Part shown: positions 1 to 64,000 of the stretch, in pieces
Numbering within the stretch: the stretch's first letter is position 1
How the letters are laid out: each line of letters starts with the position of its first letter
DNA from: Kangiellaceae bacterium
Lineage (GTDB): Bacteria; Pseudomonadota; Gammaproteobacteria; Enterobacterales; Kangiellaceae
Assembly (NCBI GenBank): GCA_026196875.1
Contig: JAPHTP010000048.1
Span: 1-64,000, forward strand
DNA: 64,000 nucleotides
Direction of reading: 5' to 3'
Program-made: the position numbers and the translations under genes
The notes under the pieces: model-generated
The model's input: the letters and a program-made list of their open reading frames with translations, nothing else
Database searches by the model: none
What the model was told of the DNA's origin: nothing

Positions 1-1070
1 ATCACTTTTATTAAACTACGGATCGGTTTAACGATGATGCTCACTGCGGTATAAATGACAAAAAGAATAACCACCAGCATGGCGATCACACTCAATGCTG
101 TGGCTTGTACTGCGTTACTCACCGGTTGATCAATGATTTCCGCGGGTAACATTAAGCCCACATTCCATTTTACCAACGGTTTTTCTAATTCGATACGATT
201 GAATACAACATAGAAATCTTCGCCTTTAAATGTGACTTTGCTAAACCCCTGTTCCTGACTCAACATTAATTGATTTAGCGCATTGAATCCTTCTGTATCC
301 GCAAAGTCACGCTCGAGCCCTTCGAGTCCATCTTTTTGTTTTCCGCCATCATCTGTAATCGATAGGTTGTGTCCGGATTGCTCGGCAAGATGTACCACTT
401 TTAGATCGGAATCTAAGAGAAATCCAAACCCTTGTTGCCGAAAACTAATTCCTTCAATCATTTGTTGGATTTGGTCGAGTTGCAGATCAACGCCGCCAAC
501 ACCAATTAACGTGCCTTGCTCGTTTTTAATCGGTGTTTGCAACACCGCTGAAATTGCCCCCGTATTGATATCAGTAGACAAAGCTCCTAAATAAAGCTTG
601 CCAACAGCGTTAGCCTCTTGCCACCAAGGGCGTTTATTGGCGTAATAAGGTCTACCGTCCGCATAAGCCGCGGTTCGTTCATTTTCTTTGAAATATTCAC
701 CGGTAAAAGCAGATGCGATAAAGGCGGAAAGCACACTAGGATCGTTGGCAACACGGACAAAATCCTTATTGACCTCAGCATATCCAGGCGATGCACTGTA
801 ATCCTTGGTCCGGTCATTCCAGTTAGAAAACCATTTTTTGATATGGGCAGAATTGACAAAGGTATCCACCACCCTGCCATATTGTGCAAAGAATGACTCG
901 ATATTACTGCTTTCTACGGCGATATAATTTTTTGCCTGTAACTCAATAGATTCCCTCGATTGACGAGCAATTTGATCTACTAAGAAATATGCCGCGATCA
1001 GCATCAAAACAGCAACGGTAGCGCCGATTAGAATTAAAGACTTTTTACGCAAAGATAAATCTTGGAACAT
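1..1070 (-). CDS. Cache-domain transmembrane sensor (partial, C-terminus outside window)
   Basis: This reading frame starts with ATG at 1070 and runs open to the window edge, giving 356 residues. It has a membrane segment at about residues 12-32, a long extracytoplasmic region, a second membrane segment at about residues 325-350, and then IVKPIRSLIK, which looks like the start of a HAMP domain. The outer region reads as a dCache sensor: RPWWQEA, and later GTLIGVGGVDLQLDQI, are the usual core strands of that fold. Proteins of this shape sense small extracellular ligands and signal to a cytoplasmic module. The output module (chemotaxis receptor, GGDEF or kinase) lies outside the window, so a methyl-accepting chemotaxis protein is only the likeliest choice. 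Confidence 0.8.
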   Translation of the reverse strand, partial: MFQDLSLRKKSLILIGATVAVLMLIAAYFLVDQIARQSRESIELQAKNYIAVESSNIESFFAQYGRVVDTFVNSAHIKKWFSNWNDRTKDYSASPGYAEVNKDFVRVANDPSVLSAFIASAFTGEYFKENERTAAYADGRPYYANKRPWWQEANAVGKLYLGALSTDINTGAISAVLQTPIKNEQGTLIGVGGVDLQLDQIQQMIEGISFRQQGFGFLLDSDLKVVHLAEQSGHNLSITDDGGKQKDGLEGLERDFADTEGFNALNQLMLSQEQGFSKVTFKGEDFYVVFNRIELEKPLVKWNVGLMLPAEIIDQPVSNAVQATALSVIAMLVVILFVIYTAVSIIVKPIRSLIKV

Positions 1071-1261
1071 AGTCCCTCGCTATAAATGTTTCTCGCTAAA
1101 TTATTATTTGTTTTTGCAAAGTGCGGCGAGCAGCCATCAGATATTGTTAACGGCAGGAAAAAGCTAAACCTTAATTATTTTAGCTATATTTTTGATTTTA
1201 TTGGCGATTGATAAGCTTTACTTTAATTTATACTGGTATGCTGAAGGACCCAGGTCTAGAA

Positions 1262-2035
1262 TTATCCTTCTTCATGGCGAAGAGTTAATACCTCGTAACC
1301 TTGCTCAGTTACCAGTATTGTATGCTCCCACTGTGCAGACAATTTTTTGTCACGCGTGATAACAGTCCAATTGTCTTTCTTTGTTTTAGTCTTGTAGGTT
1401 CCCTGGTTTATCATCGGCTCTATCGTAAAAGTCATTCCCTCTTTCAAAATTACTCCTGTTCCCGGCTTCCCAAAATGCAACACATTAGGTTCTTCGTGCA
1501 TGTTTCTTCCAATACCATGACCGCAATAATCACGCACTATACTGAATCCTTGTTTTTCTGCCGTTTGTTGGATCGCGTGCCCAACATCCCCAAGTGTTGC
1601 GCCAGGCTTTACTACCTTTATGCCTTGCCACATTGCTTTATGAGTCGTTTCGACAAGCTTTTTGGCGATTGGAGATGCGTCGGGCATCATATACATTTTG
1701 CTTGAATCACTAATAAACCCGTCCTTTTCTAAAGTAATATCGATGTTAACGATGTCGCGAGTTTTTAGTTCTCGATTGTTGGGCATGCCGTGACACACTA
1801 CTTCGTTTAAGGAAGCGTTTAAGGCAAAGGGATAGTTATACTGGCCTTTACTCGCTGGACGAGCATTAAGTTCATTTACGATATATGCTTCCACCCGATC
1901 ATTGATTTGCATGGTGGTAATACCCGGTCGAATAAACGCATCCAGCATATTGAAAACTTGAGCGAGCAAACCACCAGATTGACGCATCAATTCAATTTCG
2001 GCCTTCGACTTAATATTGATTTCAGCCACAGGCAC
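1262..2035 (-). CDS. map: Type I methionine aminopeptidase, paralogue paired with a ParD-like protein
   Basis: The 257-residue protein removes the N-terminal methionine from new proteins. The five metal ligands of the family and the substrate histidine region are all visible: D99 in NIDIT, D110 in ISDSSKM, H173 in CGHGIGRNMHEEP, E206 in FTIEP and E237 in QWEHT, with H82 in VCHGMPN. It should therefore be active. The start is GTG at 2035, and the first 14 bases overlap the end of the ParD-like gene upstream, so the two are probably translationally coupled. The housekeeping map gene normally lies next to rpsB or glnD, so this is probably a second copy. Whether it acts as the partner of the ParD-like protein is inference. 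Confidence 0.93.
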   Translation of the reverse strand: MPVAEINIKSKAEIELMRQSGGLLAQVFNMLDAFIRPGITTMQINDRVEAYIVNELNARPASKGQYNYPFALNASLNEVVCHGMPNNRELKTRDIVNIDITLEKDGFISDSSKMYMMPDASPIAKKLVETTHKAMWQGIKVVKPGATLGDVGHAIQQTAEKQGFSIVRDYCGHGIGRNMHEEPNVLHFGKPGTGVILKEGMTFTIEPMINQGTYKTKTKKDNWTVITRDKKLSAQWEHTILVTEQGYEVLTLRHEEG

Positions 2036-2282
2036 TCGCTCGTAGTTTATTCTTTTCTGATTTATTGGGCTCGATTTTCTCTCTGAAGGCGGAAGCAGCG
2101 ATAACTTCTTCTTGTTGTAGTAAGAGTGTAATTAACTCGTTGAAAGATCTGTCGGGATTGCTCTCAGCGTACATTCCCATCTTAATCCAGAACTCCGCTT
2201 GAGCATTAATAGAGCGTGACATGACATTGCTGGCTTTACGAATTTCTTCGTGTAGTTCTTCTGAGATTTTTAAAATACCCAT
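2022..2282 (-). CDS. ParD-like antitoxin-family protein
   Basis: This 86-residue protein carries the signature of the ParD-like (former DUF3423) family: an N-terminal ISEELHEEIRKAS stretch followed by SRSINAQAEFWIKMGMYAE. These resemble the strand and helices of ribbon-helix-helix DNA-binding antitoxins. It overlaps the start of the aminopeptidase gene by 14 bases, and a perfect 11-bp inverted repeat lies about 20 bases upstream of its ATG, as expected for an autoregulated antitoxin operon. No classical ParE or other toxin gene is next to it. The partner in the operon is methionine aminopeptidase, so its real role is open. Little Shine-Dalgarno sequence is seen. Confidence 0.8.
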   Translation of the reverse strand: MGILKISEELHEEIRKASNVMSRSINAQAEFWIKMGMYAESNPDRSFNELITLLLQQEEVIAASAFREKIEPNKSEKNKLRASACG

Positions 2283-2301
2283 AAAAAGTTCAATAGCTCA
2301 A

Positions 2302-2331
2302 AATATATGATTCATATATAAATCATATATT
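2302..2331. promoter_or_regulatory. Perfect 11-bp inverted repeat, putative operator of the parD-like/map operon
   Basis: AATATATGATT and its exact complement AATCATATATT are separated by eight bases (CATATATA). The element lies 20-49 bases upstream of the ParD-like start codon, where a promoter for that operon should be. Ribbon-helix-helix antitoxins typically bind such palindromes and repress their own operon. Binding by the ParD-like protein is inferred. Confidence 0.6.
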
Positions 2332-2510
2332 CCTTATCTCAGTATTTCAAGGGGTAAAACTAGTATGCAGGCTCTTTAGTATGGAGGTAAGCTTTACACT
2401 TTTTCGAAGCCCAATAAATGATGACCTTGTAAGTATGCCATTTACCCTGGGATAGCTGGTGAGTAATCACCTATGTTCCAACCTCGCTCGCCGATCTGTC
2501 TTATCATGAG

Positions 2511-3029
2511 CTAACATTCCATTATTTTTCGTCGTCTTAACTCGTCAAGCTGCTTCTCTTTGCGGGCATAAGTGCGCGCGCGCATCCTTTCTTTTAGTTC
2601 TTTTTGTAGTTTATTTATTTGTTGAGTTAGCTGATCACACACAGTGTTAGCAGCTGAAGTTTGGCTTTTCTGTCGAGATTGATAAGTTGGTACGACTCGA
2701 TTTGTTTTTTTAAATTTAGTGGTGGAAACCGCTTCAACTGTAATCTTTTCGTTATTCGCTTGCGAACCTTCCGGTGGCTTATCGGAAAAATGAATTTTTC
2801 CGTTTTCATCAGTCCATTTATACATCTGAACTTTTTGGGGTTCCTGGTTATCTAGGGGGTCCTGGTTAGCTTTTTTAACCGGTTGATGAGGCGGATTAAT
2901 TGGGGCAGGCGGATCGGCTTGCTCGCTTTGCACAATTTGTTGGTTTAACTGCAGTTGACTATTCTTAGCAATGTAGACCGCAGCAAAGGCAAGGCCGATA
3001 AATATAAGGGGAATTAAAATCTTAGACAT
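2511..3029 (-). CDS. DUF4124 domain protein, membrane-anchored or secreted
   Basis: The 172-residue protein begins with a hydrophobic segment (residues 4-20), then a Pro- and Gln-rich linker, then the DUF4124 hallmark MYKWTDENGKIHFSDKPP at about residues 69-86. The C-terminal third is Lys/Arg/Gln-rich and likely a coiled coil. Members of this family are periplasmic or envelope proteins of unknown function in Proteobacteria. The gene stands alone, with about 180 bases to the divergent radical SAM gene and 228 bases to the parD-like gene. Confidence 0.82.
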   Translation of the reverse strand: MSKILIPLIFIGLAFAAVYIAKNSQLQLNQQIVQSEQADPPAPINPPHQPVKKANQDPLDNQEPQKVQMYKWTDENGKIHFSDKPPEGSQANNEKITVEAVSTTKFKKTNRVVPTYQSRQKSQTSAANTVCDQLTQQINKLQKELKERMRARTYARKEKQLDELRRRKIMEC

Positions 3030-3210
3030 TCATAATCCTTAGGCTCTATTAATCTATTCTAACTTAAATCCTCAAGTATGCACGCTAATTAGGACAAAAG
3101 AGATGTCTTCTGTTTGACTATTTATCCACTACGCATGGCTTACTATACACCAACCCAATAACTACTTATATAAGTAGCATTTATAATTAATTGCGAGTAA
3201 AATAAGCACA

Positions 3211-4320
3211 ATGAATCCTCGCAAATTCAAAACTCGTGCAACCCCATCCAACATCTCTCATCGGTTTGATAAGTGTGAATCAATATCAATTAGCCAATTA
3301 GACATAGAAGGTGACTGGTGGTACCAAGACGAATTGGAGGAGCCACAAGATTCAACTGAATTAATAAAGGAAAAATGTAAAAGCATTATTTCGAGCAATC
3401 AATCACCAGACGTCCCCTTCAATAAAAGTATCAACCCATATCGGGGGTGTGAGCATGGCTGTATCTATTGTTACGCACGGCCTTCACATGCTTACTGGGA
3501 CTTATCACCCGGCTATGACTTTGAATCGAAGATAATTTATAAAGTCAATGCAGCTGAGCTGCTTGAAGAAAAATTTAATTCCCGTAACTATCAATGTGAG
3601 CCTGTTTGCATTGGTGCAAACACCGATGGTTATCAACCCGTCGAAAAGCAACTCAAAATTACCCGTCAGATTTTGGAATTATGTTTGGATTATCAACATC
3701 CTGTGTCAATAATCACTAAGAGCCAACTAATTAACCGCGATCTCGACTTGCTGTCAGCTTTGGCGGAAAAGAACCTCACCTCAGTTGCAATTAGTGTAAC
3801 TACCTTAGATAACGCCTTAAAAAGAAGGTTGGAGCCTAGAACCTCTTCACCCAGAGCTCGATTAATGACTATTAGAAATCTGTCGCTTGCTAGTGTTCCG
3901 GTTACAGCACTAGTTGCACCGATAATTCCGGGGTTAAATGATGATGAACTCGAGATTATTTTAAGGCGAGTATCAGAAAATGGCGCATCCACTGCAGCTT
4001 ATATCATGCTGCGCTTACCATTCGAAGTAAGAACGCTATTTGTGGAATGGTTGGAACGCAACTATCCCATGAGAAAACAAAAAGTCCTTAACTATCTTGC
4101 ATCGCTAAGAAATGACAAGCTCAACGATCCAGAGTTCGGTAGCCGCATGTCCGGCCAAGGTGTATTTGCGGAGTTAATCCGACAAAGGTTTGAATTGGCT
4201 TGCAAGAAATACGGTCTTTTAAAAAGAACAGAGGTAAAACTGGAGACACAATTATTTCGGCCAAAGCGCAACGTGCAAAAGCATAAAAAGCTAAACGAGC
4301 AGCAACTGACGCTTTTTTAG
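3211..4320 (+). CDS. PA0069-family radical SAM protein
   Basis: The 369-residue protein holds the iron-sulfur cluster motif C80-EHG-C84-IY-C87, followed by ARPSHAYWDLSPGYDFE, which is typical of the PA0069/SplB-like group of radical SAM enzymes. These enzymes cleave S-adenosylmethionine to start radical chemistry. The substrate of PA0069-type proteins is not known to me, and they are relatives of, not the same as, spore photoproduct lyase. The length is as usual for the family. It is a single gene, divergent from the DUF4124 gene. Confidence 0.9.
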   Translation: MNPRKFKTRATPSNISHRFDKCESISISQLDIEGDWWYQDELEEPQDSTELIKEKCKSIISSNQSPDVPFNKSINPYRGCEHGCIYCYARPSHAYWDLSPGYDFESKIIYKVNAAELLEEKFNSRNYQCEPVCIGANTDGYQPVEKQLKITRQILELCLDYQHPVSIITKSQLINRDLDLLSALAEKNLTSVAISVTTLDNALKRRLEPRTSSPRARLMTIRNLSLASVPVTALVAPIIPGLNDDELEIILRRVSENGASTAAYIMLRLPFEVRTLFVEWLERNYPMRKQKVLNYLASLRNDKLNDPEFGSRMSGQGVFAELIRQRFELACKKYGLLKRTEVKLETQLFRPKRNVQKHKKLNEQQLTLF

Positions 4321-4427
4321 TTACATCAAACTTATCTTCGCCCCCATTGAATACAAAGTCGAATAAATGGAAAAGTAACGCTCTGTACAAAAAATAGCGG
4401 CTAGCTTCTACTTGCCCGAGCCATCAT

Positions 4428-4792
4428 TTAAAAAGGCGCTCGAGGAACAATATTCGCTGCACTTAAACTCGGTTTCGATTTTGGGTTGGGATCTTTATTC
4501 AAATACTGAAGCGTTGCCAAATACCCCGCAATTGAAAAAGTGCTGGTATGCGGTAATGGAGCAGGTCCATATTCTTTTCGCCAATTTAAACAGACATCCT
4601 GTGAGTTATGATTACCGATACAGAGACCACCGCCGATCGATATTACGTAGTGAAGCCCGGCCTTTCCTCTTAAAAAGCGAACGAAATAACCAGGGGGAAT
4701 TTCTTTTGCCTGTTTCAAAGAGGTAATAGGTAGATTCCAGTTCCAAGGCTTAGGTAAAGCATAATTAAAACGGGTAATAATTTAATATTCAT
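4428..4792 (-). pseudogene. Small secreted protein of unknown family, apparently frameshifted
   Basis: ATG at 4792 is preceded by an excellent AGGAG (4801-4805) and encodes a signal-peptide-like MNIKLLPVLIMLYLSLG, but this frame stops at 4715-4717. One frame over, the strand is open from about residue 5 of that leader to 4428 and reads as real protein: NYALPKPWNWNLPITSLKQ, then about 85 residues with IGGGLCIGNHN and a Pro/Ser-rich end. A single-base shift would fuse the two. Alternatively the first frame is a 25-residue leader peptide and the second starts at TTG 4718, whose TTGA overlaps the leader's stop. No family was recognised. The opposite-strand frame here looks like a shadow. Bases 4793-5071 hold nothing convincing beyond the Shine-Dalgarno. 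Confidence 0.45.
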
Positions 4793-5071
4793 CAATACTG
4801 CTCCTAGAGATTGAAATTGGGCTCGAAATCACTTGGGAATTACATATGCTCTTACAGGGAGAGAATTCGTAAGGTTAGTGATATTGATATCACGACACCT
4901 CAGGTTAAAGAGATAGCTGTACAGATGGTGAATAACAGCGTGTCAATGGTGCACTTTGCGGTATCAAAGGAGATCTCGACAGGTAGATACGGGCGCAGAA
5001 TGCCTATATTATTGATGGCTAGGTAGAAACAGATAGAAAAGGCTTTGGCGGCAAATAGATTGAATAAGAAT

Positions 5072-6106
5072 ATGATTGGAATTCAGCGTAAAGCAAAATT
5101 GAACGATTTGATTTTTTTGGTACTTTGGCCATGGTTTTTTATTTTCCTTGTATCCACTATTTTGTATTTGCTCGACGTCCTTACATTTTCAATTTTTCTG
5201 CAAGCGGCGTTGAAGATCTGGGGGATTTTTGTTGTTAGTTTCATTTTATTTAATCTTATTGAACGATTGCTGCATAAGCCGCTTAAAGGAGCAATTGGTT
5301 TGCACGGCTGGCTTTTAAAACCACTGATAACCGTTATTCTATTTATCTGTGTTGCGCCAATAGTGGACGTTGAGTTTGAGCCTAACTTACCGAATGTTAA
5401 AATAGTACCACTCGTAATTATTTTTCTAGTGTCCCTTATATTCGTTGCATCGATGTACATTCTAAAACAAAGAGAAAATTTTTATCATTCCCAACTACAT
5501 GCACAACAAGTAGAGTTGCAAGTACTCAAAATGCAGTCTAACCCTCATTTTTTATTCAATACACTGAACTTAATTGCCAACGAAGTCACTCAACATCCTG
5601 TAAAGGCCAAAGAACTCATTTACAACCTTTCTGATTTACTACGAGACACGGTCAAACTTTCAAAAGAACAGTGGGTCACCCTGGAAGATGAATTGCGATT
5701 GGCAGAACTATATTTACTCCTACAACAAAAGCGATTTGAAGATCGTCTCACATTCGATATCGACTGCCCCTCAGATTTAAATGATACGTTAGTTCCATCT
5801 CTAATTTTACTTCCTAGTGTAGAAAATGCGATCAAGCACGGTGTTGAGCCCTACGCTAAACAGGCACACGTAAGCATTAACGTAGAACAAATGAATAGCA
5901 ATCTAGAAATAGAAATTCTGGATACCGGAAAACCATTTGATGAAAAACAAGTAAAAAATGGCGACGGACTGCGCATATTAGCCGACACTCTTCAGTTGTG
6001 TTTTAATGGCAATTATTCCATGCAATTGACCTCTTGCAATGAGGGGGCCAGTATGAAAATTTCTTTTCCAGTAACTAACTCTCAACTAAAAACAAAGCAA
6101 AAATAA
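5072..6106 (+). CDS. LytS/AlgZ-type sensor histidine kinase
   Basis: The protein has about four membrane helices in the first 135 residues and no clear periplasmic domain. The His_kinase (PF06580) block follows, with the phospho-accepting histidine in SNPHFLFNTLN (H159 from this start), then an HATPase domain with the N box VENAIKHGVEPYA. Such kinases phosphorylate LytTR response regulators, and one follows directly: the stop TAA overlaps the next ATG (TAATG). The start is uncertain. TTG codons at 5045 and 5060 are in frame; ATG 5072 was chosen because MIGIQRKAKLND directly precedes the first helix. Confidence 0.88.
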   Translation: MIGIQRKAKLNDLIFLVLWPWFFIFLVSTILYLLDVLTFSIFLQAALKIWGIFVVSFILFNLIERLLHKPLKGAIGLHGWLLKPLITVILFICVAPIVDVEFEPNLPNVKIVPLVIIFLVSLIFVASMYILKQRENFYHSQLHAQQVELQVLKMQSNPHFLFNTLNLIANEVTQHPVKAKELIYNLSDLLRDTVKLSKEQWVTLEDELRLAELYLLLQQKRFEDRLTFDIDCPSDLNDTLVPSLILLPSVENAIKHGVEPYAKQAHVSINVEQMNSNLEIEILDTGKPFDEKQVKNGDGLRILADTLQLCFNGNYSMQLTSCNEGASMKISFPVTNSQLKTKQK

Positions 6107-6870
6107 TGGTGATACCGACGAACATGAAAACCGTTATTATCGTAGATGATGAACCAGCATCAAGGCAAAGCTTAAAAGAGGTAATTGATACGTTTGATGA
6201 ATTACGAATTATCGCTCAGATAGCCGATGGCAAATCGGCAATCGAACAAATTAAGACGAAATGCCCGGATATCGTTTTCCTAGATATTGAGATGCCGGAA
6301 GTGTCGGGGTTTGAAATTGCAAAAGCAACGCGGGAAGTTAATTACCAATTGGTCTTTTTAACCGCTTACGAGCAATACGCATTACAAGCATTTGAAACTA
6401 ACGCAATTGATTATTTGGTAAAGCCTGCTCGTCCCGAATTAATTTCACGAAGCATTCACAAAATGTTACGGCAAGAAATTTATGCACTTGGCCAAAAAGA
6501 ACAGACAACAGCAACTAATCGACTAGTACTGAGTGATTACAGCCAACAAAAATTAATTGATTACGACCATATTAATTATATTGAGAGTATCGGGCGTTAT
6601 CGTCGCATTCATCTTACTGAAGACGGCATCAAAATTCATAATTTAGAAACGCTGATCTCAGATACAACACTGGATGAGTTTTGCGGAAAATTACCGGAAG
6701 ATATATTTTATCGATTACATCGAAGCTACATTATTAACAGCAACAGAATGATCGAATTAAAACCACAATCACGGCGCCACTTTGTCAGGTTGATTGGCAC
6801 AAACACGTTAATCCCTGTCTCTCGCAGCTTCCTCCCTGTCCTAAGGAAGCGGTTGAAAAACACGGAGTAA
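6106..6870 (+). CDS. LytTR-family response regulator
   Basis: This is a 254-residue two-domain regulator. The receiver domain spans residues 8-125 with acidic pair D14-D15, phosphorylation site D60 in FLDIEMP, and a conserved lysine in DYLVKPARP. A LytTR DNA-binding domain covers about residues 145-250 (YIESIGRYRRIH; FYRLHRSYIIN; LIPVSRSF). It is phosphorylated by the kinase encoded upstream, with which it shares a base, and should bind DNA as a transcription factor. ATG at 6124 (MKTVIIVDDE) is an alternative start. The target could be the hydrolase gene 300 bases downstream, but nothing in the sequence proves that. Confidence 0.92.
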   Translation: MVIPTNMKTVIIVDDEPASRQSLKEVIDTFDELRIIAQIADGKSAIEQIKTKCPDIVFLDIEMPEVSGFEIAKATREVNYQLVFLTAYEQYALQAFETNAIDYLVKPARPELISRSIHKMLRQEIYALGQKEQTTATNRLVLSDYSQQKLIDYDHINYIESIGRYRRIHLTEDGIKIHNLETLISDTTLDEFCGKLPEDIFYRLHRSYIINSNRMIELKPQSRRHFVRLIGTNTLIPVSRSFLPVLRKRLKNTE

Positions 6871-7166
6871 TGCAACGAGTTAACTTTAACCCTTCATTAG
6901 GCCGTCTAAAAAAATCTGCCAAGTTTTTTGCTATTATCCCCTCACTCCCAGGCAAAAAAATTAATTATAAATGATTTTCTATTGTTCATCTGTTTCACTA
7001 TAAAGCCTCGAATTATTGAATAAAGCTAAGAAAAACATAATTCACACGTACTTATGCACCATTGACACTCTCGACACTATTGATGAAATCTCTTCATTGC
7101 TAGATTGAATGCTATAGAGCGCTATAAATGTGCCCAGTCGATCTAAAATACAGAGAGATATAATTC

Positions 7167-8894
7167 ATGAGTAACATTAAGCTTACGATATCTTTAACAT
7201 TCTGTGTGCTTCTTGCAACATATAGTAGTAATAGCATCAGCAGTAATGATAACAATTGTTATTCTGAGCCCAAGATAATGACAACAGCAGACGGAATAGA
7301 ATTTGTCCGCACGCCTGATATCTGCTTTCAGTCATTACCAGATTGGCCATACCAAGCCAAATATGTGGAAATTGATGGGTTACGGCAGGCTTATATTGAT
7401 GAAGGAGATCCTGACGGTCCATTAGTTTTATTGTTACATGGACAACCTTCTTGGTCATACCTTTATCACAAAATGATTCCTATACTTAGCGCCGGGGGAT
7501 TCCGAGTGATAGCCATGGATCATTTGGGTATGGGGCGCTCAGATAAACCTATCAATATCGGTGATTATAGCTACCTCGGCCATCACGTCCGTTTGGAGCG
7601 ATTTATTAAGGCGCTTGAGCTTCGCGACATTAATTTATTTGCACAAGATTGGGGAAGTCTCATAGGTCTACGAGTTGCTGGAATGAATCCCGACTGGTTT
7701 GCTCGTATCGTCGTAGCCAACGGAACCCTCCCCTTGATTGCGGCGGATAAACAACCTTTTCCAGCTGTCCAAAATCCTGATGAAATGGTAGAACTTCAAG
7801 ACTTCTTTGGCGGCATTCCTGCACAACAGAAGCCCTACTATGCCGATTGTAATTTGATATCTGATCCTGCCAGCGGTAACTTTGCTGATTGGATAAATTA
7901 CGCTATGAAGGGCAGTTCTTTTAAACCCTCTTCAGTCGTCGAAGCCTTAACCTGGCTCGATCTGCCCAACAATGTAGCCGCCGCATATGATGCGCCTTTT
8001 CCGACTAGAAAATACATGGCCGGTCCACGTTCATTTCCGTCATTGATCAATGAACTATCTGGAATAAACGATGAAGCCTGGGTCGGTCTCAGTAAATTCG
8101 AAAAACCATTTTTAACCCTTTGGGCAGCGAATGATCCGGGTTCGCTAGGTACCTGTGAAACCCAACAGTCGTTAGTAAATAGAGTTCCAGGGGCTCGCGG
8201 TCTACCGCATAAGAGACTAGAAGCAGCAAGCCATTTCTTACAGGAAGATCAAGGTGAAATGATAGCCAAGTCTTTAATAAAATTTTTCTCCAATGTGCCG
8301 CTACGTAAAGGTGATCGCTATTGTGAAATTCTGTTGGCCAAGTTGAAATTTTTCGCTATTGAAGCGGAAGTTTGGGGTACACCCGGACTCAACTACTGCC
8401 CCGCAGACAGTTGGGATGCATTGGATGCAAAAGCTATAAAAAAAGAGACTGGCTCGCAAGCAGTGATAATGAACGGTCCTCGTTACTGGTTGGTCAACAC
8501 CACAAGTGGCAGCAAAATTTCTGATGAATATAAGATGTTTGGAGATTTAAAAACTCGATTATTAGCAAAAGTTAAAATTGATCCATCGAATGCAGGCAAA
8601 GCACCTTACACAGAAAGAAAAGTATCACGTTCTACCATTTATACTTTCAATGGCGGTGAAGAAATCTATGAACTTACGTCACCCAATGGAGATGTTTATG
8701 TTATGCAAGCGATGTCTCAAACTGTCAATGCCAACTTAACTATGTCAGACCTGACGACATTAAATTCGTTACTCAATTTGCCCGACGGATGGACTTATAC
8801 CGCGCGAAGGCTAAAAGAAAACCTTGTGTTAACCGCCGATGGAGAAGCCACTGTGATTCAAGATGAACTGGCTAACACCTATCAGCGACGCTAA
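7167..8894 (+). CDS. Haloalkane-dehalogenase-like alpha/beta hydrolase, secreted, left paralogue
   Basis: The 575-residue protein has a signal sequence, then an alpha/beta-hydrolase domain (about residues 65-375) closest to class-I haloalkane dehalogenases: HGQPSWSYLY (91-100), GMGRSDKP, nucleophile D161 followed by halide-binding W162 (AQDWGSLIGL), acid D323 (WAANDPGS) and base H356 (ASHFLQ). Such enzymes displace halide from haloalkanes through an alkyl-enzyme ester. The true substrate is unknown, and an epoxide or ester is possible. A second domain (about 380-575) carries NYCPADSWDALD, AVIMNGPRYWLVN and VYVMQAMSQ, a region I do not know as part of dehalogenases. Compared with the right copy, the lipobox cysteine is replaced by Y19 (LLATYSS), so this copy is probably soluble in the periplasm or exported rather than a lipoprotein. 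Confidence 0.85.
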   Translation: MSNIKLTISLTFCVLLATYSSNSISSNDNNCYSEPKIMTTADGIEFVRTPDICFQSLPDWPYQAKYVEIDGLRQAYIDEGDPDGPLVLLLHGQPSWSYLYHKMIPILSAGGFRVIAMDHLGMGRSDKPINIGDYSYLGHHVRLERFIKALELRDINLFAQDWGSLIGLRVAGMNPDWFARIVVANGTLPLIAADKQPFPAVQNPDEMVELQDFFGGIPAQQKPYYADCNLISDPASGNFADWINYAMKGSSFKPSSVVEALTWLDLPNNVAAAYDAPFPTRKYMAGPRSFPSLINELSGINDEAWVGLSKFEKPFLTLWAANDPGSLGTCETQQSLVNRVPGARGLPHKRLEAASHFLQEDQGEMIAKSLIKFFSNVPLRKGDRYCEILLAKLKFFAIEAEVWGTPGLNYCPADSWDALDAKAIKKETGSQAVIMNGPRYWLVNTTSGSKISDEYKMFGDLKTRLLAKVKIDPSNAGKAPYTERKVSRSTIYTFNGGEEIYELTSPNGDVYVMQAMSQTVNANLTMSDLTTLNSLLNLPDGWTYTARRLKENLVLTADGEATVIQDELANTYQRR

Positions 8895-9300
8895 TTCATG
8901 CGAGTGCATCAGGAGGCATATCGTATACGGCATGTCATGGTTGTTACTCCCTAAATATTGCTTTTAGGGTACTCGACAAAAACAGAACAAGCGATCAATA
9001 AATTCAATCCGGGCCAAATCAACAAAAGATTGATGGCCTGAACTTTCTCAGTCTGTATATTGCCAGATACTCTGTTGCCACATTTTCCTCTGATTGTTCA
9101 ATAAACCGATAAGCGATTTCGTTACGTAGTTTTATTATTGACCTTGAAGATATAGAGCATAGTCAGTGGAGACACAATTCACGCACAGTTAGACACCATT
9201 GGCACTCTCTACGCTGTCGACGATCTCCCTCCGTTGCTAAATTGAACGCAGCAAAGCGTTATAACAACGCCCAACGAATTAAATAAACTGGGAGATCAGA
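8895..9300. other. Intergenic duplication junction
   Basis: This 406-base gap holds the downstream tail of the left repeat unit (to about 8975, with a hairpin at 8949-8969), a unique stretch, and from about 9175 the upstream region of the right unit. No ORF of note is seen. The second gene is preceded by CTGGGAGATCAGA, a good ribosome-binding site. Confidence 0.7.
8949..8969 (+). terminator. Hairpin after left hydrolase gene, weak terminator candidate
   Basis: CCCTAAA and TTTAGGG pair across a short loop 55 bases past the stop codon. No T-run follows, so intrinsic termination is doubtful. The same hairpin is kept in the right repeat unit with a longer stem, which argues for a role as a 3' end. 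Confidence 0.45.
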
Positions 9301-11052
9301 ATGATGAGAAGTAACAAATTTTCGATATCATTAGCATTATGCATATTTCTCGCATCATGCAGTAGTGATAATAACAATAGTAATGACGATAACCTTGGCA
9401 ACAGTGTTGACAACTGTCAGGCTGAACCACAGGTGATGACTACAGATGACGGGATTGAATTCGTCCGTACGCCTGATGCCTGTTTCCAGTCATTACCTGA
9501 TTGGCCGTACGAACCGAAGTATGTGGAGATTGACGGGCTGCGTCAAGCTTATGTTGATGAAGGGGATGTGACCGGTCCAGTGGTTCTGTTGCTACATGGG
9601 CAACCTTCCTGGTCATATCTCTATCGCAAAATGATTCCCGTGCTCAGTGCCGGAGGATTCCGAGTGATAGCCATGGATCACCTGGGTATGGGGCGCTCGG
9701 ATAAACCCCTAGATATTGGTGATTTCAGCTATCTCGGCCATCACAATCGTTTGGAACGTTTTATTGAAGCGCTTGAGCTTCGTGACATAAATTTGTTTGT
9801 ACAAGACTGGGGAAGTCTTATTGGTCTGCGAGTCGCCGGTTTAAATCCCGACTGGTTTGCCCGTATCGTTGTAGGTAACGGGACCTTGCCCGTTATTCCG
9901 GCAGGTGTACAACCCTATCCAGCGGTGGAAAATCCAGATGAAGTGGTCGACCTTCCGAATGTCTACGAGAACTTTCCTCCGCAACAGGAATCCTTTTATG
10001 ACGGTTGTAACTTAATGTATGACCCTACTACAGGTTTCTTTAGTGATTGGATGAATTACTCAATGAAAGGCAGCTCATTTCAACCTTCTTCCGTGCTTGA
10101 GGCCTTAACCTGGTTCGATTTGCCTGATGATGAGGCTGCTGCCTATGATGCTCCTTATCCAACTCGAATCTATTTGGCAGGCCCTCGCGTTTTTCCATCC
10201 TTAATCAATGAACTTCCCGGAGTGAATTATGATGCATGGGCCGGTCTCAGCAACTTCGAAAAACCATTTTTAACCCTTTGGGCGGCTAACGACCCTGGCT
10301 CGCTAGGTTCCTGTGAAACCCAACAGTTATTGATTGATTCAATACCGGGAGCACGCGGATTACCGCATAAAAGACTAGCAGAGGCGAGTCATTTTTTACA
10401 AGATGACCAAGGCGAAGCGATAGCCCAAGCATTAGTTGGATTTTACTCCACGGTGCCGCTGCGTCGAGGTGATCGCTATTGTGAAGTATTACTGGTTAAA
10501 CAGAATAATAATGCAGTTGAAGCTGAAGTTTGGGGCACTCATAACCTCAACTACTGCCCGGCTGAAAGTTGGGATGCGCTGGATGCCGAAGTCATAAAAA
10601 CAGAAACTGGAGCACAAGCCGTGATAATGAACGGCCCGCGTTTTTGGCTGGTCAATACCACAAGTGGCAATGGGAGTTACAACGAGTTTAAGACGTTTGG
10701 AGACTTGGAAACCCGACTATTAGCTAAGCTCGAAATTGACCCATCAGATGCCGATAGAGAACCTTACACTGAAGGAACAGTATTACGGTCAACCATCTAT
10801 ACTTTCAATAGTGGCGAAGAAATCTATGAACTCACCTCTTCAGATGGAGAGGTTTACGTCATGCAAGCAATGTCTCAAACCGTCAATACCAACTTAACTC
10901 TATCAGATCTACCAACCTTAGGCTCGTCGCTTAGCTTACCTGATGGATGGGCTTACACAGCACGAACGCTTGAAGAAGATCTTGTGCTAACAGCTGATGG
11001 CGAAGCCATTGTGATTCAAGACGAACTTGCTAACACTTATCAACGACGTTAG
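9301..11052 (+). CDS. Haloalkane-dehalogenase-like alpha/beta hydrolase, lipoprotein, right paralogue
   Basis: The 583-residue protein is the lipid-anchored form of its left neighbour. MMRSNKFSISLALCIFLASC ends in a proper lipobox with C20, followed by an Asn/Asp/Ser-rich spacer without a typical inner-membrane retention Asp at +2, so outer-membrane sorting is likely. The hydrolase core keeps HGQPSWSYLYRKM, the nucleophile in VQDWGSLIGL, the acid in WAANDPGS and the base in ASHFLQ. The C-terminal domain of about 195 residues repeats NYCPAESWDALD, AVIMNGPRFWLVN and YVMQAMSQTVN. By family it should hydrolyse a halogenated or similar small substrate at the cell surface or in the periplasm, but the substrate cannot be read from sequence. 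Confidence 0.87.
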   Translation: MMRSNKFSISLALCIFLASCSSDNNNSNDDNLGNSVDNCQAEPQVMTTDDGIEFVRTPDACFQSLPDWPYEPKYVEIDGLRQAYVDEGDVTGPVVLLLHGQPSWSYLYRKMIPVLSAGGFRVIAMDHLGMGRSDKPLDIGDFSYLGHHNRLERFIEALELRDINLFVQDWGSLIGLRVAGLNPDWFARIVVGNGTLPVIPAGVQPYPAVENPDEVVDLPNVYENFPPQQESFYDGCNLMYDPTTGFFSDWMNYSMKGSSFQPSSVLEALTWFDLPDDEAAAYDAPYPTRIYLAGPRVFPSLINELPGVNYDAWAGLSNFEKPFLTLWAANDPGSLGSCETQQLLIDSIPGARGLPHKRLAEASHFLQDDQGEAIAQALVGFYSTVPLRRGDRYCEVLLVKQNNNAVEAEVWGTHNLNYCPAESWDALDAEVIKTETGAQAVIMNGPRFWLVNTTSGNGSYNEFKTFGDLETRLLAKLEIDPSDADREPYTEGTVLRSTIYTFNSGEEIYELTSSDGEVYVMQAMSQTVNTNLTLSDLPTLGSSLSLPDGWAYTARTLEEDLVLTADGEAIVIQDELANTYQRR

Positions 11053-11103
11053 CTCACGCGAGTTTATCAAACGCGGTGCATGTACGACATGTCTTTATTG
11101 TTA

Positions 11104-11128
11104 CGCCCTAAATATCGTGTTTAGGGCG
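11104..11128 (+). terminator. Hairpin after right hydrolase gene
   Basis: CGCCCTAAA pairs perfectly with TTTAGGGCG over nine base pairs with a seven-base loop, 51 bases after the stop codon. It is the counterpart of the hairpin at 8949-8969. The T-run of a classic intrinsic terminator is missing. Confidence 0.5.
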
Positions 11129-11322
11129 CTCAGCAATTTGTTCCAAAGTCCGGTAAATAACTGACAATCACTTCTAAAAATATTCGCATATCAACTAGCT
11201 GGGAGTTAATTAAACCGATACCGGCATAAGAAAAGTGAGACTGCAAATTGACGGCGCTCTAAATCCAATGCCTAATGAACTTAGCCAAATTGTGGTGTCG
11301 TTTGGATGATACGACAATACAA

Positions 11323-11366
11323 CCTAGCCGTTGGTTGTCGAACCAAAATCACCATATGCGGCTAGG
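11323..11366 (-). other. Nested hairpin abutting the stop codon of a decayed ORF
   Basis: Outer arms CCTAGCCG (11323-11330) and CGGCTAGG (11359-11366) pair perfectly. Inside them TTGGTT (11331-11336) pairs with AACCAA (11341-11346) around GTCG. On the minus strand the element begins right after the TAG at 11367-11369. It may be a 3'-end structure or an old recombination site. It lacks the conserved core triplets of an integron attC site. Confidence 0.4.
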
Positions 11367-11671
11367 CTATACCGAGGTGCATCGACTTAATTTTCCGGCC
11401 GATATCCAGGCCCCCCTGCGCTCCAGCCTGCGTCGCTTATCCTTGGTTTGGTCTATCTCTCCGGCTCTAATTTTATATTTTTCCCCGCGGTATTCTGCGC
11501 CAGTACATATATGCCAATCACCAATCGATTTATACCAGTCAAAATTTACGATCTGGTGGCCTGCTCGCAACTCACCGCTAGCGAAATGAGTCGGACTTTC
11601 AACCTAATTAGTGATGAATATCGTTTAGATTGCTGCACCAAGACTTTAAGGCCACAAATATTTAGGTTCAC
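11367..11671 (-). pseudogene. Decayed or frameshifted small gene, unknown family
   Basis: The C-terminal part reads as real protein: ESPTHFASGELRAGHQIVNF, then DWYKSIGDWHICTG, then AEYRGEKYKIRAGEIDQTKD, ending at 11367. No start codon is available in that frame. The neighbouring frame supplies an N-terminal part from GTG 11671 (with AAGG in front) reading NICGLKVLVQQSKRYSSLIR. A one-base shift near 11605 would join the two into a protein of about 100 residues. The family is not recognised. Plus-strand frames over the same DNA look like shadows. Bases 11053-11322 and 11672-11870 show no gene. Confidence 0.4.
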
Positions 11672-11870
11672 AGGACCTTAAGACAATCCCATTATACTAA
11701 CCACGACCTTTGCCAAATAAACAATACCTCTAAATACTTCAAATTCTTTAAAATAATTAAACCCCATAATTCTTAGTCCTTTATTTAGACTTTATAACTA
11801 TCTGTTTGACAATGAGATAACACATTCCTATGTTTTACTAATAGTAAAGGTTAACTATTGGGCCATTATA

Positions 11871-13133
11871 ATGCTCAAGAAGTTGACTATTGTTGTACTC
11901 ATCGACTTAATTCAGAGCTTCACTATGCCAAAGTCAGCGACAGATTTTAAGATCGCTAAAAAACTTTCGCTTATCTACATTATTAGCCTTACGGGCATCA
12001 TAATTACGTTATTGCTATTCTATAATGTTTTTAAAAACACTATTTTTCAAGAGAAACACTCGCAAACTAAATCGCTCTCCGATGCAGCACTTGCGGTCGT
12101 TAAACATTTTCATTCGCTCGCGCAACAAGGAGCAATATCGACAACGCAAGCTAAAACATCCGCTTTGCAAACAATTGAAGCGATGAGATTTAACCAACTC
12201 GGTTACTACTGGATAAACGATAGCCAGGGCATATTGCTGATGCATCCCTTCATGACAAAACTGGTTGGAGTTGATGTAAGACCTGTACAAGATAAAAGCG
12301 GTATATTTATGTTTCAGGAATTTATTGATATGGCAAAAAGTAACAGGGGAGGTTTTGTGGAGTATTACTGGCCTAAACCTAATTCTAGTTTTGATTCTGA
12401 AAATACGAGCGAAAGCTATCCCAAAATATCTTACGTCGCATATTTTAGTGAGTGGGATTGGATAGTCGGCACAGGGATCTACACCGATGATGCAAAAAAT
12501 GAAATTCTCAACTATGCGCTTCGCGCGATTGGAGTCGTCATAGCTTTCACGATTATTTACACTCTCATTTCTCTATACTTTGTCAAACGACTTGTCGAAC
12601 ATCTGAATAATTTAGCGATTAAGGATTCGTTAACCAACCTATTTACCAGACGCTTTTTAAACGAAAACTTGACTAATTTAGAGGCCAAAATAAAAAGAGA
12701 TGCCGATTCAGTGCTATCGGTAATTTTTATGGACATTGATCACTTTAAAAGTGTCAATGATACTTATGGACACGCGATGGGAGATCAAGTTATCGCTAAG
12801 ACAGCAGAGATGATACAAAACTCTTGCAGGCCTGATGACTTGTGTATCCGTTATGGCGGAGAAGAGTTTGCCATCATTACTTTTTCGGAAAATAGAGAGG
12901 CGGCTAGAATACTAGCAGAGAGAATTAGAAGAAAAGTAAGCTCCCAGATTTTTAGAAATGATAATGGAGGTTTTAAAGTAACCCTGAGTGCCGGAATAGC
13001 AAATAATCTGCTAAATGAAAATATCTCGACGACCATAGATAGAGCCGACCAATATTTATACCTTGCAAAAGAAAGAGGAAGGGATCAGGTGGTCATGAAT
13101 GAGGAAATCCCCAGGCTTTCGATAGTTCGTTAA
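11871..13133 (+). CDS. Single-Cache diguanylate cyclase
   Basis: The 420-residue protein has a membrane helix at about residues 33-52, an extracytoplasmic sCache_2 domain (about 60-205; NQLGYYWINDSQGILLMHP, VEYYWPKP, YFSEWDWIVGTGIYTDD), a second helix at about 215-237 and a GGDEF domain. The active-site motif is GGEEF, and RPDD lies five residues before it, which fits the inhibitory I-site RxxD. It should make cyclic di-GMP in response to a small extracellular ligand, with product feedback. The start may instead be ATG 11925 (MPKSATDFKIAKK), which has AGAG seven bases upstream. It is a single gene. Confidence 0.92.
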   Translation: MLKKLTIVVLIDLIQSFTMPKSATDFKIAKKLSLIYIISLTGIIITLLLFYNVFKNTIFQEKHSQTKSLSDAALAVVKHFHSLAQQGAISTTQAKTSALQTIEAMRFNQLGYYWINDSQGILLMHPFMTKLVGVDVRPVQDKSGIFMFQEFIDMAKSNRGGFVEYYWPKPNSSFDSENTSESYPKISYVAYFSEWDWIVGTGIYTDDAKNEILNYALRAIGVVIAFTIIYTLISLYFVKRLVEHLNNLAIKDSLTNLFTRRFLNENLTNLEAKIKRDADSVLSVIFMDIDHFKSVNDTYGHAMGDQVIAKTAEMIQNSCRPDDLCIRYGGEEFAIITFSENREAARILAERIRRKVSSQIFRNDNGGFKVTLSAGIANNLLNENISTTIDRADQYLYLAKERGRDQVVMNEEIPRLSIVR

Positions 13134-13226
13134 ATCCTCTCATAAATATTTTCGAATTTGTTTTGTCAACCGTTCATTCTTTGCTTCGTTCTAGTAAACG
13201 AGAAACCAAAAGGATCGGAGAGACAT

Positions 13227-13547
13227 ATGAAAAACATATTAAAAAAAACGGCAATTATTACATTAATGAGCCTGTTTTCGGGTCAGCTTTTAGCCGGAAC
13301 CCCAGTTCTTAATGAACGTCAAGATAACCAAGAAACCCGGATAAAACAAGGTGTTAAAAGCGGAGAGCTAACCAAGAAAGAAACTAGGAAGTTAGTCAAA
13401 GGTCAAGCAAAACTTCAAAAAATGGAAAACCGTGCTAAGGCCGACGGCATAGTTACAAAAAAAGAGAGAGCGAAACTACAGCATAAAGCCAATAAGGAAT
13501 CGGCAAAAATCTACAAAAATAAACACGATAGGCAAAACCGCCAATAA
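13227..13547 (+). CDS. Small periplasmic Lys/Gln-rich helical protein
   Basis: This is a 106-residue protein. ATG 13227 is chosen because AGGATCGGAGAGA precedes it and a signal peptide follows (MKNILKKTAIITLMSLFSG, cleavage near LLAG). The mature part is charged and helical, with two related halves: IKQGVKSGELTKKETRKLVKG and ADGIVTKKERAKLQHKA, each looking like a helix-loop-helix with Asp/Gly, and the end IYKNKHD. I recall similar small periplasmic proteins in gammaproteobacteria but no known function. Earlier in-frame codons back to 13158 lack a signal and a Shine-Dalgarno. Confidence 0.75.
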   Translation: MKNILKKTAIITLMSLFSGQLLAGTPVLNERQDNQETRIKQGVKSGELTKKETRKLVKGQAKLQKMENRAKADGIVTKKERAKLQHKANKESAKIYKNKHDRQNRQ

Positions 13548-13559
13548 GTGACAATTCGA

Positions 13560-13587
13560 GGTGCTCTTTGAGGATCAAAAGAGCGCC
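13560..13587 (+). terminator. Probable terminator hairpin after the small periplasmic gene
   Basis: GGTGCTCTTT pairs with AAAGAGCGCC (ten pairs, one G-T) around a short loop, twelve bases after the stop codon. Only a short T stretch follows. Confidence 0.5.
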
Positions 13588-13656
13588 TTAACAACTTCAG
13601 AATAAATCTATAGCACCATGAGAATTTTGCTTGGTTCCTATAATGGCCTTTAAATA

Positions 13657-13695
13657 TATAACTGTATAACTGTATAACTGTATAACTGTATAACT
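13657..13695. repeat. 8-bp tandem repeat TATAACTG, nearly five copies
   Basis: Four exact TATAACTG units and a fifth lacking only its last base run head to tail. The array lies between the small periplasmic gene and the 3' end of the acyltransferase gene. An array of this kind can change length by slipped-strand mispairing. It is 17 bases past the stop of the minus-strand gene, so it is unlikely to be a promoter for either neighbour. Confidence 0.9.
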
Positions 13696-13711
13696 ACAAT
13701 TTATCCTCTTA

Positions 13712-14746
13712 CTAAGAGATTGATGCGGTTCTCAATCTAAGTTTTCTTGAAGCAATGTGTCGAATTAAAGCCGCAGCGGGCCTTTCAAAATATCGATATG
13801 AAACATACGCCGCCAGCAAACTTGATATCATAAATAAAACGAGCTTTAACTCAACTGACAATGCTACTTTATTCAACTGGACTAAAATTGGGATGTGCAG
13901 CAAATACAAACTGTAGGAAATTTTTCCTAAAAAATCTCCTACCTTGTTAGACAAAAGAATATTTTTATCCGGGACTAAATAAACAATACAAAAGAAAACC
14001 ACTGACATAACTAATAATACTTCATAGTTTAGCCACATCTTTCTTTTCGCGTCTGATTTTACCGGGGAAAAATCGGGATATAATATAAAAATGAGTATAA
14101 GTGCCAGAACAAACCAGTTGCTTTTCAAATATGCGGGTACTTTAAAAGACTTGTAATTCATGCCTAAAATTACACCGATAAAGAAATAGGGAAGACTTCT
14201 GAATAAATGAAAGTCATATGGAATGCCTTGAATGTCTCCTGTGGGCCTCGGAAAGTTTGTCAGGAATAGTAAAATCAAGATCGCAAAAATCAGCACGTAA
14301 ATATAGCCAGGTCGCCACGCAGCAAGAAACCAGAACCCGATAAATAGAAGATAAAACTGGATTTCTGGGGCGATAGTCCAGAGGACACTCTCTCCTTTTA
14401 TAAAAACTAAATGAGAAATTAAATAACTAGTCTCCGATATGCTATATAGGCTTTCAAAACCGGAGAGAATTGAAAAGTAAGAAATTAACACAACGACTAA
14501 ATATAGCGGAATCACTCTTCCTATTCGTGCTAGCGCATATCGACCTATGTTTTGTTTATTGAAATCCCTATCTAAATAAAGATAAGCCATCAAAAAGCCA
14601 CTAAGCATGAAAAACAACATAACACCATACTGCCCTGCACGCCCACCTAGTCTAGTATCCAACCACCCTGTCGCATCACTAAAATGAGTGATTAATACGA
14701 TAAGCGCTGCTAATCCACGCAGCATATTTAGCTTTCTTATTTCCAA
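13712..14746 (-). CDS. Acyltransferase 3 (OafA/YrhL) family membrane protein
   Basis: The 344-residue integral membrane protein has about ten hydrophobic helices. The N-terminal MEIRKLNMLRGLAALIVLITHF carries the conserved R and H of acyltransferase-3 proteins, followed by GVMLFFMLSGFLMAYLY. Family members move acetyl or other acyl groups from the cytoplasm onto sugars of O-antigen, exopolysaccharide or similar outer glycans. There is no sugar cluster around it, only the aldose epimerase 145 bases upstream in the same direction. The acceptor cannot be named. Confidence 0.9.
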   Translation of the reverse strand: MEIRKLNMLRGLAALIVLITHFSDATGWLDTRLGGRAGQYGVMLFFMLSGFLMAYLYLDRDFNKQNIGRYALARIGRVIPLYLVVVLISYFSILSGFESLYSISETSYLISHLVFIKGESVLWTIAPEIQFYLLFIGFWFLAAWRPGYIYVLIFAILILLFLTNFPRPTGDIQGIPYDFHLFRSLPYFFIGVILGMNYKSFKVPAYLKSNWFVLALILIFILYPDFSPVKSDAKRKMWLNYEVLLVMSVVFFCIVYLVPDKNILLSNKVGDFLGKISYSLYLLHIPILVQLNKVALSVELKLVLFMISSLLAAYVSYRYFERPAAALIRHIASRKLRLRTASIS

Positions 14747-14890
14747 TATTAGTTCCGTCTTTTAGTTTAGGTTTACTTTAACGTAAAAGATATTTAGTAA
14801 GTTATTTTAAGAGCACTTGATAAGGTAACCGGTCCCTATTTAGTGCACTTGATTATGCCTTGTTTTTTAGTAGTCGACTTATTTTAATCG

Positions 14891-15862
14891 TTAAATTTGC
14901 GAAAACCGATAGATAATTCGATGATGATACTCTTCATCCGGCATTAATAAACTCGATGGAAATTCTACTTGATTTGGCGAATCAGGAAAATACTGTGGCT
15001 CTAGACATAATCCTTGATAACGTTTAAAAGGGCCGGACAAATGATTGCCTGTATACACTTGAAGCCCAGGCATATTGGTAGAAACTTCTAATTGGATTTT
15101 ACTTTCAGGACAATAAACTGAGGCCGCGTGCGATACTTCACCGGCGCTTTGACTTAATACGTAATTGTGATCAATACCTTGTTGGGAGCTAATGCGAAAA
15201 TCATTGGATCCAATTACCGAGCCCAGCTCTCGAAACCCGATTAAGTCAAAGGGTGTATTTACTACTTCCTTGAGTTCTCCAGTTGGAATACATGAACCAT
15301 CTATCGGTAAAAATTTCTCTGCATTAACTTTCAGCAGATTTTTTTCTATGGTTGAGCTGTTGTTACTAAGATTAAAATAGGTATGTCCAGTTAAATTAAC
15401 AGGGCAAGGCTTATCGACCTTCGCGGTGATATCGATAGCAAGTGAGTTTTTGTCATCCAATCGATAACTTACTTTAACATCCAGATTTCCTGGATATCCT
15501 TCTTCGCCATCACTAGATAAGTAGGATAGAGAAATAGAGTTTGTTGTTGTACTTTCAATGTTCCATACTTGCTTACTAAAACCTTTGACACCACCATGTA
15601 AGTGATTCTGCTCATTATTGCTAGCCAACTGGTAACTTGACTCGCCAATTCGAAATTTTCCATTTGCTATTCTGTTGCAATAACGGCCCACAATAGCTCC
15701 CAAGTAAAAATTATCGCTCAGATAATCTTCTAAATCAGCATAGTTAAGCACAGTCTCCACAAGCTCCCCTTCGACGGGAAACCTAATAGACTGAATGATT
15801 CCACCATAAGGAAGAATCGTACAACTCATTCCATTTTTGTTTGTTATGGTCAATAACTCCAT
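14891..15862 (-). CDS. galM: Aldose 1-epimerase
   Basis: The 323-residue enzyme interconverts alpha and beta anomers of hexoses such as galactose and glucose. Conserved family elements are seen in order: GRYCNRIANGKF near residue 60, NHLHGG (86-91), the catalytic histidine H160 in TGHTYFNLS, GIDHNYVLS and the catalytic glutamate in CLEPQYFPDSPNQ. The length is normal. No gal or other sugar operon is next to it, so the physiological sugar is not shown by context. Confidence 0.94.
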   Translation of the reverse strand: MELLTITNKNGMSCTILPYGGIIQSIRFPVEGELVETVLNYADLEDYLSDNFYLGAIVGRYCNRIANGKFRIGESSYQLASNNEQNHLHGGVKGFSKQVWNIESTTTNSISLSYLSSDGEEGYPGNLDVKVSYRLDDKNSLAIDITAKVDKPCPVNLTGHTYFNLSNNSSTIEKNLLKVNAEKFLPIDGSCIPTGELKEVVNTPFDLIGFRELGSVIGSNDFRISSQQGIDHNYVLSQSAGEVSHAASVYCPESKIQLEVSTNMPGLQVYTGNHLSGPFKRYQGLCLEPQYFPDSPNQVEFPSSLLMPDEEYHHRIIYRFSQI

Positions 15863-15944
15863 ACCATAGGCTCATCTAATAGTTGTTGGAATATTTATGA
15901 AGCAATTTACCATATAGTTAAATAATAAGAAGTACCTTTCGGTG

Positions 15945-16135
15945 ATGGATGCTCTGGGGGCGACTAGAAGTATTCGAGCTAAACACCTCGATTCTCAAAC
16001 TCCGGCTATGACGGCTAATGCATTCTTGACCGACAAAGAAAAGTGCTTGGCCGCAGAGATTTTATCACTAAACCAATATCAAGACAGAAGCTAGAAGATG
16101 TAATGAATAGGTGGATTGAAAAAGCCACTCTATAA
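15945..16135 (+). pseudogene. Relic of a response-regulator receiver domain
   Basis: One frame reads VMDALGATRSIRAKHLDSQT, then PAMTANAFLTDKEKCLAA. This matches the middle of a receiver domain as found at the C-terminus of hybrid histidine kinases (MDG-EATR-IRA, TANA, KCLAAG). The next frame continues with DFITKPISRQKLEDVMNRW, then IEKATL and a stop at 16133-16135, which is the expected end with the conserved lysine. A small deletion around GCCGCAGAGATTTT removed the Gly-Met stretch and shifted the frame. Nothing upstream of 15936 resembles the rest of a kinase. Confidence 0.72.
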
Positions 16136-16467
16136 ATTCTCAATTATCTTAAATTCACTGATCTTACGTTCTGATTAATATTAAAAAATCTGCTAATATC
16201 GGACTCACCGCAACAAGCTAACCTATCTATCAATAGGATATAGTTTCAGTCGCACACAATAGAATAAAAACATGTGATGTTTTTTACTTTGCTAAATGTT
16301 ATTTTGTTCGCTGTCTTTGGAGATGGAGATATTTATTAGAAGCAATACGGTTTGCCAATAGTTTTCCTCCTCTCCTCGCCTGTCCCTGATGGTTCAGAGA
16401 ACATAAAGTTTAACTACTTATAGGTTGATTAAGTAGAAGTCAGTCCTAAGCCTTTGAAGAGGATATA
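16136..16467. other. Intergenic, no gene seen
   Basis: The stretch is AT-rich with no convincing ORF. It presumably holds the promoter of the FHA gene, whose start is preceded by GAAGAGGATATA. Confidence 0.5.
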
Positions 16468-17433
16468 ATGGCTTATTTGTTAAGCGCAGAAGAAGATAAT
16501 TTAATTTATTTGAATACTTACCATATCTTCGGCCGATTGAAGCAGTCGGTAAATACCTGTATTTCTAAGCCGGAAGTATCAAAAATTCATGCCATTTTTG
16601 AATGGCGTGAAGATGGTTGGTATTTGAGTGATTTTAGTAGCAACGGGACCTGGTTAAATAACCGTAGATTACCCAAAAACGAAGCGACTAAATTGCAAAT
16701 TGGCGACGCCATTTTTCTGGCTAGCAAATCCGCTAATAAATTAGTTGTTGAAGACTTATCCCCTCCAAGCGATATTTTACTGCCCTACCCGGATAAAAGC
16801 CGTGAAAGTTTAATTGCCTTGGAATGGTATAACTTGCTCCCTAATTCTCAGGATCCAGAAATTTCGCTATTCTTCGACGACGATTCAGCGAGCTGGAGAG
16901 TCGAACACCTCAACGATGATGACCAAACTCAAAGTGTGTTACGCCACAATGATATTGTTTCTTTCAGGGGGGCACGCTGGCAACTATTGGTAAACACTAA
17001 AATTGAAGAAACAGTGCAACTTACACCCAATGTAGCCTCATTAGATGAGCTTTCATTTATCTTTAATGTAAGTGGTGATGAAGAAAGCACCCAGCTTATT
17101 CTTAAAACGTCTGATCAATCCATAGACCTCAAGGTGAGAAGCCACCACTACTTAACTTTAAACCTGGCCCGCAAAAGAGTTGAAGATATTAAGAATGGGT
17201 TAAATAAGGAGCAGCAAGGCTGGGTGTTCTGTGACCAGCTTAGCCAGGACTTAGGTATTGAACTAAGCCACTTTAACATTCAGATTCACCGAGCCAGAAA
17301 GCAATTTTCCGATAGTTTAAATAATTTACATTTGGACCAGCTGTTTGAAAGACAAAGTGGGAAGATCAGATTGGGCAGCCAGAACATCTTTATAGAGAAG
17401 GCTGGAATAGTTGAGTATTCGTTTGATGGTTGA
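16468..17433 (+). CDS. FHA domain protein with C-terminal winged-helix-like domain
   Basis: The 321-residue protein starts with a canonical phosphothreonine-binding FHA domain: G22-R23, S38, H41 (EVSKIHA) and N59-G60-T61 (SSNGTWLNNRRL). A middle part (about 110-185) could be a degenerate second FHA-like sandwich. The end (about 205-300; HHYLTLNLARKRVEDI, GWVFCDQLSQDLGI, FNIQIHRARKQF) looks like the winged-helix effector domain of OmpR-type regulators. It could be a DNA-binding protein switched by a Ser/Thr kinase, and such a kinase lies 1.5 kb downstream. The regulatory role is inferred. No membrane segment is present. Confidence 0.85.
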   Translation: MAYLLSAEEDNLIYLNTYHIFGRLKQSVNTCISKPEVSKIHAIFEWREDGWYLSDFSSNGTWLNNRRLPKNEATKLQIGDAIFLASKSANKLVVEDLSPPSDILLPYPDKSRESLIALEWYNLLPNSQDPEISLFFDDDSASWRVEHLNDDDQTQSVLRHNDIVSFRGARWQLLVNTKIEETVQLTPNVASLDELSFIFNVSGDEESTQLILKTSDQSIDLKVRSHHYLTLNLARKRVEDIKNGLNKEQQGWVFCDQLSQDLGIELSHFNIQIHRARKQFSDSLNNLHLDQLFERQSGKIRLGSQNIFIEKAGIVEYSFDG

Positions 17434-17787
17434 ATGAGTTTATTTAGTCTTAACTGTGCTCCGTTTATAGTCTATTGTGTCATCTGCCTCTCGACTTTCG
17501 TCGAATTAATACTAGATATTGGCATCAACGACTTTATTCTTATATTGCACTGCAAAATAGAGTGAAGTAATTGCGGTGTAATACTATGTAATACTTTTGG
17601 GAGTGCGATTGCTATATGCTAACGCGAATTAGAGGAAGCTATATGATTTTTATAGTTTATAGCAAATAACCGATAGACAATGAATGATAATACATTAAGG
17701 TGTATTAACGAATTAACCATCGAATATACAATAACAATTTAATCACACATGTCCCTTAGTAACTCAAAAGATTCGGGAGAAGAAATA
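17434..17787. other. Intergenic upstream of the first small DPTILVDDN protein
   Basis: This stretch of 354 bases has no convincing ORF. It is AT-rich toward the 3' end and should hold a promoter for 17788. An in-frame ATG at 17749 has no Shine-Dalgarno and was not used. Confidence 0.5.
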
Positions 17788-18126
17788 ATGACAGATCGGT
17801 ATTTAGTAGTTACAGGTTTTTCTAAACTTGATAACTCTCTTAACGTTAATCCATTGACGTTAAGAGCTAACAGAGGAGATAATATTTATTTACTAACTCC
17901 AGAGTGGCCTTCGAGTTCAAGCTTGGAAGGTAGCTGGAGTTTAGAATTTGCCGATAATCCTTTGATTCCTCCTCCTGACGAGGATATGTTAAAACCAGGA
18001 GTCCTATTGCTGATAGGCAGCATTGGAGCTAAAACTCCTAACGGCTCTTATTCTTATACTCTTAAAATAACCATTAATAAAACAACTTATCAAGAAGATC
18101 CAACTATTCTTGTAGATGATAATTGA
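17788..18126 (+). CDS. Small beta-rich protein, paralogue A, ending DPTILVDDN
   Basis: This is a 112-residue acidic protein of unknown family. ATG 17788 is chosen for the GGGAGA eight bases upstream. It has no signal peptide or membrane segment. Alternating hydrophobic and polar residues (YSYTLKITINKTTYQ) suggest an Ig-like beta sandwich. It ends in the same nine residues, DPTILVDDN, as the gene at 18407, and both share a TPEWP or VTWPDSP strand, a GSWSLEF or GVFTFT strand and the ITIN strand. Its place between the FHA regulator and the Ser/Thr kinase suggests a role in that system, for example as a substrate. This is inference. Confidence 0.75.
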   Translation: MTDRYLVVTGFSKLDNSLNVNPLTLRANRGDNIYLLTPEWPSSSSLEGSWSLEFADNPLIPPPDEDMLKPGVLLLIGSIGAKTPNGSYSYTLKITINKTTYQEDPTILVDDN

Positions 18127-18406
18127 TACTTATTTATGATACTCACAACATAAATGTATGCATGCTCAGAACGATTAATACAAATTGATGATAGTTAGTA
18201 TTCACTTTAATGTTCAATACTAATTAATCTTTACTTACCAAATTTGGTGATGATTTTGATATGACAAATCACAGCCACTTTGATAAAAATGGAACAATGA
18301 AAACTTGGTAAAAATGTATTATTCAGAATATGAATTCTACTGCTCAACCTTAAATAATTAGACACAAAATTTAGTATTGAAACACAGTGATAATGAGGAA
18401 AATAAG

Positions 18407-18775
18407 ATGACAAACCACACCTTGAACGTTTCTCTCAGCTCTTTAGAGGAAGGAACAATACCATCAGTATCACCTGATACTCTAGACGTGAGTGACAGTG
18501 ATACTGTAACAGTTAGTGTTACTTGGCCAGATAGCCCGACTAATGATGTCTCTGGCGTATTTACTTTTACCAACAACTCACAAGATCCATTCAATGATGT
18601 AACAAATGGTACTACAAGTTTTACGGGAACCCGGCCCAACGCTCAAAGCGCGGCAACTTCAACGCTAAATGTTATGAACGATGCAACTGCAGCAAGTGAT
18701 ACCTACGATATCACAATAACTATTAATGGTATCTCATATACCAAGGATCCAACAATTTTGGTCGACGATAATTAG
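18407..18775 (+). CDS. Small beta-rich protein, paralogue B, ending DPTILVDDN
   Basis: This is a 122-residue acidic Thr/Ser-rich protein. ATG 18407 follows GAGGA at 18395-18399. It aligns with the protein at 17788, with the strongest match at the end (DITITINGISYTKDPTILVDDN in two parts, the last nine residues identical). The many threonines and serines would suit phosphorylation and FHA recognition, since a Ser/Thr kinase gene lies convergently 128 bases downstream. It has no signal peptide, and the family is not recognised. Confidence 0.75.
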   Translation: MTNHTLNVSLSSLEEGTIPSVSPDTLDVSDSDTVTVSVTWPDSPTNDVSGVFTFTNNSQDPFNDVTNGTTSFTGTRPNAQSAATSTLNVMNDATAASDTYDITITINGISYTKDPTILVDDN

Positions 18776-18903
18776 AATAATCGTCATGAGATCTGATACA
18801 GGAACAATTAGAAATGTATTAGATCTCAAAAAGTTCACTTAGTAAATTAGACGAATTTGTTTAGGCCTAAACGCCCACATTAGATATATGATCGCTTACG
18901 TCA

Positions 18904-21768
18904 TTATTTGTGAACTTCTACCAATGCATTGTAGCGCTGACTTTTTCTACTTTTATAAAGCAAAGGAGTGCTTTTAATTTCGTCCAGAGGATAGCTTTTA
19001 TCTAGTGCTGCTTCCAAATAATCTATAGCCTTTTCAATTTGTCCTAGCTCATCATAAGCAATAGCTAGAATATAATTTTCTAGCCCATCAAGTGAATGTT
19101 TATTAATATGTCTTGAGAGTTCTAAGGCTTTATCCTTTTTATTGAGGTTTACCAAGTAGTATATAAGATGCGTTTTTGCCAAGTTATCTTTCGGGTTAAG
19201 TTCAATTGCCTGCTGAGCTAGTTCCATGGCTTTTTCGTACATATCAATATTTTTTTCATTGCCCGAAAGTTTGTATGCATCAGCGAGATTACCCCACGTT
19301 ATGTAGTTGGTTTCCTTTATTTCTAAAGACCTTTCGAAGGCGGCAACAGCATCGGAGTAATCTTTTAGATAAAAGTGCATTGTCCCTAGATTTGCATAAG
19401 CTTGATAAGACGGTCTCAAATTTATCGCTCTTAGTGTATATTCAATGGCTTCGTCTATGTTTCCCAAAGAGTAATATGCCGCAGCCACGTTACGATACCC
19501 ATAATCATTATTGGGGCTTATTGATATAAGCCGCTCAAAAGACTCAACTGCTTTTAAATAATCGCCATTTCTAAAATGAAAGATACCTGTTGAGGAGATT
19601 ACCCTCCAATTATTGGGAGACTTGTGGTTAACTTCTCTATATATCGATTCTGCTTTCTTCTTATCTCCTAATTTGGCATAAGCCTTGGCCATACCTACAT
19701 AAGAGTTAATTTGCATAGGCACTTTCTGAATACTATCTCGATACATTTTGGCTGCTCGCTCATACTCTCCTTTCTGCATCAATAATTCAGCTGACAGAAA
19801 CCCAAAATTTGAGCTCTTTGGATTCAGTCGTTTTAAAAGAGAAATAGTCAAATCCATTTTATCCAACCAGGGTCTTTCAAATGTCCTCAAGTAGTTTCTA
19901 AGTTGCGCTTCGGCTAATCCGACATACGCATTTTCAAACTTATCGTCTAGCTCCACTGCTTTCTCAAATGCTTGAATAGCCCTATCGATATTTCCATCCA
20001 AGTCATATCGATAAAGATGACCTTTGCCTTCAATATAGAACTTATATGCTCCATCCATATGAGGTCTTCTTTTACTGAATTTTTCGGATAAACGCTTTGA
20101 AATATTCCAATTGAGTAATTTCGAAACTTCATACCTTATGGAAGCATGTCCCAAAAAAAGCTTATCAGCATTGATGGTAAGCTCAGATGTCTTTAACTGC
20201 CGTCCATCACTAGCATTAATCAAATTTAACACCACACTTCGCGTTGACCCCATGTGCTGAATACTGCCACTAACAACAAGATCCACGCCAAACTTATCAC
20301 TAACAGCCCTAACACTTACTTCCTTCATGCGACGAATTTCGCTAGAAGGAATCACCCAAGTTGTACCATCTCCCTGCTCTAATCCAGCCGCAGCTAAATC
20401 GCTGCTTAACGTAGTTATCAAACCATCGCTAAATAGCTGAAGGACCGGATCACCACTAATATTGTCTAAAGGCAAAACCGCAATCTTTTTTGCTTCTGCA
20501 ACTTGCCTTTCCACCAGTTCTTGAGTTGTTGGCGGAAATACAATCTCCTTAACGCTCCAACCTACCGCCACCATAAACGGCAACACAATCGCCGCTTTAC
20601 TCAACCAATGCCTCTGTTGCCACCAGTTCTTCGGTTGAGTTAACTCGCCATAAATTGTTTTTAGGGTTTCACTAAGCTCTTCTGAGGTCTGCCAGCGTTC
20701 CTCTTTCATCGGTGCCAACATTTTATCTACTAACTCGACCATCTCGTTTGATAACTGAGGACAAAGTTCTTTTAAAGGACGGTAAGTTCGATTCTCAAGC
20801 TGCTCTTTTAAGTTATTTAAATTGTCAGCTTCAAAAGGCCGCGAACCAGTCAACATTTCGTACAACAAAATGCCAAATGAAAAAATATCCGCTCTTTGAT
20901 CTAAAGCTTCACCTCGCGCTTGTTCTGGTGCCATATATTTTGGCGTGCCACTCAATCCAGTAACACGAGTAACATCTCCGACTGAAGGCTCGCCAGACTC
21001 CTCGGAAGTCTTTGATGCCTTGTTGCTTTGTCTTAATAATTCAGCGATACCGAAGTCGAGTATTTTTATTCGCCCCTCTTTATTCAGCATTATATTCTGC
21101 GGCTTAATATCGCGGTGAATAATGCCATTTTGATGTGCACAAGCGAGCCCTTCAACTATTTGACAGGCATAATCTAACGCCTGATAAACCGGCAACCCTT
21201 CTTTAGGGATCACTTGGTTTAGGGTTTGCCCATCCACCCACTCCATTACAATAAAGTTACTATTTTGACCACGAGCAATATCATAAATAGTCACAATGTT
21301 TGGATGATTTAGTTTGCAAGCAAAGCGCGCTTCATCAAGTAAGGTCTGGCTGTTAGCAGCCGCTTGAGAGTAGAACAATTTTAATGCGACAAAGCGTTCA
21401 AGCTTCAGGTCCTGCGCCTTATAAATTGCTCCCATCCCTCCTTTACCTAGTACATCAAAAATCTTGAAATGTGCCATCGGATCCGTGGCTGATTGGCTAG
21501 GAGCTTGCGCGGTATCTCCTTCAGGCATAATAGTCGCGTCATCATCGCTGATAGCAAAACTCGCCGGGGCAATTGTCTCATTCTCATTACCAACTTGATT
21601 GCTCTGTTGGGAATCCGCTGAACTATTCGTGCTATTAGGAGCCCTGGGGCAGTACGTGATAGTCATGCCTTCTTTGGCATATATAAATCCACATAACTCA
21701 CAAATGGCTGTATTGGCCGGATTCATATGCCGGCAATTGGGGCATGCTTGCTGGTTATTGTTGTTCAT
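18904..21768 (-). CDS. Membrane Ser/Thr protein kinase with zinc ribbon, TolB-like region and TPR repeats
   Basis: The 954-residue protein has a zinc ribbon (C9, C12, C23, C26), a linker, and a full PknB-type kinase domain (about 102-370): GKGGMGAIYKAQD loop, K130, E146, HRDIKPQN with D220, DFG D238, GTPKYMAPEQARG. One membrane helix follows at about 390-412, then a TolB-like/adenylate-cyclase-associated region (KIAVLPLDNISGD near 430) and about eleven TPR motifs to the end. All catalytic residues are present, so it should be active, with the TPR part outside the cytoplasm if the single helix crosses the membrane. Phosphothreonine readers (FHA) flank it on both sides. Confidence 0.95.
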   Translation of the reverse strand: MNNNNQQACPNCRHMNPANTAICELCGFIYAKEGMTITYCPRAPNSTNSSADSQQSNQVGNENETIAPASFAISDDDATIMPEGDTAQAPSQSATDPMAHFKIFDVLGKGGMGAIYKAQDLKLERFVALKLFYSQAAANSQTLLDEARFACKLNHPNIVTIYDIARGQNSNFIVMEWVDGQTLNQVIPKEGLPVYQALDYACQIVEGLACAHQNGIIHRDIKPQNIMLNKEGRIKILDFGIAELLRQSNKASKTSEESGEPSVGDVTRVTGLSGTPKYMAPEQARGEALDQRADIFSFGILLYEMLTGSRPFEADNLNNLKEQLENRTYRPLKELCPQLSNEMVELVDKMLAPMKEERWQTSEELSETLKTIYGELTQPKNWWQQRHWLSKAAIVLPFMVAVGWSVKEIVFPPTTQELVERQVAEAKKIAVLPLDNISGDPVLQLFSDGLITTLSSDLAAAGLEQGDGTTWVIPSSEIRRMKEVSVRAVSDKFGVDLVVSGSIQHMGSTRSVVLNLINASDGRQLKTSELTINADKLFLGHASIRYEVSKLLNWNISKRLSEKFSKRRPHMDGAYKFYIEGKGHLYRYDLDGNIDRAIQAFEKAVELDDKFENAYVGLAEAQLRNYLRTFERPWLDKMDLTISLLKRLNPKSSNFGFLSAELLMQKGEYERAAKMYRDSIQKVPMQINSYVGMAKAYAKLGDKKKAESIYREVNHKSPNNWRVISSTGIFHFRNGDYLKAVESFERLISISPNNDYGYRNVAAAYYSLGNIDEAIEYTLRAINLRPSYQAYANLGTMHFYLKDYSDAVAAFERSLEIKETNYITWGNLADAYKLSGNEKNIDMYEKAMELAQQAIELNPKDNLAKTHLIYYLVNLNKKDKALELSRHINKHSLDGLENYILAIAYDELGQIEKAIDYLEAALDKSYPLDEIKSTPLLYKSRKSQRYNALVEVHK

Positions 21769-22002
21769 CTGTCAGCCTGAAGTAGCAAATTTAGGTCGAG
21801 TTATGCCGCAGAAGAGTCCATTCCTTGAAGGGCTACTTTAAAAAACACCAAATTTTTAACACAGTAGCTCTTAGAATGGCAAGTTGTAGGTGGAATTCAT
21901 TCGCATGCAATATATTGAATTTCTAAAATAACTGTTCGAATTAACTCAAACCTACGGGAATGATTGATTCAGTAAATAGAGTGCAGCGGCCTAAGATCTC
22001 CA

Positions 22003-23541
22003 TTAATAACTCCCAGCTACCACTACCCGATTACGCCCAGTAGTTTTTGCATGGTACAAGGCTTTGTCCGCATCTTCGATAATAGCCAACGGCTGACTGA
22101 GATACTTTTCGTTAAAACAGGCCACACCAATACTTGCAGTAACAGGTATGACTTGACCTCCCTTTTCAATTTTTTCTTTCTCTATTTCATCACGGATACG
22201 TTCAGCGAAAAGCTTGGCCCCCTCAATTTCAGTTTCACCCAAAATTACAATAAATTCTTCGCCACCAATTCTGCCAGCAATATCAGTATCCCTTAGACGT
22301 TGCCTCAACAAATAAGAAAGCGTTTGTAAAACTAAATCACCGGCACTGTGCCCATAAGTATCATTAACCTGCTTAAACCGGTCCAAGTCGATCATTAAAA
22401 TGCTAAATGGTCTATGATAGCGTTTAGCACGATCCAACTCTTGCTCTAACCTTTCATCGATATATTTGCGGGTGTATAGATGGGTCAAATCATCGGTAAT
22501 CGCTCGCTTATACAATTGAGCATTCACCAAAGCAATCGCAGTATGCGCCGCAAATGTTTCCATGAAAGGAATTTGACGCTCCTCAAAACAGTAAGATTCA
22601 CTCGTACTATCAAGATATATAACCCCTAAAACCTCATCAAATTGAATAAGCGGTATAACAACAATGCTTCTTGTGCCGGAAGCAGCTACACTCTGTACTT
22701 GTGACAGTAAAAAATCGCTTTGCACATCATTAAAAATAAGAATTTTTGTTTCTTCATAGCACTGTTCGATTAAGGTATTACTATATGCGTTATTTGATCT
22801 AGGTTCTGGTTGCTTAAAGTCCAAAACCGGATCCGTGTCTTTGAAGTTTCTTTTCGCTACTAAGCCCCAAATATGCTTATTGTTATCGTGCAAAACGATA
22901 AAGCCTCGATCAGCAGACAGTACTTTGCTGATCAAATTCAGTGCATTTTTTGCCAGTTCAGCGATAGTATTACTGCGATTTAAAATGTGGCTGATTGAAT
23001 TTAAGATCCGTTGCTCTTTCAGCTGCTCCTGCTGTTTAGCACTGAAACTATAGAGTTCTTTGGTTAGCGAATCATCTAGATCTGTTAGTGAGCTTTCCGC
23101 ACCAATATGTGACTTTAAACGCTGAATAATTTTCGCTTTAAATGCGATTAGATCTGGTGCCAGCTCTTCCGAGATCTGCTGAGAATTGGAGAAAAAACAA
23201 GTCTGCAACATCTCCTGCTTTTCTTCTTCACTACGAACTTCGTACCAAAGACTCATATTACCGAGGCGGATCTCTCCACTTTCAAACAGAGGTTTACCAT
23301 GCTCTGCACTTAGTGACTCATCATTAACCAAAGTTCCAAATGTAGAATTTAGATCTTTAATGTAGAGCACATTATCTTGCCATTTGAGTTCCGCATGAAT
23401 TCGAGAAACGCTAGGGTGAGTAATTATAATATCTGCCGTTGGAGAACGGCCAATGAGTAATTTGTTATCACTTGGAGGCAAACTTTGAGAACGAGCTAGA
23501 TTGTTTTCATCAACCCACGTTAGATAGAAAAACTGTAACAT
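22003..23541 (-). CDS. FHA-GAF-GGDEF diguanylate cyclase
   Basis: The 512-residue soluble protein has an FHA domain (G31-R32, SVSRIHA 44-50, NSTFGT 65-70), a coiled linker, a GAF domain (about 185-335; ADRGFIVLHD, GTRSIVVIPL) and a GGDEF domain (about 345-510) with active motif GGEEF. RDTD five residues before it is a probable I-site. It should make cyclic di-GMP under control of a phosphothreonine partner and a GAF ligand. It lies upstream of the Ser/Thr kinase on the same strand with a 234-base gap, so kinase signalling may feed into cyclic di-GMP. Confidence 0.94.
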   Translation of the reverse strand: MLQFFYLTWVDENNLARSQSLPPSDNKLLIGRSPTADIIITHPSVSRIHAELKWQDNVLYIKDLNSTFGTLVNDESLSAEHGKPLFESGEIRLGNMSLWYEVRSEEEKQEMLQTCFFSNSQQISEELAPDLIAFKAKIIQRLKSHIGAESSLTDLDDSLTKELYSFSAKQQEQLKEQRILNSISHILNRSNTIAELAKNALNLISKVLSADRGFIVLHDNNKHIWGLVAKRNFKDTDPVLDFKQPEPRSNNAYSNTLIEQCYEETKILIFNDVQSDFLLSQVQSVAASGTRSIVVIPLIQFDEVLGVIYLDSTSESYCFEERQIPFMETFAAHTAIALVNAQLYKRAITDDLTHLYTRKYIDERLEQELDRAKRYHRPFSILMIDLDRFKQVNDTYGHSAGDLVLQTLSYLLRQRLRDTDIAGRIGGEEFIVILGETEIEGAKLFAERIRDEIEKEKIEKGGQVIPVTASIGVACFNEKYLSQPLAIIEDADKALYHAKTTGRNRVVVAGSY

Positions 23542-24184
23542 GCTTTTGTCAGGATTCTCTTTGATAAATTATTTCGCTACTAATTGGTTTTTTATAATAG
23601 GTATAACCGTCCAACCTTGTAATCTTCTATTTATCAAACCTTCAATTTCGTTAAAGATTCGTTAAGATTATACATATCCTGTTTATCTCAACCAACAAAT
23701 ATCCATTATTCGTCCTGAAATGGTTATATATGCATAATTATTACTTTGTTGAGATTTTTTAATTCTAGCTCAATTATGCGACTTCGTAGTTTTCTAATCA
23801 CCAAGGTGAAACCAGAGGTGTACAGTTCGAATCGATTAACAAGATCTTTGAAACTGTTGACTGCACTGTCTCTTTTCTGAAGAAGTACTTTTTCAAAACC
23901 ATTAAAGAGCTTAAATCAGATGCTCCAACTTTGTACTGAATGCGACTATAACCGAAAAACGCAAACAATTTGGCTATTTTTTTCTGTTCATTATCGAGCA
24001 GAAATGCTGATGCTTTATGCAACTCCACTTTATATTGACCTCTGTAAAAGAGATAGTCAGGCGGTTTTGATCAAAGATGGGTTTAGAATCGGCCTTCAAA
24101 AGCAGAGAATTTGTAGCGGAAAAGGTCAGCAATATAAAAAAGAGAGGCGATCAATCCGTTATAGAGACGTTCGAGGTTGGCAAT
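23542..24184. other. Intergenic with possible decayed minus-strand ORF
   Basis: The part next to 23541 should carry the promoter of the FHA-GAF-GGDEF gene. Further on, minus-strand frames give a protein-like stretch in pieces: LLTFSATNSLLLKADSKP (signal-peptide-like), then YKVELHKASAFLLDNEQ and KYFFRKETVQSTVSK, ending at 23798. At least two frame changes are needed to join them, so a dead gene or chance are both possible. No family was recognised. The plus-strand frame 23920-24186 is no more convincing. Confidence 0.3.
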
Positions 24185-24214
24185 AAAAAACCGGTTGCTT
24201 TCACAACCGGCTTT
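24185..24214 (-). terminator. Intrinsic terminator of the surface-protein gene
   Basis: On the minus strand CCGGTTG and CAACCGG pair around TGAAAG and are followed by six Ts, 30 bases past the stop codon at 24244. It is a classic rho-independent terminator. Confidence 0.9.
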
Positions 24215-24243
24215 TAGCTTCAAAGAAAATGTAGATTACATTG

Positions 24244-27200
24244 CTACTTTTTCGATTGACGTCTACGTGAAGCAGCTAGTATTGGTAACAATAACAATCC
24301 CGTTAAGCCTGCACTGCCACCACCACTATCAGGTTTTTGCTCAACAGTAATAGTAACGCTACCTTGCGCGGTTCCGTCACGAGAATCTTTTACCGTATAG
24401 GTAAATGATTCTGTGCCGTGAAACCCAGCTGCTGGAGTGTAAGAGACTTTGCCATCAGAAATTGACGCTTGCCCGCTACCACCGTAGTTAATTGCACCTA
24501 ATGTTAATGTATCACCATCATCTGCATCAGTATCATTTGCAATAACATCAAATATATTGGCGCTGCTATCTTGTTGTACGGTGAAGCTATCACTGTTAGC
24601 GACAGGAGCGGTATTAGGAATAACATACTCAGCAATTAGCTCTGCACCACTAAATGCCGCGTATGCTCCAGTCGTAATAAAATAAGCACCTTCCTGCACA
24701 TCAGTGATTTCACAAGTTTCGTCGTTACCTTCTTCTTCTGACCGACAGATCAGGTCGTCCGCAGTCGTTGGGATTTTGTTAAAACCTACATAAAGATCTA
24801 CGTCCCCATCACCGCCAGAAGTTTTAATAGTTACTTTGTCGACTCCACCAGGAACTTCAACATAATAGTCACCGTAATCGCCTTCCGCTCCTTCAATAGC
24901 CTTGGCAACATTTGGCGTCAGCTGTTCAGCTTTGTCTTTATCTGAAGAGGTTGTGAAGCTAAATACTTCTGACATAGTCTCGCCGCAAATATTTGCCGCT
25001 TTAACTCTCCAGTAAAGCTTAGTCGATTGAGGAAGTGCCTGTGATGGGCGATAACTTGTACCTGTAGCAACACTGCCGGTAGCGATAATATTCGAAAAGC
25101 TTTCATCAGTTGCAATTTCAATTGTATGCGCAGAAACATAACCCGAATCAGTCCAAGAAAGTGTTGTTGTGTAATCAACTTTTTCTGCACCATTCTCTGG
25201 AGTTGTTAACGTTGAAGTATGTTCTTTATCAACAACTTTAACACTAGCGCTAACTTCACGAGACTCTACACCGTCACTTGCACCTTGAATTTTGAAAGTG
25301 TAATCGCCCGCGGTAATTCCCTCGGCAATAGTCACAGTTGCGTTGGAAGAAGCACCTGCAGCGACAGGGTTCGCAGAGAATTCTCCGCTGATTTCATTGA
25401 CTAGTTCTGCGTAAGTTAAGTTAACCTCACCCTTGAACTCGTTAAAACCTGTCACTGTAACAGCCATAGGTTGTAATTGACCTGCACGGCACACTGCTTG
25501 AGAGCGATTGTCTGCACTCATGCTGAAGCCTGGATCGGTTGAACCGGTACCGGTACACCCCGGGAATTTAAAGCTAGAAACTTTAGTTTTCCATTGTGCC
25601 CCTTGACCACCATGCTCTGCCGTAAACCAGAAGGTACAGTTATCAATAGGATCAACTGACATATGGCTGTAATCACCATCACGCTCAGTTGCAATTGCGC
25701 CATCTGCTTCGTGTAAGGTGATTTCATCAGCAGACACTGTTCCAGCTGCATCTCCCATGCGGCGGCCGGTCAATTTTATGCTCGGGAACTGGTCAGGACC
25801 TGTAATCATATAAGCCAAAGCCATATTACCGTCACCATCCATCGCGGCGCCTGACATATAACGACTATTATTATCAGTTGAAGGCATAATTCCTTCCTGG
25901 TGCAACGCCCAACTACCGTTTGCTTTACGTAGTTCAAACCAACGTAATCCAGCGTTGTTGTCAGCTAGCTTGGTTACAAAACTTCCTGTGATCGACTCAT
26001 GACTATTAAAGTTCCGGTATTGAGGCTTAAAATTAACAACTTCCTTTAACGGGTCCAATGTTGACAAGGTTTGCCCGTCTTCAGGCTTTTGAGTTAAACA
26101 ACCGAAGCCATCCGGGCAAGTGAAATTGGAATCGAATTCATTGATTTCAATATTGATAGGGCCTTCTAACTTGCTGTTATCTGCATTCGCAAAATCTGGA
26201 GTAAACGTCCAGAGTTCAAGGAAATCTTTTTCGCCATTATTTGAACCAGAATTATGTAACTCATCGTCGCGGTGACGAATAAATAAACCTGGTGTTCCAT
26301 CTCCGGGCGGATTCAATCCATCGGCATCGATCGGTGTAATTGACTGAAACTGAAATCCAGCTAATGCGGGAACCGGTTTGCGTACCATAGCCGCGGCTTC
26401 ACCTGCTAACATTTTAGCGCGGTCTAGTGCATAAACAGCACCGCTACCTTCATTGGCGCTAACGAAGTAATTTCCACCCCAAACGCTGAATTTAGGGTAG
26501 TCAGGGAAAGATGGTGCTGCGAACTCATAGGCATGCCAACCTCCAGTTACTGGATCAGACGTTTTTGAAATATAGATACATAGCTTATTTGGCCCTTCTG
26601 AAGTAAATTCACTTAGTAGCCAGCGCTTTGCATACTCATCATAAATGATAATCGGATCGCCGGCGCCTTGTTGACAGTCGCCAGCTGAAGTGAGGCTGTC
26701 CATGTCAAAAGCGTTACCAACTTTTTCGCCAGTTGTCTTGTTAAATACCTGGACAGAAGAACCGCCGCCAGCATTGATAGAATGAATGTAATAAGTCTCG
26801 CCAACTTCTCCAGTTGGATCTGGAGGATTAACACCATTAAAGTCAAATCCGGTTACGTTCACACCTACTTGTAAATCAGCTTTGGTTTTATGGCTTGCAC
26901 GCTTCTGCCGTTCAATGAGTTTTGCTTCAGATTTCGTCACCTTGTTTACAGCCGGCAGGCGATTAATGTCATCACCAATGCGTCTGGGGTTTGCGACTTT
27001 AACCGCATCTCCTGGTCGCCACTCAATTACCGCGGGCAGTTTTCTAAGATCTCCATCAAAGCTACTCGGTGAAACATAGTCGACAAGTTGTGCGCCCTTA
27101 TAAACTTTGGTTTCTACTTTATCGTTGATTACCTGGCCTTTGTTAATACTTTGTATGATTGGTTTGGCAAAGCCTTTTTCTGCAGTGGCGGTTTGGATTC

Positions 27201-27324
27201 CGACAGTACATGTTGTGCCTAAACCTAATCCTAAAAGCGCTACTTTAACTTGCTTGCGCACTTGGTTATAGTTAAGTTTTCGACCGGAAAAATCGCCTAC
27301 CGATCCTATTTTTCTATCGTACAT
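24244..27324 (-). CDS. Large secreted surface protein with GlyGly-CTERM sorting signal
   Basis: The start is set at ATG 27324 because AGGAGGAGGT lies directly upstream, giving 1026 residues. Order of parts: signal peptide (about 25-48), a motif SFDGDLRKLPAVIEWRPGD at 88-106, a large N-terminal domain of about 450 residues of unknown fold (possibly a propeller), an Ig-like and a fibronectin-III-like domain (TLSWTDSGYV, LYWRVKAAN), a pre-peptidase C-terminal (PPC) domain (GDVDLYVGFN), a cadherin-like/VCBS domain (ANDTDADDGDTL), and GGGSAGLTGLLLLPILAASR plus basic residues. That tail is a GlyGly-CTERM signal, processed by rhombosortase in proteins exported by type II secretion. No catalytic site was recognised. 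Confidence 0.85.
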   Translation of the reverse strand: MYDRKIGSVGDFSGRKLNYNQVRKQVKVALLGLGLGTTCTVGIQTATAEKGFAKPIIQSINKGQVINDKVETKVYKGAQLVDYVSPSSFDGDLRKLPAVIEWRPGDAVKVANPRRIGDDINRLPAVNKVTKSEAKLIERQKRASHKTKADLQVGVNVTGFDFNGVNPPDPTGEVGETYYIHSINAGGGSSVQVFNKTTGEKVGNAFDMDSLTSAGDCQQGAGDPIIIYDEYAKRWLLSEFTSEGPNKLCIYISKTSDPVTGGWHAYEFAAPSFPDYPKFSVWGGNYFVSANEGSGAVYALDRAKMLAGEAAAMVRKPVPALAGFQFQSITPIDADGLNPPGDGTPGLFIRHRDDELHNSGSNNGEKDFLELWTFTPDFANADNSKLEGPINIEINEFDSNFTCPDGFGCLTQKPEDGQTLSTLDPLKEVVNFKPQYRNFNSHESITGSFVTKLADNNAGLRWFELRKANGSWALHQEGIMPSTDNNSRYMSGAAMDGDGNMALAYMITGPDQFPSIKLTGRRMGDAAGTVSADEITLHEADGAIATERDGDYSHMSVDPIDNCTFWFTAEHGGQGAQWKTKVSSFKFPGCTGTGSTDPGFSMSADNRSQAVCRAGQLQPMAVTVTGFNEFKGEVNLTYAELVNEISGEFSANPVAAGASSNATVTIAEGITAGDYTFKIQGASDGVESREVSASVKVVDKEHTSTLTTPENGAEKVDYTTTLSWTDSGYVSAHTIEIATDESFSNIIATGSVATGTSYRPSQALPQSTKLYWRVKAANICGETMSEVFSFTTSSDKDKAEQLTPNVAKAIEGAEGDYGDYYVEVPGGVDKVTIKTSGGDGDVDLYVGFNKIPTTADDLICRSEEEGNDETCEITDVQEGAYFITTGAYAAFSGAELIAEYVIPNTAPVANSDSFTVQQDSSANIFDVIANDTDADDGDTLTLGAINYGGSGQASISDGKVSYTPAAGFHGTESFTYTVKDSRDGTAQGSVTITVEQKPDSGGGSAGLTGLLLLPILAASRRRQSKK

Positions 27325-27429
27325 TAGTGTACCTCCTCCTAGCGATTGAAATATTGAGACCGAGCAAAATCCTGCCACTGCCTGGCCATCGTTGGGTTAA
27401 ATAGTGAATTTGAAAACTAGATAAGTATG

Positions 27430-28443
27430 TTAGCTACCATCGTCTTTTTTACGCTGGCTTTTACTGCGGTTAAATTCTTTTTCTTTGTCTTTATTAGACT
27501 CAGTATTTTTCTCAGAACGGCCATCCTGAATTTCGATGATTGGATCGCCAGGTTTCCATTCTTTAGACTTCGGCAAGTCCCTAATATCTCCGTTAAATGA
27601 CTGGGCCTGACTTAATCCCGATTGAAGTTTTCCTTTAGGGTCTAATTGGACCGAACCGTAGACTGAAATGGCTTTTAAGATCCTTTGACCGTTACCTAAA
27701 GTGGTTTCAAATTGAGGAACAGATGAAGCGTTAATAATATTCTGGAACTCAGCATTACTCGAAGAAACGTTTTTTCCTGAACTCGCTGTTATTGCCAGGT
27801 TAGCATTGGCCTCAAAATAAGCTTTGATTTCTCCATTTCTAGTATGAAGCTCATAAACTTTCTGTTTATTAGCAGGCTCGAATAAACGCGCCTCCCATGG
27901 TAGTAGGTTCACATTTATTGAGCCAGACTCAGAGCTGGCAATAATAGTGCCTTTAGTCGCTAACTTAATTTTTCCTGAAGTCGAAGTAGCGGTGAGGTTG
28001 GAGGCATGTTTTTTCGCTTTGATGTCTCCAAAAGTTGTTTTCATATCGACAGAGACACCTTTTGGCACATAAATGCCTATATCCATTCTGCCAATCCGAT
28101 TGGCGTATTTGTCAGTTGTCGGCTGGTCGTAAACAACTTCGATCAGGGTAACACCGTCATTATCAGAAATATTGACGTCGGGAGCAGGTGCTTCGGGACC
28201 GACTCTCTGAATAATGCCGGATATTTCGATATTACCCTGCTTGGTATTTCGAGTAGTGATGTTTCCGTATGAGTTGATTACAACTACTTTATTATTTCGG
28301 GGCACTTCGCCTTGCCAGCTATACTTACGTAATTTGACATCATCCTTAGTAAATTCAGTGCGCACCGATTCCTGCGAACAACTGGTTAAAAATCCGGCTA
28401 AAATAAAGTTAATTAAAATAAACTGTTGCAAAAGAATTTTCAT
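27430..28443 (-). CDS. DUF4097-like lipoprotein sharing a motif with the surface protein
   Basis: The 337-residue protein has a lipoprotein signal with lipobox LTSC (C22). The body is a right-handed beta-helix-like repeat of the DUF4097 type (NITTRNTKQGNIEISG, FGDIKAKKHASNLTATSTSG). Residues 282-300, SFNGDIRDLPKSKEWKPGD, match residues 88-106 of the surface protein encoded 105 bases downstream. The C-terminus is highly charged (Lys/Glu/Ser). It is the likely first gene of a two-gene unit. A role in the envelope is likely, the exact function unknown. Confidence 0.82.
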   Translation of the reverse strand: MKILLQQFILINFILAGFLTSCSQESVRTEFTKDDVKLRKYSWQGEVPRNNKVVVINSYGNITTRNTKQGNIEISGIIQRVGPEAPAPDVNISDNDGVTLIEVVYDQPTTDKYANRIGRMDIGIYVPKGVSVDMKTTFGDIKAKKHASNLTATSTSGKIKLATKGTIIASSESGSINVNLLPWEARLFEPANKQKVYELHTRNGEIKAYFEANANLAITASSGKNVSSSNAEFQNIINASSVPQFETTLGNGQRILKAISVYGSVQLDPKGKLQSGLSQAQSFNGDIRDLPKSKEWKPGDPIIEIQDGRSEKNTESNKDKEKEFNRSKSQRKKDDGS

Positions 28444-28707
28444 AGTCGATACGGCTCTTATGAAGTTAATTCGTGTTTTCTAATATAAGAATTAGCCGCG
28501 CAAGATTCTTTTTAAGTTTTGTATCGTCGCTGTAACTTTATGTAACAGGTGGGTGTTTTTGCCAAAAATTACTGCTTTTGAGAGTGAGAATTACGACTTT
28601 TTTCGTAGAAATGTGCAACAGGTAGAAAATTAAGCGTTAATATTCACATAAATATTTTTTAAATAAACTCAACTTGACGGGTGAAATGATTATCAAAATA
28701 AATTTTT

Positions 28708-29160
28708 TTAGATCGGCTTACGCATCTCAACTAAGTTTTTAATGAATCCCGCTTTCTCATAGGCTCGCACGGCAGTACTATTTTCAGCATAAACATCCAA
28801 TCGTACTTCGTTAATTCCTCTCAACTTTGCCCACTCTTCTAACTTAGCAATTATTTTTTTATTAACCCCTTTGCCACGGGCTTCTTCAGATACAAACATA
28901 AATCCTAAATAAGCGTGCTTCGAGTGGGTGAGGTAGGGTTTAGATTGGATGACTTTAGCATAACCCGAGCCAATAAGTTGGTTACCCTCTTCGGCTACCA
29001 CCACTTCAATATCCGGAGCCTGAATCATGGCTTTAATATCATAGTAGCTGATTGGTGTTTTTTTAAGTGTTTCGTCAAAAGGCCTTTCGTACTCAATTAT
29101 GCCTTGTTCAAATTCGAGGAGCTGAGGAAGATCATCTTTTACGGCAGGCCTGATTATCAT
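28708..29160 (-). CDS. GNAT-family N-acetyltransferase
   Basis: The 150-residue protein has the GNAT fold: an N-terminal IIRPAVKDDLPQLLEFEQG, the acetyl-CoA loop VSEEARGKGVNKKIIAKLEEW (read in two parts: VSEEARGKGVNKK and IIAKLEEW) and NSTAVRAYEKAGF near the end. It transfers an acetyl group from acetyl-CoA to an unknown amine. ATG 29160 is used because GAGAG lies just in front. The ATG four codons earlier has no ribosome-binding site. It is a single gene. Confidence 0.9.
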   Translation of the reverse strand: MIIRPAVKDDLPQLLEFEQGIIEYERPFDETLKKTPISYYDIKAMIQAPDIEVVVAEEGNQLIGSGYAKVIQSKPYLTHSKHAYLGFMFVSEEARGKGVNKKIIAKLEEWAKLRGINEVRLDVYAENSTAVRAYEKAGFIKNLVEMRKPI

Positions 29161-29431
29161 TTTTTCTCTCATATAGAATTAATGTGGTTGCTCACTATTA
29201 ACTGAGTCGCTTTTTAGGAATAGCATTTCTTATCTATTCACATAAACAAATTAATAATTGTTTCGATAATACAAAAAATCTAACCTTAATTGAAGTAAAG
29301 AGCCAACCCCAATCTGTCCAATGCATACTCAACAGTGTTTCTCTGTTAACCACAAATATAACTAAACAGTCATTGATTGTTGCTTACGGTCTGCTAAGCT
29401 GAAACCATTGTCGTTCAATCAGTGTAACTCA

Positions 29432-30727
29432 ATGAAGATCGTAGAAATATTATTAGTCGAAGCCCCCCACCAACCGGGAAAGATGGCTAAAGTGTTAACC
29501 ATTATCGGTGACATGGGCATAACTGTCGAAGGGTTAAACGCAGTGAGACGTTTATACCGCGATACGATTTGGGAAATCACTATCGAATACGATGATAGTC
29601 TAGACATGCAAGTGCTGGTAGACCATATTAATGAGCTACCCGAAACAAAAATCGTTGGTAAGTCTGATCGCGTATTTAATCGTCATAAGGGCGGCAAAAT
29701 CAAAACTCAATCGAGCATTGAAATAAACTCACTGGAAGTTTTACGCGACGTTTATACCCCTGGGGTCGCCAGAGTCTGCCAAGCGATCAAGGCTTCCCCA
29801 GAAAAAATCACCGAGTACACCAACATCCAAAATACTGTAGCTATTGTCACCGACGGTACAGCAATTTTAGGATTAGGCGATATTGGTGCGGAGGCAGGCT
29901 TGCCGGTGATGGAAGGTAAAGCCGCGATATTTTCTGAACTAGTTGGGATTTCCGGCATACCAATTCTATTGAAAGAAAAAGATCCCTTAAGAATTATTGA
30001 AACTGTCGAAGCAATTTCACCTTCTTTTGGCGCTATTTTATTAGAAGATATTAAAGCCCCTGAATGTTTTAAAATTGAAGAAGAGTTAGTTGCTCGGCTT
30101 AATAAACCCGTTTTCCACGACGATCAGCACGGCACCGCCATAGTCGTTCTGGCGGCGCTATTAACCGCTACCAAACGGGTTGATGTTTGTATAAAGGAAA
30201 AAGTTGTCGGCCAAATAGGGTTAGGTGCTGCAGGCATGGGAATTTGCAATTTATTACTTGATTATGGCGTAAAAGAGGTACTTGGTGCTGATATCAATGA
30301 AGAAGCAAAAAAGAAATTACGTGGACTTGGCGGAACCCCTTTATCACTTGAAGAGTTAATGCAGCAAGCCGACATTGTTGTCGCCACCACCGGCGTAAAA
30401 GGTCTTATCAAACCTGAGATGATTAGAGAAGGTCAAATCATTATGGCGCTAACTAACCCCGACCCTGAAATAGAGCCTGAAGTTGCACTAGAGCAAGGCG
30501 CCGCATTTGCTACAGATGGCAAAACAGTTAACAATATGCTGGCATTTCCAGGGTTGTTTAAAGGTGCTTTGGAGGCTGGAGCAAAAGAGATCACTCATAA
30601 GATGAAGATCGCAGTTGCCGAGACCCTTTCGAGCCTAGCTAAAGAAGATGCTTTAGTACCTTCAGCACTAAATAAAGAAGCCCATCAAGCTGTTACCGAG
30701 GCGGTAAGAAATAGTGCAAAAAGTTAG
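29432..30727 (+). CDS. NAD-type malic enzyme with N-terminal ACT domain
   Basis: The protein of 431 residues (TTG 29408 is an in-frame alternative start) decarboxylates malate to pyruvate. An ACT domain comes first (VEAPHQPGKMAKVLTIIGDMG), then the malic N-terminal domain (VYTPGVARVCQAI, TDGTAILGLGDIGAEAG, metal site FHDDQHGTAIV) and an NAD-binding domain (GQIGLGAAGMGI, ALTNPDPEI). This compact form is like the Bacillus and archaeal type rather than the large MaeA or MaeB of enteric bacteria. The ACT domain suggests control by a small ligand. The gene converges with the NYN gene, four bases overlapping. Confidence 0.93.
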   Translation: MKIVEILLVEAPHQPGKMAKVLTIIGDMGITVEGLNAVRRLYRDTIWEITIEYDDSLDMQVLVDHINELPETKIVGKSDRVFNRHKGGKIKTQSSIEINSLEVLRDVYTPGVARVCQAIKASPEKITEYTNIQNTVAIVTDGTAILGLGDIGAEAGLPVMEGKAAIFSELVGISGIPILLKEKDPLRIIETVEAISPSFGAILLEDIKAPECFKIEEELVARLNKPVFHDDQHGTAIVVLAALLTATKRVDVCIKEKVVGQIGLGAAGMGICNLLLDYGVKEVLGADINEEAKKKLRGLGGTPLSLEELMQQADIVVATTGVKGLIKPEMIREGQIIMALTNPDPEIEPEVALEQGAAFATDGKTVNNMLAFPGLFKGALEAGAKEITHKMKIAVAETLSSLAKEDALVPSALNKEAHQAVTEAVRNSAKS

Positions 30728-31233
30728 TCCCTTTGACTACTTTTAGGATTAAGTAACAGCTTTTCCGTTATCGGGTAGAAGCGAGTTGCAGCATTCATTA
30801 ATGAGCGCGCAGTTAGAGCTTCTACTCCAAACACATCGACTGGGATTTGGTATTTCGAGATGACTTTGGCAACTAACAAATCAAAGTCACCATCCCCAGA
30901 AACCAAAACAATACGCTCAACCTTTTCGGCCCAATCCATTACATCTATCGCGATCCCAACATCCCAATCCCCTTTAGCTGAACCGTCTTGACGTTGAATA
31001 AAGGGTTTCAACTTAACGTTAAAGCCTATCGCTCTTAAGATATTTTGAAACTGCTTTTGCTTTTCATCACCTCGATCAATAGCATAGGCAAAAGCCCCAG
31101 CAACATTTCTCCCATCACTTATTTTCGCCCAAAACTTGTTGTAATCGAAATTTCGGTTAAACGTCTGGCTTGTCGTATAAAAAATATTTTGAACATCTAC
31201 GAAAATAGCTACGCTTGGAAGATTTTGCCCCAT
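30724..31233 (-). CDS. NYN domain protein (LabA/DUF88-like putative nuclease)
   Basis: The 169-residue protein has the acidic pattern of the PIN-like NYN fold: FVDVQNIFY near the N-terminus, GDWDVGIAIDVMDWA in the middle and VSGDGDFDLLVAKV after it. These aspartates would bind the metal of a ribonuclease site. ATG 31233 is preferred to the TTG one codon earlier. It is a single gene whose 3' end meets the malic enzyme gene. The RNA target is unknown. Confidence 0.9.
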   Translation of the reverse strand: MGQNLPSVAIFVDVQNIFYTTSQTFNRNFDYNKFWAKISDGRNVAGAFAYAIDRGDEKQKQFQNILRAIGFNVKLKPFIQRQDGSAKGDWDVGIAIDVMDWAEKVERIVLVSGDGDFDLLVAKVISKYQIPVDVFGVEALTARSLMNAATRFYPITEKLLLNPKSSQRD

Positions 31234-31441
31234 CAATTATCTCTTTGCTTTTTGTTAGTTCTTTCAAGAAAACGTCTAAGAAAATCTGTTGTCATCTCTC
31301 CGCTCAATATCGTTAGAATGACTCCATCTTAGAATGATATTTCTTAAACTATTTCATCGGTCCGCTCTATCTTATCCGTTATGAGTGCTGTTATCGAACT
31401 TATTTTTTCTATTGAGTAGGGCTTTATACCCAAATCAATAT

Positions 31442-31469
31442 TTGACTTCCTATTATTTAGGTGTAACCT
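31442..31469 (+). promoter_or_regulatory. Sigma-70-like promoter of the MATE leader
   Basis: TTGACT and TAACCT lie 16 bases apart, at the right place to start the structured leader that begins at 31489. The -35 box is close to consensus and the -10 box is moderate. Confidence 0.45.
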
Positions 31470-31488
31470 ATCGCCATCTATCCAATTT

Positions 31489-31644
31489 ACGAGAACAGGC
31501 CAATGAACAATTTAATCCTATTGAAAATTGCCAATAAAGATCCGGTGTTCACCCCCACCGATTCGTTCTCGTGTCTTAGAAAGCGTTCCTAATACTAGAT
31601 TATTAAGACTCCGCGTTCAGAACACGACCGACTCGGTCGGTTTT
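31489..31644 (+). promoter_or_regulatory. Structured leader of the MATE gene with competing stems (riboswitch- or attenuator-like)
   Basis: ACGAGAAC (31489-31496) pairs with GTTCTCGT (31565-31572) and encloses two smaller stems, CAATTT/AAATTG (31508-31513 with 31525-31530) and CGGTG/CACCG (31543-31547 with 31556-31560), a three-way-junction layout. GTCTTA/TAAGAC (31573-31578 with 31604-31609) follows. TCGTGT (31569-31574) can instead pair with ACACGA (31622-31627), which would break the first stem and cover the start of the hairpin ACCGAC/GTCGGT (31627-31641) with four Ts. This is the logic of a switch in front of a terminator. No known riboswitch class was recognised. Confidence 0.45.
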
Positions 31645-31718
31645 CAATAGACTCGATCTACAAATAGAAAATTAGCTCTCCAAGTATTTGGTGGCTAGAC
31701 TATTTTAGATCCCGGCAC

Positions 31719-31741
31719 TTGGCTATTAAGCAGCCAATTTT
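31719..31741 (+). terminator. Second hairpin plus T-run in the MATE leader
   Basis: TTGGCT pairs with AGCCAA over a seven-base loop and is followed by TTTT, 54 bases before the GTG start of the MATE gene. It may be an attenuator. Confidence 0.4.
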
Positions 31742-31794
31742 GCCTTAATCAATTATTTTTACAGGAAAAGATTCCTGAGCAAGGATAGTTAACA

Positions 31795-33204
31795 GTGAAA
31801 AAACTAATTAACAACTTAAAACTATTTTTTCGATTATTTAAACAAGCATTAGCAGGCAATACACAACAAGATTTCACCCAAGGTTCAATTGGTAAAGCCG
31901 CATTTTTACTTGCGGTTCCCATGGTCCTTGAAATGGTGATGGAATCAATATTTGCAGTTACCGATATCTTCTTTGTTTCTGGTTTAGGTGCAAATGCCGT
32001 AGCTGTTGTAGGCCTAACTGAAGCGGTAGTTACTTTACTTTATGCGGTAGCGATCGGATTAAGTATGGCCGTAACAGCAACTATTGCCCGGCGAATTGGT
32101 GAGAAAGACTACGAAGGCGCCAACATTGTTACCGGCCAGACCATTTGGATTGGCATTATGGTGGCCGTCTTTGTTGGTTCCATCGGAATTTTTTATGCTG
32201 AGGAAATTCTTCGTTTAATGGGAGCATCTGATTCAGTTATAAAACTGGGCGGTGGCTACACCAGCATCATGCTCGGCGGTTCAATCACAATTTTATATTT
32301 GTTTTTGTTTAATGCAATTTTCCGTGGCGCCGGAGATGCGAGTGTTGCCATGAAGTCGCTTTGGTTAGCCAACGGGCTAAACATCATTTTAGATCCATTG
32401 TTCATTTATGGTATTGGCCCGTTTCCCGAAATGGGCGTAACAGGCGCGGCGGTAGCAACGAATATCGGCCGAGGCGTGGGCGTAATTTATCAGCTTTATC
32501 ACTTAACCAATGCTAATAATCGAATCAAAATAGATTTTACTCACTTAAAATTAGTTTGGCCGGTATGTTTAAAACTAATGCGCACTTCTTTTGGAGGGAT
32601 CGCTCAATTTTTAATTGCGACAGCAAGCTGGGTCGCATTGGTTCGAATTGTTTCAACTTACGGCAGCGCAGCTGTCGCAGGATACACTATTGCTATTCGA
32701 GTAGTGATTTTCGCAATCCTGCCGGCGTGGGGTTTAAGCAATGCTGTTGCCACTTTAGTAGGTCAAAATTTGGGGGCAGGAGCCCCGGAACGAGCGGAAA
32801 AATCGGTTTGGAAGGTAGCGAAATATAATGTGTATTTTATGGTATCCGTTGCCATTATCTTTATCATATTTGCACGCCAAACAATCGAGATATTTAGTAA
32901 CGACCCTGAGGTCGTTCAATACGGGATCGATTGCTTAAGGTACGTTTGCTATGGCTACGGGTTTTATGCGGTCGGTATGATTGTGGTGCAAGCGTTTAAT
33001 GGTGCCGGTGATACTATGACACCAACTAAGATCAATTTATTTTGCTATTGGTTATTCCAAATTCCTTTAGCTTTTATTTTGGCTAAATATATCGAGATGG
33101 GACCAACTGGTGTTTTTCTCGCCATAACTATCGCAGAAAGTTTAATTGCGATTGTTGGTGTACTTTACTTTAGGCAGGGTAAATGGAAAACAGTACAAAT
33201 CTGA
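31795..33204 (+). CDS. MATE-family efflux transporter
   Basis: The 469-residue membrane protein has about twelve helices in two similar halves, with the MATE signature near each start (GSIGKAAFLLAVPMVLEMVM; MRTSFGGIAQFLIATASWV). Family members export cationic drugs, dyes or metabolites in exchange for Na+ or H+. The start is GTG 31795, with AGGA nine bases before. The 325 bases from the likely promoter to the GTG form hairpins, so expression is probably controlled in the leader RNA. The substrate is unknown. Confidence 0.93.
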   Translation: MKKLINNLKLFFRLFKQALAGNTQQDFTQGSIGKAAFLLAVPMVLEMVMESIFAVTDIFFVSGLGANAVAVVGLTEAVVTLLYAVAIGLSMAVTATIARRIGEKDYEGANIVTGQTIWIGIMVAVFVGSIGIFYAEEILRLMGASDSVIKLGGGYTSIMLGGSITILYLFLFNAIFRGAGDASVAMKSLWLANGLNIILDPLFIYGIGPFPEMGVTGAAVATNIGRGVGVIYQLYHLTNANNRIKIDFTHLKLVWPVCLKLMRTSFGGIAQFLIATASWVALVRIVSTYGSAAVAGYTIAIRVVIFAILPAWGLSNAVATLVGQNLGAGAPERAEKSVWKVAKYNVYFMVSVAIIFIIFARQTIEIFSNDPEVVQYGIDCLRYVCYGYGFYAVGMIVVQAFNGAGDTMTPTKINLFCYWLFQIPLAFILAKYIEMGPTGVFLAITIAESLIAIVGVLYFRQGKWKTVQI

Positions 33205-33250
33205 TCAGATTTCAGTATTAAACTTAGGAGCTTCGGATATAGTTTGACGT

Positions 33251-33288
33251 TAAATAGAGGAGGTCTCTGCGTGTATCTCCTCTATTTA
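33251..33288. terminator. Bidirectional terminator hairpin
   Basis: TAAATAGAGGAG and CTCCTCTATTTA pair perfectly over twelve bases around a 14-base loop, between the converging MATE and S9 peptidase genes. The A- and T-rich stem foot can serve both strands. Confidence 0.75.
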
Positions 33289-33297
33289 TTAGCGATG

Positions 33298-36195
33298 TTA
33301 GAAGTTATCTCCAGCCTTAGTTAATTTAAAAGTCTCTGTAAAAATCGGATTGCCTTTTAGATCAAATATTTCTAATGTTACCGACTCAGCGTCTTCGAAC
33401 TCTTCGAACTTTCTGAGCAATAGCCACTCGTCGTTTGGAGAGCCATATAATACTATTGCTCTCGGGTACTTTTTAGTTCCGTCGCTCATATTTCTAATCC
33501 AACGAGCGGCTACACCTACTTTATCGATTCTTCGGTCGAATCCAGGGACATCGACTTCAAAAATCAAACCAAAACGGTGATTTTGCTCATCGCTGAATTC
33601 AAGAATATTACCCACAGATAAATCGTCATATCGATCAAATTTACCGTAGCCGATACCTTCGACATATTCAAAGGATCCAACTCTTTTTGACTCAAGCTTC
33701 ACTTCAGTTTGGTTGAGTTCAAATGTCGACTTTAATATCTTTTGAAATTCCTTTTTCTCAGAATCACTAAATCTCGCCTCAGAGATAATCCAGGGTGCGG
33801 CAAGTCTCAACTCATTAATTGCTCTTTTATGTGTCGCTTTGGAAATTCTCTTATAACGTTTCATTTGCATAATATTCAAACAGCGTCTTATATCTCGATA
33901 TTCTTTAGGAGCTGTACAATCAAATCTTGCGAGTCTGAAATAGTTCTTTGGTGTATCATCTAAATTGACAGCCTTTTCAAGATGATGTTTAGCCTTTTTC
34001 CAATCTACATCAAAGTAGTCACCTTCCATATACATACGCCCAAGCCTTCCATGTGCATAAGCATATTCAAGCTCTGCTGCTTTTCGATAGTACTCAACTG
34101 CAACTTCTAGATTTTTCTCAACTATTTCACCTCGATGATAGTAAGCCCCAACATTAAAGTTAGAACGAGGGTGTTCAAATTCTGCAGCCTTTTTATAATA
34201 CTCAAATGCTTTATCTTCATCGTGTTCTATCGATTTATCTTGAGAAAACCTATCTGCAATAATTACAAAGTCCTCAGCAATTGCTTGTTTAGCACTCGCT
34301 GAAGAATTCTTCAGATCCGTAAGCTTCAAGCCTAATTTTCGAATTAGAAAATCAAACTTAAGGGCAGACTCGTGTTGGTCGCCTCGATAGAATTGATGGC
34401 TATGTCCAGTATTTTCATAGTAGAACGTCTCTACCGGATGATTGTGTTTGTTAAGGACATATTCAAATCGATGCGTGTGTTCAAAAACAGCAGTTTCATC
34501 TTCAATACCTGCAGTTAATAGAATTGGAGCTTTTAACTTTTCTGCAAAGTACACTGGAGATATTTCATAGAGCTCAGGTCGGTATTTTCCTACAATCTTC
34601 TCCCAAGGTTCTCTATACTTTTCCTGTGTAACTATATTGTCGTGATTGAAAATGAGAGGCAAATCATAAACCCCAAAACCAGCAATTACGCAATCATATT
34701 TTTCGGGGTACCGAATAGCTAACATTACAGCCGAATATCCACCATAGCTAGCCCCAATAGTGCACATCTTATTAAATTTATAGCTAGTTGTAATTTCATC
34801 CACAACAAGCGAGATATCATCTTCTATTAGCTGCCCAAATTGACCTACTCCTTGTTCCTGAAAGCTTTTACCAAACCCTTCAGACCCCCTAAAGTTTACT
34901 CTCAATACAGAAAATCCCCTGCTGACTAAGTATTGAACTTCAGAATTAAACCTATCATCATCTTTCACACCAATTGGCCCACCGTGAGGCATTACCAGTA
35001 AAGTTGATAAGTCATTCTGTTTAGAAGGCTTTGTTAGAAATGACTCTATATCAACGCCCTCTTTTGTTTTTGTTATGTAGACTTTAGACTTATAAAGCGG
35101 TTCATCTTCTAGCTCCGGGTATGAAACGAATAATTTTCTAAGGACATCTTGGGCATAGTCAAATACTAAATATTCTCCAGGCTCATTTGCTCCTTGAACT
35201 TTTATAATTGCTTTATCTTTATTAAAGTTCATATCAACAAGCGAATACTCCAACCCTTCAAACGTTTTCGCTAGTCGCTTTCCAAGGGCTTTGGAAACAG
35301 GATTAAAGTACTCAAATCTCGTTAAGCCTTGATGTTCGTAACTAACATGGTGCAACATGCCATTTTGGTCATATACCGCGCTTTTAAGATCGTATTTAGG
35401 GTGCTGATAGATAATATCTTCGAATTCATTAGTTTTAGTATTAAATACTTGAAGTGCAACTTTATCAGTTCCCTGATTAGTTAGAACCGCCAGCTTGTTA
35501 TCACCAAGAATTGTCGGGCTAAAAAACTTGTAATCTTCCGTCTTCTTTTCGAGAACAACTTCCCAATCCCCACCATTTATTGGGACGGATTTAATGGTCC
35601 ATGTTTTTGACTCTGAGTCATACTTACTACTAATAATATTTTTTGATACTGCGTCATAAGTGTAGAATAATGCTTCGTCATCATCATGTTCAATTTCGAC
35701 TGCATTATCGAGATCGGCATTTGCAAAATCATCTATTTTTACTTTATACAAATCAAAATTTTCTTTTCTATTTCGCTTGGCAAACAAAAGTTCACCTTCC
35801 ATCTCAGGGAGCCTATCGACTAAATAGCCTTTTAGTTTTACCAGTTTTACGTCAACTTTATCCCCGAGCAAAGTACAGATAAAAATTGCTGACTGACTTC
35901 CATTTTTAGCGGAAAGATAGAGTTGCTTATCGCTCAACCAATGATAGCTCAAGATTTTGCTATCAATGCCTAACGCGATTTCCATGTCGATACTCTCGTT
36001 ATCAACATTGACAATTGAAATATTTTGAATTTTTTCACCCAAATATGCGGTTGAGGCATATTTTCCACTAGGCGACATTTTTACATCAAAGTACTGCGGA
36101 TTAGAAAATAGCTTTGAACTGTTAATTGGCTTGGCGATAAGAGAACAACTTACGCTCAATGCAAGCAACGTCAAAAATATTACTAGACTTCTCAT
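33298..36195 (-). CDS. S9 prolyl-oligopeptidase-type peptidase fused to Sel1 repeats
   Basis: The 965-residue exported protein has a signal peptide (about 1-22), a long beta-propeller-like part (to about residue 370), a prolyl-oligopeptidase catalytic domain (about 380-620) with S483 in GASYGG, D566 in TAGIEDE and H598 in NTGHSH, then about three Sel1-like repeats (FEYYKKAAEFEHPRSNFNVG; YYRKAAELEYAYAHGRLG) at about 650-760 and a C-terminal beta-rich region. All triad residues are present. Peptidases of this family cut short peptides in the periplasm, and the Sel1 tail suggests a bound partner protein. Its start shares a base (TAATG) with the stop of the upstream lipoprotein gene, so the two are co-translated. 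Confidence 0.92.
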   Translation of the reverse strand: MRSLVIFLTLLALSVSCSLIAKPINSSKLFSNPQYFDVKMSPSGKYASTAYLGEKIQNISIVNVDNESIDMEIALGIDSKILSYHWLSDKQLYLSAKNGSQSAIFICTLLGDKVDVKLVKLKGYLVDRLPEMEGELLFAKRNRKENFDLYKVKIDDFANADLDNAVEIEHDDDEALFYTYDAVSKNIISSKYDSESKTWTIKSVPINGGDWEVVLEKKTEDYKFFSPTILGDNKLAVLTNQGTDKVALQVFNTKTNEFEDIIYQHPKYDLKSAVYDQNGMLHHVSYEHQGLTRFEYFNPVSKALGKRLAKTFEGLEYSLVDMNFNKDKAIIKVQGANEPGEYLVFDYAQDVLRKLFVSYPELEDEPLYKSKVYITKTKEGVDIESFLTKPSKQNDLSTLLVMPHGGPIGVKDDDRFNSEVQYLVSRGFSVLRVNFRGSEGFGKSFQEQGVGQFGQLIEDDISLVVDEITTSYKFNKMCTIGASYGGYSAVMLAIRYPEKYDCVIAGFGVYDLPLIFNHDNIVTQEKYREPWEKIVGKYRPELYEISPVYFAEKLKAPILLTAGIEDETAVFEHTHRFEYVLNKHNHPVETFYYENTGHSHQFYRGDQHESALKFDFLIRKLGLKLTDLKNSSASAKQAIAEDFVIIADRFSQDKSIEHDEDKAFEYYKKAAEFEHPRSNFNVGAYYHRGEIVEKNLEVAVEYYRKAAELEYAYAHGRLGRMYMEGDYFDVDWKKAKHHLEKAVNLDDTPKNYFRLARFDCTAPKEYRDIRRCLNIMQMKRYKRISKATHKRAINELRLAAPWIISEARFSDSEKKEFQKILKSTFELNQTEVKLESKRVGSFEYVEGIGYGKFDRYDDLSVGNILEFSDEQNHRFGLIFEVDVPGFDRRIDKVGVAARWIRNMSDGTKKYPRAIVLYGSPNDEWLLLRKFEEFEDAESVTLEIFDLKGNPIFTETFKLTKAGDNF

Positions 36196-36743
36196 TATTT
36201 TACTCCTTGAATCTTTTGAGCAAATTCAAGGAAACGGTCTTCTCCCGGACCGCCGTAAACCATCTGCCTGCTTTTCAAGATGTTAGGAAATTTTTCTTCC
36301 ATAAAAGAAAACGACTGCGAACTTCTGTTGTCGAGTTGCATATAAGTTAGTGGAAACCAGAAGCCTCTCGATATCATCTCGATGTGACCAACATAACTGA
36401 TCTTTCCAGGCTCAACTCTAAATTTAAAGTTCGCGTCGTCGGTGAATCGATAATTGATATATTCGCTTGTATACAAACGTTTAATGGTATACTCGCCGGC
36501 TTCTAATGGAGACAATATATAATTACTACCCTCTGCAAGATCTTCCGACGATAAACGAACTTTAGTTGGTCCATGAAGTGTCATTCTATATAGGTCTCGA
36601 TTCGAATCGATGCCTATCAGTACATATCCACTTTCAGCAGAAAGTTCTACTTCCTTATCGACAGTTAATTTATTCAGATTTGTTGCGCAAGATGAAATAA
36701 AGAATATCGCCATTACGGCAATACATCTGATAGATAACCTCAT
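36195..36743 (-). CDS. Lipoprotein of unknown family, partner of the S9 peptidase
   Basis: The 182-residue protein begins with a lipoprotein signal, lipobox ISSC with C19. The body is beta-rich (YVLIGIDSNRDLYRMTL, YILSPLEAGEYTIKRL, YVGHIEM), resembling DUF2846-type lipoproteins that carry a PEGA-like fold. The stop TAA overlaps the ATG of the S9 peptidase gene. The tight coupling suggests that the two proteins act together at the membrane. No catalytic motif is seen. Confidence 0.82.
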   Translation of the reverse strand: MRLSIRCIAVMAIFFISSCATNLNKLTVDKEVELSAESGYVLIGIDSNRDLYRMTLHGPTKVRLSSEDLAEGSNYILSPLEAGEYTIKRLYTSEYINYRFTDDANFKFRVEPGKISYVGHIEMISRGFWFPLTYMQLDNRSSQSFSFMEEKFPNILKSRQMVYGGPGEDRFLEFAQKIQGVK

Positions 36744-37472
36744 GACATTCCCCGGTAATATTTATAAAACAAATGTTATTAGTATTATAATGACACTTAA
36801 AGTGAATCTTGAAATGATCCGTTAATAAGCACTCTGTCTAAATTTTTAATGTTCACAATTGAATCGTGTTTTAGTCAACTTTCTTGTATATCTAAAGGAT
36901 TGAAATTGCTAATTGGTGTCTAGCATCCATACTTTGCGGCAAGTTATCGACTTCCGGATAATTGCATACTCGGGCAAATTAGATCAAGTCTAAAATATGG
37001 CCATCCAGGTTCAGAGCCTTTTATTGTAACTTAGTCGCAATGCTAAACACTATGATCTTAATTTCATCTATAGGGTAAAAGCTCTCTATCGTTTGCTGTA
37101 CTGGAATTTGATTTCAACGATTGCTTTGTTCTTCTTGGAGAAAAACTTTCGATATTCAAGTTTATTCACTCCACAAGCGGTTTTACTTCTGCCAAAGTAA
37201 ACATAAATAATCATAAACTGGTGACGTGGAATTGGCAGAAAGCTATGGGCTCAGCAACCCCATGAATATCAGAATTCCTATAATCTCTTCTTTATAATTT
37301 GCCTCCACCATAGTCAAAAGTTTGAGACAAATCAGGTTACAAATATAAAGATTGGCAGTTTTTACAGATATTGAGTTTAATAAGTTGTTTTTAAAATTAA
37401 ATTTGCAAATGGTCGAATAGCTCTATCTCAGCTAAAATGGCTGTATTGACTATCAATTTGAAACTAGGCCTT
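36744..37472. other. Long intergenic stretch
   Basis: This stretch is about 730 bases. The left end is the divergent promoter region of the lipoprotein/S9 operon. On the minus strand a 22-codon frame (MVEANYKEEIIGILIFMGLL, near 37250-37310) and a frame ending in KTACGVNKLEYRKFFSKKNK (near 37120-37215) look faintly protein-like and may be remains of one small gene. No sure ORF exists. Confidence 0.35.
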
Positions 37473-39044
37473 ATGCCAAGACTTTTTCACGATACGCTCT
37501 ACAATTCGGCTCAATCAAATAAAGACGTTCCTGCTCTTTTGCACAAAGATAAGAGTTTAAGCTATGCGGAACTAGTCCGTAAGTCTGAGGCTATGGCAAC
37601 TCAACTTGTCGAGCATGGATTATCGAGAAGTGGCCGAGTCGCTATCTATCTACCAAAGCAGTTTGAAGCTGTTATTAGTTTTTACGCAACTTCAATTAGT
37701 GGTGGCGCTTTTGTTCCGGTCAATCCGTTGCTTAAGGGACCTCAAGTTGCCTTTATCTTGCAAAATTGCGATGTGGAAATATTGGTAATTTCACTCAGCC
37801 GGTACAAACAGATCCAACCTGAGCTTGATCAAATCAGTTCTATTAAAGCGATCATTTTAACCGACTGTAATTTAGAGCAGATACCTGCAAATTGCCTGTG
37901 CTGGAATGAACTAGTGAAGAAACCGTATAAAACTTCTCATTACTCGGTAATTGGCAACGACATTGCGGCAATCCTCTATACATCCGGCAGCACCGGAAAC
38001 CCTAAAGGAGTCGTATTATCACACGCCAATTTGGTCGCAGGAGCCAAGAGCGTTAGCGAATATTTAGAAAACCATACCGACGATCGATTGTTGGCGGTAT
38101 TACCCTTTAGTTTTGATTACGGTTTATCCCAATTGACCACGGCTTTCCTGTCAGGAGGCAGTGTTGTGCTGATGGAATATTTGTTTCCTAGAGATGTCAT
38201 CAAAGCGGTCGCTAAATATCAGATCACCGGTCTGGCAGCCGTCCCCCCATTATGGGTTCAGTTGGCAGAGTTAGAATGGCCACTGGAAGCTAAACAGAAC
38301 CTGCGTTACTTCACTAATAGTGGTGGCGCGATGCCTCAAGCAACCTTAGCAAAGCTGATGGAGCAGCTTCCTTCATCCTCTCCTTACCTCATGTACGGAT
38401 TAACCGAAGCTTTTAGAAGTACCTATCTCGATCCCCGACAAATTAAAAATCGCCCGACTTCCATGGGCAAAGCCATTCCGGATGCCGAAATATTGGTCAT
38501 TAATGGGCATGGCGAAGAGTGTCAACCAGGAGAAGAAGGAGAATTAGTACACAGAGGTCCACATGTAGCACTCGGCTACTGGAATTCACCAGAAAAAACC
38601 GCCGAGCGATTTAAGCCATTGCCAACTCAGTTAAGTGACGGGCTCACCCCAGAACTAGCTGTTTGGTCAGGTGACACGGTAAAAAAGGACGAAGAAGGTT
38701 ACTTATATTTTGTCGGACGCAAAGACGATATGATCAAATCCAGCGGCTATCGAATTAGCCCATCGGAAATAGAGGATATCGTTTACAAATATGAAAGTGT
38801 GAGTGAAATTTCAGCTATCGGTATCCCCCACCCTACTTTGGGGCAAGCGGTCGTACTTGTAATTAAGCCGGACGCAGATGAATTTGACGAAAAAGCATTG
38901 CTCAATTACTGCCAAAAACAATTACCTAACTTTATGCAGCCTAAGGCGATAAGGCTTAAGGCAGCCCTGCCAAGAAACCCAAACGGTAAAATTAATCGTA
39001 AGGCGCTTGTTGAAGAATATGGCAATCTTTTCAACCAACAATGA
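37473..39044 (+). CDS. AMP-forming acyl-CoA ligase, exosortase-A-associated type
   Basis: The protein of 523 residues is an adenylate-forming ligase: ATP loop YTSGSTGNPKG, MYGLTEAFRSTYL, hinge region YFVGRKDDMIKSSGYRI and the catalytic lysine in NPNGKINRK near the end. It activates a carboxylic acid as an acyl-AMP and joins it to CoA or a carrier protein. The start MPRLFHDTLYNSA and the next gene match the pair found in exosortase-A exopolysaccharide clusters. ATG 37473 is used. ATG 37437 has no ribosome-binding site. The real acid is not known. The gene is 67 bases from the decarboxylase. Confidence 0.88.
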   Translation: MPRLFHDTLYNSAQSNKDVPALLHKDKSLSYAELVRKSEAMATQLVEHGLSRSGRVAIYLPKQFEAVISFYATSISGGAFVPVNPLLKGPQVAFILQNCDVEILVISLSRYKQIQPELDQISSIKAIILTDCNLEQIPANCLCWNELVKKPYKTSHYSVIGNDIAAILYTSGSTGNPKGVVLSHANLVAGAKSVSEYLENHTDDRLLAVLPFSFDYGLSQLTTAFLSGGSVVLMEYLFPRDVIKAVAKYQITGLAAVPPLWVQLAELEWPLEAKQNLRYFTNSGGAMPQATLAKLMEQLPSSSPYLMYGLTEAFRSTYLDPRQIKNRPTSMGKAIPDAEILVINGHGEECQPGEEGELVHRGPHVALGYWNSPEKTAERFKPLPTQLSDGLTPELAVWSGDTVKKDEEGYLYFVGRKDDMIKSSGYRISPSEIEDIVYKYESVSEISAIGIPHPTLGQAVVLVIKPDADEFDEKALLNYCQKQLPNFMQPKAIRLKAALPRNPNGKINRKALVEEYGNLFNQQ

Positions 39045-39111
39045 TAATCTGACTTATAGCCAAGTTTGCATTAAAATACTAACAAGCAACGTATTTTCGT
39101 AGGTTTCACCC

Positions 39112-40350
39112 TTGAATCAAAAAGCCAAACCAGTACACGCTCCAATGAGTCAATTTCAAACCAATGGTGAGCAGCTTTTGGTTAATGGCCATCCATTAAA
39201 CTTGCTGCAATACCAGGCTGGTCAGACGCCATTTTATGCCTACGATCGAAGTGTAATTCACCAAAAGGTTGAAGCGCTGAAACACTATATGCCTGACGAG
39301 CTAAAGCTTCATTATGCAATCAAGGCCAACCCAATGGCTGCAGTTGTCAATTATATGGCGTCATTGGTCGATGGTTTAGATGTAGCCAGTGGCAATGAAC
39401 TCAGAGTTGCACTTAACACAGGGATGGATGGCCATTTAATTAGTTTTGCAGGTCCAGGCAAGCAGCGTAGAGAACTCGAGATGGCGGTAGCCTCTCAAAC
39501 TACGGTGAATGTTGAGTCATTGAATGAGCTAAAACTTCTGCGCGATATCAGCGATCAAATTGGTATACGTGCTCGTGTTGCCATAAGGGTCAATCCAGAT
39601 TTTGAATTAAGGGGCTCCGGTATGAAAATGGGCGGAGGTTCGCAGCAGTTCGGGATTGACGCTGAACTCGTCCCACAAGCACTCACGCTCATTTCGGATT
39701 ATGGGTTGCACTACCGTGGACTACACATTTTTACCGGTTCGCAAAATTTAAATCCAGATGCCGTAATTTCCACCCATAAAGGAATTTTTGAACTGGCGGA
39801 TAGATTACAGGAATCAGCAAAAAGTGAATTGGAGTCACTCAACATTGGTGGCGGCCTGGGAATACCTTATTTTCCTGGCGAAAAAACTATCGAGCTGGCA
39901 CCTATTGGTGAACATCTAAGCGATGTAATGACTCATTTTTCGAAGACTCATACCAAAACAGAGATCGCTATGGAGTTAGGTCGTTTTTTGGTCGGCGATT
40001 CGGGCATTTACGTTTCAAAAGTAATTGATATTAAAGAAAGTAGAGGGTCTAAATTCGCAATAATTGATGGAGGACTGCACCATCACCTCGCGGCTTCTGG
40101 AAATTTCGGCCAAGTAATTCGTAAGAATTACCCCGTAGCAGTAGGCAACAAAATGCATCAAGAAGCAACTGAGTCTGTACAGGTCGTAGGCCCGCTATGT
40201 ACTCCTCTTGATCTATTGGCCAACAAATATGAATTACCTGCATTGGAAATTGGCGATCTAATTGTTATCTATCAATCCGGAGCCTATGGCTTCAGTGCTA
40301 GCCCTAGAGATTTTTTAAGTCATCCACACCCGGTTGAAATTTTAGTTTAA
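39112..40350 (+). CDS. PLP-dependent decarboxylase, exosortase-A-associated type
   Basis: The 412-residue fold-III enzyme is related to diaminopimelate and ornithine decarboxylases. It has the PLP lysine in LHYAIKANPM, SFAGPGK, HIFTGSQNL, the phosphate loop NIGGGLGIPYFPGE, and an end QSGAYGFSASPRDFLSHPHP typical of the exosortase-A subgroup. It decarboxylates an amino acid, possibly making an amine for the product of the neighbouring ligase. The start TTG 39112 follows AGG eight bases upstream. ATG 39145 has none. No exosortase, PEP-CTERM protein or glycosyltransferase lies near it. Confidence 0.9.
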   Translation: MNQKAKPVHAPMSQFQTNGEQLLVNGHPLNLLQYQAGQTPFYAYDRSVIHQKVEALKHYMPDELKLHYAIKANPMAAVVNYMASLVDGLDVASGNELRVALNTGMDGHLISFAGPGKQRRELEMAVASQTTVNVESLNELKLLRDISDQIGIRARVAIRVNPDFELRGSGMKMGGGSQQFGIDAELVPQALTLISDYGLHYRGLHIFTGSQNLNPDAVISTHKGIFELADRLQESAKSELESLNIGGGLGIPYFPGEKTIELAPIGEHLSDVMTHFSKTHTKTEIAMELGRFLVGDSGIYVSKVIDIKESRGSKFAIIDGGLHHHLAASGNFGQVIRKNYPVAVGNKMHQEATESVQVVGPLCTPLDLLANKYELPALEIGDLIVIYQSGAYGFSASPRDFLSHPHPVEILV

Positions 40351-40776
40351 AACTAAAACCCCGCTGATCTTCGATAAAGCCCCACCACCACTGCACATTT
40401 CTTGCCCAGCAAGACAAGCGAAGCGCAGTTTATTTGGAATGATCAAACCAGACTGGTCACGTCTAGTGTGGCAAGATTTTGGACTAAACAGTGACTCGTG
40501 AGGAAAGATTAACGAGCCCTAATCAAACTGACATATTCTTTTGTCCAGATTGCGCTACCCTTAAATAGAACCTTTTTTGATACAAGGCATCTAATATCTC
40601 AGGTAAAACAGTGAGTTAAGCGCAACCCCTTATAATTCAAGGGCTCTAGTCACACCTTAAAACATCGGCATTAAGAAACTAGCTAGTTGCCTTCAGATTG
40701 CTTAAAATATGCGCCATTTTGTACGGTAGGGTGTCTATAGTAAGAAAACAACTGCCGATTAATTGAAGAGTTTATT
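40351..40776. other. Intergenic before plsB
   Basis: This stretch of 426 bases has no convincing ORF on either strand. It should hold the plsB promoter. GAAGAG just before 40777 supports the TTG start. Confidence 0.5.
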
Positions 40777-43257
40777 TTGCTAAACCAATTATATCAAAAA
40801 ATCGTCTCTGTTCCGTTGAAGTTGCTAGTCAGTAGTCGCTTGCTACCGGAAGACCCTATCAAAGATCTCGAAATAGATACTGGACAACCTATCTATTACG
40901 TATTGCAGCGCCGGTCAACCAGCAGTTTTTTGATGCTCAAAGAAAAAGCCAGGAAACTTAAGCTACCGGAGCCCAAAATAATTAAAGGTACTCCGCCCCA
41001 AATTGCGAACGGCTCAGTATTATTTCTGCAAAATAAAAATCTATTTGGTATGGGTGGCAAGCCAGTAGAAAAGTATCAACGCTTACTAAACCAGCTCTTT
41101 CAAGAGCAAAAGAACAACCCTGAGAAAGACTTTCAGTTAATTCCTGTCTCAATTTATTGGGGCCGAAATCCCGGTAAAGAGAATTCTTTACTTAGATTAC
41201 TTTTTACTGACACCGAAAGTGCGACCCCTTTTAGAAAGTTCTTTTTGTTTTTGCTTCAGGGTCGAAACTCTTTCGTTCGTATCGCTAAACCGGTTGATGT
41301 TCGGCAGGCGATTGATTCCGATCTTACTGACCCAGCTTTGGTAACTAAGATTACTCGAACATTACGTGTTCATTTTCATCGCCACCGTCGCGCAGCAATG
41401 GGCCCCTTAATTTCTAGTAGACGTAATTTGATCGCCAACTTGACCGTTAGCGATAATGTAAAAAAAGCGATCGAACGAGAAGCAAAAACCAAAAATATAT
41501 CCAATGCCAAAGCAAAAAAATTAGCAGAAAAGTACGCTTACGAAATAGCGTCTGCTTACTCCTATAAGACTGTGCGTGTTCTAGAATCCGCGTTAACCCA
41601 TTTATGGAATAAAATTTACGACGGTGTTGAAGTCCAAAATGTGGAAATGGTCCGCGAATTGGCCACTACTCATGAGATAGTCTATTTACCCTGCCACAGA
41701 AGCCATATCGACTACTTACTATTATCTTATACCCTTTACCACGAAGGATTGGTACCTCCGCACATCGCAGCAGGGATCAATCTGAACTTCTGGCCAGCCG
41801 GACCAATTTTGAGACGTGGTGGCGCGTTCTTTTTACGCCGAAGCTTTGGCGGTAATAAACTTTATACGGCTGTATTTAATGAATATATTTTTCAATTGAT
41901 GGACCGTGGTATTCCTTTGGAATTCTTCCCGGAAGGCGGACGCAGTCGAACAGGAAGATTGCTTCCACCTAAGACAGGTCTGCTGGCAATGACATTACAA
42001 AGCTGTTTGCGTGGTACACGGAAACCTGTCGCTATTGTACCGGTGTACATAGGTTATGAAAGAATGTTCGAAGGAAAAAGCTACCTCAATGAGCTACGAG
42101 GCGCGGAAAAGAAAAAGGAGTCATTTGGTCAGTTACTCGGCATTCGCAAAACGTTAAAGCAAGCCTTCGGTAAGGTCTACTTGAATTTTGCTGAACCACT
42201 CTTCCTCAATGATTATCTAGATCAACACCAACCCGACTGGCATGATTACAAAGGTCAGGCGATTGCCAAACCCAATTGGTTGACTTCACAGGTAAGTGAA
42301 CTAGCCAATGAATTAATGGAGAGAATAAACTCTTCTGTCACCCTAAACTCAGTCAGTCTGGTCGCGTTAATTTTGCTATCTACCGAAAGAGTTGCGATTG
42401 GAAGAAGAGAGCTCGAAGCACAACTCGACCTGCTGCTAACCTTAGAGGGTCACTCTCCATATAGTGCACAGACATACGCACCGAATGAATCACCATCACA
42501 ATTAATAAAACAAGCTGAAAAATTGCGTACCATATTTAGCGTCGACAACCCAATGGGAGAAATAATTACTACCAATGAAAAAACGGCGGTTTTATTAACT
42601 TATTATCGTAATAATATTCTGCATATTTATATTACTTCTGCACTGATTGCTAGCTGTTTCTTAAATCACAAATCTATGGAAAAGAAGCGCCTGTCTAGTG
42701 AGTTACTTGAGTTGTTTCCAATCCTTAAAAGAGAGCTTTTTTTGCATTGGACAGAAGACGAATTTAAGCAGCACATAGAAAACAACATTAAAGTGATGGT
42801 TGACCTTGAAATGCTATCAATCAATGATGATCTACTAACACGCGCAAGTGAGTCCCAGCCTGCTTTTGACCGACTGTTTACCCACGCGCAGATTGCTCGA
42901 CCTACATTGCTACGTTACGGCATTATTTTAACAATCCTTTCAACCCAGGCGGGACGTGAAAACCTATCACGGCAAATGCTAGAGAAACGCAGTCAACAGT
43001 TAGCGCAAAGGATCGCAGCGCTATATAGCTTAAATGCTCCCGAAGCATTTGATAAGAACCTGTTCAAAAATACAGTCAGTGTATTAAGAGAAAAAGAGCT
43101 GATTAAAGTATCAGAGGATAATACCTTTGAAATTAACCCGGAACTTTCAGGTTTACATGAATCGATTCTAGAAAAAGTTAACAATAATTCTAAGCATATT
43201 ATGCAGAAGACTGCGGCCTGGGCGAATCAGTATTGGGATGAAAAGAGTTCCTCTTAG
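40777..43257 (+). CDS. plsB: Glycerol-3-phosphate 1-O-acyltransferase
   Basis: The 826-residue membrane-associated enzyme puts the first acyl chain on glycerol-3-phosphate to make lysophosphatidate. The acyltransferase blocks are in order: H307-RSHI-D312 (block I), INLNFWPAGPILRRGGAFFL, FFPEGGRSRTG (block III) and PVAIVPVYIGYE (block IV). The length agrees with E. coli PlsB. The start is TTG with GAAGAG six bases in front. The gene is alone, with about 430 bases on each side. Confidence 0.96.
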   Translation: MLNQLYQKIVSVPLKLLVSSRLLPEDPIKDLEIDTGQPIYYVLQRRSTSSFLMLKEKARKLKLPEPKIIKGTPPQIANGSVLFLQNKNLFGMGGKPVEKYQRLLNQLFQEQKNNPEKDFQLIPVSIYWGRNPGKENSLLRLLFTDTESATPFRKFFLFLLQGRNSFVRIAKPVDVRQAIDSDLTDPALVTKITRTLRVHFHRHRRAAMGPLISSRRNLIANLTVSDNVKKAIEREAKTKNISNAKAKKLAEKYAYEIASAYSYKTVRVLESALTHLWNKIYDGVEVQNVEMVRELATTHEIVYLPCHRSHIDYLLLSYTLYHEGLVPPHIAAGINLNFWPAGPILRRGGAFFLRRSFGGNKLYTAVFNEYIFQLMDRGIPLEFFPEGGRSRTGRLLPPKTGLLAMTLQSCLRGTRKPVAIVPVYIGYERMFEGKSYLNELRGAEKKKESFGQLLGIRKTLKQAFGKVYLNFAEPLFLNDYLDQHQPDWHDYKGQAIAKPNWLTSQVSELANELMERINSSVTLNSVSLVALILLSTERVAIGRRELEAQLDLLLTLEGHSPYSAQTYAPNESPSQLIKQAEKLRTIFSVDNPMGEIITTNEKTAVLLTYYRNNILHIYITSALIASCFLNHKSMEKKRLSSELLELFPILKRELFLHWTEDEFKQHIENNIKVMVDLEMLSINDDLLTRASESQPAFDRLFTHAQIARPTLLRYGIILTILSTQAGRENLSRQMLEKRSQQLAQRIAALYSLNAPEAFDKNLFKNTVSVLREKELIKVSEDNTFEINPELSGLHESILEKVNNNSKHIMQKTAAWANQYWDEKSSS

Positions 43258-43688
43258 TAGCTAAGCTTCTTGCAATATACCGGCGTTGGGTTGTATTTAG
43301 ACTTCGGGTCTATTTAGTTGGTAGTCCTGTTTATTTTTTCCTACCGCTATCGCTTGCGTGCAACTTAGTTTCTGACTATCTACATCATCCTAAAAACAAA
43401 TAAAGGAAAAGGAGATCTAAAAAACGTGCGCCCAGCGGCTATAACGAACTTGTGGAATGCATGACACATCAGATAAATCAGAGCAACTGTTTGAACTGAG
43501 TGAGTTTTGTTCTGCCCTAGGTGTCGCTCTCTAGTTGAGGCAGGCAGTAAAGGTTTGTTTAAACTTCCAAGCAGATATAAATCCATTATCTTCATCGATA
43601 GGCTTTTTTGCCTACATTTGCAACTCTTGGCAAAAGTAGGTCACATGCTGGCGATAGCGATGCGAAACAATTTAAAAGTACTAGCAAA
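43258..43688. other. Intergenic between convergent plsB and envZ-like genes
   Basis: No reliable ORF is present. The two short frames here (43380-43595 minus, 43507-43740 plus) have no ribosome-binding site or recognisable fold. Besides the hairpin at 43298-43312, a TAGGC/GCCTA hairpin with a six-T loop lies at 43599-43614. Confidence 0.5.
43298..43315 (+). terminator. Possible plsB terminator
   Basis: TAGAC and GTCTA pair around TTCGG, followed by TTT, 41 bases after the plsB stop codon. The stem is short. Confidence 0.45.
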
Positions 43689-44978
43689 TCAATATTCCAA
43701 CGGAATAGTAAATGTCGCCTCTAACCCTCCCTCTGGATGATTCTCCAAATTAATCTCGCCGCCATGCATTTCAACAATTCTGGCAACAATCGCTAGCCCC
43801 AAACCGGAACCTTTTCCGCCACGCGCTTTGTCACCTCGGGCAAATGGTTGGAACAACCGATCTTTATCTAGATCAGCGATGCCTTTACCATGATCTCTGA
43901 TACTTACGATTATTTGCTCATCGGTGCGCATTGTTTTAATGATTACGGGTGCTCTTCCATAACGGAAAGCATTTTCAATCAGATTACTAACTAACCGCTT
44001 CATGGCCATCGGTTTAAAGTCAACTTCAGGCAGATCGGTTAACTCGGCAGCCAAACCTTCATGTTGTTTTGAAGCGGCTTCTACCACTTGCTTGATCAAT
44101 TCGGCTAAATCACCTTTTTCCATCCGTTCTTCGCTTCCATAACGGACATAACCAATAAACTGATCGATAATATCGTCCATATCCTGGGTATCAGCGATAA
44201 TACCATCTTTGATCTCTTCATCTTGTTCTGACAAAAATTCAGACGCTAGCCTGACTCTGGTTATCGGAGTACGCAAGTCATGTGAAATACCGGCAAGTAG
44301 CAGGGTTCTATCTTCCTCTAACTGATACACATTCTTGGCCATTTGGTTAAATGCGGATGTTACGGCTACCAGCTCTTGAGGTCCTGATTCTTTTAGTTTT
44401 CCAGGATAATCTCCTCGCCCAATCTCACGTGCAGCAAACGCGAGTCTCTTAAGTGGACGGTGCAGTTGAATCACGAGAATCCAAGCACCAGTTAAACTCA
44501 AAAACAACAGCATGCCACTGAAGATAAACAACTCCATCGGGTTATTCCCTTCATAGTCACCAATCGGCATTCGGATCCAGAAATCAGGGTGCATCGGTTC
44601 ACTGATCCATAAATAAATCCCGTCAGAAGTTTCGACCTTAACTTCGGTATTTTCGCCAAGATAACGCACTGCTTGCTCACTGAAGCCGCGGTGATACTCT
44701 GCATTTTGCAGCCCAGCGGGTGGTTTATCTCCGGTTCGAGGGTAAAGCTCTAATTGAGTAGTCTGTGAAAAGCCTACTGCCAAGCTTTTTGGCATATAGG
44801 TTTCTTCGCCAATTTGTAACAGCTTAATTTGGTTTGAGGCTAGATACATCACGATTCGATTGTGACGATCTACAATAAAATGTTGAATAGTGAAATAGGA
44901 AATCACATGACTGATCACCAACAGAGTTGCGATCATCAAGGCATTCCGCCCAAAAAAGCTTTGTGGAAGTAGCTTCAC
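43689..44978 (-). CDS. envZ: EnvZ-like sensor histidine kinase
   Basis: The 429-residue inner-membrane kinase has a first helix at about residues 12-32, a periplasmic part (about 33-160), a second helix (about 160-178), HAMP (RPLKRLAFAAREIGRGDYPG), HisKA with the phospho-histidine in AGISHDLRTPITRVRLASEF, and HATPase with N box NLIENAFRYG and GKGSGLGLAIV. Order and motif match EnvZ, which in E. coli phosphorylates OmpR. The ompR gene, which normally precedes envZ, is not here. The upstream gene is sco, 103 bases away. So envZ is a name by similarity and the partner must be elsewhere. Confidence 0.85.
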   Translation of the reverse strand: MKLLPQSFFGRNALMIATLLVISHVISYFTIQHFIVDRHNRIVMYLASNQIKLLQIGEETYMPKSLAVGFSQTTQLELYPRTGDKPPAGLQNAEYHRGFSEQAVRYLGENTEVKVETSDGIYLWISEPMHPDFWIRMPIGDYEGNNPMELFIFSGMLLFLSLTGAWILVIQLHRPLKRLAFAAREIGRGDYPGKLKESGPQELVAVTSAFNQMAKNVYQLEEDRTLLLAGISHDLRTPITRVRLASEFLSEQDEEIKDGIIADTQDMDDIIDQFIGYVRYGSEERMEKGDLAELIKQVVEAASKQHEGLAAELTDLPEVDFKPMAMKRLVSNLIENAFRYGRAPVIIKTMRTDEQIIVSIRDHGKGIADLDKDRLFQPFARGDKARGGKGSGLGLAIVARIVEMHGGEINLENHPEGGLEATFTIPLEY

Positions 44979-45081
44979 TAATTAAACCAGTAATTACTTA
45001 TTCTCAAGAGGCTAATCATATACTGAATTGCCCATTAGATCAGCTACCAACTAGTTAGTAAATATAAATGGATTTTACTGA

Positions 45082-45696
45082 CTATTTTCCTAGTGTCGGT
45101 AACAACGAAAGCTCTTTAGCGATTGAAGATTTGTCTTTTGCGTGCATTGCTTCGCTGCTAATTATGCCGAATCGCTCACCTTTTGGGTTAACAATAAATA
45201 TTCGACCACTGTGGTCTACGGAGTAGTAATTCTCATCTTCATTGTTGATAGAATAAATACCGCCAAGCGAATATACAAGCTTATCAATTTCTTCTTTTTC
45301 TCCGGTTACCGCAACGAAATCGCTATGAAAATGTTCGATATAACCTGCTAAATGCTCAAGCGTGTCGCGCTTTGGGTCAACCGATAAAAAGATGATTTGA
45401 AACTCTTTTTGGATCTCTTGAGGAATTTGTTGATAAAACTTGGTTATTTCTGTCAGGGTAAGTGGGCACACATCGGGACAATGAGTGTAACCTATAAATA
45501 TCAAATTCCACTTTCCCTCAAAACTCTGCCGGTTAAATGAATTATCATCATGGCTCTTAATTTCAAATGAACCCAGTAGATTTTTCTTCGGATAAACGAG
45601 CAGTTGCTTAAACTCAACTGGCTTCTGGTTTTCACTACAGCCTACCATCATCGCAATCAAGATGAATATTGATAAGAATTTGAGTCTTGAGTTCAT
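45082..45696 (-). CDS. SCO1/SenC copper chaperone for cytochrome oxidase
   Basis: This is a 204-residue thioredoxin-fold protein anchored by an N-terminal signal with lipobox VGCS (about residue 20). The copper site is CPDVC in YTHCPDVCPLT, with the histidine in VDHSGRIFIVNP. Such proteins deliver copper or reduce the CuA cysteines of oxidase subunit II. It follows ctaB by 13 bases and belongs to the oxidase assembly operon. Confidence 0.94.
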   Translation of the reverse strand: MNSRLKFLSIFILIAMMVGCSENQKPVEFKQLLVYPKKNLLGSFEIKSHDDNSFNRQSFEGKWNLIFIGYTHCPDVCPLTLTEITKFYQQIPQEIQKEFQIIFLSVDPKRDTLEHLAGYIEHFHSDFVAVTGEKEEIDKLVYSLGGIYSINNEDENYYSVDHSGRIFIVNPKGERFGIISSEAMHAKDKSSIAKELSLLPTLGK

Positions 45697-45709
45697 TCAT
45701 TCGATCCTG

Positions 45710-46603
45710 TTAAGCCAATACAATTGGAAAGTTTCTGTCTACTAGCAAAGCTATAAACAGCAACATTAAGTAATAAATAGAGTATTTAAACGTGTCCATC
45801 GCAACGCGACGTTCTTCTGTACGCAATAGTTTTAGTGCATAGTATAAAAATATTAAGCCGAGAATTGTCGAAACGAACAAATAAATCAGATAAGACATAC
45901 CGGTAAAAAAAGGTAGCGCTCCAGCGAAAAGAAGTAACACCGTATAAAGCACAATATTCATTTTGGTGAATTCTATTCCATGAGTTACCGGCAGCATTGG
46001 AATGTCCGCTTTAGCATACTCGTCACGTCTGAAGATGGCGAGTGCCCAAAAGTGCGGAGGAGTCCAAACAAAAATTATCAACACCAACAGCAATGCATGA
46101 GGATGAATACTCCAATCAGCCCCGTCAACTGCAGTCCATCCAAGCAAGGGAGGAATAGCGCCGCTCAACCCACCGATAACTATATTTTGAGGTGTGGCTC
46201 GCTTTAAATACATAGTGTAAACAAACGCATACCCCACTAATCCAAGAAACGTTAATATCGCCGTCAGTAGATTTACGAACGCGATGAGTAAAATCATTGA
46301 AACTACGGAAAGAAATACGGCAAATATTATCGCGTTGCGGTCACTGATTTTCCCGGTAGCTACCGGCCTTTTAAAGGTCCGAGCCATGATGGAGTCTATA
46401 CGCTGGTCTACTACATGATTGACTACCGCAGCTCCACCAGATGCGAAACCAATTCCAATTGTTGCAATAACTAAAATATCAATTGGCACACTTTCACCTG
46501 GAGCCATATACATGCCAACGATAGCGGTCAAAAGAATTAACAGGACGACTTTGGGTTTAGTTAATTCAAGATAATCTTTCCAGGTGGTTTCGCCATTAGC
46601 CAT
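45710..46603 (-). CDS. ctaB: Protoheme IX farnesyltransferase (heme O synthase)
   Basis: The 297-residue membrane enzyme with about nine helices attaches a farnesyl group to heme B to form heme O. The prenyl-diphosphate motif NHVVDQRIDSIMART is present, as is the family loop YTMYLKRATPQNIVIGG. The gene overlaps ctaA by eight bases. Heme O is then oxidised by CtaA to heme A for the aa3-type oxidase encoded a few kilobases upstream. Confidence 0.96.
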   Translation of the reverse strand: MANGETTWKDYLELTKPKVVLLILLTAIVGMYMAPGESVPIDILVIATIGIGFASGGAAVVNHVVDQRIDSIMARTFKRPVATGKISDRNAIIFAVFLSVVSMILLIAFVNLLTAILTFLGLVGYAFVYTMYLKRATPQNIVIGGLSGAIPPLLGWTAVDGADWSIHPHALLLVLIIFVWTPPHFWALAIFRRDEYAKADIPMLPVTHGIEFTKMNIVLYTVLLLFAGALPFFTGMSYLIYLFVSTILGLIFLYYALKLLRTEERRVAMDTFKYSIYYLMLLFIALLVDRNFPIVLA

Positions 46604-47627
46604 TGCCGTTCACCTCTGATGAAACTTTACGAGGCATTAGCGTCAAAGTTAATAAACAAACCATAGCGACAACAAGTAACGCTCCGACGCCATTGTGTGC
46701 AACCGCATTAGCAAGCGGCAAGTGAGAGACAATGTTGTTAACGCCAAGTAATACCTGGACAGTGAGTAAAATTGCTAATAACCATCCAAACTGATTAAGC
46801 AGCCTACTTTCTTTAACTCGTACAAGTGTGAATATCAAATAAGCCATTACTATCGTCGCAACAATTGCTCCAATTCTGTGGGTTACGTGAATAGCGACAC
46901 GCGCGTTTTGATCATGAATACCAAATTCATAATCTTCGGCACCAAACCCCCACATTTGGAATCCTTTAATAAATTCCCCTTCGCTCAGCCAATTCCCCTG
47001 GCATATCGGTAGCTCAATGCATGCCATCGCGGCATAATTGGCAGAAGTCCATCCGCCCAAAGCGACTTGCAAAACGATAACCGCAAGGGCGAACCAAGCT
47101 AGTTTTTTTATTTTGAATATAGTTGCCGCAGCAACCGGGTTTGAAAACTGAAAGTGATAACGTATTGCCAAGGAAGCTAATAACGAAAATGTGGTAATGC
47201 CCCCCATTAAATGCAACATAACTATGGAAGGATGTAGTTTCATGGTGACAGTCCACATACCTAAAGCCGCTTGAAAAATAATAAGAATCAACAAAAAGGT
47301 CGAATGTTTAATCGCTAATTTTTCCTTATTACGCCAAGCAATAATTGCTAGTCCAAGCACTAACAACCCCAAAACACCGGCAAAATAGCGGTGTACCATT
47401 TCTGGCCAGGCTTTTTCAAATTCATAAGGTCTTTCTGGAAACGCTTGGTTAGCAATAGCAATATGTTCTTCAGTTTTTGGAATGTGCATAAAGCCATAAC
47501 AACCGGGCCAATCCGGGCAACCAAGTCCAGCATCCGAGAGACGGGTAAATGCACCAAGTACCACTACAACCATGGCGAAAGCTGTGGCAAAAATTGCGAT
47601 ATTTCTTACTACTTTATTATTCATCAC
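46596..47627 (-). CDS. ctaA: Heme A synthase
   Basis: The 343-residue membrane protein with about eight helices oxidises the C8 methyl of heme O to the formyl group of heme A. Its start has GAFTRLSDAGLGCPDWPGCYG, the signature of CtaA/COX15, and heme-ligand histidines lie in EMVHRYFAG, LHPSIVMLHLMGG, HVTHRIGA and VAHNGVGA. The long periplasmic loop with the cysteine pair CIELPICQG is kept. It overlaps ctaB by eight bases. Confidence 0.96.
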   Translation of the reverse strand: MMNNKVVRNIAIFATAFAMVVVVLGAFTRLSDAGLGCPDWPGCYGFMHIPKTEEHIAIANQAFPERPYEFEKAWPEMVHRYFAGVLGLLVLGLAIIAWRNKEKLAIKHSTFLLILIIFQAALGMWTVTMKLHPSIVMLHLMGGITTFSLLASLAIRYHFQFSNPVAAATIFKIKKLAWFALAVIVLQVALGGWTSANYAAMACIELPICQGNWLSEGEFIKGFQMWGFGAEDYEFGIHDQNARVAIHVTHRIGAIVATIVMAYLIFTLVRVKESRLLNQFGWLLAILLTVQVLLGVNNIVSHLPLANAVAHNGVGALLVVAMVCLLTLTLMPRKVSSEVNGNG

Positions 47628-47679
47628 TTACTCTTAAATTCTTTTTCTAATTCTGTTGCTATTTGTTTGTTAATTTCTG

Positions 47680-48321
47680 CTAGCCTAGTCTGGAAAACTT
47701 AAATAACCGTCTAACATCGGTGCGCATATCTTTACTAATTTCCGGTGCCTGCCCCTTATCTCTAGCAAGTTCATACCGCATAAAAATATTGCCTAAAGGA
47801 TCAACCAAGTAAATATAATTCGAAGGTAAATCCTTGTTGAAACCACTCCTCGTATTCTCAAGAGCCTTGACGCCAACACTTGAGAACTCACTATGGGCAG
47901 TAGGAAATTTATCGTCGATAGGGCTTTCGCCATTTGCTAAAATAACCAAAGGATTGATACGGTTAGCTTCCTTACCTAAACCCTGATAAGTTTGATTTAA
48001 CATATAAACATTAAGCTCTAAACAGTCTCGATTGCAGCCATTGTTATCAATCGGCATAATCCACCAGTAGAGCGTTTCGAATTCCTCACCACTAATTGGC
48101 TTTCCATTTTTAACGAGTTTAAAATCTTCAATATCAAGAATATCGCCATCGACAAGAAGCTCGCCTTTGTTTTGAGTCCCCTTGTTAAACCACCCAGTGA
48201 AATACGCTGAATAGGCGATTAGTACTGGCGTAAAAAAAATAACGAATAGGGCAACCAATGTCGCTCTATTTTTCTTTACGTTTTTATTATGTGATTCGTT
48301 TTCTAATTCTTTAAAATCCAC
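47680..48321 (-). CDS. Cytochrome-oxidase-associated membrane protein of unknown function
   Basis: The 213-residue protein has one N-terminal membrane helix (about residues 20-45; ALFVIFFTPVLIAYSAYF) and a periplasmic domain that may be thioredoxin-like (WWIMPIDNNGCNRDCLELN, then IYLVDPLGNIFMRYE). The CNRDC pair at the usual active-site place hints at a SCO-like role. It sits between SURF1 and ctaA, as such proteins do in many gammaproteobacterial oxidase loci. Its exact job is unknown. Confidence 0.85.
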   Translation of the reverse strand: MDFKELENESHNKNVKKNRATLVALFVIFFTPVLIAYSAYFTGWFNKGTQNKGELLVDGDILDIEDFKLVKNGKPISGEEFETLYWWIMPIDNNGCNRDCLELNVYMLNQTYQGLGKEANRINPLVILANGESPIDDKFPTAHSEFSSVGVKALENTRSGFNKDLPSNYIYLVDPLGNIFMRYELARDKGQAPEISKDMRTDVRRLFKFSRLG

Positions 48322-48334
48322 GATTTTACCTTTG

Positions 48335-49087
48335 TTACTTCTCTGTTTTCTTTTTTACAGCGACAATAATACAAATAATTAGAAGCGCTAGAGCTAAACC
48401 AAACCACTGAACTGCGTAGGCTAAATGCTTTTCCACCGGCATATTAGTCCACATCCAGTTAACTTCCAATGCATGTTGCTCGTTTTTATCAATCCTTACA
48501 ATGAAATCCTCTAGGGGGAGTCGAAAGTTATCTTTAAGTTGGCCTAACACTCGCTTATCAAGTACTGGCAATCGAATTCCATCTGATAGGTATTCAATTT
48601 CTCCTTGAGCTGTTGCCGCTACCCCCTCTCCGATGGAATAGAGCCTTCCTTTAATGTCCCAAGTAGAAAGAGGTTTTTCGACTTCTGGCAGATAATTTCG
48701 ATCTTTGCCAGCAAAGATCCAACCCCGATTAATCAGTAAGAATTTACCCGTTTTGACATCTTTAACCAGATTCAATACATGGTAACCCGGCGCCTTGTTA
48801 TTGGTTTGATTGTCTAAGTAGATAGTTTTTTCATGCTCTACTTCTAACTCAAGCTCAACATGCTGAAATTGTGCTAAATGCTGCTGCGTAAGAAGTGTAA
48901 GATCGTCTATCGAGCTGATACTCCCTTGCTCCAGCTGATATAGCGTAACTTGCTTTTCCTTGGCTCTATTTAATTGCCAAAAACCTAATTCATTTAATAA
49001 GGTTTGCATGATCAAAAATAAAATTAGCAGCCAAATATTTAAACGGATCTGATATTTACCGATTGAATATTCGATTGTATGTTTCAA
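48335..49087 (-). CDS. SURF1-family oxidase assembly factor
   Basis: The 250-residue protein has a membrane helix at each end (about residues 15-33 and 222-243), as SURF1 does. Family motifs are GFWQLNRAKEKQ near the start, PGYHVLNLVKD, INRGWIF and HLAYAVQWFGLA. It helps place heme A in subunit I. It starts the operon SURF1-accessory-ctaA-ctaB-sco and is divergent from the DUF2909 gene across 114 bases. Confidence 0.94.
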   Translation of the reverse strand: MKHTIEYSIGKYQIRLNIWLLILFLIMQTLLNELGFWQLNRAKEKQVTLYQLEQGSISSIDDLTLLTQQHLAQFQHVELELEVEHEKTIYLDNQTNNKAPGYHVLNLVKDVKTGKFLLINRGWIFAGKDRNYLPEVEKPLSTWDIKGRLYSIGEGVAATAQGEIEYLSDGIRLPVLDKRVLGQLKDNFRLPLEDFIVRIDKNEQHALEVNWMWTNMPVEKHLAYAVQWFGLALALLIICIIVAVKKKTEK

Positions 49088-49201
49088 TTCAGCTCCGCTC
49101 CACTGTAAAATAGGCGATTTACCGTTCTACGCGTTTAAGCCGCGTATTCTATCATTAATTGACAATAATCCAGAGTAATTCTGGATAGGAATGAATAAAA
49201 A

Positions 49202-49453
49202 ATGTTCATAAAAATATTAATCGTTATCGCAATGTTGGCAATCCTTTTCAGTTTATTTAGAGCTTTGTTTTTTTTGACAACTGAAAAGCAGTCGAGTAAG
49301 ACGGTAAAGAATCTAACCTGGCGTATCGGCATGTCGATTGTGCTGTTCGTTTTACTAATTACCGGCGCTTATTTTGGCGTTATTGAGCCCCATGGGCTGC
49401 CGGCTGTTGATGAAGAAGCGATGCAAAACCAGTCCAAGCCGAAGCCAATGTAG
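49202..49453 (+). CDS. DUF2909 twin-transmembrane protein
   Basis: The 83-residue protein has two membrane helices (about 3-27 and 42-63) joined by a basic loop (TEKQSSKTVKNLTWRIG). Small proteins of this family lie in cytochrome oxidase loci of gammaproteobacteria, and their function is not known. It is the only plus-strand gene in the oxidase cluster, between SURF1 and ctaE. Confidence 0.88.
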   Translation: MFIKILIVIAMLAILFSLFRALFFLTTEKQSSKTVKNLTWRIGMSIVLFVLLITGAYFGVIEPHGLPAVDEEAMQNQSKPKPM

Positions 49454-49638
49454 CTCCCAATCTATTGAACTCTGCTGATGAACTCTGCTGAACAAGCTGA
49501 ATCAGAGTAATTTTCCTGGTCAATTAAACAGAACTTAATTTCTGCCTCTTTTTTTGCGAATAAATTCGTACCTAAAGACTTCTCTAATTCTAAGCTCTAA
49601 ACCGACTTTCATATCATAAGCAACGAAAAAAGAGCATA

Positions 49639-49670
49639 AAAAAAGCCGAAGTAAAAACTTCGGCTTTTTT
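49639..49670 (-). terminator. Terminator of the ctaCDGE operon
   Basis: AGCCGAAGT and ACTTCGGCT pair perfectly around AAAA, with A-rich and T-rich flanks on both sides. It lies 16 bases past the ctaE stop on the minus strand and can also end DUF2909 transcription. Confidence 0.92.
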
Positions 49671-49685
49671 GGATTTCTATTTTGC

Positions 49686-50585
49686 TTATAAAATATAAAC
49701 GAAAATAAATAAGAACAACCAAACCACATCAACAAAGTGCCAATACCAAGCACCAGCTTCATAAGCAAAGTGATTTTCCGGTTTGAAATGACCTTTAGCA
49801 ACACGAATTGACATCACTATCAAGAAAATCGTGCCGACTGTCACGTGGAGGCCATGGAATCCAGTCAACATAAAGAAAGTTGATCCATAAATACCACTGC
49901 CAAGGGTCAATCCCATATGCTCATAAGCTTCGTAATATTCGTAGACCTGCAAGCAAAGGAAAATAACACCTAATAACGCCGTAATAACCGTGTAATTAAG
50001 AAGTGTATTTCGATTACCTTGAATTAATGCATGGTGAGCAATTGTTAAAGTCCAAGAGCTCGTGAGGAGGATTGCCGTATTAATCGCAGGTAATCCAAAT
50101 GCTCCCATTGCGGTCGTTGTTGTACCGCCCGGCGTTTCGGTCATCGGCCAAGCAGGAATAAACTCAGGCCATAATAATGCATGAGTCATTGCATTATTCC
50201 CTTCGCCGCCTAACCAAGGCATGACTAAAACTCGAGCGTAAAATAATCCACCAAAGAATGCTGCAAAAAACATCACTTCTGAACTGATAAACCACATCAT
50301 ACCTTGACGGAATGAACGATCCATTTGTGAGCTGTATAATCCGCTCATTGATTCTCGAACAGTGTCTTTCCACCACCCGAACATCATATAAACCATAATG
50401 GCAAAACCAATAGCAAAAATAATCCAGCCCATGCTACCTTCATTACCGTATTTCCCAGTCGTTTGCTGGATGAAGTTGCCGCCACCAAACGCGAGCAAGA
50501 AAAGTCCAATTGCACCAACAATTGGCCAATGACTTTGCTCCGGTACATAATACCTTTCGTACTTTTCTTCTGTTTCAGTACTCAT
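49686..50585 (-). CDS. ctaE: Cytochrome c oxidase subunit 3
   Basis: The 299-residue membrane protein has seven helices. Its subunit III signatures are SSEVMFFAAFFGG, TSSWTLTIAHHA, MLTGFHGLHVTVG and EAGAWYWHFVDVVWLFLFI. It stabilises the oxidase and supports proton uptake. It is the last gene of the ctaC-ctaD-ctaG-ctaE operon, 34 bases after ctaG. Confidence 0.97.
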   Translation of the reverse strand: MSTETEEKYERYYVPEQSHWPIVGAIGLFLLAFGGGNFIQQTTGKYGNEGSMGWIIFAIGFAIMVYMMFGWWKDTVRESMSGLYSSQMDRSFRQGMMWFISSEVMFFAAFFGGLFYARVLVMPWLGGEGNNAMTHALLWPEFIPAWPMTETPGGTTTTAMGAFGLPAINTAILLTSSWTLTIAHHALIQGNRNTLLNYTVITALLGVIFLCLQVYEYYEAYEHMGLTLGSGIYGSTFFMLTGFHGLHVTVGTIFLIVMSIRVAKGHFKPENHFAYEAGAWYWHFVDVVWLFLFIFVYIL

Positions 50586-50619
50586 TCTATTTTCTCCATT
50601 TAAAAGTGACTAAATCACT

Positions 50620-51180
50620 TTACTTGGCCGCGCCCGTCGCAGATTGTACTGCTTCGGTCACGTTAAATAACTGATAGGATAATGTTAAATGACTAATGTC
50701 TTCAGGTAGATCTGCATCGATATAAAACTTCATTGGCATTTCGACTTCTTCTCCGGCCAGCAGAGTTTGTTGATCAAAACAAAAACATTCAGTTTTGTTT
50801 AAATATAATGCACCTTCTCCTGGAGACACACTCGGCACAGACTGCCCGATAATGTTTTGGCTAGATCGGTTTTTAGCGTAGAACCTAATTTCACTTAATT
50901 CACCTGGATGCACCTTCATAGAGGTTTTCATGGGTTTAAACTCCCATGGCATTCCGCGGTTAACATTAGTAATAAATGAAATAGTCACTAACCTATCTTT
51001 ATTCACTGTTTCTTTCTGGTAAATCGCCTGGCCGCGAGTCTTACCATTGATTCCAGTAATTTCACAAAACACATCGTATAAAGGAACAAGCGCAAATCCG
51101 AAAATAAACATACCACCGACTATTCCTAGCAGGCGTAGTACCAGTTGCTTATTTTTGTCTTGTGGCGCTCGTTCAGTCAT
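50620..51180 (-). CDS. ctaG: Cytochrome c oxidase assembly protein (CuB insertion)
   Basis: The 186-residue protein is of the CtaG/COX11 type, with one N-terminal membrane helix (about 17-37) followed by a periplasmic Ig-like domain. The copper-binding pair is in NKTECFCFDQQTL, and YDVFCEITGINGKT after the helix is conserved. It puts copper B into subunit I. It lies between ctaD and ctaE, as in most Proteobacteria. Confidence 0.96.
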   Translation of the reverse strand: MTERAPQDKNKQLVLRLLGIVGGMFIFGFALVPLYDVFCEITGINGKTRGQAIYQKETVNKDRLVTISFITNVNRGMPWEFKPMKTSMKVHPGELSEIRFYAKNRSSQNIIGQSVPSVSPGEGALYLNKTECFCFDQQTLLAGEEVEMPMKFYIDADLPEDISHLTLSYQLFNVTEAVQSATGAAK

Positions 51181-51216
51181 TTAACAAATGCTCCTATAAC
51201 TTAATCTTAGCCGACC

Positions 51217-52770
51217 TTACTTAACCTTTGGTGGCGTATCAAATGTGTGATACGGCGCAGGGCATGGAAGTTGTTCCCACTCAAGTCCTGTCGCACCATC
51301 CCAAGGCTTGTCTTCTGACTTCTTACCACTTCGAATTGTTTGGATAACAATGTACAAGAAGAACAATTGACTTAAGCCTAGTGCAAATGCACCAATCGAC
51401 GCAAGCTGGTTAAACTCAGCAAACATCATGTTGTAATCAGGAATACGACGCGGCATACCTGCAAGACCACTAAAGTGCATTGGGAAGAAAGTTAAGTTAA
51501 CTGCGATCATCGACCACCAGAAATGGATCTTACCCATTTTCTCGTTGTACATTTTTCCAGTCCACTTAGGCAGCCAGTAATAAACCGCCGCTGTAGTTCC
51601 AAAAATAGCGCCAGGGAAAAGTACATAGTGGAAGTGAGCCACAACAAAATAGGTATCATGGTATTGAAAGTCTACCGGAGCCATCGCCAACATAACGCCT
51701 GAGAAACCGCCGATAGTGAACAGAATTACGAAAGCAATCGCGAACAACATTGGTGTTTCGAAAGTCATTGAGCCTTTCCACATGGTGGCAACCCAGTTGA
51801 AGACTTTAACGCCTGTTGGAACTGCAATCAGCATAGTTGCGATCATAAAGAACAGCTCTCCCGCTACCGGCATACCTACGGTAAACATATGGTGAGCCCA
51901 AACGATGAATGACAACAAGGCGATAGACGCAGTCGCGTAAACCATCGACGCATAACCAAATAGCTTCTTACGTGCAAATGCTGGAATGATTTCAGACGCT
52001 ACACCGAATGCTGGCAGGATCATGATGTAAACCTCTGGATGACCAAAGAACCAGAAAATATGTTGGAACAGGACAGGGTCCCCTCCTCCCGCAGCATCAA
52101 AGAATGACGTACCGAAGTGGCGGTCTGTTAACATCATAGTTACCACACCTGCAAGAACCGGCATTACCATAATCAATAAAAATGCGGTAATTACCCAAGT
52201 CCAAACAAATAGCGGCATTTTCATTAATGTCATGCCAGGAGCGCGCATGTTGAAAACTGTAACGATTACATTAATTGCACCCATGATAGAAGAAATCCCC
52301 ATCATATGAACGCCAAGAATAAAAAAGTCAGTGCTTGGAGGTCCGTATGTAGTCGAAAGAGGTGCGTAGAAAGTCCAACCGAAGTTTGGCGCTCCACCTT
52401 CCATAAAGAGTGACAATAATAACAATGTGAATGCAAACGGTAGGATCCAGAAGCTCCAGTTGTTCATACGTGGGAGCGCCATATCTGGCGCACCAATTTG
52501 CATTGGAATTAACCAGTTAGCCAATCCAACCATACTCGGCATAACTGCGCCAAATACCATGATCAAACCGTGCATGGTTGTCATTTGGTTGAAGAAGTTT
52601 GGATCAACAAATTGTAGTCCTGGCTGGTAAAGCTCGGCACGGATAACCATTGCCATTGCGCCACCAATCAAGAACATGATGAATGAGAACCAAAGATACA
52701 TCGAGCCGATGTCCTTATGGTTTGTCGTAAATAACCAGCGTTTAATGCCGGTTGGATGATGATCTGCCAT
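51217..52770 (-). CDS. ctaD: Cytochrome c oxidase subunit 1
   Basis: The 517-residue membrane protein with about twelve helices holds heme a and the a3-CuB centre. It has the heme a ligand region [15 protein letters not shown], the CuB and cross-linked Tyr region [27 protein letters not shown], and the ligand pair in [15 protein letters not shown]. The HPEVY motif with YIMILP indicates the A-type (aa3) family. It is 15 bases downstream of ctaC. Confidence 0.98.
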
Positions 52771-52785
52771 TGTGATCGTCTCCTA

Positions 52786-53940
52786 TTAGTTACCGGCTTT
52801 AAAAGCCTGAATTTCAGCGGGTTGAACTATTTCGCCAGTATTATTACCCCAAGCATTTCGCTCATAAGTAATTACTGCAGCAAGTTCAGCGTCAGTAAGC
52901 TGACCACTAAATGCTTGCATCGCAGTTCCAGCTTTACCATGGACAACAATTTCAATGTGATCTTTCATTCGATCAGCCTTAATCGCCATTTCGCTACCTT
53001 TAAGCGCAGGGAATGTACCAGCACCTTCACCATTAACCTGGTGACATAATGCACATTTGGCATCATAAACTTCTTTACCTAGTGCCATTAATTTGTCCAT
53101 ATCCCAAGATCGTGCGGCGGCTTCTGCAGCAGCTTTCTCTGCAGCAACTTTTTCTTCTTGTTTCTTGACAACCCATTGATCAAATTCAGCTTGAGGTAGT
53201 ACTCGAACAACCACAGGCATAAATCCGTGCCACTCACCACAAAGTTCAGTACATTGGCCACGATAAATACCCGGTGTAGGCACACTAGTCCAAGTTTCAT
53301 TGATAAATCCTGGAATGGCGTCTTTTTTAACTGCTAACTCTGGAACCCACCAAGAGTGAATAACGTCGTCTGCAGTTAAAAGGAAGCGAACTTTAGTATT
53401 GGCGGGAAGGACAAGCTCATTATCAACTTCCAATAAATAGTTCTCGTTGTTTTGAGCATCTTCCAGCTTAAAGTTTTCTCTAACTTGAGGAGTTTTTAAG
53501 TTACTGAAGAACTCAATATCTTGTTCCATATATTTGTAGTGCCATTTCCACTGAGAACCGGTTACTACAACCGACATATCAGGATTTGAAGCATCTTCCA
53601 TTTTAATTAATAACTTTACTGCAGGAACAGTTAGTGCAATTAATATTAATACTGGAATCGCCGTCCAGATAACTTCAACGGTGGTACTGTGAGAAAAGGT
53701 CGCAGGAGTAGGGTTTTTCGATTTTCTATGAGCAAAAATCGAGTAGAACATTACGCCGAACACAACAGCAGCAATACCAGTCATAACCCAAACTACAATC
53801 ATATGTAGTTCAAAAGCTTCTACACTGGTCTCTGTTACACCCGGACGCATATTCAAATCAGCGGCAGCATAGACAGCAGAACTAAGTAGGCCACTTAGAA
53901 ACACTGCCAATCCCGCAAACAACTTGCGTCGAATGGCCAT
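52786..53940 (-). CDS. ctaC: Cytochrome c oxidase subunit 2 fused to a cytochrome c domain
   Basis: The 384-residue protein starts with a signal peptide (cleavage near VYA-A), then two membrane helices (about 45-67 and 85-110), the CuA domain with HSWWVPEL and CTELCGEWHGFMPVVV (copper ligands), and a C-terminal cytochrome c domain with heme motif CALCH and a methionine ligand in AMQAFSG. The added cytochrome c passes electrons to CuA directly. It is the first gene of the operon, and the promoter is likely in 53941-54276. Confidence 0.97.
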   Translation of the reverse strand: MAIRRKLFAGLAVFLSGLLSSAVYAAADLNMRPGVTETSVEAFELHMIVVWVMTGIAAVVFGVMFYSIFAHRKSKNPTPATFSHSTTVEVIWTAIPVLILIALTVPAVKLLIKMEDASNPDMSVVVTGSQWKWHYKYMEQDIEFFSNLKTPQVRENFKLEDAQNNENYLLEVDNELVLPANTKVRFLLTADDVIHSWWVPELAVKKDAIPGFINETWTSVPTPGIYRGQCTELCGEWHGFMPVVVRVLPQAEFDQWVVKKQEEKVAAEKAAAEAAARSWDMDKLMALGKEVYDAKCALCHQVNGEGAGTFPALKGSEMAIKADRMKDHIEIVVHGKAGTAMQAFSGQLTDAELAAVITYERNAWGNNTGEIVQPAEIQAFKAGN

Positions 53941-54276
53941 TTAGAATCTCCATTTTATTATAAAACGTATCTACGTTTATTCTTGGATTTAAGGTTAATA
54001 GAATAAGGAAATGACGTTAATCTTATTGATAATTATTACGATTAATAAACCCCTAAACAAAAGGCGCTCCCCTCCTTACTGGGGCAAATTATAAGGGGTC
54101 CAGCGTGAGAAGCAAGCAAAAATCTGATCCGCTGTAAAGCGGCAAATCGCCGCACATTTGATCTCACTCAAGTTTTCGTAATTTTGAGATATTTAAAACT
54201 GGTTAATTGACTAATAAACAACCAGAAGAGACAAGAGCAATCTCCCTATTTTTAATAGGGAAATTGCCTAGCTAAC
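53941..54276. other. Intergenic upstream of ctaC
   Basis: This 336-base stretch has no ORF. It is AT-rich next to ctaC, where the operon promoter must lie. It also holds a large hairpin, listed at 54237-54267. Confidence 0.6.
54237..54267 (-). terminator. Large hairpin after the anti-sigma-like gene
   Basis: GCAATCTCCCTATT pairs with AATAGGGAAATTGC (14 positions, one mismatch) around TTT, ten bases past the stop codon at 54277. No clear T-run follows on the minus strand, so it is a terminator or RNA-stabilising 3' end. Confidence 0.6.
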
Positions 54277-54984
54277 TTAGTGTCTTAACGCTTCGACCTG
54301 TTCGTCAATGGGGTAATTGGGGTAGACTTGCTTGAATTTCACCATCTCTTCTCTCGCAGCTTCTGCTTGTCCTTCCCTTAACAAATTGACTATTTTTTTA
54401 GCCCAAATATTGGCAGCGGGAAAATGCAATTTACCGTCTCTCTGCTCGGCAGCTTGCTCTTTTTGAGTAAATTCATTTGGATTATCTGAACTACTAGTCC
54501 CGCCACTTCCAGTTGAATCTACCTCTTTATAAGCCTGGTTACTTTTAACGATGGGAGTACCGTCAGCTTTTTGAGTTTCAACAACTGGCTCTAATTCTGG
54601 AGGTCGGTATTTGGGTAGTTCCCGAGGTTCTCTTGATTCTCGCTGCTGAATTTGTGGTTCAGAAGGCAACAGGTCTATTTTAACGGGTCCGGGGGTTGTA
54701 CCAGGAGGAACTCGAGCAGGCTCTTCCGGCCATAGCCAATGGGTAGCTACTGCAGTAAATGCAAAGGTAGCAGCGGCATATATCGGTAGTGATACACGGC
54801 GCCACCAGCTATCTTTTGGCAATTTTCTCGGTGTCGGATTTGCTAACTCTCGATGAGCAGCTGCAATAATTTGCCTATCAATATCCGACGAAGGTAATTC
54901 AGTGGAAACACTGGCATAAGATCGCGCAATTTTATTGAGAGTCTCTTCATCGAGCTCTTCTGGCTTGTTTGAACCAATACTCAT
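54277..54984 (-). CDS. Putative membrane anti-sigma factor
   Basis: The 235-residue protein has an N-terminal cytoplasmic part (residues 1-68), one membrane helix (about 69-87; VSLPIYAAATFAFTAVATHW), a Pro/Glu-rich periplasmic linker and a short helical end (AREEMVKFKQVYP). The gene overlaps the ECF sigma factor gene by four bases, as anti-sigma genes do. No zinc-binding HxxxCxxC motif of the ZAS type is present, so the anti-sigma role rests on position and topology. Confidence 0.7.
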   Translation of the reverse strand: MSIGSNKPEELDEETLNKIARSYASVSTELPSSDIDRQIIAAAHRELANPTPRKLPKDSWWRRVSLPIYAAATFAFTAVATHWLWPEEPARVPPGTTPGPVKIDLLPSEPQIQQRESREPRELPKYRPPELEPVVETQKADGTPIVKSNQAYKEVDSTGSGGTSSSDNPNEFTQKEQAAEQRDGKLHFPAANIWAKKIVNLLREGQAEAAREEMVKFKQVYPNYPIDEQVEALRH

Positions 54985-55622
54985 TTTTCTTCTCCAAGCA
55001 GACTTTTTAGTTTTGCAGTTGCATATCTAAGCCTGCTCTTTACGGTCTCCCGACCGCAATTTAAAACGTTGGCTATCTCTTCTAGAGAAAGCCCAGCATC
55101 CATTTTTAGTAGCAATGCTGTTTTTTGGTCAATTGGTAAACTTTCGATCTTGTTACGTAGTTTAACCAACTTATCTTCTTCAACCAAAGCTGCTCCAATA
55201 TCTTGGTGCGTGCGATTAACTTCGGCAGAGTGAAACTCCTCTTCTAGCTCAGTTTCATTGGTTAGCTTTTTATCTTTTCTGATAATGTCAATGACATGGT
55301 TTTGTGCAATGCGATACAAAAAAGTAGTGAATAACGCTTTGGGTTGATAATTGACCCGACTATTAATCAATTTCATCCACACTTCTTGAAAGCACTCCTC
55401 TGCTCTGGCGTGATTTTTGAGCTGACGTAAACAAAAACGAAAAAGACCACCTTTGTGACGGGAATAGAGTTGCTCAAACGCCCAGGCCTCGCCTTTCGCA
55501 TATTTGAGCATTAATTGTTCATCTGATAATTTTTCTTGCATTGCGCTAGTGAACTTCAATTCGTTCTCATTTGCAACACAGGAATTCATTTCTATTGCAT
55601 TAACTGCTAATGACAAACTCAT
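54981..55622 (-). CDS. ECF-type RNA polymerase sigma factor
   Basis: The 213-residue sigma factor has region 2 (AFEQLYSRHKGGLFRFCLRQ; ECFQEVWMKLINSR; FTTFLYRIAQNHVIDIIRK) and region 4 (LPIDQKTALLLKMDAGLSLEEIANVLN, here in two parts; then GRETVKSRLRYATAKLKSLL). It directs RNA polymerase to a set of stress or envelope promoters. The start is uncertain: ATG 55622 adds about 27 residues before the conserved part, and M12 or M28 (MQEKLSDEQL) are possible. The stop overlaps the next start by four bases. Confidence 0.93.
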   Translation of the reverse strand: MSLSLAVNAIEMNSCVANENELKFTSAMQEKLSDEQLMLKYAKGEAWAFEQLYSRHKGGLFRFCLRQLKNHARAEECFQEVWMKLINSRVNYQPKALFTTFLYRIAQNHVIDIIRKDKKLTNETELEEEFHSAEVNRTHQDIGAALVEEDKLVKLRNKIESLPIDQKTALLLKMDAGLSLEEIANVLNCGRETVKSRLRYATAKLKSLLGEEK

Positions 55623-56156
55623 TCATCCATTACCTAACTGCTTGCTCTGAATAACACTAACTTAAAAAAGAAGCCAAATTCGGAGATATCGATATACTTT
55701 ATTATAAGTGTCGAACATCTGGCGCTGGACATATTTCATACAAATAAGCCGATAAAGCCAGTACAACTTAACTCTATTAACTCATTTAAGGGTCTAAAAG
55801 GGTTAAATCACCACAAAAATAAGCTTAAAAAATTTGGGCGTAAGAATAGAATTAAAAGGTTGCAAGTAATTGTAGAAACTTGTCTGTTGACAACAATTCT
55901 GTTTGCCCTAGGTTTTGCCCCAAGCCCAAGTCTGAAATTTATTACAATGGCATAAATTTCTCTTTTTCTACGCATAAATATCTGTAAAAAGATAAGCTAA
56001 GAAATATGACGGAGCTTCTCTAGCTCATAAGTTTGCCCGGAAAGCCATATTCAAATAATAATTCTCCCAATTCTGATATGATAGCAGTAGTTAGTTTTCC
56101 ATAAGTTGTGACATTTACCTTCGTTTTTACTCCAAAGTTATAGCAGGTAACATTCA
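55623..56156. other. Intergenic between divergent sigma-factor and thioesterase genes
   Basis: This 534-base stretch has no convincing ORF. It is AT-rich with promoters expected at each end. No autoregulatory ECF promoter could be read with confidence. Confidence 0.5.
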
Positions 56157-56597
56157 GTGATTAATCAGTATCAATCTTTAGTTCACCAAAACATTCCTTT
56201 AACTGAATATATGGAATGGTCAATTCAAAAACTCGCTCCCTCAGATATTTCTACCCTCACTCAGTTAACCCCAAATATTAACGTTCATGGAACAGCGTTT
56301 GCGGGGAGCATTTATGCCGCAGCGATGGCAACCGGGTGGACTTTATTAAAATGTTGGAATGATCATGCTAACTATGAAACTGAACTGGTCGCAGCAGAAG
56401 CAGATATTAAGTACTTTCGTCCAGTTATTTCCGACTTTGAATGCTCAGCTCAATTAAACAAGACTCATGAAAGTTATTCTAAGCTGATAAATCGTCTAAA
56501 CGAGAATAGGTCATGTGCAATAAAGCTTCCGGTGGAAGTTACATGCAATTCTGAACTCTGTGCCATACTAAAGATTACCTTTGTCTTTAAATGTTAG
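56157..56597 (+). CDS. YiiD C-terminal-type thioesterase-like protein
   Basis: The 146-residue protein has the hot-dog fold pattern of the YiiD_C family: LTEYMEWSIQKLAPSDI, TPNINVHGTAFAGSIYAAAM and ADIKYFRPV. Such proteins are thought to cleave acyl-CoA thioesters, without a known substrate. The start is GTG 56157. It is four bases in front of the DUF3530 gene, so both are probably transcribed together. Confidence 0.85.
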   Translation: MINQYQSLVHQNIPLTEYMEWSIQKLAPSDISTLTQLTPNINVHGTAFAGSIYAAAMATGWTLLKCWNDHANYETELVAAEADIKYFRPVISDFECSAQLNKTHESYSKLINRLNENRSCAIKLPVEVTCNSELCAILKITFVFKC

Positions 56598-56601
56598 CCA
56601 G

Positions 56602-57684
56602 ATGACCAATCAATTGACCTTCAATCTGCAAAATCGAATGAACACTTTTTTGCAAAAAATGGATAGTCTGATCATCTTAACCTTGTTAGCCGGAATATTG
56701 TTAGTCAGCAACAGTAGTTATGCCTTTTATCAGCAGTCAGAGCAAGAAACACTTTCCGACACACAAAACAATCCGAGTAATGCCAATAAAAAAATAGAAT
56801 GGCCGATTAATTTGCAATTATTGGAACAACAAAGCAAAGCGGATGATAACTTTTGGCTACAGTTAGATGAGGAGAAAACCCTAGTTTTAAAGTATTTTGC
56901 GCAGGGTAAGAAATTAAGAGGCAATATACTTTTATTACATACTGAAGGTGAAAACCCGCAACATGTTCGGATTATTGATCCTCTTGCTCGGCAATTAAGT
57001 CGATTAGGTTGGCAAGTTTGGAGCCCAACTCTTCCCTTAGCAGACTATCCAATTAAAAAACCACCTTTACAAAATTTGGATAGTAATAGCCAAAATGCGA
57101 ATAGTAACACTCAGACTTCGGGTGAGGAATCAGAGAACTTACCAAATGGCGCATCCTCGCAAAATGAAAATTCACCACAAACGAACACAAGTCAAAATTC
57201 AGAGCAGAACGCTTCAAACAACCAAGCATTTGTTGGCGAAAGTCAGGATATTTACTTTAAGACAATCGAAAGCTATCAAACCTTCTTCACCCAACTAATT
57301 TCACAAATAATTGGTGATGCCGCTGGCAGTCCAGGGCAATTTGCGATTGTGGCCAACCAAACGAGCGCATTCTGGATTTTACCTACTGTTGCTTCCGATG
57401 AAAGAATCGATCAGCTGATAATGATCGCTCCACAACTGCCAAAAGGAGTTAATGCAGAACTAGAAGCATTATTTCAGTCCCAAAACGGACCTGTTTATAC
57501 CTTTATCGATGACGAATCTAATTCTCAAGAATTTATAAAAGCGTTCCAAAAACAACTTTGGAAGAGTTCTTATCAAAGACTAAATCGAGGAATGATCGAT
57601 AATTTAAAATATAACAGTGAAGATGTAACTGTGGCCAAAAGTATTACTGGATGGATCGAATCGCAATTAAAGACAAAAAACTAG
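56602..57684 (+). CDS. DUF3530 family protein, exported
   Basis: The protein has about 360 residues with a signal peptide (MDSLIILTLLAGILLVSNSS, ending SYA). An alpha/beta-hydrolase-like core follows (NILLLHTEGENPQ, IDPLARQLSRLGWQVWSPTL, later QFAIVANQTSAFWILP), interrupted by an Asn/Ser/Gln-rich stretch (about residues 150-205) of low complexity. In place of the hydrolase GxSxG elbow there is ANQTSA, so enzymatic activity is doubtful. The start is uncertain among TTG 56581, ATG 56602 and ATG 56638. Confidence 0.82.
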   Translation: MTNQLTFNLQNRMNTFLQKMDSLIILTLLAGILLVSNSSYAFYQQSEQETLSDTQNNPSNANKKIEWPINLQLLEQQSKADDNFWLQLDEEKTLVLKYFAQGKKLRGNILLLHTEGENPQHVRIIDPLARQLSRLGWQVWSPTLPLADYPIKKPPLQNLDSNSQNANSNTQTSGEESENLPNGASSQNENSPQTNTSQNSEQNASNNQAFVGESQDIYFKTIESYQTFFTQLISQIIGDAAGSPGQFAIVANQTSAFWILPTVASDERIDQLIMIAPQLPKGVNAELEALFQSQNGPVYTFIDDESNSQEFIKAFQKQLWKSSYQRLNRGMIDNLKYNSEDVTVAKSITGWIESQLKTKN

Positions 57685-57949
57685 GAACAATATTACAAAC
57701 TTTTTTGCTACTTTGAATTGTTTTTTGACTATTTTCATTTCATAAAAACTAACCTTAATATTTGATCGATTTTTCGAAAAAAATAGTGATTTAATCTTTT
57801 TCGATCCAATATTCATAAAAAAAACCAAAAAAATGCAAAGTTTTTGCTTATTTTGGGTTTTTTTTCGCTTTTTTTTTTGAATTTATTGAAACTTAAATAT
57901 ACACTTCGGAGTGGAGATTCTTACATTCAAAAACAAGTGGAGATCAACA
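57685..57949. other. Very AT-rich leader of the H1-like gene
   Basis: This 265-base region is rich in A- and T-runs (several of six to ten bases). It resembles curved, nucleoid-protein-binding promoter DNA. No ORF is seen. GGAG at 57939-57942 is the ribosome-binding site of the next gene. Confidence 0.6.
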
Positions 57950-58564
57950 ATGGCCAAAGGTGCTATAAAAAAGAAAACTGTTGCTAAAAAAGCGGCAGCT
58001 AAAAAACCAGCAGCGAAGAAAAAAGTTGCTAAGAAAAAGGTAGCTAAGAAAGTTGCTAAAAAAGTAGCTGCTCCTAAGTCAGGTGCAGTTTTAGCTAAAG
58101 TGATAGCTACTACAGCAAAAGCTTCTGACAAAGCTGCTGCTAAAGCTAAAAAAGCTGACGCTACTTTAAAAACTCTTTCAGCTAAAGTAGCTGCTGCTAC
58201 TAAAGCTTTAGCTACTAAGAAAGCGACTGCTGCTAAGAAGAAAACTGCTGCTGCTAAAAACGCAGTAAAAAAAGCTTCTGCTGCTAAAGCTGCTGCTGCT
58301 GCAAAAGTGAAAGCTCACAAGGCTGTTATCAAAACTGCTAAAGCTGACGCGAAAGCTGCTTCTAACCTAGCAAAAGCAGTTTCAGCTGTTGAAGCTAAAT
58401 TGGCTGCTCAAGCTAAGAAAGATGCTGCTACTATCGAGCGTCTTCAAGCTAAGCAAGCAAAATCAATGGCTAAGCTAGAAGCAAAATTAGTTGCTGCTGC
58501 TCAAAAGCCTAAGAAAGCTGCTAAGCGCAAAAAGAAGCCTGCGGCTAAGAAAGCGGAAAAATAA
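57950..58564 (+). CDS. Histone-H1-like Lys/Ala-rich DNA-binding protein
   Basis: The 204-residue, strongly basic protein is built almost only of Lys and Ala, with repeats such as KKAAAKKPAAKKKVAKK at the start and KKAAKRKKKPAAKKAEK at the end, like AlgP of Pseudomonas and eukaryotic H1 tails. The middle (about 60-180) is an Ala-rich helix with Glu and Gln. It should bind DNA without sequence specificity and compact it. ATG 57950 follows GGAG by seven bases. The repeats make frame-keeping length changes likely between strains. Confidence 0.9.
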   Translation: MAKGAIKKKTVAKKAAAKKPAAKKKVAKKKVAKKVAKKVAAPKSGAVLAKVIATTAKASDKAAAKAKKADATLKTLSAKVAAATKALATKKATAAKKKTAAAKNAVKKASAAKAAAAAKVKAHKAVIKTAKADAKAASNLAKAVSAVEAKLAAQAKKDAATIERLQAKQAKSMAKLEAKLVAAAQKPKKAAKRKKKPAAKKAEK

Positions 58565-58581
58565 TTGACGCTTTACTGAAA

Positions 58582-58607
58582 AAGGAGCCTTTAGGCTCCT
58601 TTTTTTT
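58582..58607 (+). terminator. Terminator of the H1-like gene
   Basis: AAGGAGCC and GGCTCCTT pair around TTTA, followed by a run of Ts, 17 bases after the stop codon. It is a classic intrinsic terminator. Confidence 0.93.
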
Positions 58608-58655
58608 GTGCTTATATATTGTTAATACCAAGTCTATTATCTCAATTCATCTAAA

Positions 58656-59219
58656 TCACTTCACTTGCTTATCAATTACCCTTTCCAATAATCGCTTTAA
58701 TTCATTTTGCGCGTCTCTCGCTCCATAAACACTCTGTTGAAATACAGTCTCTCCAAGAGCAAGGCTTCTGACATAAATTGATCGATCTTTTACAAGGTGT
58801 GCTCCTTCGGAGTACAACTTCATAGCCATTACTCTTTCATCATGACGTCTAGTATCAACTGCGTTAATACACTTTATTACTCGTTTATCGCGAATCAGTC
58901 TAAAAGCACGGTTAACCGCTTTTAAATCTAGAATACTCGCTCTCATTGGAAGCACTATAGTGTCAACAGACGGGATGGATTCAATACTGGGGGCATGGTC
59001 ATAAACAATAAAATCAACATTAGGTTCTACTTGCGGCATATCCGGAACAACAGAAAAAGGTAGGCGTTTTTCATTAAATACATCAATTGCGGAAAGCTGA
59101 GGATCCAAATCACAAACTAACACTTTATGTCCTGAGTAATATGCTGCTGCGGCAAAGTTTAATGCTAGTGTTGTTTTACCCACCCCTCCTTTTGGTGACC
59201 AAAAGGCAATTCTTCTCAT
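58656..59219 (-). CDS. ParA-like ATPase (orphan, next to a cyclase-FHA gene)
   Basis: The 187-residue protein has a deviant Walker A motif KGGVGKTT (residues 10-17), Walker A' DLDPQ and Walker B FIVYDHAP. It belongs to the MinD/ParA group, shorter than chromosomal ParA and without an N-terminal DNA-binding part. There is no parB nearby, so it may position something other than a chromosome or plasmid. The gene follows the cyclase-FHA gene by 27 bases and is probably cotranscribed with it. Confidence 0.88.
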   Translation of the reverse strand: MRRIAFWSPKGGVGKTTLALNFAAAAYYSGHKVLVCDLDPQLSAIDVFNEKRLPFSVVPDMPQVEPNVDFIVYDHAPSIESIPSVDTIVLPMRASILDLKAVNRAFRLIRDKRVIKCINAVDTRRHDERVMAMKLYSEGAHLVKDRSIYVRSLALGETVFQQSVYGARDAQNELKRLLERVIDKQVK

Positions 59220-59246
59220 AAAAGATCCTTATTCTTTAGAGTTAAT

Positions 59247-60140
59247 TTATCCATAAACCTTAATCTCATCATCATGCGCCTTAGATTTAGGCAATCCGAG
59301 AGTAATCGAAATTGGTTCTATTAAGGGGTATTCTTCCCTTCTAATATAAATGCTTTGCTTATCATTAGGCGACAAATAACAGCCATTCGTCGAGTGATCA
59401 ACTAATACAAATTTTCCACGGCTATAGGTAATCTGACAATGTTCTCTAGACACCTGACCTCCTTGCACGGATAAATCACAGACTGCTTCATCTCTGCCAA
59501 TAAGAAACGGCGTACTATTAATATCGATGACAAAGTGCTCTTCTCTGTATTCAATAGTCAAATGAGTAGAATCATGAAAGCTCTTTTTTTCTACATCTAC
59601 TAATTTAGTTTCTTCACCATAGTTTGTTTCGTCTTGCCAGAATACTCTATAAATTAAAGCACTTTCTTGCGAACCTTTGTAAGTAATTCTGTCAAATTCC
59701 TTACTAAATGCCGATAACTCTTGATTTAGCAGTTGATTACTTGCATGACTTAATAAAATCTGCCCCCCTGAGGCTAAATTTGTCAGGTGAGCAGCTTGAT
59801 TAACCGAATCGCCGAAGAGATCTGATTTTTCGACTATAGTTTCCCCAAAACTGATCCCAATATTGATGCAAAGGTTTAACTCTTGTAATTGTTGAGACAA
59901 TCTTTTTTGTGCAGTTATGGCAGCCGCTAGACAATCATTTGTATTCGCAAAAGAGCACATCAATTCGTCGCCGATGGTTTTTACTACCACACCTTTATAA
60001 TAGGATATTATTTTTCTAACGATGTTAAGAATGGTGTCAATTGAAGATTTAGCAACAAGATTTCCAGCAGACTTATATAATGCAGAACTCCCACCTAGGT
60101 CGGCAAACATTATAGCCATGTTTTTGGCGTTCGTTCTCAC
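59247..60140 (-). CDS. Class III nucleotide cyclase domain fused to FHA
   Basis: The 297-residue soluble protein has a class III cyclase domain (about 8-170) and an FHA domain (about 205-285; FLIGRDEAVC, QVSREHCQI, HSTNGCYL). In the cyclase, metal aspartates D14 (MFADLGGSS) and D58 (GDELMCSF) are present, as are K54 and D107 (SDLFGDSVN), which suit ATP. N114 is kept, but the transition-state arginine of the AARL motif is replaced by H118 (NQAAHL). Activity may therefore be low or altered. The FHA part would bind a phosphothreonine partner. The ParA-like gene is directly downstream. Confidence 0.9.
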   Translation of the reverse strand: MRTNAKNMAIMFADLGGSSALYKSAGNLVAKSSIDTILNIVRKIISYYKGVVVKTIGDELMCSFANTNDCLAAAITAQKRLSQQLQELNLCINIGISFGETIVEKSDLFGDSVNQAAHLTNLASGGQILLSHASNQLLNQELSAFSKEFDRITYKGSQESALIYRVFWQDETNYGEETKLVDVEKKSFHDSTHLTIEYREEHFVIDINSTPFLIGRDEAVCDLSVQGGQVSREHCQITYSRGKFVLVDHSTNGCYLSPNDKQSIYIRREEYPLIEPISITLGLPKSKAHDDEIKVYG

Positions 60141-60308
60141 ATTAAAATCCCTAAAATTAATTCCAAAAGAAGATAACTTCGTTCAGCTCGACGTTTACTA
60201 TCTTATCTGTTTCTTATTAAAAATTTTAACAATAACCAATTACATTCTATTATTGAATAAGATTAATAAGCAATAGGCTGGATCTTGTCAAATATTTGGC
60301 TTTTTAAC

Positions 60309-61211
60309 TTATTTGCGCTTTTGGGCAATAAAAATATTAGTTGGTCTACCGTCTTGCAACAATTCAACCTCATCCATCAATACGTTAAATCCGCTAAACT
60401 CCTGCGATAATTCCCCTTTCTTAAGGATAAAACGAGGATTTCTAGGTTTGCCAAATGCCTCGCACCCTTCCATAAAAGTCTGATAAACGATATATCCACC
60501 AGGCTTTATTAGCGTACCGATCGAAGGTAATAGAGGGCGATGCAAGTACCGAATAACCTGAACCATATCAAAGGTGCGATTAAGAGTCGTTAAGTCTAAG
60601 GGATCTAGTTCGAGATCAAGCTGCATTGTTTCAATCGCAACTTCATTTCGGCGCGCTAAATTGTGCGTTTTTGCTAGCGCGCCGGCTAAATAATCAATCG
60701 CAGTAACTTTCCATCCATTTTGGGCGAGATAAACTGCATCGCGCCCAGAACCACACGCTAAATCCAAAGCAGTGGGGTTTACTGGTAAATTTTGGCATTT
60801 ATCTTCAATAGCAAAATGCTGTCGACGGAAATTCGATTTTTTCCAAATCTCTTCATTAAAATATTGAACAATTGGCGCAGGAGACCATAATTGAACTGAG
60901 CGACTTCCTGATTCGAAAAAACCAGAGCCTAGCTGTGATTGGGGTAAATTATCCCAATCCAATGTCGCCACAATTTGGTATCCCTTTTCGTTAAGGATCT
61001 GTGTAGCGCAGTCAACGAGTTCGAACGAACCACATAACCTTAACGGCTTGTCCCGTTTTGGTAGTTCATACATTCGCTCAATAATGTCGTTTAACGGAAT
61101 ATTGGCGCTATTAACCAAATGGCATTTTGAAAAATCGGCATCAGATCTGAGATCTATAACCGGCGCTTCTGAAAAATCCAGGAATCTTGATAGAGATAAT
61201 TGCCCGCACAT
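60309..61211 (-). CDS. Rhodanese-SAM methyltransferase fusion protein
   Basis: The 300-residue protein has an N-terminal rhodanese-like domain (residues 1-90; VIDLRSDADFSKC, NIPLNDI, putative active C60 in RLCGSF) and a C-terminal TehB/UbiE-like methyltransferase (about 115-300) with the SAM loop ALDLACGSGRDAVYLA (148-163), VTAIDYLAGA and IKPGGYIVYQTF. The rhodanese loop lacks the usual CxxGxR end, so sulfur transfer is unsure. The substrate is unknown; sulfur, selenium or tellurium chemistry is a guess. It is six bases downstream of trmH. Confidence 0.87.
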   Translation of the reverse strand: MCGQLSLSRFLDFSEAPVIDLRSDADFSKCHLVNSANIPLNDIIERMYELPKRDKPLRLCGSFELVDCATQILNEKGYQIVATLDWDNLPQSQLGSGFFESGSRSVQLWSPAPIVQYFNEEIWKKSNFRRQHFAIEDKCQNLPVNPTALDLACGSGRDAVYLAQNGWKVTAIDYLAGALAKTHNLARRNEVAIETMQLDLELDPLDLTTLNRTFDMVQVIRYLHRPLLPSIGTLIKPGGYIVYQTFMEGCEAFGKPRNPRFILKKGELSQEFSGFNVLMDEVELLQDGRPTNIFIAQKRK

Positions 61212-61217
61212 TGAAAG

Positions 61218-61898
61218 TTAAGCTTTTATCGAAAGGCGTAGTTGATGCCATTCCGGATCTTCGATATCACCTTCTTCATTAATAAATGGATATCGAATTT
61301 GGTGCTTGATACAAAACTTTTGGACTTCAGGGTGCAGCCATTCAAATCGTAGCCGCTCAAAAGTATCTCTGTCAATTTGACAATTTGCATACATTCCAGC
61401 CGCTTCTCGTTGTCGTTGTGCTTCATATAAGATAATTGCTGTAGCGACCGAAACATTTAACGATTGCACCATACCAAGCATTGGCACCAAAATATGCTCA
61501 TCGGCCAATTCCGCTGCTTGTTCGCTTACACCATACTTTTCAGAACCAACCAAAAGCGCAGTCGGCTGAGCATAATCGATGCTTCTAAAATCGACAGCTC
61601 TTTCCGAGAAATGAGCAGCCAAAACTTTTTTGCCTTGCGACTTTAAAAGTTTCACTCCATCTTTTAGGTTATCGTGAGTGTGTGTTTCGACCCACCGATT
61701 ACTTCCCATAGCGGTTCCATGACAACTCGCCAGCATTCCTTCTGGATAAACGGCATGAACTTCACCAATACCGACTGCATCACATGTTCTTACGATGGCT
61801 GCTAAATTATGGGGCTTGTGTACTTCATCCATAAATACCGTAAGATCTTTTTGCCTGCGATTAAGCAGCTCAATGATTTTCTGATTACGAGTTGTCAT
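61218..61898 (-). CDS. trmH: tRNA (guanosine(18)-2'-O)-methyltransferase
   Basis: The 226-residue SPOUT-class enzyme methylates the 2'-O of G18 in the tRNA D-loop. It has N-terminal LNRRQKDLTVFMDEVHKPHN with the conserved RT pair soon after (AIVRTCDAVG), motif 2 LLVGSEKYGVS and motif 3 IPMLGMVQSLNVSVA (here VPMLGMVQSLNVS), forming the knot. In E. coli trmH follows spoT. Here ridA lies between them, 24 bases upstream of trmH. Confidence 0.95.
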   Translation of the reverse strand: MTTRNQKIIELLNRRQKDLTVFMDEVHKPHNLAAIVRTCDAVGIGEVHAVYPEGMLASCHGTAMGSNRWVETHTHDNLKDGVKLLKSQGKKVLAAHFSERAVDFRSIDYAQPTALLVGSEKYGVSEQAAELADEHILVPMLGMVQSLNVSVATAIILYEAQRQREAAGMYANCQIDRDTFERLRFEWLHPEVQKFCIKHQIRYPFINEEGDIEDPEWHQLRLSIKA

Positions 61899-61922
61899 AG
61901 TTTAATTTATCAAGCTAGATAG

Positions 61923-62306
61923 TTAACCGAGCTCCATTACTCCATCCATTTCTACCTGAGCGCCTTTCGGTAATTCTTTAACGCCAATCGCAGCTCGTGC
62001 TGGATAAGGCGCTTCAAAATATTGCGCCATAACTTCATTAACAATTGGAAAACAGCTTAAATCTGTCAAAAAGATATTGAGCTTGGCTATATCATTCAGA
62101 CTCCCGCCTGCAGCTTCAGCTACCGCGGTTAAATTTTTAAAAACCTGATGAATTTGTTGTTCAACTTCCTCGCTAACAAATTCCATTGTTTCAGGTACTA
62201 AAGGGATTTGACCGGACAAATAGACGGTCTTTCCAGTTTTTACTGCTTGAGAATAAGTTCCGATTGCTGCAGGGGCTTTGTCGGTAGAAATAATTTCACG
62301 TGGCAT
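61923..62306 (-). CDS. ridA: RidA family enamine/imine deaminase
   Basis: The 127-residue protein of the YjgF/RidA family hydrolyses reactive enamines made by PLP enzymes. The signature [15 protein letters not shown] is at the start, YLSGQIPL follows, and the arginine of YPARAAIGV that binds the substrate carboxylate is present. It lies between spoT (56 bases upstream) and trmH, an order common in gammaproteobacteria such as Pseudomonas. Confidence 0.95.
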
Positions 62307-62362
62307 AGTGACTCCTTGATTGAGGATCTTTAATTGAAATAAGTCAGCAGAATAATAAAGAA

Positions 62363-64000
62363 CTATCTATGACGCGAGACCTTAATGACAAAATCGTATA
62401 AGCGTATCTTACGGATAATGTTTGCTAAATGAAGCCGGTTTTTAACGTCAATTAAGAAACTTAATAGATTAGTTGTTCCATCTTTAGGGTCAATTTCAAT
62501 ATTAGCGATGTTCACACCTTCATCGGCGATCAGGTTAGTCACCTTTGCAAGCACTCCATGTTGATTTACAACATCGACTCGCAATTCAACTCGGAACTCG
62601 CCAACGATATCTTTTTCCCATTGTACCGGTACGTACTTGTCGAGATGTTCTTGATGATTGGCTACGTTGTTACAATCTTGACGATGCAAAATAAACCCGC
62701 CGCTATTACTAATAGTGCCGACAATAGGATCGCCTGGAATTGGATGACAGCACTTAGCATACTCAATCATCATCCCTTCGGTACCTTTAATCGCCAATGG
62801 TCGATTATGGTTTTCGTGTTTTTTAACCGCGGTCTCTACTTTCGGATCGAGTCGATGGGCGATGATTACGCTTGCTGTCTGGCCAAGACCAATTTCGGCG
62901 AGAATGTCATCAAAACTCGAATGGCGAGTTTCTTTTTCAACTCGCTTAATAACTTTCTTATCAATAGTATCAAGACTAACGTCACCTAACGCTTTCTCAA
63001 GCAATCGTTGGCCTAGATTAATTGCATCATCCCGGCGCAAATTCTTGATAAAGTGACGTATATTAGTACGGGCTTTACTTGTAACCACGTAACTTAACCA
63101 ACCTGGATTAGGTTTCGCTCCAGGTGCCGTAATAATCTCAACGGTATGACCATTGCTCAATTCGCTAGAGAGCGCTGAAATTTTTCCGTCTACTTTACAA
63201 GCGATACAACTATTCCCCACATCGGTGTGGATTGCATAAGCAAAATCTACCGGTGTTGCCCCCTTCGGTAACTCGATGATATTGCCATTTGGGGTAAAGA
63301 CATAAACTTCGCCGGGAAATAGATCGACTTTTACACTTTCGATAAATTCTAGAGAATCGCCCGTATTTTTTTGTAGCTCCATCAAATTGCGCATCCACTC
63401 GCGCGCTCGCACTTCCGCGCGATTGATATTGCTACCACTTTTATAAAGCCAATGAGCTGCGACCCCGTTTTCCGCCATCTGGTCCATAACTGTAGTACGA
63501 ATTTGAACCTCAATATGCAATCCGTGGGGTCCCTTTAAGGTAGTATGCAATGATTGATAGCCATTGGTTTTAGGGATCGCAATATAATCTTTAAACCGTC
63601 CTGGTACGGGACGATATAAGTTATGCAATTGACCGAGAATCCGATAACAATTGTCTTCCGAATCAGTAATGACACGGAATCCATAAACGTCCATCACTTC
63701 GTTAAATACGCGAACTTTCTCACCGACCTTTTCTAACATTTTTAGGTAGATACTAAATGGTGACTTTTCGCGTCCGCTGGCATCTGCATCAATATCTTCA
63801 GCATCCAATCGACTTTGAATGTTATTGCGGATACTACTGATTATCTCTTTGCGATTACCACGCGCCTTTTTAACTGATTCGCGAATTACCCGCCAACGCA
63901 TAGGATATTTGGCAGCAAACCCAAGTTCTTCGAGCTCCATGCGAACAGCGTACATGCCAAGTCGATTAGCAATAGGGGCGTATATCTCAATAGTTTCTTT
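62363..64000 (-). CDS. spoT: Bifunctional (p)ppGpp synthetase/hydrolase (partial, N-terminus outside window)
   Basis: The frame enters the window in phase and gives the last 545 residues. [17 protein letters not shown] is the end of the hydrolase domain, and the first part of that domain is missing. The synthetase domain has [19 protein letters not shown], with RFKD in place of the EFDD of RelA, which marks the bifunctional SpoT/Rel type, and EVQIRT. TGS ([16 protein letters not shown]), helical, zinc-finger-like ([12 protein letters not shown]) and ACT domains follow. It sets the stringent-response alarmone level. The genes ridA and trmH follow. Confidence 0.96.

What the first reader, a model, noticed from the sequence alone, without database searches (positions are those of the whole stretch)
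2022..2331. ParD-like gene coupled to methionine aminopeptidase behind a perfect palindrome
An antitoxin-type DNA-binding gene overlaps, by 14 bases, an intact type I methionine aminopeptidase. The promoter region holds an 11-bp perfect inverted repeat. The layout is that of a type II toxin-antitoxin operon, but the toxin place is held by a full enzyme with all metal ligands. Excess or misregulated N-terminal methionine removal could be the growth-modulating activity.
Basis: partly seen in the sequence, partly recalled or inferred. Interest (0 to 1): 0.62.

Follow-up and report, generated by a model that had tools for sequence, protein, structure and literature searches.

The report
Self-regulated spare methionine aminopeptidase operon
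A small antitoxin-like DNA-binding gene and a second methionine aminopeptidase gene travel together across many proteobacteria behind the same conserved switch sequence, which looks like a self-controlled spare enzyme rather than a poison-and-antidote pair.

Summary
A PF11903 ParD-like gene (2022-2282, minus) overlaps an intact type I methionine aminopeptidase (MetAP) gene (1262-2035), behind a palindrome (2302-2331). The pairing is conserved: 84 of 84 close homologues and 48 of 48 in an even draw of 398 genomes of the phylum. The palindrome belongs to an array of RTATAYGNNNY half-sites repeated every 11 bp, scoring at least 18 of 22 in 99 of 108 upstream regions; 22 control regions score 11-15. 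In its own genome the exact array occurs once, so this looks like a dedicated autorepressor. A toxin role for MetAP is unlikely: catalytic residues are intact, the regulator family partners MetAPs from three places in the tree, and the same MetAP type is the only type I MetAP of two genomes without such a regulator. Most paired MetAPs have a rebuilt methionine pocket (Q62, N70, M177). Best reading: a self-regulated accessory MetAP; toxicity and binding are untested, and the signal is unknown. Bold proposal: the repressor's own Met-Gly start, itself a MetAP substrate, reports MetAP activity.

The parts
2022..2282 (-). ParD-like (PF11903 group A) DNA-binding protein, 86 aa, starts MGILKIS; most likely autorepressor
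   Evidence: group A branch defined
1262..2035 (-). type I methionine aminopeptidase, accessory copy, with rebuilt S1 pocket (S59, Q62, N70, M177, E. coli numbering); start GTG 2035 or GTG 2029
2322..2350 (-). promoter-like site TTGAAA - 17 bp - TATGAT; its -10 hexamer (2327-2322) lies inside the operator. Consensus match only (3 found in the region, 3.1 expected in shuffles)

Best explanation
A two-gene, self-regulated accessory methionine aminopeptidase module. The ParD-like protein is a ribbon-helix-helix-type repressor that binds a tandem array of 11-bp-spaced half-sites over the promoter of its own operon and probably has no other target in this genome. It keeps a second, catalytically complete type I MetAP low or off until needed. 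The MetAP removes N-terminal methionine like the housekeeping enzyme, but in most members its methionine pocket is rebuilt. Shown by computation: pairing, operator, single exact site in the genome, intact catalytic residues, pocket changes. Inferred: DNA binding, repression, and that the enzyme is a spare for times when housekeeping MetAP is short or inhibited. Unknown: the inducing signal.
For: Pairing 84 of 84 and 48 of 48 in an even draw, against 0 of 23 group B PF11903 loci with a MetAP hit; 20 of those 23 have a RelE-like HENFY protein downstream instead. Operator in 99 of 108 upstream regions at 18/22 or better; TATA words are spaced 11 bp 181 times and 22 bp 89 times, next commonest 13 bp (73) and 9 bp (69). 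Exact operator once in the 6.3-Mb genome; 6 matches with up to 3 mismatches (2 of them this array itself) against 8 for a reversed-pattern control. The -10 hexamer of the promoter-like site lies inside the operator. The N-terminal strand MGIVKI and the RSINAQ..W stretch are the best conserved parts of the regulator. No conserved third gene: no family in more than 3 of 78 downstream or 3 of 80 upstream neighbours scanned. A second type I MetAP, taken as housekeeping, is present in 12 of 13 genomes with the pair; the exception is 82% complete. The rebuilt-pocket MetAP can be the only type I MetAP of a genome (2 genomes).
Against: Nothing biochemical is shown. The ribbon-helix-helix fold was not recovered by fold comparison (model pLDDT 76.4, no match under E 0.001) or by sequence against solved structures; it rests on Pfam and on a paper's clan table. 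Nine of 108 upstream regions score under 18 and 4 of 48 in the even draw. Promoter-like matches in the region are no more frequent than in shuffles. One group A regulator (L009) has no MetAP nearby. Operon layout, overlap, plasmid copies and patchy distribution are also what a toxin-antitoxin system would show.
Confidence: 0.65

Rival explanations
1. Type II toxin-antitoxin system in which MetAP is the toxin and the ParD-like protein the antitoxin and autorepressor.
For: Antitoxin-family regulator first, overlapping downstream gene, palindromic operator over the promoter-like site; plasmid copies; 5 of 41 genomes of the relatives draw, the own included, carry it, a patchy spread; the other branch of PF11903 sits with RelE-like proteins in 20 of 23 loci.
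Against: Same MetAP type lives without such a regulator beside it, as only or second type I MetAP, in 4 genomes; paired MetAPs come from three places in the tree while the regulators are alike; divergent layout in Roseobacters; regulator C-terminus poorly conserved; MetAP is a normal, essential enzyme (established knowledge). In the read-through fusion model the ParD half had pLDDT 49-83 by blocks and the MetAP mostly over 94; the output holds no docking measure, so this says nothing on binding.
Confidence: 0.12
2. The regulator senses MetAP activity through its own N-terminus. Its Met1-Gly2 bond is a MetAP substrate, and residue 1 lies at the start of the DNA-reading strand. When MetAP activity falls, newly made regulator keeps Met1, loses its operator, and the spare MetAP is made.
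For: Gly at position 2 in 107 of 108 group A proteins and 48 of 48 in the even draw (9 of those 48 regulators are identical to one of the first set); the same start with MetAPs from all three places in the tree; strand conserved from residue 1. MetAP cuts Met before small residues (established). The register of the strand against MetJ, Arc and CopG is recalled, not tested.
Against: G2 invariance may only reflect DNA reading, as I3 and I6 are just as invariant. L092 has Glu2, not cleavable by the known rule, with MetAP adjacent and operator at 20/22. No data on the N-terminus in the cell.
Confidence: 0.15
3. A specialised MetAP with a changed first-residue pocket, made on demand for unusual N-termini (for example oxidised methionine) or because it lacks the pocket cysteine that electrophiles attack.
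For: Q62, N70 and M177 each in 85 of 93 paired MetAPs (S59 in 82) against Y62, C70 and F or Y177 in 13 of 13 housekeeping copies; a review states that this cysteine is conserved in all type 1 MetAPs and is an inhibitor target (passages). That C70 mutation widens the pocket is recalled from Li et al. 2004 (not held).
Against: The other paired MetAPs keep Y62 (F in one) and C70 (Leu in some), so the change is not needed for the pairing; the rebuilt type is the only type I MetAP of two genomes, so it presumably handles ordinary Met; the neighbours scanned show no recurrent stress function.
Confidence: 0.15

Closest known systems
Housekeeping type I methionine aminopeptidase (map, TIGR00500)
   Same: Family score far over the cut-off, metal ligands and catalytic histidines, Y/F65 and W221 of the pocket
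   Different: Second copy, in an operon with a DNA-binding gene; pocket residues 59, 62, 70 and 177 changed in most members
Type II toxin-antitoxin systems with PF11903 antitoxins (group B with RelE-like proteins; ParD_like-zeta in M. tuberculosis, PMC6504116 passages)
   Same: Regulator family, regulator gene first, small operon
   Different: Group A is a sharply separate branch (86.7 bits or more against 55.4 or less), partner is a full enzyme, operator motif not seen before 22 group B genes, conserved end of the regulator is the start, not the C-terminal half
B. subtilis map / yflG pair of MetAP genes (PMC1266368, passages)
   Same: A second, dispensable, lowly expressed authentic MetAP beside the essential one
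   Different: No dedicated regulator gene is mentioned in the passages read; different bacteria

Membership tests
ParD_like (PF11903) | score over the family's curated cut-off | tested here: met
   74.8 bits, cut-off 23
Ribbon-helix-helix (MetJ/Arc) fold | RHH fold by structure comparison | tested here: inconclusive
   Monomer model pLDDT 76.4, pTM 0.47, helices 8-23, 25-41, 47-69; best Foldseek E 3.1, best Z 3.2. PF11903 reads as listed in clan Met_repress CL0057 in a paper's flattened table (PMC7354421)
Type I methionine aminopeptidase (TIGR00500) | score over the equivalog cut-off | tested here: met
   305.2 bits, cut-off 171.35
Type I methionine aminopeptidase (TIGR00500) | metal ligands D97, D108, H171, E204, E235 and catalytic H79, H178 (residue roles recalled) | tested here: met
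   present in 93 of 93 paired enzymes aligned, E235 in 92 of 93
Type I methionine aminopeptidase (TIGR00500) | pocket cysteine (E. coli Cys70), said in a review to be conserved in all MetAP1 | tested here: not met
   Asn in the window protein and in 85 of 93 paired enzymes; review passages. It is a pocket residue, not a metal ligand, and the curated family score is met, so I keep the enzyme in the family as a variant
Type II toxin-antitoxin system | two-gene operon, regulator first, with operator before it | tested here: met
   divergent in 5 of 84 relatives
Type II toxin-antitoxin system | second gene toxic unless the first is present | not testable with these tools
   Indirect evidence against: same MetAP type found without such a regulator beside it in 4 genomes
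Type II toxin-antitoxin system | second gene belongs to a known toxin family | tested here: not met
   Pfam Peptidase_M24, NCBIfam type I MetAP; no PADLOC match for either protein
Type II toxin-antitoxin system | direct toxin-antitoxin binding through the antitoxin's C-terminal part | tested here: inconclusive
   C-terminal part poorly conserved in group A, conserved in group B; fusion model gave no measure of docking

The most novel reading that the evidence does not exclude
The ParD-like protein is a direct sensor of methionine-excision capacity: a transcription repressor whose own initiator methionine, at the first DNA-reading position of its strand, must be kept or cut to set operator binding. 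It thereby closes a feedback loop over the spare MetAP. It would be a regulator that reads its own N-terminal processing, and would explain why one repressor family partners different MetAP lineages.
Probability: 0.15. Interest if true: 0.8.

Novelty: new variant of a known kind. Interest (0 to 1): 0.5.

Why it matters
N-terminal methionine excision is essential in bacteria and MetAP is a drug target; how its supply is adjusted is an open matter (of what I read, only one paper, on B. subtilis, deals with differential expression; passages). This module is in about one in eight sampled genomes of the phylum (48 of 398) and on plasmids. It gives many bacteria what looks like a regulated second MetAP, mostly without the pocket cysteine some inhibitors use. 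It also shows that 'ParD-like antitoxin' on an annotation can mean a probable plain autorepressor, so toxin-antitoxin surveys that use PF11903 may miscount.

Tried and rejected
MetAP as toxin: weighed as a rival, see there. Wider regulon: the operator pattern in the own genome gave one exact place; other matches are at control level. Operator in front of housekeeping map genes: best scores 12-15 of 22 in 13 regions, background level. Conserved third gene or stress context: not found; I gave those and 80 of the 187 neighbour ORFs listed, leaving out near-duplicates and some others without a fixed rule; the ORFs are mechanical picks. The first plasmid contexts with redox-type neighbours did not hold up as a trend. 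Defence system: no PADLOC match. E. coli: the Klebsiella plasmid copy has no near (megablast) match in the E. coli collection. Empty-site test in two congeneric genomes: only the radical-SAM neighbour was found and no order is shared, so it says nothing; my MCP query there was read in the wrong frame and is void. Phage cargo: four viral-contig loci hold the pair; of ten neighbouring ORFs scanned, one is endolysin-like (L125), one an integrase (L127), one topoisomerase-like (L124) and two match phage families of unknown function (L126); too little to call it phage cargo. Fold comparison of the regulator model: three rows over Z 2, none convincing. Rows dropped before counts: 6 of 99 paired loci (L050, L064, L076, L078, L095, L127) gave no MetAP over 200 aa and are not in the 93; L024 is not among the 22 group B upstream controls. 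Literature: ten searches listed no paper that shows in title or abstract to be on the pairing; I saw listings only, except PMC6504116, PMC7354421, PMC12028322, PMC5989533, PMC1266368 and PMC13129497, of which I saw passages. Listed papers that I did not open may mention it, and the claim covers this open-licence library only.

Full report
WHAT IS THERE. On the minus strand of the window, an 86-aa ORF (2022-2282) is followed and overlapped by a 257-aa ORF (1262-2035). The first is PF11903 ParD_like (74.8 bits); the second is a type I MetAP (TIGR00500, 305.2 bits). The overlap is 14 bp from the first GTG and 8 bp from the second GTG at 2029; 8 bp is what the public annotation gives in three plasmid relatives, 4 bp in three others. 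The palindrome is as described: perfect 11-nt arms at 2302-2312 and 2321-2331, 15-nt arms with one mismatch. The genome (6.28 Mb, 188 contigs) has one PF11903 gene and two full type I MetAPs; the better scoring, presumably housekeeping one lies on another contig.

TWO KINDS OF PF11903. Of the matches in 369 genomes of the class and 41 relatives, 37 loci were fetched and read; weaker matches were not. They fall into two kinds (whose print was cut). Group B (motif ..QIEHWA.IG..AEDNPDL) has a small RelE-like protein with HENFY near its end downstream in 20 of 23 loci. Group A (MGIVKISDELHEE.RKAS..M.RSINAQAEFW..IGMLAE) is followed by MetAP. MetAP hits were found in 13 of 14 group A loci and in 0 of 23 group B loci; the exception, L009, is a lone group A gene in a genome with one type I MetAP. 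Searched with a group A profile, 398 genomes of the phylum give 96 with a match; 48 score 86.7 bits or more and the rest 55.4 or less, so the branches are discrete. All 48 of the first kind have MetAP next door on the same strand. Of those 48 regulators 9 are identical to one of the first set.

HOW GENERAL IS THE PAIRING. All 84 have a MetAP match adjacent. In 79 it is downstream on the same strand, in 5 (four Roseobacter-type genomes and one viral contig) it is divergent. Six of these MetAP matches are partial, some at contig ends. A further divergent case, on a plasmid, is annotated in Sulfitobacter. The pair is also annotated on plasmids of Klebsiella, Psychrobacter, Pantoea, Acinetobacter, Azoarcus and Catenovulum, where the two genes are named 'ParD-like family protein' and 'map'. 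A tblastn of the window regulator against 72,556 plasmid records matched 170; ten were opened and all ten have a MetAP beside it. In the relatives draw of 41 genomes, the own included, 5 have a group A gene, and 2 of 7 in the genus. No third gene is conserved: the commonest Pfam family occurs in 3 of 78 downstream and 3 of 80 upstream neighbours scanned.

THE OPERATOR. Comparing upstream regions shows that the palindrome is part of a tandem array with an 11-bp step: in the window ATATATGATTT ATATATGAATC ATATATT on the operon strand. The consensus RTATAYGNNNYRTATAYGNNNYRTATAY scores on average 20.06 of 22 in 98 upstream regions against 13.6 in 1,960 single-base shuffles, maximum 18. The consensus was read from some of these sequences, so the average is somewhat flattered; the 48-genome draw, 39 of its regulators new, is the fairer test: 44 of 48 reach 18. 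With ten plasmid loci added, 99 of 108 reach 18; nine do not (L009, L053, L063, L066, L069, L078, L116, L120, L203). The 22 group B control regions score 11-15. TATA words are 11 bp apart 181 times and 22 bp apart 89 times; the next commonest distances are 13 (73) and 9 (69). In the own genome the pattern has one exact place, this one; 6 matches with up to 3 mismatches, two of them this array itself, stand against 8 for the reversed control. Housekeeping map genes lack it (12-15 of 22 in 13 regions). The one promoter-like site before the gene on its strand has its -10 hexamer inside the array, but such sites are as frequent as in shuffles. I infer autorepression by cooperative binding of regulator dimers along one face of the DNA, as ribbon-helix-helix repressors do (established for that fold; the fold itself was not confirmed here).

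THE REGULATOR. In 55 group A proteins the N-terminal strand M-G-I-V-K-I is nearly invariant (1.00, 1.00, 1.00, 0.93, 0.89, 1.00), as are R23-N26, Q28, W32, G36 and P43, and the part after residue 60 is free; in 23 group B proteins the start varies and the NPDLP part of the C-terminal half is nearly invariant. The regulator of this module thus seems kept mainly for reading DNA. Length is 68 aa in 61 of 108. The window protein has an unusual 86 aa with a charged tail.

THE ENZYME. Paired MetAPs keep the metal ligands, but 85 of 93 have Q62, N70 and M177 (each counted alone) where 13 of 13 housekeeping copies have Y62, C70 and F or Y177; 82 of 93 have S59. Six of 99 paired loci gave no MetAP over 200 aa and were left out. 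These positions lie in the pocket for the methionine side chain (E. coli numbering and pocket membership recalled; a review passage gives Cys70/Cys105 as pocket cysteine conserved in all MetAP1). Y/F65, H79 and W221 are kept. A maximum-likelihood tree of 106 MetAPs places 85 paired ones in one branch (support 100/100) and 8 on the housekeeping side in two separate places (5 Roseobacter-type on a long branch; L008, L037, L126); the root is not known and no test of monophyly was run. The regulators of the Roseobacter type are 72-82% identical over 60 residues to those of other bacteria whose MetAP is of the rebuilt kind (top four of each). So alike regulators are combined with different MetAPs; the direction of the swap was not tested, and the regulator tree is weakly resolved.

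IS IT A TOXIN? Among the 30 best MetAP loci from 369 genomes, 12 have the rebuilt pocket; 8 have a group A gene and 4 do not within about 1.5 kb. Two of these 4 genomes have no other type I MetAP (G016, 97% complete; G166, 94%), two have a usual one besides. In one search G016 has no PF11903 match; those of G166 (group B, L031), G073 and G248 lie on other contigs, and the last two were not read. An enzyme that can be the only type I MetAP and can sit in a genome without the regulator is unlikely to be a toxin. This is indirect; toxicity needs an experiment.

MECHANISM. I commit to a dedicated autorepressor with a spare MetAP (0.65). For the inducing signal I propose, at low probability, that the regulator's own Met-Gly start is the sensor: position 2 is Gly in 107 of 108 and 48 of 48, a start that MetAP cuts, and by the recalled register of MetJ, Arc and CopG residue 1 stands where those proteins touch bases. 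One counter-example, L092 with Glu2, keeps MetAP and operator, and invariance of the whole strand explains Gly2 without any sensing.

NOVELTY. None of ten full-text searches of the open-licence library listed a paper on the pairing. In the passages read of the TASmania paper, zeta toxins are the partners named for ParD_like clusters. Both genes are separately named in public annotation, so the parts are known and the module appears undescribed: a new variant of a known kind, namely a regulated accessory MetAP.

Noticed in passing
L166 (G016) and L167 (G166): Two small genomes (1.7 Mb) whose only type I MetAP has the rebuilt pocket (Q62, N70, M177) and no ParD-like gene beside it.
   Followed up: partly
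L009 1501-1713: Lone group A ParD-like gene with a weak operator (16/22) and no MetAP nearby, in a genome with a single type I MetAP; perhaps a remnant.
   Followed up: partly
L206 2032-6180 (Sulfitobacter plasmid): Divergent map/ParD-like pair followed by a methyltransferase gene noted as rRNA methylation, rpsU (ribosomal protein S21) and 5-formyltetrahydrofolate cyclo-ligase: translation-related genes on a plasmid.
   Followed up: no
L203 2541-5979 (Acinetobacter seifertii plasmid): The pair lies near a carbapenemase gene and insertion sequences on a plasmid typed as mobilizable, so it can travel with resistance; its operator there scores only 14/22.
   Followed up: no
L127 1545-4584 (viral contig): A phage-type integrase lies about 1.4 kb from the pair, which is cut by the contig end; the pair may flank an attachment site.
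   Followed up: partly
window 3211-4320: PA0069-family radical SAM protein gene (function unknown), beside a DUF4124 gene at 2511-3029.
   Followed up: no
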